Positions 1-64,000 of a stretch of 64,000 nt of DNA are shown piece by piece. Source of the DNA: an uncultured Verrucomicrobia subdivision 3 bacterium (lineage in GTDB: Bacteria; Verrucomicrobiota; Verrucomicrobiia; Limisphaerales; UBA11358); contig CAIXUZ010000060.1 in assembly GCA_903922735.1 (NCBI GenBank), forward strand, positions 124,001 through 188,000. The letters run 5' to 3'. Below the pieces are notes generated by a model. That model was not told the origin of the DNA and did no database searches. It saw nothing but the letters and a program-made list of their open reading frames with translations. The translations under genes and the position numbers were made by a program. The first letter of the stretch is position 1. Every line of letters begins with the position of its first letter.

Positions 1-242
<242 letters not shown>

Positions 243-307
243 ACCGCCAATCGTTCAATTGTTGCCTTGTGAATCGGAGCCTAATTCCAACAAACCACGA
301 TTAAACG

Positions 308-1267
308 ATGCAACCAACCAATATGAGCTGGCATCGCAAACATCTGTTAGACATTGAATCGCTCACCGCCGAGGAAATCCTCACCGTGCTCGACACCGCG
401 CGCGGCTTCAAAGCCGTCGGCAAACGGGCGATCAAGAAGGTCCCGGCCCTGCGCGGCAAGACTGTGGTGAATCTTTTCGTCGAACCCTCCACGCGAACAC
501 GCACCAGCTTTGAACTGGCCGCCATCCGCTTGAGCGCCGATGTGATTAATTTCACCACCGAAGCCTCGTCGCTAAAGAAAGGCGAAACGCTCAAGGACAC
601 GGCACGCAACCTCGAAGCGCTGAATGCCGACTTCATCATCATCCGCCACAGTGCGAGCGGCGCGCCCCATTTTCTATCCCGCGTGCTCGACGCCCACGTC
701 ATCAACGCCGGCGACGGCGCGCACGAACATCCGACCCAGGCATTGCTCGACACGTTCACCATCCGCGAAAAAAAAGGGAAAATCGCCGGGCTAAACGTCA
801 CCATTCTCGGCGACATTCTTTACAGTCGCGTGGCCCGCTCAGACATCTGGGCACTGACCAAACTTGGCGCCAACGTGACGCTCTGCGGCCCCTCCACACT
901 CGTGCCGAAAACCTTTGAAAAAATGGGGTGCCGGGTGACGTATGATGTGGATGAAGCCATTCGCGACGCGGACATCATCAATCTGCTCCGCATCCAGCAC
1001 GAGCGCCAGCGCAAAACAATGTTTCCGAGCATCGGCGAATACACCCAGCTATTCGGCCTCAATAAAGCGCGACTGGCCAAGACCAAACCCGATGCCATCA
1101 TCATGCATCCCGGCCCGATCAACCGGGGGGTGGAGATTGACAGCGAACTGGCGGACAGCAGCCGCTCGGTGATTCTAGAACAAGTCACCAACGGCCTCGC
1201 CGTGCGCATGGCGGTGCTATTTTTGGTGAACGGCGGAAAAGAACTGCACGCGACGGCGGCACCTTAG
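308..1267 (+). CDS. pyrB: aspartate carbamoyltransferase catalytic subunit
   Basis: [40 protein letters not shown] motifs. Confidence 0.97.
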
Positions 1268-1270
1268 AAT

Positions 1271-1471
1271 TCACTTTTTCTTCCAGAAAACCAGGAGCAA
1301 TCCGAAAAGCCCAAGCCCAATGCCGACGAGATAAAGCTTTATCGCCTGGTTCACCGGCGCGCCAGTAAAAACTGTTTTCACACGGGAAGCGACGGAATTA
1401 GCGACATCGTGCCCCTTGACGATGAGCAGCACACTGATGACAACGCAAATGATGCCCATTCCTTTACGCAT
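1271..1471 (-). CDS. small membrane protein (DUF3185-like)
   Basis: Two TM helices; MRKGMGIICVVISVLLIVKGHDVANS...YLVGIGLGLFGLLLVFWKKK; start set to internal ATG at 1471. Confidence 0.55.
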   Translation of the reverse strand: MRKGMGIICVVISVLLIVKGHDVANSVASRVKTVFTGAPVNQAIKLYLVGIGLGLFGLLLVFWKKK

Positions 1472-1496
1472 GACGCATGAACCAGTTTCGCCCCAG

Positions 1497-4193
1497 TCAA
1501 TCCTCGTCCACAATTTTCACCGCCCATTCAGGAAACGGCTTGCCGCCCATCATGGCACGCCAGAGGATGCGGTTCAGCGCGTTTTCGGGACAGCGGTCAG
1601 GCTGGTCCAGCGGCAGCCGCGCGGAAACGTAGGCGTCCTGACGTGATTGCGCGTCAGCCACTTGCTTCGGCGGCGGATTCATCTCGTCCAGCGGAACGTT
1701 GTTCGTCACGGCGGTGAACGCAGTAAAATCCGGTTGATTGGTAAAACAGTCAAACATCGGCGTGGCGGTGGCATCCATCTGATTCATCGGCGGCAGGCCG
1801 AGCATCAATTCCATCGTGCGCAGCAAACCGGTCTGATTGTATTGCGTGCCGACAACGGTGTGGCGCTTCGTATAGGGGCTGATGACATAAGCCGTAGTAC
1901 GATAGCCGCTGACGTGGTCCCAGCCGTTCTGCGGGTCGTCCTCGATGATGAAAATGCAGGTTTCCTTCCAGAATTTGCTATGACTCAGAGCCTCGACGAT
2001 CTGTCCGACGGCGAGGTCATTGTCGGCCACCTGTGCGGCGGGGGTGGGTTTGCTAGCGCCGGTGCCGCTAGTGTGGTCGGTATTCAACCACACGATGGTG
2101 AAGTCGGGCATAGTGCCGGCGGCTTCGTCCTTTTTCAGGTATTCAATAAATTTCGCGGCGCGCACGATGTCAGGCACGCTCAAATCCCACCCCGGGAAAT
2201 CCGGCACGATGTAGGACCGGAGGGATTCGAGATCGGGTTCGCTGCGAATGGCAATCGCCTGGGACCGGTTGATAAAATCCTGATAACAATCCGTCCAAGT
2301 TGGCTTACCTTGGCGGCTGGAATTTTTCCAAAGCCGGAAGTTGGTGCAGAATTCACCAAAGTCCCGGAAGGTTCTGCCATGCGCGAGGGCGTTGTCCCAA
2401 ATAAAACCAGCGGTAGAATAAGCAAGGGCGTCCCGGCTCTTCTCATCGCCGCCGCTGGGATAGCTGCGCGGCCAACTCCCAAAGGAGCGCTCGACATATT
2501 CTGTGGCCATCGCGGTGTCGCTCCAGTTATGGCCGTCGGCGCTCAGAATACCGGAGCAATAGGTGTTGTCGAGCAGCGCGAACTCGCGGGCTATCCGATG
2601 CTGGTTGGGCGTAATGCGTTCACCGAAAATGCATAAATCGGCAGCGCCATTTCCTTCCGGCACGTCGCCGAGGATCTGGTCGTAGGTGCGGTTTTCCTTG
2701 ATGATATAGATCACATGCTTAAACACGCTCGGTTCGCCGACGCGTTCCGGCACCGGCACGGGGGAACGGCCGGTACGCGGCGGCAGCTTCGCCTGTGCAA
2801 GCAGCGGGTAACGGAGATTGCCCAGCGCCTTTTGCGTGAACATCACCAGTTCAGCCTTGGTCGGCACCGGCACTAATGAGACCGTGCCGCAATATTGATG
2901 CGTATTGAAGCCATAGCCGGTCGCGCCCTGCTTGCCCTTTTCCGTCTTCGCAGCAATGTCTTTCAGGTTCGCCACACAAAGCTGGCTTCGCCTGGCATCA
3001 AACACAATCGCACCGGGGAACCAGCCAACCGGCACAAGGCCGAGCAATCTGGTTTCGCGCGGGCGGAATTGAAACACGGCGACGGCGTTCTGCGTGCCGT
3101 TGCAGACAAACAGTTTTTTTCCCGACCGGTCAAAGGCCAGCGCATTGGGCTGCGCGCCGAACAAATCGCCGGGATGCTGTCGCGCACTGAAGGTTTCCAC
3201 CACCTGGTCGCTGCGCGTGTCAATCACGCTCAACATATCCGCGCCCGCGCTGGCCGCGACGAGCCAGCGGCCTTTTGGCGACAGCGCCAGCGCACACGCA
3301 TGCGGACCGGTGATGATTTGTTTTTGCATTGAGAACACCGCCGGCTGCGCGAGGTCAATCACCGTCACCGAACCTTCACTGGCAATGCTCCGTGCATCCA
3401 CGCGGACGCGGGTGCCCTGCCCCGCCGGGCCGGTGATGCTGCCGGCGTCGGGTCGACAACCACCCCAGTTGCTGACGTAGGCCTTGGGTCCCGCCAAAAC
3501 CACGTCAAATGGGGCAAAACCGACATTCCATGACCGCAAAACTTTTCCCGTCGCCGCGTCAATTTCGATCAGCCGGTTGGAAAGATTGAGCGCAACGTAG
3601 ATATTCTTGCCATCCGCCGATACGGCGAGGCCGGCGGGGATTTCCTCCGCGCGCGACGGCGCGTCGGCCGGTGGCAGGGGAAACGAAACGCGCGGAGAAA
3701 CTTTATGGTCCCGGCCCACATTGAAAACCTTGATGTCGCCGTTGACGTTGGCCAGGTAAATCCGGGTGCCATCGGGCGAAAAAGCCAGGCCGGTGAAGCT
3801 CACCCGCGCCTTGCCATCCGGCGAAAGAATTTCGGCTGACACGGCCGCCTGTTCCCGCGCCTGATCGGAAGGCAAAGCGACATGCTGCAGAATTTGTCCG
3901 GACGCGGGATCCAGCACCACCAGTTCATGCGACAACCCGGCTGCGACCAGGATTTTTCCATCCGGACTTAACGCCAGCACCTGGGGGCGCATGCCGGGCA
4001 GATCAACCATGATGCCGGCGGGGGTGACGATTTGATTGACCGGCGTGACAAGCGAACCGCCGTCGCGCCCGACCGGTGCCGGCGAGGTCGGGAAATTGTC
4101 AGCGTAAGCATTGGAAAAGCAAAAACAAGCCAGGGCAACCAGACCGGTACGGGTTAACAGGCGGTTTATCATTTTAACAGATATATGAAACAA
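1497..4193 (-). CDS. YVTN/beta-propeller protein fused to a phosphoesterase (phospholipase C/acid phosphatase-like) domain, exported
   Basis: Signal peptide, repeated SPDGKxL blades, then HVIYIIKENRTYDQILGD and DDPQNGWDHVSGYRTTAYVISPY (phosphoesterase family). Start may be internal ATG at 4172. Confidence 0.85.
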   Translation of the reverse strand: MFHISVKMINRLLTRTGLVALACFCFSNAYADNFPTSPAPVGRDGGSLVTPVNQIVTPAGIMVDLPGMRPQVLALSPDGKILVAAGLSHELVVLDPASGQILQHVALPSDQAREQAAVSAEILSPDGKARVSFTGLAFSPDGTRIYLANVNGDIKVFNVGRDHKVSPRVSFPLPPADAPSRAEEIPAGLAVSADGKNIYVALNLSNRLIEIDAATGKVLRSWNVGFAPFDVVLAGPKAYVSNWGGCRPDAGSITGPAGQGTRVRVDARSIASEGSVTVIDLAQPAVFSMQKQIITGPHACALALSPKGRWLVAASAGADMLSVIDTRSDQVVETFSARQHPGDLFGAQPNALAFDRSGKKLFVCNGTQNAVAVFQFRPRETRLLGLVPVGWFPGAIVFDARRSQLCVANLKDIAAKTEKGKQGATGYGFNTHQYCGTVSLVPVPTKAELVMFTQKALGNLRYPLLAQAKLPPRTGRSPVPVPERVGEPSVFKHVIYIIKENRTYDQILGDVPEGNGAADLCIFGERITPNQHRIAREFALLDNTYCSGILSADGHNWSDTAMATEYVERSFGSWPRSYPSGGDEKSRDALAYSTAGFIWDNALAHGRTFRDFGEFCTNFRLWKNSSRQGKPTWTDCYQDFINRSQAIAIRSEPDLESLRSYIVPDFPGWDLSVPDIVRAAKFIEYLKKDEAAGTMPDFTIVWLNTDHTSGTGASKPTPAAQVADNDLAVGQIVEALSHSKFWKETCIFIIEDDPQNGWDHVSGYRTTAYVISPYTKRHTVVGTQYNQTGLLRTMELMLGLPPMNQMDATATPMFDCFTNQPDFTAFTAVTNNVPLDEMNPPPKQVADAQSRQDAYVSARLPLDQPDRCPENALNRILWRAMMGGKPFPEWAVKIVDED

Positions 4194-4231
4194 CAGGTGC
4201 CCACCGCACCAAGTCGCGTTACAACGATTAT

Positions 4232-5239
4232 TTATGCAACCGAAGGATCCAACCGCTTATCCAACACTAGATATTTGCGAACGTAATCCACAACGGCGTT
4301 TTCAAGCGAAGTGACGGGCGCGGCGTAGCCGGTGCCACGCAATCGCAGCAAGTTGGCCTGGGTAAAATATTGGTATTTGTCGCGGATGGCCTCCGGCATC
4401 TCGATGAACTTGATCACCGGTTTTTTCTTCAACGCGGTGAATACGGCGTTCGACAAATCCACCCATGTCCGCGCCTGCCCCGAACCGATATTGAAAAGCC
4501 CGTTCGCCTTGGGTGTCGCGGCAAGATGCAGCGTCATCGCCACGCAGTCCTTGACATAAAGGAAATCCCGTTTCTGCTCACCGTCTTTGTAATCCTTGCG
4601 ATAACTTTTGAACAACTGGATGACACCCTTGCTCTGCACCTGAGCAAAACTTTTATGAACGAGCGAACGCATGTCGTGCTTGTGATCCTCATTCGGACCA
4701 AAGACGTTGAAGAATTTCAGGCCGACAATCCGGTTCAGGAACCCGGCGCGCTTGGCGTGCAGATCAAACAGATGCTTCGAGTAGCCATACATGTTCAGCG
4801 GCCGCAGCGTATCGAGCGCGGCCTCGTTGTCTTCCATACCTTGCTCGCCATCGCCGTAAGTCGCGGCGGACGACGCATAGACAAAACGCACTTTATTTTC
4901 CAACGACCAATGGGCGAGGTCCTTCGTGAACTGATAATTATTTTTGGCCAGATACGTCGCGTCTTTTTCGGTCGTGGCCGAGCACGCGCCCATGTGCAGG
5001 ACCAAATCAAATTTTCCCAGCGCCCCGTTTTGCAAACGCACCTGCAAATCGGCGGCCTCGACATAATCGGCGAAGCGGAGCGACGTGAGGTTGCGCCATT
5101 TTTCGTCCGTGCCAAGAACATCACTGACGACGATGTTATCGCAGCCGCGCCGGTTCAAAGCCCACACCAATGCGCTGCCAATAAAGCCCGCGCCACCGGT
5201 GACAAGGACACGCGTGTCAGAGAAATCGTTTGGTTTCAT
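4232..5239 (-). CDS. hldD: ADP-L-glycero-D-manno-heptose-6-epimerase
   Basis: VLVTGGAGFIGSALVWALN, YASSAATYGDG, NMYGYSKHLFD, FFNVFGPNEDHK. Confidence 0.88.
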   Translation of the reverse strand: MKPNDFSDTRVLVTGGAGFIGSALVWALNRRGCDNIVVSDVLGTDEKWRNLTSLRFADYVEAADLQVRLQNGALGKFDLVLHMGACSATTEKDATYLAKNNYQFTKDLAHWSLENKVRFVYASSAATYGDGEQGMEDNEAALDTLRPLNMYGYSKHLFDLHAKRAGFLNRIVGLKFFNVFGPNEDHKHDMRSLVHKSFAQVQSKGVIQLFKSYRKDYKDGEQKRDFLYVKDCVAMTLHLAATPKANGLFNIGSGQARTWVDLSNAVFTALKKKPVIKFIEMPEAIRDKYQYFTQANLLRLRGTGYAAPVTSLENAVVDYVRKYLVLDKRLDPSVA

Positions 5240-5247
5240 ATGAATAT

Positions 5248-6264
5248 TTATTTCGTTGCGACCGCCCAGGCGAGGCCATCCGCACCTTTGCCGGCGGCGA
5301 TGGGGTTTTCGACGGTAAATTTTTCCAAGTTAATCACGGCGACCAGCCCGCTCGCACTGCAAGAAACATAGGCAAAGGCACCGTCAGGCCGAATCAAAAC
5401 TTCCTGCGGCGATTTTGGCACAGCGAGAACGCGTGAAATTTTCATCGTCTGTAAATCCACAATGCCGATCTGACAGATCCCACTCATCGCCACGACCAGC
5501 CAGCGTCCATCCGGCGTGACCGCCGTGCCGTAGCCGACGCCCGGCAGTTCAATCCAGCGGGCGACTTCATTTTTCGCGGTGTCAATCACGGCGAGCTGCG
5601 GCTTGGTTTGGTCGGCGGTAAAAATCCATTTGTCATCCGGAGATAGGGAAATGCGCTGGGTAGTTTTGCAAACAGAAATAATCTTGCGCACCGTTTTTTT
5701 CTCCAAGTCAAGCACAGAGACCGTTCCCGGCGCGACATTAGCGGTGTAGCCGGTTTTGCCGTCGCGGCTGATGGCGAGCATGTGCGATTCCCTCTGGCCG
5801 GTGGGAATCGCGCCGATGAGCGTGAAAGATTTCGGATCAATGACGGCAATGGAATCATCCAATTCGGTCGTGACGTAGAGCAGATGATTCATCGGCCCGA
5901 TGACGGCGCAGTGCGGCCGCACACCTTTGCCAAAATCCACCGTTCCAATCACGATGTGTTTTTTAAGATCAATGATACGAATCAGGCTACCATCCGTCCC
6001 CGTACGACCGACGCCGGCGTTCCCGAAAATGGGCACAAAGGCAAGCGATCCGTCCGCCGACGCCACAACCTCATGACCGGTGATGCCATCCTCGGCCACG
6101 GCGGCAAGTTGCACGCCGGTGGTTGGATTGATAATCGAAAGTGTCTGGTCGCCTTTGTTGGCGACAAGCAGCAGCCCCTCAGAATTTTCTGCACGCGCGG
6201 CAATCGCACAACCAGCGACCCAACCGACGGCTAGAAAAAAAAATTTAAATTTCATACTCACCAT
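5248..6264 (-). CDS. YncE-family beta-propeller protein, exported
   Basis: Signal peptide plus YVTN-type repeats (LLLVANKGDQTLSIINPTTG, AYVSCSASGLVAVINLE); start may be internal ATG at 6255. Confidence 0.8.
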   Translation of the reverse strand: MVSMKFKFFFLAVGWVAGCAIAARAENSEGLLLVANKGDQTLSIINPTTGVQLAAVAEDGITGHEVVASADGSLAFVPIFGNAGVGRTGTDGSLIRIIDLKKHIVIGTVDFGKGVRPHCAVIGPMNHLLYVTTELDDSIAVIDPKSFTLIGAIPTGQRESHMLAISRDGKTGYTANVAPGTVSVLDLEKKTVRKIISVCKTTQRISLSPDDKWIFTADQTKPQLAVIDTAKNEVARWIELPGVGYGTAVTPDGRWLVVAMSGICQIGIVDLQTMKISRVLAVPKSPQEVLIRPDGAFAYVSCSASGLVAVINLEKFTVENPIAAGKGADGLAWAVATK

Positions 6265-7259
6265 CCGAGGACGTGCGCAAAAATCAGCGGCGCGACTATC
6301 GTCGCGTCGGATTCGATGATGTATTTCGGGGTTTTCACACCAAGCTTACCCCAGGTAATTTTTTCGTTCGGCACCGCACCGGAATAGCTGCCGTAGCTCG
6401 TGGTCGAATCGCTGATCTGGCAGAAGTAACCCCAAAGCGGCACACCGGTGCGACCCAAATCCTGATGCAACATCGGCACAACGCAGATCGGGAAATCGCC
6501 CGCGATGCCGCCGCCGATCTGGAACATGCCGAGCGGACTTTTCTTGGTGGTGCGCGTGTAAAAATCCGCCAGCCACGTCATGTATTCGATCCCCGTGCGG
6601 ACGGTGTGGACGTTTTTCACGTCGCCACGGATGACGGCGGCGGCATACATGTTGCCGAGCGTGGCGTCTTCCCAGCCGGGGACGACAAGCGGCAGATTTT
6701 TCTCGGCCGCGGCGAGCATCCACGAATCTTTCGGGTCAATCTGGTAATACTTTTCGTATTTGCCGCTGCGCAAAACCTGGTAGAAAAATTCATGCGGGAA
6801 ATAGCGTTCACCCTTTTGGTCGGCAGCCACCCAGACTTCGAGCATGGCTTTCTCCATGCGGCGCATCGCTTCACCTTCAGGAATACAGGTATCCGTCACC
6901 CGGTTCATGTGGCGGTCCAGCAACGCTTTTTCGTCGTCGGCTGAAAGATAGCGATACTGCGGCACGCGCTCGTAAAAATCGTGGGCCACGAGATTAAAAA
7001 CATCCTCCTCCAAATTCGCGCCGGTGCAGGTGATGAGATGCACCTTGTCGCGACGGATCATTTCAGCAAGGGATAAACCCAGTTCCGCGGTGCTCATCGC
7101 GCCACCGAGGGTAATCATCATGCGACCACCCTGGTCGAGGTGCGCGGCATAGCCTTTGGCAGCATCCACCAAAGACGCGGCATTGAAATGCCGATAGTGG
7201 TGCTGGATGAACCGGGAAACCGGCCCGCCGGTAAGTTTGGTCGGCTTATGCTTGGGCAT
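6258..7259 (-). CDS. deoxyhypusine synthase family protein (bacterial DHS-like)
   Basis: ITLGGAMSTAELG, HLITCTGANLEEDVFN, GAVPNEKITWGKL (catalytic Lys motif of DHS), ESDATIVAPLIFA. Confidence 0.9.
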   Translation of the reverse strand: MPKHKPTKLTGGPVSRFIQHHYRHFNAASLVDAAKGYAAHLDQGGRMMITLGGAMSTAELGLSLAEMIRRDKVHLITCTGANLEEDVFNLVAHDFYERVPQYRYLSADDEKALLDRHMNRVTDTCIPEGEAMRRMEKAMLEVWVAADQKGERYFPHEFFYQVLRSGKYEKYYQIDPKDSWMLAAAEKNLPLVVPGWEDATLGNMYAAAVIRGDVKNVHTVRTGIEYMTWLADFYTRTTKKSPLGMFQIGGGIAGDFPICVVPMLHQDLGRTGVPLWGYFCQISDSTTSYGSYSGAVPNEKITWGKLGVKTPKYIIESDATIVAPLIFAHVLGW

Positions 7260-7314
7260 GACGATTATTTTCCGGAGTTACAATACGCAGCACCCTTGCG
7301 ATTGCCAATCAAAA

Positions 7315-8325
7315 TCAGGGTTTTCCACCGGTCATAAGCAATTGAATCTGTTTCGCGACGTCCGCCGCCTTGGCGTTGGCCTCGGCAAGCGGCAGCCCCG
7401 GCTTGGCTCCGGGAGCGCCAGCCACGCCGGGTCGTTTGTGGCCAATCTGCGTCATCCACGAATTGAACCGCAGCACCATCCGCTCACGAACCAGCTTGCG
7501 GATTACGGTCCCGTGCGCGGGGAATAAATCCTCCGCCGCCGCAACTCCGTCCAACTTCGCGCCCAGGAATTGCGAGAGAATTTCAGACGCCATCAGCCAG
7601 TGACCTTCGCGCCCCGGATGCACACCATCCTTGGCAAATTGAAACGCCGGATCTTTCAGTCGCCCTTCGTCCAACGCACGGCGCATCGGCGTGTAGATAT
7701 CCACCACATCCCAGCCGTCGGCGCGCTTCGATAAAAGCCAAGCCGTGTAGCGAGCCAGATTCTCGTCATGATTATTCATTTTTGAGTTACCCTTGGCATC
7801 CTGCACCGGGGGCGTACAAATCACGACGCGCTTAACGCCCGACTTCGCCGCGGCGGCGCGCAAATGCGTGATGGCTTCCGCAAAACGTTTGGTTCCGGCA
7901 GCGTCCGGCGGGAGACTGCCGCCATCATTCATGCCGTAACAGGCAAACAACAAATCCGGCTTGGTGGCCGCCAGGGCTCGCTCCAGTCGCTCGCTGACAA
8001 ACGGCCGGCCAAAGCCATATTTTTTCAAATGCCCCCCGTTTTCCTCCGGTGTCAGATCAGAAGCGGTTTCACTGCCAAGACCAAGATTCAGGACTTCGAG
8101 CTGAATGCCATGCGCGAGCAACCAGCATTCAACATCAGTGACGTAATCGCCGCCCTGCGTGATGCTGTCGCCAAGAAAGACAATGCGATGCACACCCGGC
8201 AACACTTCCTTGGCCCGGGCGGGAAGGGGCGCTGAGTTTTCCGCCGCGCGAACGGAGTCAGCGAGAACCAGCACCAGAGCCAAAGCGAGCGAGCCAGACA
8301 AGTGGAACAAACGATTTATTTTCAT
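7315..8325 (-). CDS. SGNH/GDSL hydrolase, exported
   Basis: Signal peptide; IVFLGDSITQGG, ACYGMNDGG, KDGVHPGREGH blocks; start set to ATG at 8325. Confidence 0.85.
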   Translation of the reverse strand: MKINRLFHLSGSLALALVLVLADSVRAAENSAPLPARAKEVLPGVHRIVFLGDSITQGGDYVTDVECWLLAHGIQLEVLNLGLGSETASDLTPEENGGHLKKYGFGRPFVSERLERALAATKPDLLFACYGMNDGGSLPPDAAGTKRFAEAITHLRAAAAKSGVKRVVICTPPVQDAKGNSKMNNHDENLARYTAWLLSKRADGWDVVDIYTPMRRALDEGRLKDPAFQFAKDGVHPGREGHWLMASEILSQFLGAKLDGVAAAEDLFPAHGTVIRKLVRERMVLRFNSWMTQIGHKRPGVAGAPGAKPGLPLAEANAKAADVAKQIQLLMTGGKP

Positions 8326-8425
8326 GGGAATGATGACGACAGAATGCCAGCGAAGGTGACCATTGAAAAGAATAGCCGCTGCGAATTTACACAACGGCGG
8401 GCAGAAAACATTTTTCCACCCGGAA

Positions 8426-9568
8426 TTATTCGTTCACGTGAATCACGACCGCCGGCGGAAAGCCGTTGAAATACGTCGAGGACGCGTGGCTGTAAGCGCC
8501 GATTTGCTCACTGTAAAGCAAATCGCCGATTTCCAGATTTTCCGGGAGATTTTCCGCCATCGAAACCACGTCAAGCGCGTCGCACGTCGGGCCAAACACG
8601 GAGCAAATCTGCGTCGGGCCTTTCTTGAACGCCTTGAGGTGATAATGACAGTGGTCAAAAATGACACCGGAGAACGTGTGATACACGCCATCGTTGATAT
8701 AGTAGCACAGTTTGCCATCGCGCACGGCTTTGCCAACGATTTTGGAAACAGCGGTGGCGGCGGTCGCACAGAAAAACCGGCCTGGCTCCGCGAGAATCTG
8801 CACGCCTTTCGGAAACAGCCGGTCAAGCTCGCGATTGATGACGTTGGCGAGTTCGCGGAACGGTTTTACACTCGCGTCATAAGGCGCAGGAAAACCGCCG
8901 CCGATGTCCAGCAAGTTCATCTTGGTGTAACCACGATCGCGCGCTTCCTGGTAGATGTTTGCAGAAAGATTGATGGCCTGGACGTAGTTCTCAAAATTTG
9001 TCGTCTGACTGCCGACGTGAAAACTCAAGCCTTCGACGGTCAATCCCTGCCGGTCGGCTTCGAGAATCATGTCCACCGCTTCACCGGGTGACGCGCCGAA
9101 TTTGGAGGACAGTTCCACCATCGCGCCGGTGTTGGCCACTTTCAGACGCAGCACAAGACCGGCCTGCGGCGCGTGCTTTTTGATTTTTTTTATTTCCTCA
9201 AAATTGTCGAATGTGACGAGCGGCTTGTACTGATTCAGCTCGCGCAACGTCTCAATCGGCTTGATGGGATTGGCATAAATGATTTTATCCCAAATCCAGT
9301 CCTGCCGCGCCTTCGCCGGCAGATGCTTGATGTTCTCGTGGACGTTCTCGAACTCCGGCATCGAGGCGACGTCAAAGCTCGCGCCGGCCTTATAAAACGT
9401 CCTCACGATGGCCGGATCGGAATTAGCCTTCACCGCGTAGTAAGCCTGCACGCGCGGCAGATATTTTTTAAACATCGCATAGTTCGCGCGCAATTCGGAG
9501 TGATCCACGACGAACAGTGGGGTGCCATGCTTGGCGGCCAGTTTTTTCAGCGCAGTAGGCGAAATCAT
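8426..9568 (-). CDS. type III PLP (alanine racemase-fold) ornithine/lysine decarboxylase
   Basis: YYAVKANSDP, FHVGSQ, DIGGGFP, EPGRFF, GPTCDALD; 2 bp from Hss gene. Confidence 0.9.
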   Translation of the reverse strand: MISPTALKKLAAKHGTPLFVVDHSELRANYAMFKKYLPRVQAYYAVKANSDPAIVRTFYKAGASFDVASMPEFENVHENIKHLPAKARQDWIWDKIIYANPIKPIETLRELNQYKPLVTFDNFEEIKKIKKHAPQAGLVLRLKVANTGAMVELSSKFGASPGEAVDMILEADRQGLTVEGLSFHVGSQTTNFENYVQAINLSANIYQEARDRGYTKMNLLDIGGGFPAPYDASVKPFRELANVINRELDRLFPKGVQILAEPGRFFCATAATAVSKIVGKAVRDGKLCYYINDGVYHTFSGVIFDHCHYHLKAFKKGPTQICSVFGPTCDALDVVSMAENLPENLEIGDLLYSEQIGAYSHASSTYFNGFPPAVVIHVNE

Positions 9569-9570
9569 TT

Positions 9571-11028
9571 TCAGGCGGCGTTGTTAACCAGGAAGTTCTT
9601 GAACTGCCATGGATCCTTCGGATCAAGGTTCGGCTTATTGTAGCCTTTGAAAACATTGGTGTAATGCTTCAACGGCGTCCAGTCATGCGGCTTAGAAATC
9701 CACTTGCCGAGATACGGCTTGGCGATTTTCAAGATATATTCGTGTGGGAGTTCGTCCGGCACAACAACACCTTGCCGCGGATTTTCAATCATCCACATCA
9801 CGGCTCCAACGACGGAAATCGCCACCTGCATCGTCGTCGCATTTTGATGCGGCACGAGCCGGCGGGATTCCTCGATACTCAAGTCGCTGCCAATCCACCA
9901 TGAATTATAACCGTGGCCCATCAGCAACGCGCCAAGGATATCCGAGCCACTAGTAATCTCGTCGTTCAAGATGCGCGCCTTCGGCTGCAATTTGTAATCG
10001 TAGCCACGCAGTTCGTTCAACGACGCGATGGCCACGTCCGCCGGGCAATACGCATAGTGAACCGTCGGGCGATACACGGCCTTACCGTTTTTCCAAACGG
10101 TGAGCTTGTCGGAAATCGTGAACGCCTCGCCGTGGCGCACCACCATGCCGTGAATCGTGTAATCCGGCACCCATGAGCGCACCCAGGTGTTCATGCCCAT
10201 CTGCGCGAGGCAGATTTGATTGCGCGGGCCTTCCTTGTGCTCGTAGGCGAGCGGGGGCAATTCCTTTTCGTGCGTGCCCCAGCCCATTTCGGCGGTCGTC
10301 GTGCCTTCCTCGCGGAAACCTTCGACGCTCCAGGTGTTGGTGAATTCGTCCACCGGCTTCGGCACATTCGTGATCTGCGTGTCGCGTTCGCTGCAATGAA
10401 TGACCTTCACGCCGAGCTTTTGCGCGAGGACGTTGAATTTCTGGTCGGAAATCAACTGCTGCACTTCCTCCGCCGTGCGCCCAGTGATTTTCCGGTCCTT
10501 GATCGAACGGCGACCGATGTCGATCAAGCCCTGCTTGGTGAAATGTGAAATCAAACCGGGATTTGCGCCGTGCTCCAATACCGCGGTCGGACCGGCTTCC
10601 GCCCATTTGACGATCATCTTGCGGAGATTCATGTGACGCCAGTAGAGCGTGGATTTCTGCGGGGGCGCGCCCTTGGAATTTTCATACGGGTCCCACAGCT
10701 CGACCGATGTGTTGATGTAAAGCACGCCGTGGTCGTGGCACCACTGGAGAATTTCCGCCGCATCAATATTCCACGCGAGGTCAATCAGGACGTCGCCGCA
10801 GGAAAGATGTTTCCCGAGCAGCGTGCCCATATTTTCGCGCGTCACGCGGGAGCGGGCGAACTTCACGCCGCGCTTAATCCACGGCGCGAGCGCCGCCTTG
10901 CGGTCCTCGAAATCCATCACCGTGATGTGCTTCGCGGGGACGTTGATGTGCTTGACGAGAATCGGCAGCGCGCATTGCGCCACCGCGCCGTAGCCGACGA
11001 ACAGGATTTTGTTTTTGAATGTGAGCAT
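9571..11028 (-). CDS. homospermidine synthase (saccharopine-dehydrogenase-like)
   Basis: ILFVGYGAVAQCALPILVKHINVP, INTSVELWDPY, EHGANPGLISHF; adjacent to ODC. Confidence 0.9.
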   Translation of the reverse strand: MLTFKNKILFVGYGAVAQCALPILVKHINVPAKHITVMDFEDRKAALAPWIKRGVKFARSRVTRENMGTLLGKHLSCGDVLIDLAWNIDAAEILQWCHDHGVLYINTSVELWDPYENSKGAPPQKSTLYWRHMNLRKMIVKWAEAGPTAVLEHGANPGLISHFTKQGLIDIGRRSIKDRKITGRTAEEVQQLISDQKFNVLAQKLGVKVIHCSERDTQITNVPKPVDEFTNTWSVEGFREEGTTTAEMGWGTHEKELPPLAYEHKEGPRNQICLAQMGMNTWVRSWVPDYTIHGMVVRHGEAFTISDKLTVWKNGKAVYRPTVHYAYCPADVAIASLNELRGYDYKLQPKARILNDEITSGSDILGALLMGHGYNSWWIGSDLSIEESRRLVPHQNATTMQVAISVVGAVMWMIENPRQGVVVPDELPHEYILKIAKPYLGKWISKPHDWTPLKHYTNVFKGYNKPNLDPKDPWQFKNFLVNNAA

Positions 11029-11177
11029 GACTAAAAAAGTTTGCGCCGCACTGTGTCGAAAAAATTTTCTCGTTACAAGGATTTATTGTGAAATTGAAGA
11101 TTCATTTTCACCCCCGGCAACGCCCCCGTGACCCGCATTGAAAAAAATGAAGCGTTGCGGATAAGATTGAGCCCACA

Positions 11178-12233
11178 TTACCGAACCGTGACCAAATCCG
11201 GCTGCGCCAGAGAAAGCCCGCCGCGATGATTTTTACCGAAGCTGGGGCGAATAATCACATTGTCTGTACAAGTGGAATTATTTACGCGAAACGCCGCGCC
11301 GCCACAATTGATGGCGACCAGATTCGTAAAGGCGTTGCGAACACATTCCGTTTGGGGTGCCGGACGCGCCACGCCAGTCCCATATTCTTCCGCATGTGCC
11401 ATAAACACACCGAAGTGCCCACTATTGCGGATAGAAACGTCGTAAAACACATTCTCGCGGCTCGCTCGCATAAAGATGCCCAAATCATTTCGCGCCAGCA
11501 CCGCTTTGCGAATAACATTGTTATTAAAAGCAAGATCCAGCGAAATTCCCGCGCCGGGGTTATCGTGCAAATACAGATCCGTAAACAAACTCTCAGCAGT
11601 GAGGTAACAGGCAAGACCGTCGAATTCATTGTCAAATGCCTCCAAATTGCGCACCGTCAACCGTCGCACCCCAAGCGTCGTAACCACGCCACCGGAACGG
11701 CATCTTGAGGTAATCACACGCTCTACTGATGAATCACACACGCTTTGAATCGTAATGCCGTTGTTGCGAATCTCCGAGCCTTCGCCCTGCTCGCGCCAAA
11801 GCTCGCGTTGCTGATGACTGCGGTTGCCATCTATCGACAAGTCTCTCACCTGTAAGTTGGCGAGCGTTTTTTGAGGATGGTTTACCGGCTCCCCCATAAT
11901 GACCACCGGGCAATTGGCGTTATCCATCAACCTCAGGACAGTTGCCGGACCAACCCCGCGCAAAGTTTGATGGTCGCGTCGCAATACGACGGGTTGCTGG
12001 ATGTCAAATCTTCCGGCAGATAAAACCACTTCGCCACCGGAGTCGGGCAATGAATCCAAAGCTTGTTGAATTTCCGCACTGGAAACCTTAGCTGACAAGT
12101 AAATCACTGCATTATCAAAAACCAAATTTTCCGAAGCGAACTTGATGGCAAATAGAAGTGTAAAAAGACATATCAACGCGGCATCCTTGGATGCCACCCC
12201 AAATGTCCCGTTCTGATTTAATTTCGTTCTCAT
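11178..12233 (-). CDS. exported right-handed beta-helix (pectate-lyase-fold-like) protein
   Basis: Hydrophobic N-terminus, parallel beta-helix pattern (LTVRNLEAFDNEFDGLACYL, NVIRKAVLARNDLGIFM). Confidence 0.65.
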   Translation of the reverse strand: MRTKLNQNGTFGVASKDAALICLFTLLFAIKFASENLVFDNAVIYLSAKVSSAEIQQALDSLPDSGGEVVLSAGRFDIQQPVVLRRDHQTLRGVGPATVLRLMDNANCPVVIMGEPVNHPQKTLANLQVRDLSIDGNRSHQQRELWREQGEGSEIRNNGITIQSVCDSSVERVITSRCRSGGVVTTLGVRRLTVRNLEAFDNEFDGLACYLTAESLFTDLYLHDNPGAGISLDLAFNNNVIRKAVLARNDLGIFMRASRENVFYDVSIRNSGHFGVFMAHAEEYGTGVARPAPQTECVRNAFTNLVAINCGGAAFRVNNSTCTDNVIIRPSFGKNHRGGLSLAQPDLVTVR

Positions 12234-12413
12234 AACAAACGAGGTCGGTGGACCGATCAGAGGTTTCTATTGCTAATGTCCTCGAAATAAATAATTCGTC
12301 CACTAATATTTTTAATTTTCTGCATTATTTTTTGAAGCGGCACATTTATGGTTATTTAGCCGTGCGGCATGCGTTTCAGCATTTCCAAAACAATCTGACC
12401 CGTTATCCTGCCT

Positions 12414-13484
12414 TTGAATTTGAAACCGGCAAGCACATCGAACCCCAACGAACTCGGATATTCTCTCCCCGCCGAGTGGAAGCCTCACGCCGCCACCTGG
12501 CTTACCTGGCCGCATAACGCCAGCGATTGGCCGGGGAAATTCCAAGTGATCCCTTGGATTTATGGCGAGATGACGCGGAAGATCTCGGCCGGCGAAAAAA
12601 TCAATCTCATCATTCGACACAAAAATGACGAAGCATTTGCACGGCGTGTTTTCCAGCACGCCGGTGTCGATTTGCGAAAAATTCATTTCGTCACGCATCC
12701 GACAAACCGCGGCTGGACGCGCGACACCGGGCCGATTTTTGTGAAACGGAAGCAGGAGACGGCCATCGTTCATTTCCATTTCAACGGCTGGGCCAAATAC
12801 GAGAACTGGCGCAAGGATACCAAAGTTCCCGAGGCAGCCGCGAAGCTGCTCGGCAAAAGACTTTTCCACGCGGAATCCGGCGGCAAGCCCTTTGTCATCG
12901 AAGGCGGCGGCATTGAAGTGAATGGACGCGGCACACTGCTTTCGACTGAGCAATGCTATCTTCATCCGAAAATCCAAGTCCGCAATCCCGGCCTCGGCAA
13001 AAGGGAAGTCGAAGACACGCTAAAGAACTATCTCGGCGTGAAAAATATTTTCTGGCTGGCGAAAGGCCAAATAGGCGACGACACGCACGGGCACATTGAC
13101 GATATCTGCCGCTTCGTCAACGCCAAGACGCTGGTGCTGGTGAAGGAAAAGAACTCCAAGGACGAAAACTACAAACCACTCGCAGAAAATTGGGAGCGTA
13201 TCCGCGATTTGCGACTGGAAGATGGCAGCCAGCCGGAAATCATCGCATTACCGATGCCGTCACCACTGTATTTTGACGGCGTGCGACTGCCGGCAAGCTA
13301 CGCGAATTTTTATATTTGCAACGCCGCCGTCATTGTTCCGACGTTCAATGATCCGAATGACCGGGTGGCCCTCGGCATTTTAGGGGAATTGTTCCGCGAC
13401 CGGCCAGTCGTTGGAATTCATGCCGTGGACTTGGTCTGGGGCTTCGGCTCGCTCCACTGCCTCACCCAACCGCAACCGGTATAG
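12414..13484 (+). CDS. aguA: agmatine deiminase
   Basis: MPAEW-like LPAEWKPHAATWLTWPHN, GGGIEVNGRGTLLSTEQC, DTHGHIDDICRF, GSLHCLTQPQP catalytic Cys. Confidence 0.95.
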   Translation: MNLKPASTSNPNELGYSLPAEWKPHAATWLTWPHNASDWPGKFQVIPWIYGEMTRKISAGEKINLIIRHKNDEAFARRVFQHAGVDLRKIHFVTHPTNRGWTRDTGPIFVKRKQETAIVHFHFNGWAKYENWRKDTKVPEAAAKLLGKRLFHAESGGKPFVIEGGGIEVNGRGTLLSTEQCYLHPKIQVRNPGLGKREVEDTLKNYLGVKNIFWLAKGQIGDDTHGHIDDICRFVNAKTLVLVKEKNSKDENYKPLAENWERIRDLRLEDGSQPEIIALPMPSPLYFDGVRLPASYANFYICNAAVIVPTFNDPNDRVALGILGELFRDRPVVGIHAVDLVWGFGSLHCLTQPQPV

Positions 13485-13494
13485 CCGGAACCCT

Positions 13495-15495
13495 TCAAAC
13501 TTGGATCGGCAGAATCAGCATTGCCCGGCCGTTCTGGTAAAGACGACGCTGCAGTTCAAACACAGTATGATTGTGCAGCCAGCGGGTGGCGAAGCTTTCA
13601 TCCTTGAAAACCAATTGTCCGGCAAAAAACTGCGCCTGCGGGAATTTTTCGGCAATGTCGCGACAAAGGTTCGCCGCCTCTTCCACAATATCCGTGCCGA
13701 GCGCAAAGTGCGCCTCGGAATAAAAACCGCGTTTGCCCATATAAGTGACAAATCGCTGAACTTCTTGCCGCGAGTAGTCACGCAGATTTTCCACCTCATC
13801 GGCGCCCTTGAAATTTCCGGCATCCAGCACACCGACCTGCACAAAAACAAAATTCTGATAAACTTTCGGAAACATCCGCACGACGGCCAGCAGGGTGTGG
13901 AGACCCAGACCGTTGAAGCCGTTGACGAGAAAAACGGCGGTGCGCGCATTGGCATCGCATGGAGGCGGAATCTTTTCCTGGACAATCGCATCATCAGCCA
14001 ATGCGGCAGCCACAAGCTCGTTGAGGCGGTGTAATTTTTTCTGCGTCTGGCGGTAATGGTTTTTTACCCAAAACGCCACGCCCACCAAGGCACCGGTAAC
14101 CACCAATGTAATCCAGCCGCCTTCAAAAAACTTGGCCACACACAGCAGCACCAAGATTCCACCGGTCAGCAGTAGACCAAAGCCGTTGACGGATATTTTC
14201 TTTTTCCAACCCGGTTCCTTGGCGCGAACTTGCCACCAGTGACGCACCATGCCAAGTTGCGAGAGGCTGAAGGTGATAAACACGTTGATGCTGTATAGAA
14301 TCACGAGTTTTTCCACCAAGGCACCGGTACAGAGGACCAGCAATAGCGCTGCCACGCCCATGATTATCACTCCGTTTTGCGTGACGAGCCGGTCGCTCAA
14401 GGTGGCAAACCGTGTGGGCATCCAGCGATCCACAGCCATGTTGGCCAGCACGCGCGGACCGCCGAAAAATCCGGTTTGGGCGGCGATGACCAGCAGTGCC
14501 GCCGAGGAAACCATGGCAGCAATGACAAATCCTTTTCCGAGTGTCGCCGGCCAGCCCGCGCTAATTTTTTCAAAGAGAATGGCATTCAGTGTTTTACCAG
14601 GGACGTGTTCGACATGGTAGAGCAGATACGCCAATAACAATCCGCCGACAACGAATGACAGCGATACCGCCATGTAAACCATCGTGCGTTTGCCGGTCTG
14701 GACACGCGGTTCACGCAGAGTATTCAGGCCGTTGCTGACAGCTTCAATGCCGGTGTAAGTGCCTGCGCCGAGACTATAAGCCCTCAACAGCACGGCAAAT
14801 AATCCAAGCAATCCAATGTGAGGATCCAGATAACTTGACCGCACATCGGTTGCCACGCCGCTGACGATGCCTGGCAATTCGCCAAAATGCGCAGAAATCG
14901 CCCAGACAATGGCAAACGTATAAGTCCCCACAAACACGAAGAAAACCGGCACCCAAAGGATGACGGATTCTTTCACCCCACGCAGGTTGAGCAACGTGAG
15001 GAATACAATGACGCCGACGGAACAGGAAATTTTGTATTTCAACAGCTCCGGCGGCAACATGCTAAACGCGGCATCCGCACCACTGGAAATACTCAACGCA
15101 ATCGTCAAAATATAGTCGCCGATGAGCGCGCAGCCGGAAATCACACCGAGGGTCGGTGAAAGCAATTTGCTCGCGACCAGATAGCCACCGCCGCCGGTCG
15201 GAAATTGTTCGATAATCTGCGAATAGCTGGCACAAACGACCACAATCGTCAGCACCGACGCCAACGCCACAAACAGGCTCAGGTAAGTATGGCTTTTTAG
15301 CGCAAGATATGCGGCTTCCGGACCATAGCACGAAGAAGACAAGCCGTCCGCGCCAAGACCAACCCACGCGAGCAGCGCCACGAGCGACATGTTGTGGAAA
15401 ATGCGCTTGTCGGAAAAATTCCGCGCCCGGCCGATGACCAGGTTCTTGAAAGCACCAAAAACATTCATAAAATTTCGCCTGACGACGTCATTCAA
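13495..15495 (-). CDS. APC-superfamily transporter, KimA-type potassium importer-like
   Basis: GADGLSSSCYGPEAAYLAL, FPTGGGGYLVASKLLSPTLGVISGCALIGDYILTIALSISSGADA, GTYTGIEAVSNGL; about 10 TM helices plus cytosolic C-terminal domain. Confidence 0.8.
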   Translation of the reverse strand: MNDVVRRNFMNVFGAFKNLVIGRARNFSDKRIFHNMSLVALLAWVGLGADGLSSSCYGPEAAYLALKSHTYLSLFVALASVLTIVVVCASYSQIIEQFPTGGGGYLVASKLLSPTLGVISGCALIGDYILTIALSISSGADAAFSMLPPELLKYKISCSVGVIVFLTLLNLRGVKESVILWVPVFFVFVGTYTFAIVWAISAHFGELPGIVSGVATDVRSSYLDPHIGLLGLFAVLLRAYSLGAGTYTGIEAVSNGLNTLREPRVQTGKRTMVYMAVSLSFVVGGLLLAYLLYHVEHVPGKTLNAILFEKISAGWPATLGKGFVIAAMVSSAALLVIAAQTGFFGGPRVLANMAVDRWMPTRFATLSDRLVTQNGVIIMGVAALLLVLCTGALVEKLVILYSINVFITFSLSQLGMVRHWWQVRAKEPGWKKKISVNGFGLLLTGGILVLLCVAKFFEGGWITLVVTGALVGVAFWVKNHYRQTQKKLHRLNELVAAALADDAIVQEKIPPPCDANARTAVFLVNGFNGLGLHTLLAVVRMFPKVYQNFVFVQVGVLDAGNFKGADEVENLRDYSRQEVQRFVTYMGKRGFYSEAHFALGTDIVEEAANLCRDIAEKFPQAQFFAGQLVFKDESFATRWLHNHTVFELQRRLYQNGRAMLILPIQV

Positions 15496-15514
15496 ACAAA
15501 TTTCCCGCGCCAGC

Positions 15515-15988
15515 TCACGCCTTAAAACCCGCTGGTTTATTCTGCTGAATCACTTCGGCAAGACGCGCGGCCAGCGCCTGCGGTTCGTCGGTGCCAAGCG
15601 TGAAGCGTTTGCCGCTGCGCAGCGTAACGGCCACGGCACCGAAGCCGGACACGTTATAAAGCCAGCCGGTGCGCGGACTCCAGTGAATGCCCCAGCTCAG
15701 CCCGGTGCGCACCGGCCCAACGGAAACGATTTCCGTGAGCGGGACACAGTTGCGGATCAGTCCCGGTCCGAAGCGCCAACGGAGTTCGCAGTCGGTAATT
15801 TCGATGGTAAGCGAATGAAACAGCCAAGCGCACGCCAGCAGGATTGGCGCGGAAAACGAAAATGATTTTAGCAGGGTGAGTCCCAAAATAATGAATAGCG
15901 CCGCCACTCCAAGCAGCACGATGAGAATCACCGTTCCGCGCTGCGTATGTTTATAGCTGCCGCCAAATGTATTTGATGTCATAACCAA
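15515..15988 (-). CDS. small membrane protein with PH-like domain, hypothetical
   Basis: Two N-terminal TM helices, then beta-rich region ending FTLGTDEPQALAARLAEVIQ. Confidence 0.6.
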   Translation of the reverse strand: MVMTSNTFGGSYKHTQRGTVILIVLLGVAALFIILGLTLLKSFSFSAPILLACAWLFHSLTIEITDCELRWRFGPGLIRNCVPLTEIVSVGPVRTGLSWGIHWSPRTGWLYNVSGFGAVAVTLRSGKRFTLGTDEPQALAARLAEVIQQNKPAGFKA

Positions 15989-16079
15989 TTTAATTTTTGC
16001 CGCCTACGCACCAGCGTTTTTCCGGTCCGAACAAACGACACATTTTAATCGGGGTGACCTTGGTTTCCCGCACACGCAG

Positions 16080-16250
16080 GAGCTAGAGGATCGCCCTTCC
16101 AATTGCCGACGAGGTTAGCTGACGGGCTTGGCCTTGAAAGTGACCTTGCAACCGGTTGCCCGGCTGCGTTCGCCCCATCCCGTTTCCGGGAATTTGGTTC
16201 CCCCGCATCCGGCTTCAGGAAGGAGGCCGGATTTAGGCTGCAACAATCAG
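16080..16250 (-). promoter_or_regulatory. c-di-AMP (ydaO/yuaA-type) riboswitch
   Basis: Minus strand reads AAATCCGGC..GCCGGATGCGGGGGAACCAAATTCCCGG..GGGGCGAACGCAGCC...AAGCCCGTCAGCTAACCTCGTCGGCAATTGGAAGGGCGATCC; CCGTCAGCTAACCUCGU and GCGGGGGAACCA/GGGGCGAA are hallmarks; lies upstream of the KimA-like gene. Confidence 0.88.
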
Positions 16251-16302
16251 ATTAAATCAAATCCGCCCAGTTTTGTCAATTTGCGGGCAAAAACGGGATT
16301 TC

Positions 16303-17280
16303 TTAACGCGAAAAAATCTGCCGGATGACGTCTTCGATAGGTATTTCCTGAATATCAATATCCGTCACCGGCAATTCATCCAGCAGCGCTTTGCAGGCGG
16401 GAATCACACGATCGCGTTTGACCTTGAGCGTGATGCTGCCGGGAGTTTTGCCGGTGACTTCGCCGTAACACGCCAGATTTTCCGCCGGATACCGCTCCGG
16501 ATTTTCACATTGAATCGTGATCAGCTTGAAATCAGCAAAGCGATCCACAATGTCGCTAAGTTTTCCGTCAAAGAAGATTTTACCATGGTCAATGATAATG
16601 ACGCGCTCGCATAGCGCCTGAATATCGGCCATGTAATGGCTCGTCAGCAAAATGGTCGTCTGCTGTTCCGCGTTGTGCCTGCGGATGAATTCGCGAACTG
16701 TCTTCTGCGAAACCACGTCCAGCCCGATGGTCGGTTCGTCGAGGAACAACACCTTCGGCTGGTGCAGTAAAGACGCAATCAATTCCATTTTCATCCGCTC
16801 GCCGAGGGAAAGTTCGCGGACGCTGACGTTCAACTTTTCTTTCACCCCAAGGAGTTCCGTCAGTTCGCCAACCGTGCGTTGGAAACGGTCGGTGGGGATG
16901 CCGTAGATTTTAGCGTTCAGTTCCAGCGATTCGCGGGCCGGCAAATCCCACCAGAGCTGGTTTTTCTGGCCCAGCACAAGCGCGAACTGGCGGCGGTAAT
17001 CGTCATGTCGTTCCCAGGGCGTGTGGCCGAGCACTTTGGCCGCACCACTGGTCGGGTAAAGCAAGCCCGCCAGCATCTTGAGCGTGGTGGTTTTGCCCGC
17101 GCCGTTCGGGCCGAGAAACCCGACGAGTTCGCCGGGTTCAATTTTGAAACTGACCCCGTTGACGGCGACGGTTTGCTCGTATTGACGGCGGAAGAGACCT
17201 TTCACCGCCCCCGCAAAACCAGGCTGCTTTTTATAGGTGCGGAAATTTTTAGTGAGGCCGTTGACTTCGATTACGGGCAT
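16303..17280 (-). CDS. ABC-2-type transporter ATP-binding protein
   Basis: Walker A GPNGAGKTTT, signature LSLGERMKME, Walker B VLFLDEPTIGLD. Confidence 0.9.
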   Translation of the reverse strand: MPVIEVNGLTKNFRTYKKQPGFAGAVKGLFRRQYEQTVAVNGVSFKIEPGELVGFLGPNGAGKTTTLKMLAGLLYPTSGAAKVLGHTPWERHDDYRRQFALVLGQKNQLWWDLPARESLELNAKIYGIPTDRFQRTVGELTELLGVKEKLNVSVRELSLGERMKMELIASLLHQPKVLFLDEPTIGLDVVSQKTVREFIRRHNAEQQTTILLTSHYMADIQALCERVIIIDHGKIFFDGKLSDIVDRFADFKLITIQCENPERYPAENLACYGEVTGKTPGSITLKVKRDRVIPACKALLDELPVTDIDIQEIPIEDVIRQIFSR

Positions 17281-17362
17281 GAAGTTTTCAGTTTAAAGCT
17301 TTGAAACTTTAGTTAGAGAGCAAAACAACCAAAAACTCAAAATTAAGAATTAAAAACAGCGG

Positions 17363-18730
17363 TCACCGCATCAACTGTTTTTCCAAATAACTGACGCGCT
17401 GACGGACGTCGGAATCCACATCCATGCGATCTTTGACCAAGCGACAGGCGTGCAGCACCGTGCCGTGGTCACGTCCGCCAAATGCCTCGCCAATGGTGTT
17501 GAGTGAACTTTGAGTCATCTGGCGGGCTAGATACATGGCGATCTGACGCGGGAAAGCGATATTTTCGGGGCGGCGCTTGCTGGTCATGTCAGCCAAACGA
17601 ATGTCAAAGGATTCAGCAACTTTCTTCTGAATGACTTCGATGCTGATGGTCAACCGACCTTCTTCGTGAAGGGTTTCACGCAGCAAATTTTCAACAACTT
17701 CTATGGTCAGCTTCTTGCCAGTAAGCGAAGCGAGGGCGGCAACGCGGGTAAGCGCACCTTCCAGCCGGCGAATGTTGGTGCGGATGCGCATGGCCAGAAA
17801 ATCCATCACATCATCCGGCAAGGTAACGCCCATGACCTGGGCTTTTTTCTTGAGAATAGCCAGCCGTGTCTCAACGTCGGGAGGCTGCATATCGGCGGTT
17901 TGACCCCATTCAAAGCGGGAAACCAGACGATGTTCCAATCCCTGGATTTCGCTGGCCGGACGGTCACAGGTCAGGACGATCTGACTGTGAGCTTCTTTTA
18001 AGGCATTAAACGTATGGAAAAACTCCTCTTGGATGCGCTCTTTGCCCGCCAAAAATTGGATGTCATCGATCAGGAGAACTTCACTCTGCCGGTATTTTTT
18101 ACGGAAGGCGACCAGTTTGTTGTTCTGAATGGCTTCGATGTATTCGTTGGTGAACTTCTCAGAAGAGACATAGGCCACGCGTGCGCCTTTTTTGGTGCTT
18201 GCGATATGCTGACCGATGGCTTGCAACAAGTGGGTTTTGCCAAGGCCGACGCCCCCATAAAGATATAGAGGGTTATAGGCTTTACCGGGCGCTTCCGCCA
18301 CGGCTTTGGAGGCGGCATAGGCGAGATTGTTATTATTGCCGACAACAAAAGTATCGAACGTGTTGTTGGGATTAAAACGCAGGTCACCGTTGACAGGGGC
18401 GCGTTCGCGCGGCGGTTCGGTAGTTTTGGTTTTGGTCGGGACGGCCCCCGGCACGGTTGCCGGCGGAGGCAATAAACTGCCGTCAGCCACTTTGAATTTC
18501 ACTTGCAACTTGCTACCCGCGGCCACCGCCACGGCATCTTGCAATAGGCCAATGTAATTGTCCTTGAGCCAGACCTCACAGAACTCATTGGGCACTTCCA
18601 CCGTGATCTGGTGCCCATCCATTGCGCATGCGCGCAGCGGCGCGAACCACATGTTGAAAGTGTCCCGACTTAACTTGACGCGGAGATGCTCCTGCGCCGT
18701 GTTCCAAATTTTTTCCACTGAGATCTGCAT
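17363..18730 (-). CDS. dnaA: chromosomal replication initiator protein DnaA
   Basis: YGGVGLGKTHLLQAIG, VLLIDDIQFLAGKERIQEEFFHTFN, FGGRDHGTVLHAC. Confidence 0.98.
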   Translation of the reverse strand: MQISVEKIWNTAQEHLRVKLSRDTFNMWFAPLRACAMDGHQITVEVPNEFCEVWLKDNYIGLLQDAVAVAAGSKLQVKFKVADGSLLPPPATVPGAVPTKTKTTEPPRERAPVNGDLRFNPNNTFDTFVVGNNNNLAYAASKAVAEAPGKAYNPLYLYGGVGLGKTHLLQAIGQHIASTKKGARVAYVSSEKFTNEYIEAIQNNKLVAFRKKYRQSEVLLIDDIQFLAGKERIQEEFFHTFNALKEAHSQIVLTCDRPASEIQGLEHRLVSRFEWGQTADMQPPDVETRLAILKKKAQVMGVTLPDDVMDFLAMRIRTNIRRLEGALTRVAALASLTGKKLTIEVVENLLRETLHEEGRLTISIEVIQKKVAESFDIRLADMTSKRRPENIAFPRQIAMYLARQMTQSSLNTIGEAFGGRDHGTVLHACRLVKDRMDVDSDVRQRVSYLEKQLMR

Positions 18731-19285
18731 GATTTGCCGTAAATGCCCGATATTAATGTTTTATTCACTCCGCCAGCCAACCGACTTTCTTCACGTCAAT
18801 GTTATGTCAGTCAACTGCGTGGCGACTGGTGATTCAAGTAAAAACATAAAATGTTTCAACCCAGCGATCTTTCAGCCCGCCTGAAATATTGTTTAACTAT
18901 CTACAAACAAGCGGTTTGCGAATTTTATAAAAACTTAGGATTCAGATTCCTGAAAAAAGTTTCGCAGCGCAGCGCACAAGTTCTGAATAGCGACTCAGTT
19001 TTTAGGGCATTGTCCCCAGACTTACGAGGACAACATATTAACATTTATTCGCGAGTTATTCACAATCAAAAAAAACTCAATAAAAACAACCGTTTTAGAT
19101 TGGTTTAAACAAAAAACCCGATCTGAACCGGCTCCCCAGCACCGAGCGTTTGGCCGCCTTTTTCATCCATCTACAATCTGATTTCTCATTTCACCAGCAC
19201 CATGGCAACGGCCACTTCATGGCACTCCTCTCGGCCACTTATCATCTGCGCACACATTAGCAGGCTTGCTTATACTTCTGTATTC
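18731..19285. other. candidate oriC-associated region upstream of dnaA
   Basis: AT-rich non-coding stretch adjoining dnaA; TTATTCACA (matches TTATNCACA) at 19056-19064, one-mismatch TTATTCACT at 18761-18769. Only one full-consensus DnaA box seen. Confidence 0.35.
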
Positions 19286-19288
19286 GTG

Positions 19289-19317
19289 TTGACAATGATA
19301 AGGGTTGATGATTTAAT
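19289..19317 (+). promoter_or_regulatory. sigma70-type promoter for ileS leader
   Basis: TTGACA (19289-19294), 17-bp spacer, TTTAAT (19312-19317). Confidence 0.6.
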
Positions 19318-19323
19318 TACCAC

Positions 19324-19490
19324 AGTTGCAGGCGGAGTTAGCCCGCAACTTGTTCTTTGAATTTAAAATTTCGGCCCCGGCGTGAGTGCAGACCGGGGCG
19401 CGAGTTCTCCGTAATCTTACGTTGTGCTCATTCTGAATTCCCCGGGTCTTTTGGCCATCCTCTGGCTGACTGACCCGGTTTTTTCTTTTT
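19324..19490 (+). ncRNA. structured 5' leader or independent small RNA upstream of ileS
   Basis: GTTGC/GCAAC hairpin (19325-19349), GCCCCGG/CCGGGGC hairpin (19374-19399), then intrinsic terminator; promoter immediately 5'. Confidence 0.5.
19442..19490 (+). terminator. intrinsic terminator (candidate attenuator) before ileS
   Basis: CCGGGTC ttttgGCCAtcctcTGGCtgact GACCCGG followed by TTTTTTCTTTTT. Confidence 0.8.
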
Positions 19491-19564
19491 ATCGGGGCTT
19501 CCGTTCTGATTTTCCGCCGTGACACTCATTTTTCCCGCTGTTAACGTTTCCCTTCATTTTTACG

Positions 19565-22387
<2,823 letters not shown>

Positions 22388-22422
22388 TCGGTTTTTAGCT
22401 GCGGAGCAGCGTCCGGTAGTAG

Positions 22423-22832
22423 CCCACGGTGAAACCGTGGGTTTCATGTCCGAAACAAATCAAGCCCCGGCCGGGGCGAAAGAAAACCGGCGAAGCTTGT
22501 GCAAACATTTTCTGCCGCCCCTGCCGGGGCTGGTTCCCTTTTATCCGTTTAACCCACGGTGAAACCGTGGGTTTCATGCCCGAAACAAATCAAGCCCCAG
22601 CCGGGGCGAAAGAAAACCGGCGAAGCTTGTGTAAACATTTTCTGCCGCCCCTGCCGGGGCTGGTTCCCTTTTATCCGTTTAACCCACGGTGAAACCGTGG
22701 GTTTCATGTCCGAAAACAAATCAAGCCCCAGCCGGGGCGAAAGAAAACCGGCGAAGCTTGTGCAAACATTTTCTGCCGCCCCTGCCGGGGCTCATTCCCT
22801 TTTATCCGTTTAACCCACGGTTTCACCGTGGG
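22423..22832. repeat. 130-bp tandem repeat, three units (22423-22552, 22553-22682, 22683-22813) plus terminal inverted remnant
   Basis: Near-identical CCCACGGTGAAACCGTGGGTTTCATGyCCGAAACAAATCAAGCCCCrGCCGGGGCGAAAGAAAACC...TTATCCGTTTAA; the last copy ends CCCACGGTTTCACCGTGGG, the exact reverse complement of the head palindrome. Confidence 0.95.
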
Positions 22833-22961
22833 CTATTTTCTTTCGTCGCTCCGCGACTTTCCGGCCGGCATCACGCTTTTGTTTTGCGCCCGCCAAACAT
22901 TTTATAAAGAAAAACCACCCCGGCGGCGCTCCGGCGCACCCGGCGCGCGACCCGTTCATTT

Positions 22962-23022
22962 GTAGGAGACGACGTGAGGAGTCTCATTATAAAAGTTTGA
23001 GACTCGTCACCTCGTCTCCTAC
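22962..23022. repeat. 24-bp inverted repeat (fold-back element)
   Basis: GTAGGAGACGACGTGAGGAGTCTC (22962-22985) / GAGACTCGTCACCTCGTCTCCTAC (22999-23022), 22/24 complementary, 13-bp loop. Confidence 0.9.
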
Positions 23023-23094
23023 CTCATTTGCGCCGGCCCCAAAGCGCCAGAGGACTGGCGCACTCCACGACGCTCCGCGTTCGCTCGCAGGCCG

Positions 23095-23427
23095 AACCCG
23101 TTCTCCAACGCAGGCAACCGGTGGTCTGCCGGAACGAATCGGTTGGCAAAACCCGCGAACTGGTTGCCTGATGAGCGAACCGGTTCGTCCGGTTTGGCAA
23201 CCGGTTGTCTCGCGGAGCGAACCGGTTGTCTTGGGGAACGAACGGGCTTCCAAATTATTGAACCCAGTTTAATAAAATTCGAACTGGGTTTCCAAATTAT
23301 CAAACCTGGTTCCAAATTTATTGAACTGGGTGCTAAAATTTAAGAACCAAGTTCCTTGTTTTTGGAACTTGGTTCTCTTTTTTGGCAACGGGTTGCCCAA
23401 GGATTGAACCTGGTTCGTTCAGGGCGT
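23095..23427. repeat. degenerate 16-unit tandem array, 20-21 bp period, AACCGGTT-like dyad core in each unit
   Basis: Units starting at 23095, 23116, 23137, 23158, 23178, 23199, 23220, 23241, 23261, 23282, 23303, 23324, 23345, 23366, 23387 and 23407, nearly all beginning AACnnGGTT or its variants. Confidence 0.85.
23344..23383 (+). terminator. terminator-like perfect hairpin inside the 21-bp array
   Basis: GAACCAAGTTCC (23344-23355) / GGAACTTGGTTC (23364-23375) then TCTTTTTT. Confidence 0.45.
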
Positions 23428-24024
23428 GGGCGTAGTGGTGGTTTTCTTTTTGCCCTGGCCTTCAAAGTAGGAGCCGAGGTTGCTCACCACGTCCTTGTAT
23501 TCGCCGCTGAAATTGGCGGCTTTGAAGAAGTTATAGACCTTGAGCGCCTGGTCGTAGCCGTCGCTGTTGGCCAGGGAGAAGGCGTCTTTGACCTTGTTGT
23601 GGAAGTTATCCTCGGCGTTGACGATGGCGACGAATTGGGCGAGGAAGGTGACGTCCTTGGTGAATTCGGAGAGGTTGAAGTTGGCGGGGAGGACGCCGGG
23701 AAATTGCTGGGCGTATTGGCAGGCCTGCTGGATGAAGGGCAGCCGGCCGTTGGCCGCCTTGTTGATGCGTTTCTTCTCCTCGTCGGTGAGGTTGCGGAGA
23801 AAGGTGAGGAGGGTGAGCAGTCCCTGAAAATGGGCCAGGGCGGCGGCTTTGTCGGTGTCGTTCAGGGTGGCGCTGATTTTGTTTTGCATATCGTTGTTGT
23901 TGTTTTGCTGGTTGATGGCCGCCATCACTTCCTCGACCGTTCCGCCCCAGCGCGCCCCCGGCGTATCCCAGCGCAGCGGCTGTCCATTGGGCAGAATCAT
24001 GTCGAGACGAAGCGGTGTGGCCAT
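23419..24024 (-). CDS. hypothetical protein, mostly helical, no signal peptide
   Basis: Coherent ORF MATPLRLDMILPNGQPLRWDTPGARWGGTVEEVM...KKKTTTTPTP; start set to ATG at 24024; no family recognised. Confidence 0.6.
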   Translation of the reverse strand: MATPLRLDMILPNGQPLRWDTPGARWGGTVEEVMAAINQQNNNNDMQNKISATLNDTDKAAALAHFQGLLTLLTFLRNLTDEEKKRINKAANGRLPFIQQACQYAQQFPGVLPANFNLSEFTKDVTFLAQFVAIVNAEDNFHNKVKDAFSLANSDGYDQALKVYNFFKAANFSGEYKDVVSNLGSYFEGQGKKKTTTTPTP

Positions 24025-24314
24025 ATGTTTATTTGTCGTTTTATCCGTTGGGGATTCGCGATGAAGCACAGCCCTCCCCATGGCCGCACTACGGTTTTAA
24101 TCCCGGTGCGAAAAAATTGGAAGCGGGAAATTGCGCCGGCGAAAGTTTTTATCCAGGTTGAAGGTGAAAATTAAATTTCCGAATCGTCGCGCGCGTCAGC
24201 GGCTCACGGCAGGCGGGTGCTGACGCCCGCGCCATTCATCGCGATTTCAAAAACGGCATAAAAACGGCAGGCGGCGCATTTTATCGTTTTTATTTGTCCG
24301 GATTTGATTTTTAA

Positions 24315-25448
24315 TTGGGGATGCTCAAGCGAACCGCTCTTTTTTCAGCGCACCAGAAGCTGGGCGCCAAACTCGTGGATTTTGGCGGCTGGGAAATGCC
24401 CGTCCAATACACCAGCATCACCGACGAACATCTGGCTGTCCGCAATGCCGCCGGCCTTTTTGACATTTCGCACATGGGCGAAGTGACGGTGAATGGCGCC
24501 GGGGCGGTGGAATTTCTCAATCGGACGCTCACCAATGACATCCGCAAGCTCGGGTCCGGTCAGGGGCAATACACGCTGATGTGCAATGAGCGCGGCGGGG
24601 TGGTGGATGATCTTTATGCCTACCGGCTTTCGGTGGATGTCTATCTGCTCATCATCAACGCCTCGCGCATCGAGGCCGACGTGGCGTGGCTGAAAGCACA
24701 GGCCGCAAAATTTTCCGGCGGCGAAGTCAACCTCACCGACGCCTCGCATCACTATGCCGCCATCGCGCTGCAGGGGCCGCGCGTGAAGGAATTTATTGCG
24801 ACCGTCATTCCCGGCGCGTCCGGTTCGGTTTTCAAAGTGGGGGCCGTGACGGACTTGAAGAAAAACCAGATTGCCGGCTTCCATTTTGATAACAGCAATA
24901 TTCTGGTTTCGCGCACCGGCTATACCGGCGAGGACGGCTTTGAGATTCTGGGCCCGGAGTCCGCCGCGCAGCATCTCTGGGACAAGTTTCTCGCCGCCGG
25001 CGCGCCGTTTGGCATCAAGCCCTGCGGCCTCGGCGCGCGCGACACCTTGCGCACGGAAGTTTGCTATCCGCTTTACGGGCACGAACTGGACGAACAGACC
25101 ACGCCCATCGAGGCGGGGGTTGGCTTCTTTGTCGCGCTCGACAAGGGGGAATTCAACGGACGCGCCGTTCTGGCCGACCAGAAGGCTGCCGGCCCGAAGA
25201 AAAAACTCGTTGCCTTCAGGATGACCGACAAATCCGCGCCGCCGCGTCCGCATTATCCGATCTGGGCCAATGGCGAAAGCGTGGGCATCGTCACCAGCGG
25301 CACGCAAAGCCCGTCGCTCAACGTCGGCATCGGTATGGGCTATGTCCCGGCGGCGCTGGCGAAGGCGGACACGAAGATTGAGATTGAGATTCGCGGACGT
25401 AGATTTGCGGCCGTGGTGGTGCCAAAACCGATTTACCGGAAAGCATGA
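24315..25448 (+). CDS. gcvT: glycine cleavage system aminomethyltransferase T
   Basis: MLKRTALFSAHQKLGAKLVDFGGWEMPVQY, GYTGEDGFEI, LGARDTLRTEVCYPLYGHEL. Confidence 0.96.
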   Translation: MGMLKRTALFSAHQKLGAKLVDFGGWEMPVQYTSITDEHLAVRNAAGLFDISHMGEVTVNGAGAVEFLNRTLTNDIRKLGSGQGQYTLMCNERGGVVDDLYAYRLSVDVYLLIINASRIEADVAWLKAQAAKFSGGEVNLTDASHHYAAIALQGPRVKEFIATVIPGASGSVFKVGAVTDLKKNQIAGFHFDNSNILVSRTGYTGEDGFEILGPESAAQHLWDKFLAAGAPFGIKPCGLGARDTLRTEVCYPLYGHELDEQTTPIEAGVGFFVALDKGEFNGRAVLADQKAAGPKKKLVAFRMTDKSAPPRPHYPIWANGESVGIVTSGTQSPSLNVGIGMGYVPAALAKADTKIEIEIRGRRFAAVVVPKPIYRKA

Positions 25449-25469
25449 CCGCCGCGCCGCCAATTCATC

Positions 25470-25640
25470 GAACTACCCCAGCGCAAAAAGCGCTGGAAGG
25501 GCGGCCCCATCAAATATCGAGGCCTTAACTAACCACCATCCGGGCTGGTTCCCTTTTTGCGTTGAACCCACGGTTGCATCGCGGGCTGCTTTCTTTCGTT
25601 GCTCCGCAACTTTCGGGATGGCTCCTGCCATGTGCGGTGA
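25470..25640. repeat. degenerate REP-like/fold-back repeat region, related to 22.8 kb repeat
   Basis: CCAGCGCaaaaaGCGCTGG hairpin (25479-25497); GGGCTGGTTCCCTTTTTGCGTTGAACCCACGGTTGCATCGCGGGCTGCTTTCTTTCGTTGCTCCGC resembles 22791-22850. Confidence 0.7.
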
Positions 25641-25721
25641 CGGCCCGGTGCCAACCGGCGAACGCGGGCGTTGTTTTGCAGTTGCCTCGAACGCGTGGCG
25701 GGTTAACTTGTCAGACATCAG

Positions 25722-26579
25722 ATGAAATATTTTTTCGCATCAATCGCCCTGGCCATGGCCGTGCTCCGCGCTTCGGCGCAGGTGAGCGTGGAACTGGTGC
25801 TGGATCAGGAACAGTTTCTCCCCAGCGAATCGCTGCCGGTGGCGGTAAAGATCACCAACCGCTCCGGCCAGCAGCTTCACCTCGGCGCGGAGGCGAACTG
25901 GCTCACCATCAATGTTGAGTCGCCAGAACGCGGCGCAGTCATCAAAACCGGCGAGGTGCCGGTGCTCGGCGCATTTGATCTGGAATCCTCCCAAATAGCG
26001 ACGAAGCGGGTGGATTTACAGCCCTATTTTGCGCTGAATCGTCAGGGCCGATACAAAATCACCGCCACGCTGCGCATCAAGGACTGGGCGATGCAGGTGC
26101 CGAGCGCGCCAAAAAATTTCGATGTCATCGGCGGCGCGTTTTTGTGGTCGCAAGAGTTCGGCGTGCCTTCCACCGCCAACGGCACGCCGGAAGTGCGCAA
26201 ATACACTTTGGAACAGGCCAATTACCTGCGTTCGCAACTCCGGCTTTATTTGCAAGTCAGCGACCCGGCAGAAACCCGGGTCTATAAGGTCGTGGCCCTG
26301 GGACCCATGGTTTCATTCAGCCAGACGGAGGCAAAGGTGGACCGGTTAAGCCAGTTGCATGTTCTCTGGCAAACGGGCGCACAGCGGTTCATCTACTGCG
26401 TCGCCGGCCCGAACGGCACGTTGCTGAAGCGGGAAGACTACGATTGTTTCACCTCGCGTCCGCGCCTGACTGTCAACGACAGCGGTGACGTGCAAGTGAC
26501 CGGAGGCACCCGTCGGCTGCAACCGGTGGAAATGCCCGTAATCCGACCGCCCAATGAACTGCCCCCGACGACGAAGTGA
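25722..26579 (+). CDS. exported hypothetical protein
   Basis: Signal peptide MKYFFASIALAMAVLRASAQ; beta-rich remainder. Confidence 0.6.
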   Translation: MKYFFASIALAMAVLRASAQVSVELVLDQEQFLPSESLPVAVKITNRSGQQLHLGAEANWLTINVESPERGAVIKTGEVPVLGAFDLESSQIATKRVDLQPYFALNRQGRYKITATLRIKDWAMQVPSAPKNFDVIGGAFLWSQEFGVPSTANGTPEVRKYTLEQANYLRSQLRLYLQVSDPAETRVYKVVALGPMVSFSQTEAKVDRLSQLHVLWQTGAQRFIYCVAGPNGTLLKREDYDCFTSRPRLTVNDSGDVQVTGGTRRLQPVEMPVIRPPNELPPTTK

Positions 26580-26649
26580 AACGGCCACCCCGAAGGCGGC
26601 ACGGTTTAATTTGCTTTCACGAACCGGCTGCGTTTGCTAGAAAAACTCC

Positions 26650-27534
26650 GTGCGCAAAACCCTTTTTATTTTAAGTCTGTGGTTCGCCACAGTCGCCGGG
26701 ATGATCGGCGCGGAAAATCTGGTGTTAACGGATGGCTCCACGGTGAGCGGCGAAATCGTAAAAGCCGATGAAAACATTTTGATCCTCCGTCTGCCGGGCG
26801 AAGTTTATTCGGCCACCAACCTGTCCTGGCTGCATTTATCGCAAGCCGCTTTGAAGTCACTCGCGGACAATCCCAAGACCAGAGTCTACGTCGCGCCGTT
26901 CATTGAACATCCGGCCGCACCGGAAATCAAAATCAACCCCATCACGCGACTGACGCGGCCGGAACAACCGTCACTATTCGGCGGGCTGGCCAAATCATCC
27001 GTCGGATTGTTCATCCTGCTGGCACTTTATGCAGCAAACCTCTATGCCGGCTACGAAGTGGCGTTGATGCGCGGCCGCCCCCTCGCGGTCGTAATGGGAC
27101 TGGCGGCACTGCTGCCGGTGGCTGGCCCGATCATTTTTCTGGCCATGCCGGTGAAAATAAAAACGGCGCCGGAAGAAATCGCCGATGCCGAAGCCGCCGG
27201 GGAACCGCCGCCGGAGGAGGAAATTCAGATTTCCGAAGCGTCATGGCAAAAGCCGGAACATACGCAGGAGAAACCGCAAATTTTTGCGCGAGGCAAATTT
27301 ACTTTCAACAAGCGCTTCATCGAGACGAAATTTGCGGCCTTCATTGGCGGGGCAACCGGTGAAGCGGCAAAGAAATACACTTTGGAAATCGCCACCCATG
27401 AGGACCGTTTTGTCATTGTACGGATCATCCAAATTAACGCCGACACGGTGGTCCTGGATGCGGTTCAACGCGGAACGGTGACGGTGCCACTTGCGGAAAT
27501 TCAGGAAATCATCCTAAATCCAAAATTCGCATGA
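26650..27534 (+). CDS. membrane-associated hypothetical protein (GTG start)
   Basis: Signal peptide, ENLVLTDGSTVSGEIVKADENILILRLPGEVY, two central TM helices. Confidence 0.55.
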   Translation: MRKTLFILSLWFATVAGMIGAENLVLTDGSTVSGEIVKADENILILRLPGEVYSATNLSWLHLSQAALKSLADNPKTRVYVAPFIEHPAAPEIKINPITRLTRPEQPSLFGGLAKSSVGLFILLALYAANLYAGYEVALMRGRPLAVVMGLAALLPVAGPIIFLAMPVKIKTAPEEIADAEAAGEPPPEEEIQISEASWQKPEHTQEKPQIFARGKFTFNKRFIETKFAAFIGGATGEAAKKYTLEIATHEDRFVIVRIIQINADTVVLDAVQRGTVTVPLAEIQEIILNPKFA

Positions 27535-27630
27535 AGCAGCGCATGTTTTTTTGCCTGGCGCGCCCGGTTCCGGCATCCTTCAGCACGCGTTCAAACTCTA
27601 AAGCCTAGTTTCTCAAGGCTCATTTTTCGC

Positions 27631-28575
27631 ATGGCGGCATTGAAAATCATCTTCATGGGCACAGCGGAACTGTCTTGTACCAGCCTCGAAAAACTGACGC
27701 AGGATCAGCGGTTTTCCGTTTGCACCATCGTCACTCAACCTGACAAGCCTAAAGGCCGTGAACTCCAGCTCCAGCCCTCGCCCGTCAAAATTCTCGCGGA
27801 AAAATTAAATCTGCCCGTGCTGCAACCGCTCCGCGCCCGCGACGAGCTTTTTATCGCCAAACTGCGCGAGCTAAAACCGGATTTGATTGTCGTCATCGCC
27901 TACGGTCAGATTTTGCCGGCGGAGATTTTAGATTTACCACCACACGGCTGCCTCAACGTCCATACTTCCCTGCTGCCAAAATATCGCGGCGCGGCGCCCA
28001 TCCAGTGGGCCATTGCCAATGGTGACGCGGAAACCGGCGTGACGATCATGAAAATCGATGCCGGTCTCGACACCGGGCCAATCCTCGCCACACGCCGCAC
28101 GCCAATCCTGCCAGCCGATGATTCACGGACGCTGCACGACCGGCTGGCCCGGCTCGGCGCAGAATTGCTCGCGGAAACCATCCCCGTTTACGTTGCCGGA
28201 AACATTATGCCGCAACCTCAACCGGCGGAAGGCTCCAGCTACGCAGCAAAGATAAAAAAGGAAGACGGTAAAATTGACTGGCAACTACCAGCGGAAATCA
28301 TCCTGAACCGCCTGCGCGCTTTCACGCCATGGCCCGGAGCTTTCACGTTCTTGAAATCCGAACCGAAACCGCAGTTGCTAAAAATTTGGAAAGCCGAAAT
28401 CGCCGGTCAATCCGGCAAAGCGGGCGAAGTTTTGGCAGCGGACAAACACGGGCTCATCATTGGCTGCAGCGGCAACTCCCTGCGGATTTTGGAATTACAA
28501 CGAGAAGGCGGCAAGCGGCTGATGACAGAGCATTTTCTGGCCGGCTGCCCAATCCAGCCGGGCACAACCCTTTAA
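27631..28575 (+). CDS. fmt: methionyl-tRNA formyltransferase
   Basis: IIFMGTAELSC, VIAYGQILPAEIL, NVHTSLLPKYRGAAPIQWAI, DAGLDTGPIL. Confidence 0.96.
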   Translation: MAALKIIFMGTAELSCTSLEKLTQDQRFSVCTIVTQPDKPKGRELQLQPSPVKILAEKLNLPVLQPLRARDELFIAKLRELKPDLIVVIAYGQILPAEILDLPPHGCLNVHTSLLPKYRGAAPIQWAIANGDAETGVTIMKIDAGLDTGPILATRRTPILPADDSRTLHDRLARLGAELLAETIPVYVAGNIMPQPQPAEGSSYAAKIKKEDGKIDWQLPAEIILNRLRAFTPWPGAFTFLKSEPKPQLLKIWKAEIAGQSGKAGEVLAADKHGLIIGCSGNSLRILELQREGGKRLMTEHFLAGCPIQPGTTL

Positions 28576-28702
28576 GAAATCTCTGCAAAAGCCGCACGCC
28601 GCGCGGTGAAGCGTCTGGCCGGTGGCCGGAATGCACCGGTTGGCCACGTTGCGGTCGAGCCACAGGCTCGACACTACTCCTGTTGCAGAGATTTCTTCAA
28701 GG
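28569..28702. repeat. fold-back (MITE-like) element overlapping the 3' end of fmt
   Basis: CCTTTAAGAAATCTCTGCAA (28569-28588) / TTGCAGAGATTTCTTCAAGG (28683-28702), 19/20 complementary; inner hairpin GTCGAGCCacaGGCTCGAC. Confidence 0.85.
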
Positions 28703-28776
28703 ATAAGGGTTTCATCCATCAAACCGGCAATAATCGGACGCATCGCCCGATTAGCCATTGTCAGGGCGTTGAAGGA

Positions 28777-29229
28777 TTAATCCGCTTTTTGAATACGGCT
28801 CCGTTCGGGCTTTGAAAACAACACGGTGTCCAAAGAAAACAATCCGCCGCCCGCAATCAATAGCACCACGTAGCCCGCCAGATACAAGAACGCCAATTCG
28901 CCGCCCTGCGGCCCGGTCATTGTCGTTTTATGCACCATCAGGAACGCCACAAACATGTCAATCACCAGAATTGACGCCGCAATTCGAGTCATAAACCCAG
29001 CCGTCAGCAGCAACGAGGCCCCCACTTCGGCAAAAATAACCAAAATCAGGCCGGCTTCCGGCCCCACCCCCAGCGGATCTGGAAACGTGCCCACCTTGTC
29101 GTTAAAATGCACCAGCTTGTCAAAACCATGATTGAACAGCATGGTCAACCCAAACCACATCCGCGACACCAGTAACGCCATGCTCGTCAAATCCGAATCG
29201 TCCGAAGGTACAAATAGTTTTTTGAACAT
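28777..29229 (-). CDS. DoxX family membrane protein
   Basis: MLFNHGFDKLVHF, GLILVIFAEVGASLLLTAGFMTRIAASILVIDMFVAFLMVHK. Confidence 0.85.
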   Translation of the reverse strand: MFKKLFVPSDDSDLTSMALLVSRMWFGLTMLFNHGFDKLVHFNDKVGTFPDPLGVGPEAGLILVIFAEVGASLLLTAGFMTRIAASILVIDMFVAFLMVHKTTMTGPQGGELAFLYLAGYVVLLIAGGGLFSLDTVLFSKPERSRIQKAD

Positions 29230-29323
29230 GCAGACATATTAGCCAAGCTCGTTTTTTGCCGCCAGTCAAAAAACAAAACTTTTACAAAAACCGACAGGAT
29301 TGTAACAACAAAATTACAAACGG

Positions 29324-29974
29324 TCAAACGGTGCGCACCAACTCGGCATGGCTGTAGCGGACTTTCTTCAGCCGCGCATACTTGTCGCCTTCAGCGCGAT
29401 AACCGAGAGCCAAAGCCACAACCGTTTTATAACCGCTGCCGTTCAAGCCTAGGAGGTTATCGTATTCCGCCGGATTGATTCCCTCCATCGGGCAAGCGTC
29501 CACGCTTAACACCGCCGCACAGGTCATCAAATTCCCAAGGGCGATATAGCATTGTCGCGCCGCCCATTCATGCGCCGCTTTGCCGCGCGGGCCATTCACG
29601 ATGTCGCCCAGCATCATGTCGCGATAAAAATCCAGCGAGCCGGCCGGAATTCCGCGGACTTGGACCGTGTGCGAAATCAATTTCGCCACATCCGCGGGCG
29701 TCATTTCCGTCCGGGCTGTGAACACGATATAATGCGAGCATTCCACCACTTGTTTTTGCCCCCATGAATGCGGTAACAAGGCCGCGCGCTTCGCCGGGTC
29801 CTGCACGAGGATAAATTGATACGGCTGCAATCCGTAACTCGTCGGCGTCAACACCAAGGCCTTTTCCAGCGCCGCCCAGATGTCGGCGGAGATTATTTTG
29901 GCCGGGTTAAAAACCTTGGTGGCGTAGCGCCATTCCAGTGACTGAATAAGTGATTGTATATTGGTATTGTTCAT
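29324..29974 (-). CDS. nitroreductase family NAD(P)H-dependent oxidoreductase
   Basis: WRYATKVFNPAKIIS, LTPTSYGLQPYQFILVQD, ALGYRAEGDKYA. Confidence 0.88.
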   Translation of the reverse strand: MNNTNIQSLIQSLEWRYATKVFNPAKIISADIWAALEKALVLTPTSYGLQPYQFILVQDPAKRAALLPHSWGQKQVVECSHYIVFTARTEMTPADVAKLISHTVQVRGIPAGSLDFYRDMMLGDIVNGPRGKAAHEWAARQCYIALGNLMTCAAVLSVDACPMEGINPAEYDNLLGLNGSGYKTVVALALGYRAEGDKYARLKKVRYSHAELVRTV

Positions 29975-30078
29975 AGCTTAAAAATGTCGGCAGAAAATTG
30001 CACAGCGCGATGGAAAAGCAAATTTTTCTTCCAACTTACCTGTCTTCCCGCCGGAACCTGCAAGCGATTTTGCAAAAG

Positions 30079-30969
30079 TCAAACCACCGGAACCGGCGGA
30101 GAAGTAAATTCATCCGCGTGATACGAACTGCGCACCAGCGGCCCACTGGAAACATGCGCAAACCCCATCGCCTGCGCCGCGCGGGCGTAATCCACGAATT
30201 GCTTCGGCGATATGTATTCCACCAGCGGCAGATGCTTTTGCGAAGGCGGCAAGTATTGCCCCAGCGTGAGAATATCGCAGCCGACGCGCCGCAAATCTTC
30301 CATGCCCGCCAGCACCTCCGCCTCCGTTTCGCCCAGGCCGAGCATCATGCCGGATTTGGTGAACAGGGATTGACCGCGCCGGTCCTTCACTTTTTTCAGC
30401 ACGTTCAGCGAACGGTCATAAGTCGCGCGATGCCGTACAGTCGGCGTCAGGCGGCGGACCGTTTCCAGATTGTGATTAAAAATATTCGGGCTGGCCGCCA
30501 GCACGGACTCGATAGCCGCGTCGCTGTCGTTAAAATCCGGCACCAGCACTTCGATGACGATGCCGGGATTGAGTTCGCGCACGGCTTCAATCGTCCGGCG
30601 GAAATGTTCCGCTCCCCCATCCGCGATGTCATCACGTGCCACAGCGGTGATGACAACGTGCTTCAATTGCATCCGGCGCGTCGCTTCTGCCACCCGCAAA
30701 GGCTCATCCGCCTCCAGCGGCAACGGCTTGGCGGTGGCCACGGCGCAAAAACCGCAGGCCCGCGTGCAGCGATCCCCGGCGATCATGAAGGTCGCGGTGC
30801 CCTTGCTCCAGCATTCCCAATGGTTCGGGCACTTCGCGCTTTCGCAGACGGTGTGCAGCTTGAGTTCGCCGAGCAATCCGCGCGTGCGACCAAACGTATC
30901 CGCCGTGGGCAGCGGCATGCGTAGCCATTCGGGCAGGCGGGGGCGGGGTTTCAATTCAGTCGTCGTCAC
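30079..30969 (-). CDS. lipA: lipoyl synthase
   Basis: CESAKCPNHWECW, GDRCTRACGFCAV radical SAM motifs; HNLETVRRLTPTVRHRATYDRSL. Confidence 0.97.
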   Translation of the reverse strand: MTTTELKPRPRLPEWLRMPLPTADTFGRTRGLLGELKLHTVCESAKCPNHWECWSKGTATFMIAGDRCTRACGFCAVATAKPLPLEADEPLRVAEATRRMQLKHVVITAVARDDIADGGAEHFRRTIEAVRELNPGIVIEVLVPDFNDSDAAIESVLAASPNIFNHNLETVRRLTPTVRHRATYDRSLNVLKKVKDRRGQSLFTKSGMMLGLGETEAEVLAGMEDLRRVGCDILTLGQYLPPSQKHLPLVEYISPKQFVDYARAAQAMGFAHVSSGPLVRSSYHADEFTSPPVPVV

Positions 30970-31056
30970 AAATTTTGAAGCCGCAGATTAACACAAATGC
31001 GCACAGATTTTCAAAACAACAATGCGGCCGTTAAAAAATTCCTTTCCCCTTCGTGT

Positions 31057-31308
31057 TTATCTATGCCCATCGGTGGCAGAATTATTCTCCCAAAACCTCG
31101 CCAGTTCGTCCGGGCCGAAGTCGGCGAGGATTTTGCCATCCACATCGATTACCGGCGCGAAGCGCTGGCCGGAGAGATTGACCATTTCCGTCATCGCCTT
31201 GCTGTCGGCAATAACGTCAAACGTCTCATATTTCACCCCTTGAGCATCAAGCCAGGCCACGGCCTTCTGACACCACGGACAATAGGGTTTGATGAATAGT
31301 CGAATCAT
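31057..31308 (-). CDS. glutaredoxin family protein
   Basis: LFIKPYCPWCQKAVAWLD, CPWC active site. Confidence 0.85.
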   Translation of the reverse strand: MIRLFIKPYCPWCQKAVAWLDAQGVKYETFDVIADSKAMTEMVNLSGQRFAPVIDVDGKILADFGPDELARFWENNSATDGHR

Positions 31309-31483
31309 CGCCGCGTGACTCTATCACCGCCGGCCCATTTCGTCGAATAATTCCCGGCGCAAAGCTTGACCTTTGGCCGCAAATCTCCATTATACGCAGC
31401 CCGGCTTCTCCGCTGTTTTCCCATTCGCGTCCGTCTGGCGCGTCGGGTATTTTGGCAGCGTGAGCGTTCCGGTCATTTACGAT

Positions 31484-33322
31484 ATGCAACACATCCGCAA
31501 CATCGCGATCATCGCGCACGTTGACCATGGCAAGACCACGCTCGTGGACTGCCTCCTGAAACAGTCCGGCACCTTCCGCGCCAACCAGCACGAATCGTCC
31601 GAGGAACGCCTGATGGACTCGATGGACCTCGAAAAGGAAAAGGGCATCACCATCCGCGCCAAGAACGCCGCGTTCAAATACAAGAATTTCCACATCAACA
31701 TCGTGGACACCCCCGGCCATGCCGACTTCGGCGGCGAAGTCGAGCGCATCATGAACATGATCGACGGCGTGCTCCTCGTCGTGGATTCCGCCGAAGGCCC
31801 GCAGGCCCAGACGCGCTTCGTGCTCCGCAAGGCGCTCGAGGCCGGCGCCAAGCCCATCGTCGTCATCAACAAGATCGACCGCGAGAACGCCAATCCCAAG
31901 AAGGTGCTCGACCAGGTATTCGAACTCTTCATGTCACTCAACGCCACCGATGAGCAGCTGGATTTCCCGTTCATTTATTGCTCGGCCAAGGAAGGCTACG
32001 CCAAGACGGAACTCGAACACGTCACCGGCACGATGGAGCCGCTCTTCGACGCCATCGTGAAGCACATTCCCCCGCCGCGCGCGAAGGCCGGCGACGGTTT
32101 CCAGTTGCTCGTCGCGAACCTCGATTACTCCGAATACCTCGGCCGTATCGCCTTCGGCAAGATTTACGAAGGCAAAGTCAAAGTCGGCGACCCCGCCATC
32201 TGCCGCCACGGCAACGGCAAGGTATCCAAGAACAAAGTCACCATGCTCTACCATTTCGAGGGCATGAAGCGCATTGAGATTCAGGAAGCGCACGCCGGCG
32301 ACATCGTCGGCATCTGCGGCTTTGAGGAAGTGTTCATCGGTGAATCCATCACCGACAGCGAACTCCGCCCCGCCCTGCCCTATATCCCGATTGATCCGCC
32401 CACGATCCAGATGGAATTCGCCGTCAACGACGGACCGCTCGCCGGCATGGACGGAAAACTCGTCACCGCGCGCCACATCTGGGACCGACTCGTGAAGGAA
32501 ATTCGCACGAACGTCGCCCTGCGCATCGCGCAGACCAGCGACCCGAAAATCTTTGCCGTCAGCGGCCGCGGCGAAATGCAGATCGCCATTCTCGTAGAAC
32601 AAATGCGCCGCGAAGGCCACGAAGTCCTCGTCTCCCGTCCCGAAGTATTGTGGAAGAAAGACCCGACCACCGGCAATCCGCTGGAGCCGATTGAAAAATT
32701 GTTCGTGGAAATCCCGAACGACTGCCTCGGCAACATCATGGAGAATCTGGCGGGCCGCAAGGCGCAGATCACGAACATGAACCACGTCGGTAACCAGGTT
32801 TCCGTCGAGGCGCTCATCCCGATGCGCGGTCTCATCGGTTTCGAGACCGACCTCGTCAACTCCACCAAGGGCATGGGCGTGATGAGCCATCTATTCCATG
32901 AATACGGCCCGGACTGCGGCGAAATTGCCGCGCGCAAGAATGGTTCGCTCGTCAGCATGGACAACGGCGAAGCCACCAACTACGCGCTCAACATGGTTCA
33001 GGAACGGGGCCGCCTCATGGTCGAGGCCGGCGACGCCATTTACATCGGCATGATTGTCGGCGAAAACGCCCGCGAGAATGACATTCCCGTGAATCCGGTG
33101 AAGGAAAAGCGCCTCACCAACATGCGCTCGCAGGGCGATGGCAAGGGCATCCAGCTCGCACCGCCCCTGAAGCTCTCGCTCGAACGCGCCTTGGAATACA
33201 TTGACGTGGACGAATACGTGGAGGCCACGCCCAAGAATCTACGCCTGCGCAAGAAAGTCTTGGACGAAGCCCTGCGCCGCCGCACCGAGAAGAACCGCGC
33301 GATCAAATACGTTCAAGAATAA
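31484..33322 (+). CDS. typA: translational GTPase TypA/BipA
   Basis: MQHIRNIAIIAHVDHGKTTLVDCLLKQSG, DTPGHADFGGEVER, NKIDRENA; start set to ATG at 31484. Confidence 0.97.
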   Translation: MQHIRNIAIIAHVDHGKTTLVDCLLKQSGTFRANQHESSEERLMDSMDLEKEKGITIRAKNAAFKYKNFHINIVDTPGHADFGGEVERIMNMIDGVLLVVDSAEGPQAQTRFVLRKALEAGAKPIVVINKIDRENANPKKVLDQVFELFMSLNATDEQLDFPFIYCSAKEGYAKTELEHVTGTMEPLFDAIVKHIPPPRAKAGDGFQLLVANLDYSEYLGRIAFGKIYEGKVKVGDPAICRHGNGKVSKNKVTMLYHFEGMKRIEIQEAHAGDIVGICGFEEVFIGESITDSELRPALPYIPIDPPTIQMEFAVNDGPLAGMDGKLVTARHIWDRLVKEIRTNVALRIAQTSDPKIFAVSGRGEMQIAILVEQMRREGHEVLVSRPEVLWKKDPTTGNPLEPIEKLFVEIPNDCLGNIMENLAGRKAQITNMNHVGNQVSVEALIPMRGLIGFETDLVNSTKGMGVMSHLFHEYGPDCGEIAARKNGSLVSMDNGEATNYALNMVQERGRLMVEAGDAIYIGMIVGENARENDIPVNPVKEKRLTNMRSQGDGKGIQLAPPLKLSLERALEYIDVDEYVEATPKNLRLRKKVLDEALRRRTEKNRAIKYVQE

Positions 33323-33342
33323 TCCGCGTTTCTCAATCTACA

Positions 33343-33380
33343 CCGCCCGGATGGCCTTGGCCTCCGGGCGGTTTTATTTT
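33343..33380 (+). terminator. intrinsic terminator of typA
   Basis: CCGCCCGGA tggccttggcc TCCGGGCGG TTTTATTTT. Confidence 0.88.
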
Positions 33381-33426
33381 GGTGTAGCATCCAGTCGAAG
33401 ACGACAGCGGGTGGAGCGGATCAATC

Positions 33427-33550
33427 TTGGACTGCGTCGGCAGAGCTGGAGCGGCGACGGCGCTTTGGTGCGGACGAGGCGGATGGTGAAATCGGAAGTT
33501 TCCGGGTGGGCGAAAGCGGTGTCGCACTGCGCTTGCCACCGCAGTCCAAA
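33427..33550. repeat. imperfect fold-back repeat
   Basis: TTGGACTGCGtcGGCAgagc...ACGGCGCTTT (33427-33466) and GAAAGCGGTGTCGC...TGCCaccGCAGTCCAAA (33512-33550) in inverted orientation. Confidence 0.7.
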
Positions 33551-33683
33551 ACGCGCCAGCGCTGGCTCCGGGCGGGTGGTGGAAGGCAGACATTTATTTT
33601 GAAATGTTTTTAAAGCGGGGATTTTTAGCCACAGATGAACACCGATGAAACCCAGATGGGAAATAATGCAGGAAACGTCTGCA

Positions 33684-33775
33684 AGGGTAGCCCTGCGCAA
33701 AGATGGCTGTCCGCAAGGACTATCCCAACGGGATAAAATCAATCAGCAAAGGTTGACCGCGTAGCGGGCTACCCT
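33684..33775. repeat. REP-like fold-back repeat
   Basis: AGGGTAGCCC (33684-33693) / GGGCTACCCT (33766-33775) enclosing ATCCCaacGGGAT. Confidence 0.75.
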
Positions 33776-33974
33776 GTGTCATTATTCAAACAATAATACT
33801 ACCCTCTGAAAGAGTGGTATCCGAGGGCGACGGATGGAATTACGCCCATAACTTTATTCCGCTGAACAAGTTTAGAAAAATAGAGATAATAATGGCTGTC
33901 GAGGCAGCAGATGCATTCTTAGCCGCCATTTTCAAAACTTGAAACTTGAAACGCGAACCCTGAAACTGCGGTGA

Positions 33975-34775
33975 ATGAACCGCATCGTCGAGAAGTTCGC
34001 GCAGTTGAAGAAAGCCGGTAAAAAAGGTCTGGTCGTTTACATCGGCGCGGGCGATCCCCACCTCAAAGCCACGCGGCAACTGGCGCTTGCTTTTGACCGG
34101 GCGGGCGTGGACGTGCTGGAACTCGGCGTACCATTCAGCGATCCGCTGGCCGACGGGCTTGTGAACCAGCTCGCTGCCCAACGCGGCCTGGAATCCGGCA
34201 CCACCCCGCCGAAGTTGCTGGCGACCATCGCCGAGATCCGCAAGGAATCACAGCTGCCCATTGTCCTCTACATCTATTTCAACCTCATCCACAAGGTCGG
34301 TCTGGAGAAATTCATCGCCGATTGCGCCCAGGCGGGGGTGGACGGACTGCTCGTCCTCGATCTGCCACCGGAAGAATCAGACAATTACGAGGCGCTGATG
34401 AAAAAAGCCGGCCTCTGCCATATTTATCTCGTCGCCCCGACCACGCCGGAAGACCGCATGGAACTCATTGTCAAGCGTGGTGCAGGTTTTATCTATTACA
34501 TCTCCCGCGAAGGCGTCACCGGCATGCAAACGAGCGTGGCCACGAATCTTTCATCGCAGATCGGCAAGCTGCGCGCGCACACGACCCTGCCCATTGCCAT
34601 CGGCTTTGGGATTTCCAATCCTGAACAGGCCAAGGCCGTGGCGAAAGAAGGCGAAGCGTGCGTGGTGGGTAGCGCCATCGTGAACCAAATCGCCGAGCAC
34701 GGCAAATCGCCGGAACTCGTGGCCAAAGTCGGCGCGTTCGTAAAATCGCTGGCAGAGGCGGTGAAAACAATTTAA
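33975..34775 (+). CDS. trpA: tryptophan synthase alpha chain
   Basis: VVYIGAGDPHLKATRQLA, LELGVPFSDPLADG, DLPPEES, YYISREGVTG, GFGISNPEQAK. Confidence 0.95.
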   Translation: MNRIVEKFAQLKKAGKKGLVVYIGAGDPHLKATRQLALAFDRAGVDVLELGVPFSDPLADGLVNQLAAQRGLESGTTPPKLLATIAEIRKESQLPIVLYIYFNLIHKVGLEKFIADCAQAGVDGLLVLDLPPEESDNYEALMKKAGLCHIYLVAPTTPEDRMELIVKRGAGFIYYISREGVTGMQTSVATNLSSQIGKLRAHTTLPIAIGFGISNPEQAKAVAKEGEACVVGSAIVNQIAEHGKSPELVAKVGAFVKSLAEAVKTI

Positions 34776-34848
34776 CCCGCAGATTTCGCCGATTAACACC
34801 GATTTTTTCCAGTTCTTATCTGCGAAAATCTATGTAATGTGCGGGAGT
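34774..34848. repeat. short fold-back repeat between trpA and manC
   Basis: CCCGCAGATTTCGCCGATTAACACCGATT...ATCTGCGAAAATCT...GTGCGGG; related fragments at 30976-31010 and 33629-33655. Confidence 0.5.
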
Positions 34849-34857
34849 CCAAAATTT

Positions 34858-35994
34858 ATGAGCACAAAAACGAAGACCGACATCAAAGATCGTTTCGTCA
34901 TCATCATGGCCGGGGGGCGCGGCGAGCGTTTCTGGCCGCTAAGCCGCGAGAAGATGCCCAAGCAACTGCTCGCCATCCTCGGCAAAAAATCTTTTTTGCA
35001 GGAAGCCGTCGAGCGCGTGCTACCGCTGGTGCCGCTCAAAAACATTTTCATCATCACCAATGAAGTGCAGGCACCGGAAGTGCGGAAGCAATTACCGAAG
35101 CTGCCCAAGGAAAACGTTGTGGCCGAACCGGTCGGCCGCGACACCTGCGCCGCCGTAACGCTCGGCGCGGCGCTCGTCGGGGCGCGTTCCACCACCGGCG
35201 TGATGGCCGTGCTGCCGGCAGACCACGTCATTCCGGACGTGAAGAAGTTTCAGCAGGTTTTGTCCGACGCGTTTGACGTGGCCGCACAAGGCCAGGCGAT
35301 TGTCACCATCGGCATCAAACCGACCGAGCCGGCGACCGGCTACGGTTATATCCATACCGGCGCGGAACTGCCGACGCCGCCCGGCGGGAAGAAAACGAAG
35401 ACGATTTTTTACAAGGCGGAGCGCTTCGTGGAGAAACCGAATTTTGAAACCGCGCTGGAGTACGTCAACAGCGGCCAATATCGCTGGAACGCCGGGATGT
35501 TCGTCTGGAGTTTCATCACCGTCACGAACGGCCTGGAGAAGCATCAGCCGGAGATGTTCGCCGCGTGCCAGCGGTGGTTCAAGGTGGCAGCCAATCCCGC
35601 GAAGCTCGCGAAAGTGCTGGCGAAGGAATATCCGGACATCAAAAAAATCTCGATCGATTTCGCGCTGATGGAAAAGGCGCAAAATGTCATCGTGGCCGAC
35701 GGCGCGTTTGAATGGGATGATCTCGGCGCGTGGCCGGCCATCGCCCGGCACGTCAAACAGGACGCCGAGGGCAATGCCGCCGTGGCGGATTTCATCCACG
35801 TGGACGCAGCGCGGAATATCATCTACGACGCGCGCACCAAAAACCGCACGCCCATCGCCGTGGTCGGCCTGCGGGATTCAATCTTAGTGCAGACGGACGA
35901 CGCGGTGCTGCTGGCGCACAAATCGCAAGCGCAAAAGATCAAGGAACTGGTCAAGAAGCTGGCCGAGGACCCGAGATTGAAGAAGCTGGTTTAA
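34858..35994 (+). CDS. manC: mannose-1-phosphate guanylyltransferase
   Basis: VIIMAGGRGERFWPLSREKMPKQLL, VLPADHVI, FVEKP, WNAGMFVW; start set to ATG at 34858. Confidence 0.93.
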   Translation: MSTKTKTDIKDRFVIIMAGGRGERFWPLSREKMPKQLLAILGKKSFLQEAVERVLPLVPLKNIFIITNEVQAPEVRKQLPKLPKENVVAEPVGRDTCAAVTLGAALVGARSTTGVMAVLPADHVIPDVKKFQQVLSDAFDVAAQGQAIVTIGIKPTEPATGYGYIHTGAELPTPPGGKKTKTIFYKAERFVEKPNFETALEYVNSGQYRWNAGMFVWSFITVTNGLEKHQPEMFAACQRWFKVAANPAKLAKVLAKEYPDIKKISIDFALMEKAQNVIVADGAFEWDDLGAWPAIARHVKQDAEGNAAVADFIHVDAARNIIYDARTKNRTPIAVVGLRDSILVQTDDAVLLAHKSQAQKIKELVKKLAEDPRLKKLV

Positions 35995-36374
35995 CCGCCG
36001 ATTTGCTTCTGATATTCCGCCGGCGAGAGCAGCGCGTTCAGTTCAGCGGGATTGCTCAATTTGATCTTGTAAAACCAGCCATCGGTATCCGGCGCGGTGT
36101 TCACCAGCGCGGGGTTGTCCACCACGGCAGGGTTGACAGCGGTGATTTCGCCGCTGACAGGGGAATAGATATCGCTCGCGGTCTTGACGGATTCCACGAC
36201 GGCGCAGGCTTCGCCCACCTTGACCTTACGACCCACGGCCGGCAGTTCCACAAACACGATGTCGGTCAGTTCATGCTGCGCGTGATCGGTGATGCCGACA
36301 ACGGCGGTATCGCCGCTGACGCGGACCCATTCGTGTGACTTGGCGTATTTCAGATCGGAAGGAACATTGCTCAT
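35991..36374 (-). CDS. gcvH: glycine cleavage system H protein
   Basis: YAKSHEWVRVSGDTAVVGITDHAQHELTDIVFVELP, CAVVESVKTASDIYSPVSGEI lipoyl-lysine motif. Confidence 0.96.
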   Translation of the reverse strand: MSNVPSDLKYAKSHEWVRVSGDTAVVGITDHAQHELTDIVFVELPAVGRKVKVGEACAVVESVKTASDIYSPVSGEITAVNPAVVDNPALVNTAPDTDGWFYKIKLSNPAELNALLSPAEYQKQIGG

Positions 36375-36444
36375 AAATTGTGCGGAGAGGTTACGCAGAT
36401 TCAGTCAGACCAACAAACCCAAAATGTTATGCGCCACAATCCGC

Positions 36445-37902
36445 CTACAAATACTGCGTCAGCAAGCCCGGCGCGACGCCGAACAGAATCACCAGCAACG
36501 CCAGCAGCGCCAGCGCGAGGAAGCTCAGCAGCGGCACCTTGATGGCGGGGGCATCGGCGGCGGCATCCTCGACGTAGGCCGCTTTCATCACGCGCAGGTA
36601 GTAGTAGAAAGACACCGCGCTCATCGCGATGGCCAGAATGACCAACCAGAGCAGACCGAGGTCGGCGCTGGCGGTGACCACCGCACTGAACAGGAAAAAT
36701 TTACCGATGAAACCCGCGAGCGGCGGGATGCCGCCCAGCGAGAGCAGAAAAACCATCAAGCACAGCGCGAGGCCCGGCGCGCGTTTGCTCAAGCCGTTAA
36801 AGTTCGCAATCGCATCGCCGCCCGTGGCGTCCTCCACCACCGCCACCACGCCGAAGGCGCCGATGGTCGTCAGCGCGTAGGTGATGACGTAAAACATCAT
36901 GCCACTGGCGCTGAGCTGATTATTGCCCAGCACACCAAGCAGCATATAACCGGCATGGGCGATGGCCGAATAGGCGAGCAGGCGTTTGACACTGGACTGA
37001 ACGATGGCAGTGAGATTCCCCAGCACCATCGAAAGCGCGGCGACCACGGCGACGGTCGGCGTCCACCCGGCGATGTAACCGTGCCAGACCGCGCTGCCTT
37101 GCGCGCCGACGAAACCGAGCGTGAAGATCTTGGCGAGAACGTAGAAGCTCGCCACTTTCGAACCGGAGCCGATGAAAGCCGCACTCGGCGTGGGCGCACC
37201 CTCGTAGGCATCCGGCGCCCAGAGGTGAAACGGCACGGCGGCGACCTTGAAGCCGAAGCCGATGACAGTCATCACCAGCGCCACGAGCAGCAGCGGGTCC
37301 AGCCCCTTGCCGGCGATGGCGGCGGCGATGGCGCGCAGATTGGTCGAACCGGAGATGCCGTAGAGCAGGCTGAAGCCGAACAACAGAAACGCAGCCGACA
37401 TGCCGCCGAAGAGAAAATATTTCAGCGCGGCCTCGGCGGAGCGGGCATTGTGCTTGTTGAACGCGGTCAGGATATAAAGCGTGAGACTCGCGAATTCGAG
37501 CGCGAGGAAGATCATCAGCAAATCCTCGGTGCTGACGAGGAACATCAGCGCGATGGTGCCAAGCAGAATCAGCGAAAGATATTCGCCAACGTGATCGGTG
37601 AATTTGCCGGAAGCGGAAATCAGCACGGTGAAAACCGTCAGCGCAAGGATGGCGACTTTAACAAAATCGGACGACGGACTCACCACGAGCAGGCCGTTGA
37701 AAAGATTGGCATCGGTGTGGCGCGTGAAGGCCAGCAGCGCCGCGGAAGCACAGCCGAGAAGAGATAGGAGCGCGCCGACATTGAAACGGGCAACGAGGGA
37801 CTTGCCGCGCAACGCGGTCAGGTCCACGCCCAGCACCACCAGCACCGTGAGCGTGACGATGGCTTCCGGCGCGGACAGTTGAAGCAATTGGAGATAGTTC
37901 AT
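36445..37902 (-). CDS. nuoN: NADH-quinone oxidoreductase subunit N
   Basis: Multi-TM; FKVAAVPFHLWAPDAYEGAPTPSAAFI; start overlaps nuoM stop (ATGA). Confidence 0.92.
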   Translation of the reverse strand: MNYLQLLQLSAPEAIVTLTVLVVLGVDLTALRGKSLVARFNVGALLSLLGCASAALLAFTRHTDANLFNGLLVVSPSSDFVKVAILALTVFTVLISASGKFTDHVGEYLSLILLGTIALMFLVSTEDLLMIFLALEFASLTLYILTAFNKHNARSAEAALKYFLFGGMSAAFLLFGFSLLYGISGSTNLRAIAAAIAGKGLDPLLLVALVMTVIGFGFKVAAVPFHLWAPDAYEGAPTPSAAFIGSGSKVASFYVLAKIFTLGFVGAQGSAVWHGYIAGWTPTVAVVAALSMVLGNLTAIVQSSVKRLLAYSAIAHAGYMLLGVLGNNQLSASGMMFYVITYALTTIGAFGVVAVVEDATGGDAIANFNGLSKRAPGLALCLMVFLLSLGGIPPLAGFIGKFFLFSAVVTASADLGLLWLVILAIAMSAVSFYYYLRVMKAAYVEDAAADAPAIKVPLLSFLALALLALLVILFGVAPGLLTQYL

Positions 37903-39395
37903 TGCGCACCTCCGCCCAGCAACCGCGCGAACAGCGGCGATTTGAAACAAGGTTCAATCCAATTCATGAGCAAGCCGGGAAAAAGGCCGATGATCAGCGA
38001 TGCGCCGATGAGCATCACCGCACCGAAGCGTTCGGGAACGGAAATCGGTTCCAGCGGGTGATCGTGGTCGGCCGGCGCCCGCGGCACATCCGAATAAAAT
38101 CCCTTTTGCACCGCGCGCAGCGTGTAGGCCACACCAACGAGAATGCCGACACCGGCCAGAATCGTCATTTTCGGGAACACCGCCCACGCGCCCATGAGCA
38201 CCTGCAATTCGGCGATGAAGCCGCTGAAGCCGGGCAGCCCCATCGAGGCGACGCCGGCAATCACAAAGGTCACCCCCGCGAACGGCAGCGATTTGCCGAC
38301 ATTCATTTTTTCGAGGTCATTGAAGTCGCGGGTGTGGGTACGGTCATAGACCATGCGACCCACCACGCCGAACAGCAGCCCGGCGATGATGCCGTGCGAA
38401 AACATCTGCAACACCGCGCCGTCGAGGCCGATGGTGTTGAGGGTCGCCAAACCGAGCAGGACAAAGCCCATGTGGCTCACGCTGGAGTAGCCGATGACGA
38501 ACTTGAAGTCGCGCTGCACCAGCGCCACCCCTGCCCCATAGACAATGCCGGCGACCGCGAGCGCGGCGATGGCCCATTGCCATTCACGCACGCCTTCGGG
38601 AAACATGAGCATCGCCACGCGCAGGCAGCCGTAAGCGCCGAGTTTCATCACCACCCCGGCGAGCAACATGGAACCGGCGGTCGGCGCGGCGACGTGACCC
38701 GTCGGCGCCCAGGTATGGAAGGGCCACATGCCGGCGAGAATCGCAAACCCGATGAACACCAGCGGAAACACCCAGTGCTGGAAGCCGAGGGAAAAATGCA
38801 CGCGGGACAGCTCAATCAAATCGAGCGAAGCATGGCCGAGCTGACCTTTCGCCACGACCCAAGCGGCAATCATGCCGATGAGCACCAGATGGCTGCCGAC
38901 GAACGAATACAACGCCAGCTTCATCGCACCGTATTCTTTGCGCGTGCTACCCCAACGGGCGATGAGGAAGTATTTGGGGATGATCGTCAGTTCATAGAAC
39001 ACGAAGAGCAGCAGCAAATCGAAGCTCAAGAACACGCCATAAACCCCACCGATGAGGGTGAGGTAGAAGGCGAAAAACTCCTTCGTCCGCTTCTCAATAT
39101 TCCATGAAAATAAAATTCCGGAAACAGCCGCCAGCCCGGTCAGAACCACGAGCACCAAGCTGATGCCGTCCGCCGCGAGATAATAGTTCGCGCCGATGGC
39201 GGGAATCCAACTGACTTTGACGATCGTGGTGACATCGCCGGGATTGGCCTGCTGGATGGCGCCGACAAATGCCACGACACAACCGGCGATGGCGGTGAGC
39301 AAGGCGACGATGCGGGCGGCGCGCGCGTTCTCGCGCGGCAGGAGCATCAGCACCAGCACCCCGATAAAAGTTATGTAAATGGTCCAGGCCAGCAT
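37899..39395 (-). CDS. nuoM: NADH-quinone oxidoreductase subunit M (copy 1)
   Basis: FYELTIIPKYFLIARWG, GMWPFHTWAPTGHVAAPTAGSMLLAGVVMKLGAYG. Confidence 0.92.
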   Translation of the reverse strand: MLAWTIYITFIGVLVLMLLPRENARAARIVALLTAIAGCVVAFVGAIQQANPGDVTTIVKVSWIPAIGANYYLAADGISLVLVVLTGLAAVSGILFSWNIEKRTKEFFAFYLTLIGGVYGVFLSFDLLLLFVFYELTIIPKYFLIARWGSTRKEYGAMKLALYSFVGSHLVLIGMIAAWVVAKGQLGHASLDLIELSRVHFSLGFQHWVFPLVFIGFAILAGMWPFHTWAPTGHVAAPTAGSMLLAGVVMKLGAYGCLRVAMLMFPEGVREWQWAIAALAVAGIVYGAGVALVQRDFKFVIGYSSVSHMGFVLLGLATLNTIGLDGAVLQMFSHGIIAGLLFGVVGRMVYDRTHTRDFNDLEKMNVGKSLPFAGVTFVIAGVASMGLPGFSGFIAELQVLMGAWAVFPKMTILAGVGILVGVAYTLRAVQKGFYSDVPRAPADHDHPLEPISVPERFGAVMLIGASLIIGLFPGLLMNWIEPCFKSPLFARLLGGGAQ

Positions 39396-39396
39396 T

Positions 39397-40932
39397 TTAG
39401 AAATTCAGTTGTTGCACCAGTTTCACGACGGTGGCGTCAACCACGCCCAAAATAAATTGCGGCCAGATGCCCAGCACGAACATCAGCGCGATGCCGGGCA
39501 GGACCAGCAGGCGCTCCGCCGTCGTCAGGTCGGGCAGCTTCGCCCAGCGCTCGTTCAGCGGGCCGCAGAAAACGCGCTGGATGAGCGTGAGCAGGAAAAT
39601 CGCCGTGACCAGAATACCAATGGTGGAAATCGCCGCGGCCCACGGCGCGAGCGGGAACACGCCCTTGAAAATGAGGAATTCGCCAACGAACCCGTTCAGT
39701 CCCGGCAGGCCGAGCGATGAGAACAGCGAGATGCCCATCAAGCCGGTGAACACGGGGATGACTTTGCGGATGCCACCGAAATCATCGAGTCCGCGCAGGC
39801 CGCCGGTGCGTTTTTCGAGGAGCGACAGGAACAGGAACAGCGCCGACGCCGTGAGGCCATGGTTAAACATCTGCAACAGCGCGCCGTCCAGCGCGGCGGC
39901 TTTCTGAAGATCGGAATGGTTCACGCCGGTGACCACGGCAGTCGCCGCGAACATCGCCAGCAGACAGTAACCCAGGTGGTTGATGGAAGAGTAGGCGAGC
40001 ATCCGCTTCAAATCCTTTTGCGCGAACGCGGCGCAAGCCGAGAGGACGATGGTCGCCACCGCCAGCCAGAGCAGCGGCGTCAGCACCTGCCGGATTTGGT
40101 CGGGGAATATCGGCAGCAGAATCCGCAGAAAACCATAGACGCCCATCTTGGACATGACCCCGGTCAGCAACATCGTCACCGGGCTGGGCGCCTCGGAATA
40201 CGCGGCTGGCAACCAAGTGTGGAACGGAATCACCGGCACCTTCACCGCGAAGCCGAGAAACGCGCCGAAGAAAACGATCAAGGCGATGTTCTTCCAGCCA
40301 AAGGCCGCTTGCAGCTTGCTAGTAAGCACCCCGCTCTTCGCCAGGCCGGCGAGTTCGATGAAATCAAAGCTGCCCGTTGCCAGCCGGATAGCCAGGAAAC
40401 TCAACAGCAACGCCACACTGCCGACCATCGTGTAGATGAAAAATTGCATCGCCGCCGGGCCGCGCTTGGGGCCGCCCCAAAGCTTGATCAGGAAAAACGC
40501 GGGGATCAGGCCGAGTTCCCAGAACATGAACCAATGGAAAAAGTTCAGCGCGGTGAACGTGCCGAACAGGCCCGCCTGCAACCACAGCACCAGCGCATGA
40601 AACACGTGCGGACGGTCTTCGACGTTCCACGAGGCGAGAATCGCCAGCGGCGTGACAATGGCCGTGAGCAAGACCATCAGCAAACCGAGACCGTCCACGC
40701 CGAGGAAGTATTGGATGCCGAGCGTGGGCACCCAGTCAAATTTTTCGACGAATTGCAGTCCGCCGTTTTTGGCATCGAAATGCAACCACATACAGATCGC
40801 ACCCCCCAGCGACAAAAGGCTGGAGGTCAGCGCGAGGTTGCGAACAAAATTTTTGCGTTCCGAGCCAAGACCGGCGACTACGAGGCCGCCGAGGAACGGG
40901 ACGAGAGTGAGAATGGTCAGCCAGTGGTTCAT
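39397..40932 (-). CDS. nuoM: NADH-quinone oxidoreductase subunit M-like (copy 2)
   Basis: FWELGLIPAFFLIKLWGG, VPVIPFHTWLPAAYSEAPSPVTMLLTGVMSKMGVYGFLRI; start set to ATG at 40932. Confidence 0.92.
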   Translation of the reverse strand: MNHWLTILTLVPFLGGLVVAGLGSERKNFVRNLALTSSLLSLGGAICMWLHFDAKNGGLQFVEKFDWVPTLGIQYFLGVDGLGLLMVLLTAIVTPLAILASWNVEDRPHVFHALVLWLQAGLFGTFTALNFFHWFMFWELGLIPAFFLIKLWGGPKRGPAAMQFFIYTMVGSVALLLSFLAIRLATGSFDFIELAGLAKSGVLTSKLQAAFGWKNIALIVFFGAFLGFAVKVPVIPFHTWLPAAYSEAPSPVTMLLTGVMSKMGVYGFLRILLPIFPDQIRQVLTPLLWLAVATIVLSACAAFAQKDLKRMLAYSSINHLGYCLLAMFAATAVVTGVNHSDLQKAAALDGALLQMFNHGLTASALFLFLSLLEKRTGGLRGLDDFGGIRKVIPVFTGLMGISLFSSLGLPGLNGFVGEFLIFKGVFPLAPWAAAISTIGILVTAIFLLTLIQRVFCGPLNERWAKLPDLTTAERLLVLPGIALMFVLGIWPQFILGVVDATVVKLVQQLNF

Positions 40933-43061
40933 GCTTTGCGCCCCCAGATTAGGAACAGGATCAACATCACCAGCGCGACGCCGATGATGCGGAGGTAGGT
41001 TTGCACGCGTCCGGCGTGCAGTTTGGATAGGAAGCCGCCGCCGCCGCGGATGGAATCGCACCCAGCATCAAAGCCGAGGTTCACGAAATATTCATCCGTC
41101 AGACGATAGAGCCAAGCAAAGCCAAGCGTGAGATAACTGACGACCAGCACCGCGCCGCCGAATATCCATTTATCCGCGAAATCACAAAACCATGCCGCAA
41201 AGGCGTTGAAGCGGATGACCGTGACCTCGTAGAGCTCATCAATGTAATACTTGTTTTGCAGTACCTTGAAGATGACCGGTTGAAACGCCTCCAGAACGTC
41301 CGGCTCATCAGCCGTGTGGCGCTGGCGTTTGCCGTAAAGCCAGACGCCGAGGCCAAGGCCGGTGAACACGATCAGCGAGGAAGAAACCATCAAGATCAGC
41401 GTGCCGCTTTCGGTGAGCTTGCCCAGGTTAAATTCAACATGATGGCCGTTGAGATACGTTTCAAACCACGGCCAGGCGGGGGTGCCGATGACGCCCAATA
41501 AAATGGCGAACCCCGCGAGGATGACGAGAGGGACGGTCATGACAGCGGGGCTTTCGTGAGGGTCGTGGCCAGGGGAGGAAGAATGAGAGTGCGCGGAGTG
41601 ACCCTGAGATGATTCTTCCTGATGACCACGATAACTGCCGAAGAAAACCATCGCCACCTGACGGGTCATGTAAAACGCCGTGAACAGCGCACCGGCGCAG
41701 CCAAGATAAAATGGAATCTGCGACACCGACCAGCCATGCGCGGCATGCAGGATTTCGTCCTTGCTCCAGAAACCAGAAAAGAACAGCGGAAAACCCGCGA
41801 GCGCCAGCATGCCGACGGCATAAACGGCAAAGGTGATGGGCATGTATTTTTTGATGCCGCCCATCTTGCGGATGTCCTGTTCCTCATGGCAGCCATGAAT
41901 CACGGACGCGGAACCGAGGAACAACAACGCTTTGAAGAATGCGTGGGTAATCAAGTGGAACATGCCCACCGCCACGCCGCCGACGCCGAGCCCCATCATC
42001 ATGTAGCCGAGCTGCGACACGGTGGAGTAAGCGAGGATGCGCTTGATGTCGTTCTGGGCCACCGCGATGCTCGCAGCGAAAATCGCGGTCAGCGCGCCAA
42101 TCCAAGTGACGACTTGAAGCGCAATCGTTTGATTATTGAAAAACACATGTGCCCCGGTATGTTCACCATAGATTAAGTTAGCAGACATCAGCGGATAAAC
42201 GCGGGCAACGAGGAACACACCGGCGGCTACCATCGTGGCCGCGTGGATCAAAGCGGAGACGGGCGTCGGGCCTTCCATCGCGTCCGGCAACCAGACGTGC
42301 AGCGGCAGCTGGCCGGATTTACCAACCGCACCGAGGAAAATCAACAGGCCAATGGCCGTGGAAACCGCCATGCCCCAGATCGTCGTATGCGTGAGCATCT
42401 GGGCCAACGCGCCGGATTCGAGGCAGCCCTTGCCGCCGTCGTAAAAATTCAGCGTGCCGGTCTCGGCATAGAGCCAGACCATACCGATAAGCAGGCCGAG
42501 GTCGCCAATGCGCGTGGTGATGAAGGCTTTCTTCGCTGCCGCCGCCGCGCTGGGCTTATGATACCAGAAACCGATGAGCAAATAGCTGGTCAGACCGACG
42601 ATTTCCCACGAGATGAACAGCAGCAGGAGATTGTTGGCGATGACCACGCCGAGCATCCCGGAGGCGAACAGCGCAAGGAAACAGAAGAACCGCATGAAGT
42701 TCACATCATGCGCCATGTAGCCGACGCTGAAGATGAAAATCAACATACCCACGAACGTCACCATCATGAGCATGATGGCCGTGAGCGGATCAAGCACCCA
42801 ACCAAGCTGGAGCCAATTATCAGCACCACCAAATTGAAGCCAGTTAAAGCTGAAGACTTCGCGGAAGGCTTCATGGCCCGCGCCATGATGACCGAGCGTG
42901 GCGGCAAACGCGCAGAGCGAGAGCAGGAAGCCGACGGCCATGGAGCCAATGGCCAGCGACGCCGCCAGCTTGCGTTTCGGCTGCTTATTGACGGAGATGA
43001 TGCCCGCCGCAACCAACGGCAGCGCGGGAATCAGCCAGAGATTTTTGACGATCCAGATCAT
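40929..43061 (-). CDS. nuoL: NADH-quinone oxidoreductase subunit L
   Basis: LFISWEIVGLTSYLLIGFWYHKPSAAAAAKKAFITTRIGD, QLPLHVWLPDAMEGPTPVSALIHAATMVAAGVFL. Confidence 0.96.
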   Translation of the reverse strand: MIWIVKNLWLIPALPLVAAGIISVNKQPKRKLAASLAIGSMAVGFLLSLCAFAATLGHHGAGHEAFREVFSFNWLQFGGADNWLQLGWVLDPLTAIMLMMVTFVGMLIFIFSVGYMAHDVNFMRFFCFLALFASGMLGVVIANNLLLLFISWEIVGLTSYLLIGFWYHKPSAAAAAKKAFITTRIGDLGLLIGMVWLYAETGTLNFYDGGKGCLESGALAQMLTHTTIWGMAVSTAIGLLIFLGAVGKSGQLPLHVWLPDAMEGPTPVSALIHAATMVAAGVFLVARVYPLMSANLIYGEHTGAHVFFNNQTIALQVVTWIGALTAIFAASIAVAQNDIKRILAYSTVSQLGYMMMGLGVGGVAVGMFHLITHAFFKALLFLGSASVIHGCHEEQDIRKMGGIKKYMPITFAVYAVGMLALAGFPLFFSGFWSKDEILHAAHGWSVSQIPFYLGCAGALFTAFYMTRQVAMVFFGSYRGHQEESSQGHSAHSHSSSPGHDPHESPAVMTVPLVILAGFAILLGVIGTPAWPWFETYLNGHHVEFNLGKLTESGTLILMVSSSLIVFTGLGLGVWLYGKRQRHTADEPDVLEAFQPVIFKVLQNKYYIDELYEVTVIRFNAFAAWFCDFADKWIFGGAVLVVSYLTLGFAWLYRLTDEYFVNLGFDAGCDSIRGGGGFLSKLHAGRVQTYLRIIGVALVMLILFLIWGRKA

Positions 43062-43369
43062 CCTTTCAAATCCTTCACTTCATCCAGGTTGGAGGTTTTG
43101 TAATGCCGGTAAATGGCGATGACGAGCGCGAGGCCCACCGCCGCTTCCGCCGCCGCAATGGCGATGGAAAAAATCACAAACATCACGCCGGTCAGCGCCT
43201 CGGGATGCGCGCCGTAGCGCCAGAAGGCGATAAAATTCAGGTTCGCGGCATTCAGCATCAGCTCGATGCCGACGAGCGCGAGAATGGCGTGACGGCGCGT
43301 GACGGCACCGGCAAAACCGATGGCGAAGAGCAGCGCGGAAACGAGCAGGCAAATTTGCAGCGGGGTCAT
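43058..43369 (-). CDS. nuoK: NADH-quinone oxidoreductase subunit K
   Basis: ALVGIELMLNAANLNFIAF, FVIFSIAIAAAEAAVGLALVIAIYRH. Confidence 0.95.
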   Translation of the reverse strand: MTPLQICLLVSALLFAIGFAGAVTRRHAILALVGIELMLNAANLNFIAFWRYGAHPEALTGVMFVIFSIAIAAAEAAVGLALVIAIYRHYKTSNLDEVKDLKG

Positions 43370-43884
43370 GTCTTCCTCCCGGAGTGGTCCGTTTTGGACG
43401 GTTCTTTCAAAGCGATGATGACCGCGCCGATCATCGCCGCCGTGAGCAGCAGGCCGATGATTTCGAGCGGCAAAACGTATTTATTCATCAGCGCCTCGCC
43501 GATATTCTTGACGGTGGTTTGGGGCGCGGCAGAAACGGTTTTCGGCAACGCAGAACTGCTGAGCACCGCCCAGCCGAGCAGGGTGAAAACGGCGGCGGAA
43601 ACGGCGATGCCATAAAACCAGCCCGGCGCCAGCACGGCTTCGTTCGGCGTATCGCCGCTGCGCGTAAGCAAGATCGCAAACACGATGAGAATCGCAATGG
43701 CGCCGACATAAACGAGGATTTGTGCGAAGCCGACGAACTGCGCGTCGAGCAGCAGATACATCGCCGCCAGACCGGCGAATGACACCACGAACGCCAGCGA
43801 ACAGTGAACGAGGTTACGCAGGCTCATGGCCGCCGCCGCGGCGAACAGCGTCACAAAAGCAATGATGAGGAAAGGCAATGACAT
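43366..43884 (-). CDS. nuoJ: NADH-quinone oxidoreductase subunit J
   Basis: YLLLDAQFVGFAQILVYVGAIAILIVFAILLT. Confidence 0.94.
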   Translation of the reverse strand: MSLPFLIIAFVTLFAAAAAMSLRNLVHCSLAFVVSFAGLAAMYLLLDAQFVGFAQILVYVGAIAILIVFAILLTRSGDTPNEAVLAPGWFYGIAVSAAVFTLLGWAVLSSSALPKTVSAAPQTTVKNIGEALMNKYVLPLEIIGLLLTAAMIGAVIIALKEPSKTDHSGRKT

Positions 43885-43887
43885 GAT

Positions 43888-45084
43888 TTATTCAGCGTAG
43901 CGATAAGTGCGTTTGCCGAGTTTTTGATGCTGCATCAGGCCGCGACCGAGCACGATATACGCGCCAAAAATGATGGCGGCGCAGACCAGCCAGCGCTGCC
44001 AGTCAGAACCCATGAAATGCCAGATGCCGGCGACCACGATGTTGATAAGCGCGAGGGGCAGCATGAGTTTCCAGGCGAGATTCATCAGCTGATCCATGCG
44101 CAAGCGCGGCAGCGTGGCGCGAATCCAGATGAAGACAAAAACGATGGCGATCATCTTGGTCACGAACCAGACGTAGGACGGAATCCAGGTCAGGAAGGAG
44201 ACCGGCGAAGTCCAGCCGCCGAGGAAGAGCGTGATGCCGAGGCCGATGATGGCGAACATGCCCAGGTATTCACCGAGGAAAAACAGGGCAAATTTGAAGC
44301 CGGAATATTCGGTGAAATAGCCCGCGATGATCTCGGATTCCGCTTCCGGCAAATCGAACGGGGAGCGATTGGATTCGGCGAGCGACGCGATGAAAAACAG
44401 GATGCAACCGACCAAGCCCCACGGCGTGAACACATACCAGTGCGCGATGCCGAAGGAGTAATGATTTTGCGCGGCGACGATATCCACCAGCTTGAGCGAG
44501 CCGACAATCATCACCACGGTCACGGCGGATAGGATGAGCGGGATTTCGTAACTGACCATCTGCGCAATCGCGCGCATCGCGCCGAGCAGCGAATATTTAT
44601 TGCGGCTCGACCAGCCGGCCATGAACACGGAAATCTCCACCGCGCCGCCGACGGCAAAAAAGAACAGCAAGCCGGCGTCGAAATCAGCCACGGTCATGTT
44701 GCGCCCGAACGGCAGCACGGCGTAGGCGAGCAGCACGGGAATGAGCATCACGATGGGCGCGAGAAAATGAACCACCTTGTCCGCCGCGCGCGGCACGATA
44801 TCTTCCTTGGTCAACGATTTGATGCCGTCGGGAATGAACTGGCCGAAGCCGCAGAGACGGATTTTGGTAAACGGAATACCTACACGGTTGGGGCCGTAGC
44901 GGTTCTGGATGCGGCCGATGCCCTTGCGCTCAAAAATCGTGACGATGGCGAAGATGCCCGGAAAAACCGCCAGAATCAGCGTGACGGAAAGCACCGCGGA
45001 CACCAGCGGCTGCAGGGCTTCAGGAACGTAGCCCAACACCAGGTGCTTCAGCGTCACAAAAATTTGATCGATTTTTTCGAACAT
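43888..45084 (-). CDS. nuoH: NADH-quinone oxidoreductase subunit H
   Basis: ERKGIGRIQNRYGPNRVG, AESNRSPFDLPEAESEIIAGYFTEYSGFKFALFFLGEY, RATLPRLRMDQLM. Confidence 0.97.
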   Translation of the reverse strand: MFEKIDQIFVTLKHLVLGYVPEALQPLVSAVLSVTLILAVFPGIFAIVTIFERKGIGRIQNRYGPNRVGIPFTKIRLCGFGQFIPDGIKSLTKEDIVPRAADKVVHFLAPIVMLIPVLLAYAVLPFGRNMTVADFDAGLLFFFAVGGAVEISVFMAGWSSRNKYSLLGAMRAIAQMVSYEIPLILSAVTVVMIVGSLKLVDIVAAQNHYSFGIAHWYVFTPWGLVGCILFFIASLAESNRSPFDLPEAESEIIAGYFTEYSGFKFALFFLGEYLGMFAIIGLGITLFLGGWTSPVSFLTWIPSYVWFVTKMIAIVFVFIWIRATLPRLRMDQLMNLAWKLMLPLALINIVVAGIWHFMGSDWQRWLVCAAIIFGAYIVLGRGLMQHQKLGKRTYRYAE

Positions 45085-45109
45085 TTTCTTTCAGATTTTC
45101 AAATTCGAT

Positions 45110-45754
45110 TTACGCGGCAGCCGGCGGCAGCGTTGTCGGGGCCGGAGCGGCGGCAGCGGCAGCGGCGGCTTTCGCTTTGGCCTCAGCTTCCGCCTTGGCT
45201 TTTTCCGCAGCCGCTTTGGCCTTGGCCTCGGCCTTGGCTTTTTCCCCGGCAATCACAGCATCGGAATCCTTTGCGTCCTGCGCATGAACCCGGTGATAGT
45301 GCGAGTTGGGCTTGGCCAAGTCCTGCTTGTGCAACAGCAAGGCTCCGAAGCGGTCATCCGTGCTCAACTCAAATTCGGTGTCCATCTTGATGGATTCAAA
45401 CGGGCAGACTTCCACGCAGATGGAACAGCTCATGCAGACGGAAATATCAATGTCAAACGTGAGCGGATAGAGCTGCGGCTGGCCCTTGTAATCCGGCTTC
45501 TTGTCCTTGCTCTTGACGATGTAAATGCACTGCGGCGGGCATTCCTTCTCGCAAATCTGACAGGCGACGCAACGCAATCCCTTTTCGGCGTCATCACCAT
45601 CATAGACGAGGAACGGGAACTGTCGGGTGTTTTCCTTCGGCACCAGACGTTCCTCGGGATATTGCACAGTGGTGAGCCTTTCCTTCGAGACGTAGCTCCC
45701 GAAGAAATTTTTGGCGGTAACCGCCATGCCTTTGATGATTTGCTCGCCTAACAT
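45110..45754 (-). CDS. nuoI: NADH-quinone oxidoreductase subunit I with Ala/Lys-rich C-terminal extension
   Basis: CVACQICEKECPPQCIYI, CMSCSICVEVCPFESI 4Fe-4S motifs; tail GEKAKAEAKAKAAAEKAKAEAEAKAKAAAAAAAAPAP. Confidence 0.95.
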   Translation of the reverse strand: MLGEQIIKGMAVTAKNFFGSYVSKERLTTVQYPEERLVPKENTRQFPFLVYDGDDAEKGLRCVACQICEKECPPQCIYIVKSKDKKPDYKGQPQLYPLTFDIDISVCMSCSICVEVCPFESIKMDTEFELSTDDRFGALLLHKQDLAKPNSHYHRVHAQDAKDSDAVIAGEKAKAEAKAKAAAEKAKAEAEAKAKAAAAAAAAPAPTTLPPAAA

Positions 45755-45776
45755 GGTTGCTCCATCAAATCGGTTT

Positions 45777-46949
45777 TCATCGGTCCACCTCGCCCAAAAC
45801 GATGTCCACGCTGCCGAGGATCACCACGGCGTCGGAAATTTTATGACCAAGACACATGTCCTCCAAAATCGTCAGATTGATGAAGCTCGGCGGGCGCACA
45901 CGGTAGCGATACGGATTCGGCGAACCGTCGCTGATGAGGTAAAAGCCGAGTTCGCCCTTCGGGCCTTCCACGCGACCGTAGACTTCGCCGGCTTTGGGAC
46001 GGAAGCCGCGCAGCTTGGCCTTCGGATCCATGACGGGGCCGGCGGGAATCTCCGCCAACGCCCGGGTCAAAATCTTGATGCTCTCGCGCATTTCCAGGAC
46101 GCGCACCATGTAGCGATCGTAAATATCGCCGTGTTCGCCGACCGGCACCTTGAAATCGAAGCGGCTGTAAATGCCGTATTTGTCCACTTTACGCAGGTCG
46201 TAGTTCACGCCGGCGGCGCGGAGCATCGGGCCGGTGATGGACGCGCTGATCGCCAAAGCCTTCGGCATCACACCGACAAATTGCGTGCGGGCGAGGAGAA
46301 TTTCATTCTCGGTCAGGAACGTCTCAAATTCATCGAGAAATTTGCCGTAGTCGCCGACCACTTTCTTCGCCTGCGCCAGCCATTCATCCGACACGTCCAC
46401 GCGAACGCCACCGAAGCGCATGTAATTGCACATCATACGCGCGCCGCTGACGGACTCAAAGAGGTCGAGAATTTTTTCACGTTCGCGGAAGGCATACATC
46501 ATCGGCGTGCCGAGCGCGCCCATGTCCTGCACGAAAAAGCCGATGAGACAGGTGTGATTCTGGAGCCGCGTGAGCTCCGCCATGATGACGCGGATGTATT
46601 CGGCGCGCTCCGGAACCGCAAGGCCGGCCAGCTTCTCGACAGTGAGCGCGTAGGCCCAGTTGTTCGTCATCGAGCACAGATAATCCAGCCGGTCCGTGTA
46701 GGGCATCGAGGAGAGATAGGAAATATTCTCGCCGATTTTCTCGTGGTTGCGGTGCAGGTAGCCGAACACCGGCTTCAACTTAACCACAGTTTCGCCATCG
46801 AGCACCACATCCATGCGGAACACGCCATGCGTGGACGGGTGATGCGGCCCCATCGAAATTTCCAGCAGCTCGCCGATGGGAGAACCGCTCTCATCCACTT
46901 TCGGAACGACCTCGTAACTCTTCGGCGGCAGGGCGGCAAAGGTATTCAC
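45777..46949 (-). CDS. nuoD: NADH-quinone oxidoreductase subunit D
   Basis: [49 protein letters not shown]-terminus. Confidence 0.97.
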
Positions 46950-47605
46950 GCTTTCACCTCCGCTTTCACTTCAGGCCGGGGCTCGGCGGGATAATGTTTT
47001 TTGGCCTCCGTCAAAACTTCGTCGTGCGGGGTCGGCTCATATTCAAAATCATCCGGGGCGACGTAATCTTTCCGCATCGGAAAACCTTCAAACTCGTCCC
47101 ACATCAAAATGCGGCGGAGATCGGGATGGCCGTCGAAAATAACGCCGTATAAATCAAAAATCTCGCGCTCCTGGAATTCGGCACCGCGCCAGAGCGGCGT
47201 GAGCGAGGGCAAATGCGTCTTGTCGGCGCGATTTTCCGTGCGGAGCTTCAGAACCACCGGGCCGTGTTTCAGCTCCATCGAGTAAAGATGATAAACGACT
47301 TCGAGATGACCAGAGCGCAGCGTCTCGATGGTTTCCTCGACTTCTTTTTCCACGCCCTCAACGAGCATCTTCTTTTTGACCTTGGTTTTAATCTTCGCCT
47401 CCGGCCAGTCAACGCCAGTGACATTGGAGCAGTAATCCAGCTTTAACTGCGCGTCGTCGCGGAGAAACTTTGCCACGTCAAACGCGCGGCCGGCTTCCAC
47501 CAGCAGTGCGCGCTCGCCCAACGGACATTCGTTCGGGAGAATGTCCAACTTGACCGGCGGCACCGATTTTTCTATGCGCGCCTTGATTTGTTCGAGAGTT
47601 TCCAC
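46946..47605 (-). CDS. nuoC: NADH-quinone oxidoreductase subunit C
   Basis: [49 protein letters not shown]. Confidence 0.96.
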
Positions 47606-47608
47606 GGT

Positions 47609-48220
47609 TTAACGCTTGATCGCCGGCGGCTGCCAGAGGGCGGGGTTGTTCGGCGGTTCCAGATCGTGTTTGCCATAGACCGGCACCGGGTAGGCGCCTT
47701 CGATTTCGGCATTCAAATGACGCGGACGATCCGGTCCGGTAAGCTTCTGGTTCAAAATCTTCTCCTGCAACGTCATGATCGCATGCAGCAGGGCTTCGGG
47801 CCGCGGCGGACAGCCGGGAATGGCCACATCCACCGGGATATAGCGGTCCACGCCTTTCAGGACATTGTAGCCCTGCTTGAACGGCCCGCCGGAAATCGCG
47901 CACGCGCCCATGGCAATGACGTATTTCGGCTCCGGCATTTGGTTGTAAAGGCGCACGACGAGCGGCGCCATTTTCTTCGTGACCGTGCCGGCGACAATCA
48001 TCAAATCCGCCTGCCGGGGAGACGGGCGAAACACTTCCGCACCGAACCGGGCGAGGTCAAACCGAGCCATGGAAGCCGCCATCATCTCGATGGCGCAGCA
48101 GGCGAGGCCAAATGTCAGCGGCCACACGGAATTCGCGCGACCCCAATTATACAGCTCCTGCAGGGACGTCACATAGACGCCCTGCTTCTGCAATTCATTC
48201 TTTAGGCCGGCTTCAATCAT
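47609..48220 (-). CDS. nuoB: NADH-quinone oxidoreductase subunit B
   Basis: [64 protein letters not shown]. Confidence 0.97.
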
Positions 48221-48229
48221 GGGAAAATA

Positions 48230-48607
48230 TCATTTCCAAGTTAAAATCCCCTTGCGCCACGCCCAGACCAGTCCTTCGACCAGCAGCAGCAAGAATACGA
48301 TCATCGCCACAAACGCGCCGGCGGACAGGCCGGTGAACGCCACGGCAAAGGGCAGGAGAAAAATCGTTTCCACGTCGAACACCAGAAAAATGATGCCGTA
48401 AAGGTAATATTCGGAGCGGAAATGAATCCACGCATCGCCCTTGCCTTCAAGACCGCATTCGTAAATCGCGTTCTTGTCTTTACCCGGTTTTTGCGGCGAA
48501 AAAAATCGGGCCCACGCCCACGCCATGGCCAGCGGCGCGGCGGCAAAGCCCACCGCCGCCACGGCCAGCAGCAGCAGCACCAAATAGGTATTTTCGGACG
48601 TTGTCAT
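48230..48607 (-). CDS. nuoA: NADH-quinone oxidoreductase subunit A
   Basis: KNAIYECGLEGKGDAWIHFRSEYYLYGIIFLVFDVETIFLLPFAV; start set to ATG at 48607. Confidence 0.95.
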   Translation of the reverse strand: MTTSENTYLVLLLLAVAAVGFAAAPLAMAWAWARFFSPQKPGKDKNAIYECGLEGKGDAWIHFRSEYYLYGIIFLVFDVETIFLLPFAVAFTGLSAGAFVAMIVFLLLLVEGLVWAWRKGILTWK

Positions 48608-48953
48608 TGCAATCGTGTTCCGGCTCAAGAATCTTCCGTTCAAGAATCTTATCTTCAGTCCCCTCACTGTTGAAGCTCAAAGACTGACTTATTATTAACA
48701 GACGTTTTTTACCGGCGATTCACCAAAATTAGCTTTTGCTGCACAAAACTTGTTTAGGCCAAAAAACAAAACGCTAAAATATCCCGCCATCCGTTTACGA
48801 GGCGCTAATACTCGAGACCGGGGTGACCACGAATCCGGCGCGCCGGCAAGGCATCAGACCGCACTAAACCGCACCGAAAACATAAAAAACGGAAGTCGCG
48901 GGATGGGGTCATGGTTAGAAGCCGAGCAGTCGCAGAGGGTGCGGGATGGGCGA

Positions 48954-48993
48954 TGTCGCGTTTTGTCGCGTTCTGTCGCATTTTGGCGTTTTT
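48954..48993. repeat. 10-bp tandem repeat, four units
   Basis: TGTCGCGTTT TGTCGCGTTC TGTCGCATTT TGGCGTTTTT. Confidence 0.75.
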
Positions 48994-49159
48994 GTCATAC
49001 GGTTTTGGGCGTGTGCGCGGGTACGGCGGAGGTGGAACGAGGATAGAGAATAGCAGTAGGCGGTTGGCAGTTGGCGGTTGGCGGTTGGCCCGGAATATAA
49101 ACCGAAACACCGGTAGTGAAACGAAACAAGATTGAGGAGGATGTGTTTTGCTTCCATGT

Positions 49160-49774
49160 TCAGGACGGTTTGACGTTTTCAGCGCAGACCTGATCGAGGA
49201 GGGCAGCGAGCTGGTCGCGCAGGCCTTGATCCGGTGCGTCAGTGGCGGGGGTTTCCCGGGCGTCCCGGGCGAGGCGCGAAGCGAAGTCCAGAGCCTTGCA
49301 GGCGTCGGCAAAGCGGATGGATTCCAAGTCATCTTCCTCAACCCGTTCGAGGCAGCGCTCGGCGACGTCGAGGATGGACTCGGCCAGGGCGTATTGGCGG
49401 TCGCGAAAGGCCTGGGCGCGGGCGGCGGCATCCAGAAGGACCTCGCGCTGGACGGCGGTTTCAACCTGGACGAATTGTTCTGCGGTACGGGCGGTGTGGG
49501 CTTTGATGCGGCCGCGCCAATCAAAATCACTGGCCCAGCGCTGGATGGTGCGAAGGGTGACGCCGACTTTGCGACCGGCAGCCGCCAAGCGGCGGCGGGG
49601 GCCGAGTTCCAGGTAGGCGCGGAAGGCTTCAAAGGCCCGATCGGATTCGCCCCGGGCCGGAGTGAAGTCCAAAGCGGGAAGATCCAACGAAGGGACGATG
49701 GGAGTGTCGCTGGCGACGGGCGAAAGAGATTTTTCCACCGCAGACGAGGGAACCAAATCAGTTGTTTCGTTCAT
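49160..49774 (-). CDS. HTH protein resembling a phage terminase small subunit
   Basis: FRAYLELGPRRRLAAAGRKVGVTLRTIQRWASDFDWRGRIKAHTARTAEQ; no other phage genes in the window. Confidence 0.55.
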   Translation of the reverse strand: MNETTDLVPSSAVEKSLSPVASDTPIVPSLDLPALDFTPARGESDRAFEAFRAYLELGPRRRLAAAGRKVGVTLRTIQRWASDFDWRGRIKAHTARTAEQFVQVETAVQREVLLDAAARAQAFRDRQYALAESILDVAERCLERVEEDDLESIRFADACKALDFASRLARDARETPATDAPDQGLRDQLAALLDQVCAENVKPS

Positions 49775-50090
49775 AAAATATTGTCGTAGTTTAGACGTTG
49801 CTACAATACTCCAATCGCGATTGATTTAGCAAGTGTTTTTATCGTATCTTATTCATTACTACGATTAGCCGCTTACAACCATTACCTTGGCCCTAGTAAA
49901 GAAATGGTAAGGAGTACCGATGTTCTGCACTAACTGCCAACTGCCCTCCGGCCTCTGACCTCTGGCCTCCAATCTCCCCCTTGGTCTTGGCGGTTTAAAC
50001 AACTCGTGGCGGCAAAGGTTAAATGGCGTTGCTTGTGGCCGGCCGCCAGAGCCACGTACAAAGCCAGCGACTAGGAGTCCGGCTTCGAAT

Positions 50091-51701
50091 TTATTCCGCC
50101 GTGAGCGCCGCGCGTTCGTTGTTGATCAGGTTGGTTTTTTCCAGGAAATAATCGTACCCGCCGGTGTAAGGTGTGATCTGGCCGGCATTGACGTGCAGCA
50201 CTTTCGTCGCGAGATGGCGGATGAAATGCACATCGTGCGAAATGAACACCAGCGTGCCCTCATATTTCTCCAACGCCAGCGTGAGCGATTCAACGGTGTG
50301 AATGTCGAGGTGCGTCGTCGGTTCGTCCATAAGCAAAAGATTCGGCGGATCCACCAGGAACTTGATCAGGTTCAGCCGGCTCTTTTCACCGCCGCTCAAA
50401 ACCGCGGTCTTTTTGTAGATGTCGTCTTTGCGGAACAGAAATGAGCCGAGAATGCCGCGCACATCGTCCTCCCGCATCTCGGGCGCGCAAGCGAGTACTT
50501 CCTCAATCACAGATTTATCCGGGTCGAGCGTCGCTCCGCGATGCTGGCTGAAGTAGCCGATTTTTGCATTGTGCCCGAGGTCGCGTTTGCCTTTCTGAAT
50601 TTCCACGACGCCCGCCAGAATTTTTAACAAAGTGGATTTGCCCGCGCCGTTTGGGCCGACGAGCACGGTGCGCTCGCCGCGTTCAATGGTGAGGTCGAGG
50701 CCGGAATATACTTTGTGCGTGCCGTAGGCCATGTGAACACCCTCAAGTGAAATCGCGCGCTGTCCGCCGCGCGGCGGCGGCGGGATGTGAAAACGGAACG
50801 GCTTGCGCGGCGCGAGCGGTTTCTCAATAAGTTCGAGGCGCTCAATCTGCTTGAGTTTGCTCTGCGCCTGCGAGGCTTTCGAGGGAATCGAGCGGAACCG
50901 GTCGGCAAACGCCTGCAAGTCGGCGATTTCCTTCTGCTGGTTTTTGTAGGCGGCGAGCTGCTGCTCGTAGCGCTCCTCGCGCTGGCGGAGAAAGTCGGTG
51001 TAGTTGCCGGTGTAGGCGATGAGCTTGCGTTCGGAGATTTCGTGAACCTGCGTCACAATCTCGTCCATGAACACGCGATCGTGGGAGATGAGCAGCACGG
51101 CGCCGGAATAATTCTTCAGATAGTTTTGCAGCCAGAGCAGCGAGAGCACATCGAGATGGGTCGTCGGCTCGTCGAGCAGGAGAAGATCCGGCTCTATGAC
51201 GAGCAGCCGCGCCAGCCGCGCGCGCATGATCCAGCCGCCGCTCATTTCTTTTGCCGGCCGGCTGATGTCGGCTTCCTTGTAGCCGAGGCCGCGCAACATC
51301 TTCTTGGCCTTCGTCTCGACTTCGGGGTCGTTGAGCTTGTCGTGTTTGGCGTGCAGCTCCAGATATTCCGGGCTGGAAACATCGCCGGCTTTTTCAAGTT
51401 CGTGGAGACGTTTTTCGATCTGCGGCAATTCCTCCACGCGACCGGTGGCGACATCCAGCACGGTTTCATCGCCGAGCGCTTCGCCTTCCTGAGGCAGGTG
51501 GCCGACCATCGTCCATTCGTCGCGTTCGATGGTGCCGGTATCGGGCTCGCGCTCCTTGAGGATGAGCGAGAAGAGCGTGGTTTTGCCTGCGCCGTTGGGC
51601 CCGACGAGCGCGACTCGTTCGCCGTAGTTCACCTGGAACGAAGCGTTCTCGAAGAGCGTCCGTCCGCCAAAAGTCATTTTTAGATCGCGAATAATTAACA
51701 T
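50091..51701 (-). CDS. ABC-F family ATP-binding cassette protein
   Basis: Two ABC domains: GPNGAGKTT/EMSGGWIMRARLA/LLLLDEPTTHLD and GPNGAGKST/VLSGGEKSRLNL/LLLMDEPTTHLD; start set to ATG at 51701. Confidence 0.94.
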   Translation of the reverse strand: MLIIRDLKMTFGGRTLFENASFQVNYGERVALVGPNGAGKTTLFSLILKEREPDTGTIERDEWTMVGHLPQEGEALGDETVLDVATGRVEELPQIEKRLHELEKAGDVSSPEYLELHAKHDKLNDPEVETKAKKMLRGLGYKEADISRPAKEMSGGWIMRARLARLLVIEPDLLLLDEPTTHLDVLSLLWLQNYLKNYSGAVLLISHDRVFMDEIVTQVHEISERKLIAYTGNYTDFLRQREERYEQQLAAYKNQQKEIADLQAFADRFRSIPSKASQAQSKLKQIERLELIEKPLAPRKPFRFHIPPPPRGGQRAISLEGVHMAYGTHKVYSGLDLTIERGERTVLVGPNGAGKSTLLKILAGVVEIQKGKRDLGHNAKIGYFSQHRGATLDPDKSVIEEVLACAPEMREDDVRGILGSFLFRKDDIYKKTAVLSGGEKSRLNLIKFLVDPPNLLLMDEPTTHLDIHTVESLTLALEKYEGTLVFISHDVHFIRHLATKVLHVNAGQITPYTGGYDYFLEKTNLINNERAALTAE

Positions 51702-51911
51702 GGAAAAAGTCTTTCTCCGAACCCGGGCGGTCGACGGGGAATGGGATGTTGCCGCCAACCGATCGGGAGGCAGAGTTTAGGGGGCGCCGGCGCGGCGTCA
51801 ACCGTCCATTTGGGCTATGGCGGTTTCCTGGGTAGATGGGTTGATATGAGGTGTTATCCCCATTGTTTAAATGGGAGGGAGGTGATAGTTTTCAAACGAA
51901 TAAAATCAACT

Positions 51912-52442
51912 ATGAAAAAACTCATCATTCTTTCCGCGGTTGCTGTTGGCGTTTATAGCTTGCCGGCTGCTGAGCCGTTCTTTCAGGCTTCGCTCACCCC
52001 GGATATCGCCATTCACAGCAAAACGACTCAAATCGACGGCATCTGCTTGAGCATCTGGGGTGAAAATCCGCAACACGCATTTGCACTTGGTTTCGTCAAC
52101 GGCAGCACGGGCGATAGCATTGGTTTCTCTCTCGGCCTAGTGAACTACGCCGAGGGCTATACCGGTTTTTCCTATGGACTGGTCAACATCAGCTCCCGGT
52201 ATTTTAGCGGCGTGCAGATGGGCTATGTCAATGTCTCGTCCGGCACGTTTGTGGGTGTGCAGGATGGCTGGGTGAATATCGCGGAAGATTTTACCGGCCT
52301 GCAGTATGGCTTGATCAACTATGCGAAAAATCTGCGCGGCGTGCAGATCGGCATCGTGAACATTGCGCGCAATAATCCTTGGTTCAAGGAATTCCCGGAC
52401 AAGCTGGCCACCGGTTTTCCGATCGTGAACTGGTCTTTTTAA
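51912..52442 (+). CDS. exported surface-repeat (LA_2272-like) protein
   Basis: Signal peptide MKKLIILSAVAVGVYSLPAA; tandem about 14-aa motif GFSLGLVNYAEGYT/GFSYGLVNISSRYF/GVQMGYVNVSSGTF/GVQDGWVNIAEDFT/GLQYGLINYAKNLR/GVQIGIVNIARNN. Confidence 0.75.
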   Translation: MKKLIILSAVAVGVYSLPAAEPFFQASLTPDIAIHSKTTQIDGICLSIWGENPQHAFALGFVNGSTGDSIGFSLGLVNYAEGYTGFSYGLVNISSRYFSGVQMGYVNVSSGTFVGVQDGWVNIAEDFTGLQYGLINYAKNLRGVQIGIVNIARNNPWFKEFPDKLATGFPIVNWSF

Positions 52443-52462
52443 ACAAACCGTTCTTTTTCAAA

Positions 52463-52492
52463 ACCGGAGGCTGCAAGGCTTCCGGTATTTTT
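52463..52492 (+). terminator. intrinsic terminator
   Basis: ACCGGAGGC tgcaa GGCTTCCGGT ATTTTT. Confidence 0.7.
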
Positions 52493-52745
52493 AATACCCT
52501 TGCTTTAGCAGCCAATAGACAAGCCACATCGCCACTAGGCTGGCAAACGTCATGGGCAATGCTGGCAGAAAAAAGGAACAGGCGGTGATGGCTGCGCCGC
52601 CAGCGAACGGGATGGCTGCCCGCTGGCGCCAGCCGTAAAGCAGATAACCGCTGCCGACTGCGCCCCAGATCAGCGAGGCCCAGAGAAAACTCTGATTCAT
52701 CAAATCCACGTCGGTAATCTGCCGCAACTTTGTGCGGCTTGCCAC
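52491..52745 (-). CDS. small membrane protein, hypothetical
   Basis: Three hydrophobic segments; coherent short ORF. Confidence 0.45.
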   Translation of the reverse strand: MASRTKLRQITDVDLMNQSFLWASLIWGAVGSGYLLYGWRQRAAIPFAGGAAITACSFFLPALPMTFASLVAMWLVYWLLKQGY

Positions 52746-52772
52746 GCAAATTGGCTGTGTTAGATTTCCGTC

Positions 52773-52982
52773 GTGAGCAATTTCTTCCAGCCTAACATCA
52801 AACGGCAGGGTCGCATCGCCCGCGGCGTCATCGGTACGCTCTGTCTCATCGCCGGAATAGTCTTGGTGGATTACAAACTCTGGCTGGGATTGGTTTTCGT
52901 GGTCGCCGGATTATTTGCGATTTACGAAGCACTCGCCGGCTGGTGTCTGGCCCGCGCCTGCGGCATTAAGACAAAATTTTGA
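52773..52982 (+). CDS. DUF2892-like small inner-membrane protein (GTG start)
   Basis: GRIARGVIGTLCLIAGIVLVDYKLWLGLVFVVAGLFAIYEALAGWCLARACGIKTKF. Confidence 0.7.
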   Translation: MSNFFQPNIKRQGRIARGVIGTLCLIAGIVLVDYKLWLGLVFVVAGLFAIYEALAGWCLARACGIKTKF

Positions 52983-53007
52983 GTTTCTGATAATCGCTGT
53001 TTTTTAC

Positions 53008-54306
53008 ATGAAGCTGCATAAAACCTTGTTTTTCCAGGGTGCGGTGATGTTTTGCGCGGCACTTTTGCTTGGAAGTGGCAAGGCTGGCTTGTTTGCGGCT
53101 GAAGTCGCGGTTGCGGAGCCGCCCACCTCATGGGTTGATCCCGCTACTGGCCACCGCATTATCCGCCTCACGCGTGAGCCTGGCTCTGAAAGTTTTTATT
53201 TCAACTACAACGCCTACACCCCCGATGGCAAAAAAATGGCTTACACGACGCCGGGCGGGATTTCGGTCCTGAATCTTTCAACCCTGGAGACGAAGCCGGT
53301 TGTGAAAGGTTCAAACAAAACCATCAGCGTCGGCCATCGGACGCCGAATTTATATTACACCAAGACCGCCAGTGATCGTTATTTTTCCACGCTGTGGTGC
53401 GTCAATCTCGACACCGGTGAATCAAAAAAAATTGCCGACCTTCCGCGGCGCGCCACAGTTGTCACCATCAACGCCGACGAAACGCTGGGCGCCGGCACCT
53501 TCATTGAAGGTGATGCCAATGCTGGCGGCGCTTACGATGGCACCCCCCAGCAAACTCCGTCGCGCCTTTCGCCCACCAACCTTGGCGAACCGGCGAACAA
53601 AGGCGAACTTATGGCCCGACGGCTCACGGCAAAACTGCCGATGACCATGTTTACCATTGATCTGAAAACGGAAAAACTTACGACCTTGCTGGAACACAGC
53701 CCCGACTGGTTGAATCATCTGCAATTTTCACCCGCCGATCCGGCCCTCCTGCTGTATTGCCACGAAGGGTCGTGGGAAAAGGTTGATCGGATTTGGACCA
53801 TTCGCACCGATGGGACGCAGAATCAGTTGATCCACCGGCGCCAGATGGAAATGGAAATCGCCGGTCATGAATGGTGGGGTGCCGATGGCCGGACGCTTTA
53901 TTACCAGCTCCATTTCCCCAGTGGCGGTCATGTGTCGTTCATTGCCAGTTATAATGTGGACACGCAGGAGCGTGTCTGGCTGCAATACAATCCTGACCAG
54001 TCATCCATCCACGATAATTCCTCACCCGATGGCAAACTGTTTTGCGGTGACGGTGACGGCCACTCGCCCTGGATTTTTCTTTTCCGTCCCAAGCTGGTCC
54101 GCGACCGGCAAACCCTCGGCACCAATTTGATCAGAGGGGGCTATCTTGAGTCGGAGAAGCTGGTCAATATGTCCAAGCATAACTATCGGCTTGAGCCCAA
54201 CCCGAGTTTCACACCCGACCAGAAATTTGTTATTTTCCGTTCCAACATGTTTGGGCCTGATTATGTCTTCGCCGTCGAGGTTACAAAAACGGGCTCTGCT
54301 CGTTAG
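53008..54306 (+). CDS. oligogalacturonate lyase-like beta-propeller protein, exported
   Basis: Signal peptide; WVDPATGHRIIRLTREPGSESFYFNYNAYTPDGKKMAYTT; HEWWGADGRTLYYQ; HNYRLEPNPSFTPDQKFVIFRSN. Confidence 0.8.
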   Translation: MKLHKTLFFQGAVMFCAALLLGSGKAGLFAAEVAVAEPPTSWVDPATGHRIIRLTREPGSESFYFNYNAYTPDGKKMAYTTPGGISVLNLSTLETKPVVKGSNKTISVGHRTPNLYYTKTASDRYFSTLWCVNLDTGESKKIADLPRRATVVTINADETLGAGTFIEGDANAGGAYDGTPQQTPSRLSPTNLGEPANKGELMARRLTAKLPMTMFTIDLKTEKLTTLLEHSPDWLNHLQFSPADPALLLYCHEGSWEKVDRIWTIRTDGTQNQLIHRRQMEMEIAGHEWWGADGRTLYYQLHFPSGGHVSFIASYNVDTQERVWLQYNPDQSSIHDNSSPDGKLFCGDGDGHSPWIFLFRPKLVRDRQTLGTNLIRGGYLESEKLVNMSKHNYRLEPNPSFTPDQKFVIFRSNMFGPDYVFAVEVTKTGSAR

Positions 54307-54371
54307 TGAATTGGCTGTTACTGCAATTCACTGTTTGCGAAGCGCTTGCCTCTTCCAATTCCAATCAAAAC

Positions 54372-54398
54372 GCCACGGGACTTTTCAAATCCCGTGGC
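54372..54398. terminator. hairpin between convergent genes, probable bidirectional terminator
   Basis: GCCACGGGA cttttcaaa TCCCGTGGC, perfect 9-bp stem. Confidence 0.6.
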
Positions 54399-54417
54399 GC
54401 AAGCGGATTTCAATTGC

Positions 54418-55692
54418 TCAGGCTTCGCCGGGAATCGGACAGACGCCGTCCTTCGGCGCGATCACGGTTCCGCCTTCAAAATCCGCCGGGGCGGGTGTGA
54501 GCGCGAGGTTATACCACGGCGATTCGGTGTTCGTGGTCAGGTCGGTCCAGCGGACGAGCTGGCCGGTGTAGGCGGAAATCCGGCCCATGATGCCGGTCAA
54601 GGTCGCTTCGGCGACATCCTTCGCGCCATTCAGCGGGGTGCCTTTGGCAATGGCCGCCAGCAAATCCACGTGTTCCTGTACCTGGCCGTCGGCGTGGGTG
54701 GTGAAATCCGGGATTTTGAGGCTGGCGAGCTTGGCGGATTGCATCTTGCCGGCGCCATAGGTCGTGCCTTCGGTGCCGATGTAAAATTCGCCGACGTTGT
54801 CATAGCAGCTTTTGATCTGCCGGCACATGCTGTGGATGTGGCAGTCCTCGCCATAATTGAAATCCACGCTGAAGAAATCGAATTGATTGCCGGTCTGCCG
54901 GCGGGCGCGTCCGCCGAAACCGATGGCTGAAACCGGCGGGCGGCCGATGAACCAATTGGTCACGTCCAGCTGGTGGAGGTGTTGTTCGACGATATGGTCG
55001 CCGGACATTTCGACAAAGCTGGTCCAGTTGCGGACGAGATAGCTGGCATCGCTCTCGCCGGGGTTGCGCTCTTTGAACCACAGCTTGCTCTGGCACCAGC
55101 TGATGGTGCCGCCGGTGATTTTGCCGATGGCACCTTGCGAGATGGCAAATTGATTGCGCAGATAGGTGCTCATGTGGCGGCGTTGCGTACCGGCGACGAT
55201 GCAGAGGCCTTTATTCTTGGCCACTTCACCGATCGCGATGACTTTGCGCGCTCCAACCGGGTCAACGGCGACGGGTTTTTCGATGAAGCAATGTTTGCCG
55301 GCGGCAATGGAGGCTTCGAGGTGCAACGGACGGAAAGCCGGCGGTGTCGCCATCAGCACGAGTTCAATCGGTTGTTCCAGCACTTTATGGTAGGCGTCCG
55401 GCCCGCCGAAGGCGCGGCAGCCGGGATGTTTTTGGGCAAGCTTGTCGGCTTTTTCCTGGAAAAAATCGGCGACGGCCACGACTTCGATTTCATATCCAAG
55501 CGTCTTGGCGGCTGCGATGATGTTGCCGGTCGCGCCGGTGCCGCGTCCGCCGCAGCCGATCAGTCCGATTTTGAATTTTCTGCTGGCGCCTTGCGCGCGG
55601 ATGTTGAACAGCGGCAGCGCTGAAATCGCCGCGCCGGCAACGGCGACATTTTTGATGAAGTTCCGGCGTGGCATGATGAGGGGTGTGGTCAT
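54418..55692 (-). CDS. Gfo/Idh/MocA family oxidoreductase with Tat-like signal
   Basis: MPRRNFIKNVAVAGAAISAL; IGLIGCGGRGTGATGN; EKPVAVDPVGARKVI. Confidence 0.92.
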   Translation of the reverse strand: MTTPLIMPRRNFIKNVAVAGAAISALPLFNIRAQGASRKFKIGLIGCGGRGTGATGNIIAAAKTLGYEIEVVAVADFFQEKADKLAQKHPGCRAFGGPDAYHKVLEQPIELVLMATPPAFRPLHLEASIAAGKHCFIEKPVAVDPVGARKVIAIGEVAKNKGLCIVAGTQRRHMSTYLRNQFAISQGAIGKITGGTISWCQSKLWFKERNPGESDASYLVRNWTSFVEMSGDHIVEQHLHQLDVTNWFIGRPPVSAIGFGGRARRQTGNQFDFFSVDFNYGEDCHIHSMCRQIKSCYDNVGEFYIGTEGTTYGAGKMQSAKLASLKIPDFTTHADGQVQEHVDLLAAIAKGTPLNGAKDVAEATLTGIMGRISAYTGQLVRWTDLTTNTESPWYNLALTPAPADFEGGTVIAPKDGVCPIPGEA

Positions 55693-55765
55693 GTTTTTGT
55701 TTTGTTAGTGTTTGGTTTTAATGTTTGACGCTACGATGAATAGCTTGGTTAAAACAATTTTCCGG

Positions 55766-56683
55766 TCACTTGGCCGCTGGAGCGGGAGTAGGCTTGGGTT
55801 GCGGTTTGCGTCCTGGTTTGGTGTCGAGGTTCTGTTCCAAATCCTGGGCCGTGACGGTGGATTGCACCCCATCCGGCGGCACTTCCACTTTGGCCACCCA
55901 AAGGATTCCGTTCAGAACGACCTTGCGGAAATTATCATCGCCCCAGTTGCGATGAAAATGGCCGCCGGTGAAGCCGAAGCCGCGGCCGCTGTCCGGGCGT
56001 TCGCTCGTCCATGCCACGGTTTGCGGCTCGCCTTTAGCGACCGCCTCGCGCACGGCGGGATTTCCTTCATGCGGTCCGTCATAGCGGTCCATGGTGGAAG
56101 CGGGCGGAACGGCGTTGAGAATCGTTTTCACGCCGGTCATGCCGTCGCGGAACCGCATATAGAAATACCATTCGTCTTTCATGCTGAACGATTTCAGCCC
56201 GCGCGTGACAGGATGATCGGGAATCGTTTTGAATTCCGCCTTCCAGACCGGGTTCACCGAATGATTGATTTCAAAGCACCCGCCGATCCAGTCGAGGAAT
56301 TCCTTCTGGCCTTTGTTCGTAGTGGGTTCGACGGCGTAATGGAGGCAAACCAGTCCGGTTCCCCGTTTCGTCAGGGCTTCCAATTGCTGCAGATGATCCG
56401 CTTGCAAGGCCGGATGTCCGCCGCCGCCATCACTGTAAATCACCACCGCCGCCGCGCCATTCAGCACGCTGGAATCTGCCGGCCAGTCGTTGGTGTAAAC
56501 TTCCACCTTGATGCCGGGAACATTCTGGAGGCATTTTTGGAATAACAGCAATCCCGCGCGGTGTTCGTGTTGGCCGGGGCCGTGGCTGGGTTTGCCGGCA
56601 ATCATCACGATCCGCTTGTCTTCCGCGTGACTGACGGCCGGGATGATTGCGGCCAGCAATAACAATATGAAAAGTTTTCTCAC
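55766..56683 (-). CDS. ThuA domain-containing protein, exported
   Basis: VMIAGKPSHGPGQHEHRAG, GTGLVCLHYAVEP, RGFGFTGGHFHRNWGDDNFRKVVLNGILWVAK. Confidence 0.88.
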   Translation of the reverse strand: MRKLFILLLLAAIIPAVSHAEDKRIVMIAGKPSHGPGQHEHRAGLLLFQKCLQNVPGIKVEVYTNDWPADSSVLNGAAAVVIYSDGGGGHPALQADHLQQLEALTKRGTGLVCLHYAVEPTTNKGQKEFLDWIGGCFEINHSVNPVWKAEFKTIPDHPVTRGLKSFSMKDEWYFYMRFRDGMTGVKTILNAVPPASTMDRYDGPHEGNPAVREAVAKGEPQTVAWTSERPDSGRGFGFTGGHFHRNWGDDNFRKVVLNGILWVAKVEVPPDGVQSTVTAQDLEQNLDTKPGRKPQPKPTPAPAAK

Positions 56684-56703
56684 GGCTTGATTGGCGGAAT
56701 GAA

Positions 56704-57561
56704 TTATTTCAAAGTCTTTTTCAGGAACGCCAGTCCCTTGATGGCGATGTCGTCCCGGCGCGGTTCAATCTTGCGCCAGATGGCGGCGGCGCGGGCAATC
56801 ACCTTCACATCGGTGGTAAAGGATTCAATCACCACCGCGCCCTGGTAGCCGATGTCTTTGAGCGCCTTGGCCGCGCCTTTCCAATCCACATTGTCGTTGC
56901 CCGGCGTCCCGCGATCGCTGGCGCTCGCGTGGATATGGCCGACGTGCCGGCCCGCCCGGCGAATGGAATTTGCCGGATTTTTTTCCTCGATGTTCATGTG
57001 GAACGTGTCCAGCAGCAGTTTCAAGGCGGGGCTTTTCACTTCGCGGATCATCTGCAAACCCTGTTCCACCGTGTTCAGAAAATCCGTCTCGAAGCGATTC
57101 AGCGGCTCCATGCAGATCACTTTGCCGTTGGCTTGAGCGTAGGCGCAAATCGTCTTGAGGTGATTGCGGACGGTGCGCCATTGGCCGCGATATTCCGGAA
57201 GCGGCACGGCATCGGCGCGGCCCGTCGCTGAATACAGCGGGCCCATGACGATGTTGGTGCCGAGCAGATCCGCCATGTCCACCAGTTGCTTCATGTAAAC
57301 GACCGCCGCCCGTTGTTGCGCCGCCGTGCCGCGCAAATCGCGGCTGGGCGGAAAACACGCGCAGACCGAAGTGCAAACCAGCCCATGCTTGTCCAACTGG
57401 GCTTTCACGTAAACCGGATCGATGTCCGCCGGGTTTTCCACCGCGATTTCCACGCCGTCGAACCCCCACTTCTTGAACTGCCGGAACAGCTGCGTGCTGC
57501 GATTGGTGAAAGGTGAGGTGAAAAGAAAAGTGTTGATGCCGAATTTCATATTGGGTTTCAA
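56704..57561 (-). CDS. sugar phosphate isomerase/epimerase (TIM-barrel)
   Basis: KFGINTFLFTSPFT, WGFDGVEIAVE, VICMEPLNRFETDFLNTVEQG, LLLDTFHMNIEE, GHIHASASDRGTPG. Confidence 0.9.
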   Translation of the reverse strand: MKPNMKFGINTFLFTSPFTNRSTQLFRQFKKWGFDGVEIAVENPADIDPVYVKAQLDKHGLVCTSVCACFPPSRDLRGTAAQQRAAVVYMKQLVDMADLLGTNIVMGPLYSATGRADAVPLPEYRGQWRTVRNHLKTICAYAQANGKVICMEPLNRFETDFLNTVEQGLQMIREVKSPALKLLLDTFHMNIEEKNPANSIRRAGRHVGHIHASASDRGTPGNDNVDWKGAAKALKDIGYQGAVVIESFTTDVKVIARAAAIWRKIEPRRDDIAIKGLAFLKKTLK

Positions 57562-57664
57562 AGGGATGACGGAAAATCTACTTCACCCGCATCAAATGAA
57601 AAGCCCGAACTTGTGTCGTTCCGTTCCGTTGTTCCCGTCGGCAGCCTTGCGTCTTGGCGCGGAG

Positions 57665-58561
57665 TCACCGCAGCTTGAAGCCGCCCTGCAAAATGACTTC
57701 CGCCGCCACCATGATTAGAAACACCACGCCCACGAGCGCATTCAACCGGAAGAACGCGGTGTTGATCCAGTTCAAGCTGCGGCGTCGCGCAATCCAATGT
57801 TCCATCACCAGGCAGGCGACGATGACCAGCCAGCCGATGACATACGCGATGCGGAACCGGCACAGCAATCCGAAGCCGAACAGCCCGCCGCACATGAACA
57901 TGTGCGCGAGAAAGGCGGCGGCCAGCGCGTTTTTCGGCCCCCAGGCCACGACCAGCGAGCGTAGACCGTGGGACCGGTCGAACTCGTAATCTTGCAGCGC
58001 GTAGATGATGTCAAAGCCGACGAGCCACAAAACCACGCTCGCCGCCAGCACAACCATCTGGACGATTTCGAGCGGCGAAACATTCGCTCCCTTCACCGCC
58101 AGCCACGCGCCGATGGGCGCGAGCGCGAGCGCGATGCCGAGGAAAACGTGAGTGTAATCCGTGAACCGTTTTGTCAGTGAATAAAAACAGACCATCACCA
58201 GCGCCACCGGCGAAAGATAGAAGCAAAGCGGATTCAACAGCCAGCTGGCTGCGATCAATCCCGCCGCCGCGAGCGCGCACAGTGAAATGGCGCTGATCAG
58301 CGAAATCGCTCCGGCAGGCAGGTGCCGGTTTCGGGTGCGCGGGTTTAGCGCGTCAAATTTGCGGTCCACAATCCGGTTGAACGCCATCGCGCACGTCCGC
58401 GCGCAGACCATCGCTGCCAGAATCAGTCCAAAAACCCGCCAACCCGGCCAGCCGCGGGTGTCTCGCGCCGCTACCAGCATTGCCGCCAGTGCGAACGGCA
58501 GCGCAAATACCGTGTGCGAGAAGCGCACGAACGAAAGATAATTTTTAATATGGGAAAACAT
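57665..58561 (-). CDS. ubiA: 4-hydroxybenzoate polyprenyltransferase (UbiA family)
   Basis: ARTCAMAFNRIVDRKFDALNPRTRNRHLPAG; ALQDYEFDRSHGLRSL. Confidence 0.92.
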   Translation of the reverse strand: MFSHIKNYLSFVRFSHTVFALPFALAAMLVAARDTRGWPGWRVFGLILAAMVCARTCAMAFNRIVDRKFDALNPRTRNRHLPAGAISLISAISLCALAAAGLIAASWLLNPLCFYLSPVALVMVCFYSLTKRFTDYTHVFLGIALALAPIGAWLAVKGANVSPLEIVQMVVLAASVVLWLVGFDIIYALQDYEFDRSHGLRSLVVAWGPKNALAAAFLAHMFMCGGLFGFGLLCRFRIAYVIGWLVIVACLVMEHWIARRRSLNWINTAFFRLNALVGVVFLIMVAAEVILQGGFKLR

Positions 58562-59093
58562 TCAACATTTAACATTCAACGCTCAACATCGAAGGGTCAG
58601 ACAGCTTTGCTGGCGGGGTAGCGGACGGGGTTTAGGGATTGGCTGGATTCCGTTTGGGCATTGCGCTTTGCGGTCTGGATGCTTGAATGAAAAATGCGGA
58701 TCAGCTCTTCGCTTTCGCCCAGGATAAACAAAAGCGTGGTGTCGGCTTTTACCCAGGCCTTGAGCTTTATCAGCCGCGCCCAGCAACGGGTTTCGCGCAA
58801 TTCTTTGAGGCAGATTTTCAGTTTATGAATGAAGTCATCGCGGGATTCAGCCGCTTCGGCTTCGCCGTGATTCGGATAAGGGGATGTTCCGGAGCGCAAA
58901 ACCTGTCCGGCGACATGATTGCCGGAACGGGTAGGAGGCAAGGATTCGGACAGATCAATCACCGCCGAAGCAAATTCCAGCAGCCGGTTTTCGAGATCAA
59001 ATTTCCGGCCCGCGCTTTCACCTTCATGGAATTCCATGACCACAGCTTCCCCGTCCTTGGGCGTTGAGTGTTGAATGTTAAACGTTGAATGTT
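58557..59093. mobile_element. inverted-repeat-bounded insertion carrying a four-helix-bundle ORF (candidate)
   Basis: AACATTCAACATTTAACATTCAACGCTCAAC (58557-58587) is 29/31 complementary to GTTGAGTGTTGAATGTTAAACGTTGAATGTT (59063-59093). Confidence 0.5.
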
Positions 59094-59106
59094 CCGCCTT
59101 TTTCAT
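58597..59106 (-). CDS. four helix bundle protein (S23/IVS family)
   Basis: KFDLENRLLEFASAVIDLSESLPPTRSGNHVAGQVLRSGTSPYPNHGEAEAAESRDDFIHKLKICLKELRETRCWARLI; start 59106 or 59037. Confidence 0.85.
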   Translation of the reverse strand: MKKAEHSTFNIQHSTPKDGEAVVMEFHEGESAGRKFDLENRLLEFASAVIDLSESLPPTRSGNHVAGQVLRSGTSPYPNHGEAEAAESRDDFIHKLKICLKELRETRCWARLIKLKAWVKADTTLLFILGESEELIRIFHSSIQTAKRNAQTESSQSLNPVRYPASKAV

Positions 59107-59107
59107 T

Positions 59108-59677
59108 TCATTCTTTTTCCTCAACCCAGCGCGGAGCCAGTTTGTTTTCGACGCCGATATGGTCGAGCACGCGGGCGACGACGGTATCCGCCAGTTCGAC
59201 AATCGTTTTCGCGCCGGAATAAAAACTGGGGTTGGCCGGAATCAGCGTCGCTCCCGCCAGCAGCAGCAATTCCATGTTCTTCACATGGATGAGGCTCAGC
59301 GGCGTTTCGCGCGGCACAAGGATCAATTTCTTCTTTTCCTTCAGCACCACATCGGCGGCGCGGAGCAGGACATCCTCGCTGTAGCCGTGGGCGATGCGGC
59401 CCATCGTGCCCATCGTGCAGGGGATGACCACCATGACATCCGGCGGATTCGAGCCGCTGGCGAACGGCGCGTTCATGCTTTTGAGCGCGTGCGGTTTCAC
59501 GCCGGCGGGCAGGCGCAGTCCGCCGGGCAATTCCTCCGCGACGACTTGCTGCGCATAGTTGCTCATCACGACGTGGAGCTCGTGTTCCTGCGGATTCAAA
59601 TTATCCAGCAGCCGCTGCGCATACAGCGCGCCGCTGGCTCCCGTGATGGCGACCAGAATTTTCACGGGCCGAATCAT
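59108..59677 (-). CDS. ubiX: UbiX family flavin prenyltransferase
   Basis: ILVAITGASGALYAQRLLDNL, VMVVIPCTMGTMGRIAHGYSEDVLLRAADVVLKEKKKLILVPRETPLS; start set to ATG at 59677. Confidence 0.94.
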   Translation of the reverse strand: MIRPVKILVAITGASGALYAQRLLDNLNPQEHELHVVMSNYAQQVVAEELPGGLRLPAGVKPHALKSMNAPFASGSNPPDVMVVIPCTMGTMGRIAHGYSEDVLLRAADVVLKEKKKLILVPRETPLSLIHVKNMELLLLAGATLIPANPSFYSGAKTIVELADTVVARVLDHIGVENKLAPRWVEEKE

Positions 59678-59752
59678 GCCGTAATTCCATCCGGCAAACA
59701 AGCCGCGCCCGAATCCGCTTGAGTCCGCTTTCGCGTTCCGCACAATTGGCGC

Positions 59753-60865
59753 GTGTTCAAATTTGCGGGAATCTTTTTTTGCGGCGTCTTGATGCTTCTG
59801 ACCGGCTGTAGCACCGTGCCCACCGACAACGCTGAACCTTTGCCCGGCGAATGGTCCGTGACCAATGCGGTTCCCGCGGCCGGCGCGCCTAAAACCTCCC
59901 GGTCCGTGAAGCCAGCGGTCAGGATTGTGCCCATCCCGCCGGTTCAAACCAATGTGCCACCCTCAAAGATTTCCCAGCCCGCGCCCATCCTGGCGTGGAC
60001 TTCGCTCAACCGCTGGGCGGCAGACAACAAGCTTTCCGCGCCGCGCAAGATCTCCAGTTCGCCGGTTGCCAGCTACGCCATCACTTCGCCCAAAGGCACG
60101 ATGGTTCTGGTCATCGGCAGCCGCGAGACTTCCTGGCGCGGGCTGGGGATGCACCTGGGCTTTGCGCCGGAAATCATTGATGACCAGGTCTACATTTACG
60201 GCCTCGACCTGCAAAAAAATCTGGAGCCGCTGCTGCTGGGCGAACCGCTCGCCTTCAGCCCCAACCGTGTGCTCGTCCTCGACCCCGGTCACGGCGGCGT
60301 CAATGTCGGCACGCACAGCCTGGTGGATGGGCGCTTCGAAAAAGAATTCACGCTCGACTGGGCGCGGCGCATCAAATCGCTGCTGGTCACGAACGGCTGG
60401 ACGGTTTTTCTCACCCGCACCAATGACTCGGATGTTTCCTTGTCCAACCGCGTCGCCTTTGCAGAAGCGCATCACGCCGATTTGTTCATCAGCTTGCACT
60501 TCAATTCCGCCGCGCCGGACAAAAAGCAGAACGGCGTCGAAACCTATTGCCTGACGCCGACAGGCATGCCCTCCACGCTCACGCGCGGATTCAATGATGC
60601 GTGGACCAACCGCTTTCCCAACAATGCCTTTGACGCGGAGAATCTGAAGCTCGCCGTCCGCCTGCACGCGGCGCTGTTGCGCGGCAGCGGCGAGGAAGAT
60701 CGCGGCATCCGGCGGGCGCGGTTCATGGGCGTGCTGCTGGGGCAAAAACGCCCGGCGGTGCTGGTTGAAGGCGGCTATCTCTCAAATACGCGCGAAGCGG
60801 AGAAAATCCAGACCCCGCAATTCCGGCAAAAACTTGCGGAAGCGGTTACTGCTGCCCTCAAATGA
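59753..60865 (+). CDS. N-acetylmuramoyl-L-alanine amidase, lipoprotein (GTG start)
   Basis: Lipobox LLTGCS; VLDPGHGGVNVG, LTRTNDSDVSLSNRVAFAEAHHADLFISLHFNSA, LVEGGYLSN. Confidence 0.92.
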   Translation: MFKFAGIFFCGVLMLLTGCSTVPTDNAEPLPGEWSVTNAVPAAGAPKTSRSVKPAVRIVPIPPVQTNVPPSKISQPAPILAWTSLNRWAADNKLSAPRKISSSPVASYAITSPKGTMVLVIGSRETSWRGLGMHLGFAPEIIDDQVYIYGLDLQKNLEPLLLGEPLAFSPNRVLVLDPGHGGVNVGTHSLVDGRFEKEFTLDWARRIKSLLVTNGWTVFLTRTNDSDVSLSNRVAFAEAHHADLFISLHFNSAAPDKKQNGVETYCLTPTGMPSTLTRGFNDAWTNRFPNNAFDAENLKLAVRLHAALLRGSGEEDRGIRRARFMGVLLGQKRPAVLVEGGYLSNTREAEKIQTPQFRQKLAEAVTAALK

Positions 60866-61821
60866 AAAGTGGAAAGCACATTCTCGTCACCGGCGGCGCG
60901 GGGTTTATCGGTGCGCATCTGGTTGAGCGCCTGCTCCAGGATGGCAAATCGGTGGTCGTCATCGACGATCTTTCCACCGGCAGTTTGGAAAATCTGGCGG
61001 CGGTGAAAGCCCATCCGCGACTTCGCTTCATTCATTCCAAGATTTCCGCTTGCGGGGAATTGCCGCAACTGGCGGCAGACGCGGAATTCATCTTTCACCT
61101 CGCCGCCACCGTGGGCGTGGAACTCGTCGTCCAATCCGCCCTGCGCGTTCTGGAATCCGGTTTCAGCGAAATGCAGGTTCTCCTCCGCGCCGCCGCCCAA
61201 AACTCCACGCCGCTGCTGCTCACCTCCACCTCGGAAGTTTATGGCAAAAGCGCCAAGGCGGAGTTCAGCGAGGAAGATGATCTGCTCATCGGGCCGCCGG
61301 GACAATCGCGCTGGAGCTATGCCAGCGCCAAGCTGACGGATGAATTTCTCGCGCTCGCCTACGCCCGTGAAAAAAATCTCCCCGTCACCATCGCCCGGCT
61401 GTTCAACACCGTCGGGCCGCGCCAGACCGGGCGTTACGGCATGGTGCTGCCCCGCTTCATCGCCGCGGCCCGGGCGGGCGAACCTCTCCGCGTCTTCGGT
61501 GACGGCGCGCAATCCCGATGCTTCGGCTTCGTGCAGGACGTGGTGGAAGCCCTGATGCGCCTGCAGCAGTGCGCCGGGGCGCGCGGCGAAATCTTCAACA
61601 TCGGCGGCACGGAGGAGATCTCCATGCTGGAACTGGCCAAGCTCGTCGTGGTCGTGCTCGGCTCCCGATCAAAAATTGAATTGGTCCCCTACGACCAGGC
61701 GTACGCGCCGGGCTTTGACGACATGCGCCGCCGCAAACCGCTCGTGGAAAAACTGGAACGATTTGTGAGTTTCAAGCCGCAGACGCCGCTCCGCGACATC
61801 ATCCGATTGACTGCGGGTTGA
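60862..61821 (+). CDS. NAD-dependent epimerase/dehydratase (SDR family)
   Basis: ILVTGGAGFIGAHLVERLL, STSEVYGKS, SYASAKLTDEFLAL, RLFNTVGPRQTGRYGMVLPRFI; ATGA overlap with amidase. Confidence 0.9.
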   Translation: MKSGKHILVTGGAGFIGAHLVERLLQDGKSVVVIDDLSTGSLENLAAVKAHPRLRFIHSKISACGELPQLAADAEFIFHLAATVGVELVVQSALRVLESGFSEMQVLLRAAAQNSTPLLLTSTSEVYGKSAKAEFSEEDDLLIGPPGQSRWSYASAKLTDEFLALAYAREKNLPVTIARLFNTVGPRQTGRYGMVLPRFIAAARAGEPLRVFGDGAQSRCFGFVQDVVEALMRLQQCAGARGEIFNIGGTEEISMLELAKLVVVVLGSRSKIELVPYDQAYAPGFDDMRRRKPLVEKLERFVSFKPQTPLRDIIRLTAG

Positions 61822-61856
61822 AAGCTCTAGCCTGCCGGATGCATGCCCGTTCAGCC

Positions 61857-62633
61857 TCAAATTTCCAGCCGCACGAGAAACTCCTGCGCCAGCACTTCGT
61901 AGGCCGCCGAACCGCTGCTGTATTTGTCGTAGTAAAGGATCGGTTTGCCGTGGCTCGGCGCCTCCGCCAGCCGGGTCGTGCGCGGTATCAGGGTTTCAAA
62001 CACTTTGGCCCCGAGCAGATGGCGGACTTCGCCCACGACTTCCTGCGACAGGCGGGTGCGGCCGTCAAACATCGTCATCACCACGCCCAAAATTTCGAGG
62101 CGTGGATTGACACCCGCAGCGCGGAGCTGGTCAATCACGCGGTTCATCATGGAGATGCCTTCCAGCGCGTAATACTCGCATTGGAGCGGCACGAGAATGC
62201 CGTCGCACGCGGCAAAAGCATTCAAGGACAGAATGCCCAGGGAGGGCGGGCAATCCACCAGCACCACGTCATACCGCTGCGCATCCCGCACCGGCTGCAA
62301 GGCCAGCGCCAGGCGGTGAAGGTGATTCTCCAACCGCGCCAGCTCCAGATCGGCGGCGCATAGATCCACTTCGCTCGGGATGATTTCCAGCCGCGCGAAA
62401 TTCGTGGGCTTGATTTTTTCGAGCAATCCGCCTTCGCCGAGCAAAACCTGGTAGGCGCTGGCGCCCTCGGTTTTTTCCACGCCGACGCCGCTGGTGGCGT
62501 TGGCCTGCGGATCGAGGTCAAAGAGGAGGACATTTTTGCCCAGCGCGGCGAGGCAGGCGGCCAGGTTGACGGCGGTGGTGGTTTTCCCCACGCCGCCTTT
62601 CTGGTTGGCGACCGCGATGACTTTGGTAGGCAC
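61857..62633 (-). CDS. parA: ParA/Soj family ATPase (GTG start)
   Basis: VIAVANQKGGVGKTTTAVNLAACLA, DLDPQANATSGVG, VLVDCPPSLGILSLNA. Confidence 0.92.
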   Translation of the reverse strand: MPTKVIAVANQKGGVGKTTTAVNLAACLAALGKNVLLFDLDPQANATSGVGVEKTEGASAYQVLLGEGGLLEKIKPTNFARLEIIPSEVDLCAADLELARLENHLHRLALALQPVRDAQRYDVVLVDCPPSLGILSLNAFAACDGILVPLQCEYYALEGISMMNRVIDQLRAAGVNPRLEILGVVMTMFDGRTRLSQEVVGEVRHLLGAKVFETLIPRTTRLAEAPSHGKPILYYDKYSSGSAAYEVLAQEFLVRLEI

Positions 62634-62701
62634 TGGGGGAATTAAATGAAATGCGCGGTGGCGTTTCAAGCGCACACCGCGCAAAAGCGAAGATTTTCGG
62701 G

Positions 62702-63214
62702 CTACTGGCCCGCCGGAACAAAGCTGGCGGACTGAAACAACGAGGCGTTGGGCTGGCCAAACAGAGTGGAAACCGGCTGGAGACTGGTTGCGGGATTGGT
62801 GCTGGCAACGATGCCGCTGGAATCAGCGGCCACGACCAACGGCGAAGCCGACACCGAAGCCGCCGCCGTGCCCGCCGAGGCAAATTCAGCGGTGGGCAGG
62901 ATGCTTTTCGCGGTTTTATCGGTGCGTTCGCCCATGACCACACCCAGCGTCAATAGCAGGCAAAGACTGGTGGCCACCGCGCCGATGAGCCCAGGCTTGG
63001 TTTCAAAAATCTGCAGGAAATGCACCAACCACGGCGCCACGGATTCGAGGCGTTCCGTCAGGCTGTGCCCCCCCCCTCCCTCCCCGGCGCGAATACGCGA
63101 AACCACCTGATCGGAAAAGTTATTGAAGTAGCCGGGCGGCGGCACTTCATGCTGCTTCAGCTTCATCAACCGCTTCAGCGTTTCAAAGTTATTTTCGTTT
63201 TTGTTCATGTTCAC
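62702..63214 (-). CDS. single-TM protein, possible anti-sigma partner of the upstream ECF sigma factor
   Basis: KLKQHEVPPPGYFNNFSDQVVSRI, one TM (GLIGAVATSLCLLLTLGVVMG); overlaps sigma gene stop. Confidence 0.5.
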   Translation of the reverse strand: MNMNKNENNFETLKRLMKLKQHEVPPPGYFNNFSDQVVSRIRAGEGGGGHSLTERLESVAPWLVHFLQIFETKPGLIGAVATSLCLLLTLGVVMGERTDKTAKSILPTAEFASAGTAAASVSASPLVVAADSSGIVASTNPATSLQPVSTLFGQPNASLFQSASFVPAGQ

Positions 63215-63828
63215 TGCAGATATTCGCTCAAGTGACCCTGCAATTGCTGGCGGGCGTAAAACAACCGCGACCGCACCGTGCCGACGTTACAACCCATGAT
63301 CTCGGCGATTTCGTCGTGCGATACGCCCTGCACATCATGCAAGACCACCACCATTCTGTGGGGTTCTGACAGCTTGAGGAGCGACTCGTTCAATTTTTTT
63401 TGCAGCTCGGCCAACCCGGCATCGCGATGCGGGGTTTTCTCCGAAATCAACGCCACCAGGTCGGGATTATGCTCGGTGTTGAAGTCCAGATCGTTCAGGC
63501 TGAAATGATGCTTATGCTTCCGCTGCTTGAGAAAGTTAATCGTCTTGTTGACCGCAATCCGATAAAGCCAGGTGTAGAAACTGGAGCCGCCTTTGAACGA
63601 TTTCAGCGCCTGAAACGCCTTGATGAAGGCTTCCTGGGCGAGGTCGTTGGCGTCCTCATGGTTGCTGGTCATGTGGTAAATCGTCGCGTAAATGCGCTCC
63701 TGATAACGCTTCACCAGTTCGTCGTAAGCCGCGAGGTCGCCGCGCCGGGCGCGCTTGACCAAATCGCCTTCCAGCGTGCTGGCGGATTCATCCGGGGAGA
63801 AAATGGGCGCGGGTTCAGGCATGGTCAT
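63211..63828 (-). CDS. RNA polymerase ECF sigma factor (RpoE-like)
   Basis: EDANDLAQEAFIKAFQALKSFKGGSSFYTWLYRIAVNKTINFLK; VSHDEIAEIMGCNVGTVRSRLFYARQQL. Confidence 0.94.
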   Translation of the reverse strand: MTMPEPAPIFSPDESASTLEGDLVKRARRGDLAAYDELVKRYQERIYATIYHMTSNHEDANDLAQEAFIKAFQALKSFKGGSSFYTWLYRIAVNKTINFLKQRKHKHHFSLNDLDFNTEHNPDLVALISEKTPHRDAGLAELQKKLNESLLKLSEPHRMVVVLHDVQGVSHDEIAEIMGCNVGTVRSRLFYARQQLQGHLSEYLQ

Positions 63829-64000
63829 TGAACCACCAAGGCATTGGTTTGCTGTCCGAGAAAATCCGCCAGGGCCAGCAAACCGGACTTGCCCGGCGAC
63901 GGCGGCAGCGGGATCAAGCTTTGCCGCGCCTGCTCCAATAATTGCTGGATGGCCGCCACCGAAGGCTGGAACGTTTCATATTTTTTCAACAAAGCCTTCA
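63825..64000 (-). CDS. C-terminal end of a CDS continuing beyond window, possibly polyprenyl synthetase family
   Basis: Minus strand reads ...KALLKKYETFQPSVAAIQQLLEQARQSLIPLPPSPGKSGLLALADFLGQQTNALVVQ*, like a prenyl-diphosphate synthase C-terminus; stop overlaps sigma start. Confidence 0.45.
   Translation of the reverse strand, partial: KALLKKYETFQPSVAAIQQLLEQARQSLIPLPPSPGKSGLLALADFLGQQTNALVVQ

Follow-up and report, generated by a model that had tools for sequence, protein, structure and literature searches.

Does the tandem array that lies at the stop codon of an orphan gene in this bacterium stand by itself, or does it belong to a wider class of elements, and what might such elements do? 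The window analysed here is the whole stretch of 64,000 nucleotides in which that array occurs. The array is a member of a large, non-coding class of 21-mer arrays typical of one order of Verrucomicrobiota, in which unit length appears to be maintained and sequence not. No description of such arrays was found in the open-access literature, and the class is apparently undescribed so far.

The window array consists of 16 units, whose successive starts lie 21 bp apart in twelve cases and 20 bp apart in three (Table 1). The first-pass annotation had described it from the letters of the DNA, and it is clearly not a product of chance: identity at lag 21 extended to 167 of 329 positions, compared with at most 117 at any lag in 1000 dinucleotide shuffles. 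Tandem Repeats Finder (TRF) reported only 2.1 copies because the units have diverged. The palindrome-like cores claimed for the units were largely borne out, since at least three of the four palindromic pairs were kept in 14 of the 16 cores, compared with 11% of random places; broken cores occur at 23241 and 23324. The neighbouring cores quoted as exact reverse complements are present (23261/23282 and 23345/23366). The array had also been placed at the stop codon of the gene, here called X, and unit 16 indeed covers the final codons and the stop of that minus-strand frame.

Table 1. Positions in the window of the array, its parts and the features near it.
Feature	Position	Strand	Basis
Whole array, 16 units of 20-21 bp with AAC..GTT dyad cores	23095-23427	.	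Lag identity, core count
Units 1-7, GC-rich spacers, 8-bp cores AACCGGTT/AACTGGTT/AATCGGTT	23095-23240	.	Sequence
Units 8-14, AT-rich spacers (CCAAATTATT-like), mostly 9-bp cores, both reverse-complement neighbour pairs	23241-23386	.	Sequence
Units 15-16	23387-23427	.	Sequence
Starts of units 1-8	23095, 23116, 23137, 23158, 23178, 23199, 23220, 23241		
Starts of units 9-16	23261, 23282, 23303, 23324, 23345, 23366, 23387, 23407		
Orphan gene X, 201 aa from 24024; 220 aa from an in-frame ATG at 24081	23419-24024	-	ORF
Acido-Lenti-1 RNA (RF01687)	22814-22858	+	Rfam, 47 bits, above gathering score
Second Acido-Lenti-1 copy, sub-threshold	22397-22441	-	Rfam
130-bp tandem repeat, three copies (96% match), with CCCACGGTGAAACCGTGGG hairpins	22423-22832		

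BLAST searches with the DNA of the window array found nothing similar elsewhere in its genome or in 58 other genomes, and Rfam covariance models gave only sub-threshold chance matches over the array. A search for AACYNRGTT core pairs recovered one more array in the genome (C45); in relatives it recovered none that was genuine, and the counts there equalled those of the reversed control. An array with a GAACCGGTTC-type core as in the window array was seen in another family of the order (L167, 412-652), with no X gene adjacent. The Acido-Lenti-1 RNA and its second copy lie outside the array, and the 130-bp tandem repeat lies between an ileS-like gene and the array.

To place the array in its genome, diverged tandem arrays were scanned at any lag from 8 to 120 with an ungapped detector in 1.128 Mb of the 4.48-Mb genome (82 contigs). 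This yielded 32 arrays, 20 of them at lag 21, 42 or 63 and one at 41; by extrapolation, there would be about 80 arrays of 21 bp per genome. The units are mostly unrelated in sequence from one array to another (for example CACATGTG dyads, TTTTCCCAAGGGGAAAA, AAACTTAGTTT and GGAACAATGATGTTCC), and the AACCGGTT core of the first description did not prove to be a common motif. No feature of the class varies less than the spacing of two helical turns proposed there: of the 533 steps registered between units, 528 measured 21 bp, three 20 bp and two 22 bp, a figure that describes the well-behaved majority, as arrays rich in 20-bp steps register badly, and that is somewhat biased to constant steps by its origin in ungapped-lag arrays.

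Arrays of this kind were also found beyond the genome, among assemblies that are mostly metagenomic, and array and leader counts include related copies. In 316 kb from genomes of the same genus, part of it picked around X genes, 6 of 9 arrays had lags of 20-22 or 63 bp. The same lags were found for 4 of 11 arrays in 338 kb from other families of the order, one of these at an X gene, and for three arrays in 339 kb of the same class, all adjoining X homologues on contigs chosen for X. At least one array called in the class (L040) is in truth a 7-bp repeat; such repeats (TCTCAGG, TGACTTC) were seen as lag 14 at L040 8374-8449 and 10376-10445 and at L032 12706-12775. One array, L060 11222-11387, is possibly coding.

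As a class, the arrays are non-coding. Unit mismatches lacked a 3-base phase (Fisher p 0.95), and open frames within arrays were not in notable excess (102 observed, 90 expected). Dyad symmetry of the units exceeded that of column-permuted units (Stouffer z 12.9). It remained above chance over 51 arrays, as the first description would have it, with the dyad centre picked from one half of the units and the test made on the rest (z 9.8). The compensatory variation suggested at the same time did not hold up. An initial signal of within-unit covariation (z 4.6) came from picking the dyad centre on the same data and fell to a Stouffer z of 1.05 when the centre was taken from column margins; the mean z was 0.15, similar to the 0.09 of a slid control. 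Neighbouring units paired no better than distant ones. A 10.5-bp AA/TT periodicity inside units was likewise discarded, its power giving z 7 against column permutation and z 0.35 under a dinucleotide-preserving null. Unit identity was 0.654, 0.654, 0.625, 0.603 and 0.577 at successive offsets, so that neighbours are more alike than distant units. Such a fall of identity with distance is the usual mark of local duplication, or minisatellite turnover.

Homologues of X were detected in 11 of 49 genomes of the same genus, in 14 of 196 genomes sampled over the order and in 2 of 194 other genomes sampled over the phylum, both of the latter in the same class. The closest named source of a homologue is an uncultured Verrucomicrobia subdivision 3 bacterium. 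No X was found in phages. One homologue (WP_100922920.1; L190, 4001-4468) is carried by plasmid pTs417 of the gammaproteobacterial Candidatus Thiodictyon syntrophicum and has no array. The first-pass annotation had held that arrays absent downstream of orthologues, together with no dyad conservation beyond chance, would indicate a decaying minisatellite. This was not the case: among the 39 homologues with readable downstream DNA, 26 had a 20-22 bp array, or one at double or triple that period, within 600 bp downstream. The corresponding counts were 2 of 37 upstream, none at other lags and 31 of 4000 random segments (0.8%). These homologues share ancestry, and L126 and L142 belong to a single genome, so they do not count as fully independent observations. 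The arrays 3' of different X genes differ in sequence, as do the neighbouring genes, so that the linkage is not accounted for by common flanking DNA. A third recurrent gene (M(P/A)FDPTKPVE..DAAE) was noticed near X loci and arrays at L021 2425-2853 (reverse complement), L135 2231-2569 (-) and L141 2242-2580 (-).

The X protein had no match above chance in Pfam, NCBIfam, PHROGs or PADLOC; a Pfam hit to OGG_N (E 0.05) fell below the cut-off and was set aside. An AlphaFold model built from 16 homologues is all-helical (mean pLDDT 83.6, pTM 0.54), and no fold match to it was found among PDB and viral structures.

A second orphan family showed the same association on the opposite side. Its members, of about 205-250 aa, match fn3 only, at least one of them carrying a C-terminal fibronectin type III domain, and are here called FN3-like. 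The family is multi-copy (L191-L220), occurring in 21 of 49 same-genus genomes with up to 13 copies per genome. An array was present upstream at 25 of 30 loci and downstream at none, with none at control lags. A role in the 3' UTR, as first proposed for the array, is therefore doubtful as a general one, both from this upstream position and from the terminator-like hairpins frequently seen by eye between X and its array. Among stretches totalling 1.67 Mb, the majority of which had been taken without these genes in mind, all four family genes had an array (three FN3-like and one X, that of the window itself), but 24 of the 28 arrays had no X or FN3-like gene within 800 bp. The genes thus nearly always have arrays, and most arrays are solo. 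A comparison of the X and FN3-like profiles gave a probability of 13.6, which was not taken as homology, and their cores are not demonstrably related. By eye, the two families share a Trp/Tyr-rich N-terminal stretch (such as PLTW..WNG) before a second methionine (L016, L021, L147, L191 and the frame from 24024 in the window); as there is a stop codon inside it in L016, this stretch may be a separate short frame.

Many arrays have a leader of T-tracts on one side only, in which A/T tracts are phased at about 10.4 bp. In 18 leaders, pairs of A4/T4 tracts numbered 51, 42 and 33 at 10, 20 and 30 bp and were scarce at 14-16 and 24-26 bp. Over both flanks of the arrays of the window's own genome, 105 tract pairs were in phase and 6 out of phase, against a background ratio of 0.71, some leaders being copies of one family so that the in-phase counts are not all independent. 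A one-sided leader was found at 10 of 17 of these arrays; the flank test gave none at the window array. FN3-like loci have the order leader, array, gene, with the phased leader on the array side away from the gene (86 in-phase and 27 out-of-phase pairs, compared with 13 and 14 on the gene side). Judged by its letters, the leader has the tract pattern known from intrinsically curved DNA.

One leader family of about 70 bp has nine copies in the genome and five in two relatives. It usually runs straight into a 21-bp array, and these arrays are for the most part unrelated in sequence. Leader copies whose arrays are related were seen inside single genomes, at L092, L097 and L099 of G043 and at L101 and L104 of the window's own genome. 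At L098 (1441-1566) a leader copy is followed by about one unit, which resembles the L101 and L104 arrays, and no array; this is possibly the starting or collapsed state of an array. Of 25 FN3-like loci, 4 had a TATACA box where the array starts (background 0.2%; none in two other intervals tested). The box is also present in family-A leaders, in some as TTGACC-17-TATACA. Downstream of the leader in L097, L100 and L103 there are GTTAGGC/GTTAGAC sites followed by short ORFs, which resemble integron cassette boundaries.

Twenty-one base pairs is the smallest whole base count that gives whole turns of B-DNA at 10.5 bp, so that with this period every dyad stays on one face of the helix. That the dyads are bound on one DNA face, as the first-pass annotation had imagined, is plausible as a putative function. 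The constant period and the curved-type leader lead us to favour, tentatively, the reading that the arrays are DNA-architecture elements with two helical turns per unit beside curved-type DNA, read by shape or spacing. Each unit would show its dyad on the same helix face. A dimeric DNA-binding protein that reads shape or spacing, either a nucleoid protein or X itself, might align along the array beside the curved leader, and the bent or wrapped nucleoprotein segment so formed could set the topology or expression of the neighbouring gene. The units would drift and be replaced through local duplication while the period stays, because shape and spacing, not sequence, are read. The period census, the near-uniform steps, the cross-validated dyad symmetry, the one-sided phased leader, the gene linkage and the non-coding nature of the arrays speak for architecture. 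Against it stand the leaderless window array with its three 20-bp steps, the lack of a 10.5-bp AA/TT excess in units, the 24 solo arrays and the minisatellite-like similarity of neighbours. With somewhat more reserve, we suggest that the arrays and genes may form an undescribed genetic unit, in which small orphan genes (X and FN3-like) usually have, always on the same side, a non-coding array beside phased A-tracts. Nothing but the unit of exactly two helical turns would be conserved in such an array, which would be recognised by spacing and shape instead of sequence, dozens of these arrays being solo in each genome.

The main rival to an architectural role is an RNA element. The leader would then serve as promoter for transcription of the array, and the RNA, a 5' leader to FN3-like genes or a downstream RNA of X, would form serial or paired hairpins controlling translation, stability or termination. 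This reading is possible but not probable. On both strands the window array folded, as RNA, far better than its shuffles did (z -6.9 and -10.0), but any dyad-rich repeat is expected to fold well on both strands. The TATACA boxes at array starts and in family-A leaders, and the order of leader, array and gene at FN3-like loci, would suit transcription through the array; however, the -35 box is not conserved and X is often parted from its array by hairpins of terminator type. RNA hairpins do not need an exact 21-nt spacing, and neither covariation in units nor excess pairing of neighbours was detected. Rather doubtful is the alternative that the arrays are minisatellites evolving neutrally under a mutational bias to 21-bp duplications, the gene linkage reflecting shared repeat-rich, fast-evolving intergenic islands. 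The decay of neighbour similarity with distance, the units mostly unrelated between arrays, the excess of arrays over linked genes (28 to 4), the 21-bp arrays in two gene-free genomes or samples and the other repeats adjoining the window array (the 130-bp tandem repeat and Acido-Lenti-1) all agree with it. It covers local homogenisation but not the side fixed for each gene family (FN3-like, 25/30 up and 0/30 down; X, 26/39 down and 2/37 up); at control periods no such arrays were seen. The near absence of indels in non-coding repeats, the one-sided phased leader and the dyad symmetry also argue against neutrality.

Three further explanations fare less well. The genes and arrays could be a repeat-protein pair like RAYT and REP, with the X or FN3-like protein spreading or maintaining the arrays and giving rise to the solo ones. 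Each family does have an adjacent array, many solo arrays are scattered, and related copies of leader and array occur within one genome (in G043; and in the window's own genome at L101, L104 and the one-unit L098). Even so, the occurrence of arrays in genomes without a detected X (G040, G053) and the dissimilarity of X to any transposase, nuclease or other known family or fold make such a pair improbable. That X is the effector of a guide-RNA array, as in CRISPR or TIGR systems, is very improbable: an orphan gene beside an array, conserved cores with more variable spacers and a one-sided leader recall such systems, but spacers are not independent, neighbouring units being 65% identical, the whole unit repeats in most arrays, and X lacks a Pfam family or solved fold. 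An identity with TIGR or CRISPR arrays was dropped on array anatomy. That the arrays encode heptad repeats, 21 bp being seven codons, can hardly be credited. Some are open in one frame, as with the ORF at 3829-4311 of L186, but the mismatches show no 3-base phase, open frames are not notably in excess and the window array contains 20-bp steps.

If length and phase, not sequence, are selected, the arrays would provide a large natural set in which bacterial reading of DNA shape could be tested, and their position on a fixed side offers a handle on two widespread protein families of no known function. A neutral origin would still be informative, as it would need a mutational process making 21-bp duplications almost exclusively.

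Among known systems, minisatellites or VNTRs resemble the arrays in their head-to-tail units, in the similarity and homogenisation of neighbouring units and in an apparent turnover by local duplication. Their unit lengths are locus-specific, whereas here nearly every array has units of 21 bp, accompanied by dyads, a phased leader and gene linkage. Plasmid iterons are direct repeats of 17-22 bp that recur roughly every two helical turns, next to AT-rich DNA, and have a helical phasing near 10.5 bp; the present arrays differ in that no replication gene was seen beside those that were read, and in their roughly 80 chromosomal copies of differing sequence. CRISPR arrays also combine tandem units with a one-sided, AT-rich leader, but the arrays described here have neither a constant repeat nor independent spacers, and no cas-like gene was recognised by eye among the neighbouring ORFs.

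Intrinsically curved DNA with phased A-tracts (PMC3940949, PMC3431218) resembles many of the arrays in a helical phasing near 10.5 bp; A-tracts are in phase at 10 of 17 arrays of the genome and not at the window array, and curvature here is a prediction from sequence. TIGR arrays consist of two alternating repeats of 8-12 nt with 9-nt spacers and are associated with a Nop-domain protein (PMC12045711). As in TIGR-Tas loci, the array adjoins a gene, the repeat varies between loci and there are 5-15 units (PMC12045711), but here whole units repeat, with a neighbour identity of 0.65, in place of alternating repeats with independent 9-nt spacers, and no Nop domain was found in X with Pfam or PDB structures. 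REPs, as in the REP/BIME/REPIN systems with RAYT, are palindromes of 20-40 bp whose sequence is common within a genome (PMC2817692, PMC3733652). Like them, the arrays offer many palindromic, non-coding intergenic repeats per genome, sometimes clustered and with a linked gene (PMC2817692, PMC3733652). The linked genes are unlike a transposase, none being recognisable as Y1 (HUH), as X has no family or fold and the FN3-like proteins match only fn3; nor is there a family sequence across the genome, the DNA of the window array having no copies and the units being mostly unrelated. What the arrays have in common, in contrast to REPs, is a period and a leader, not a sequence, and their units run head to tail at exactly 21 bp.
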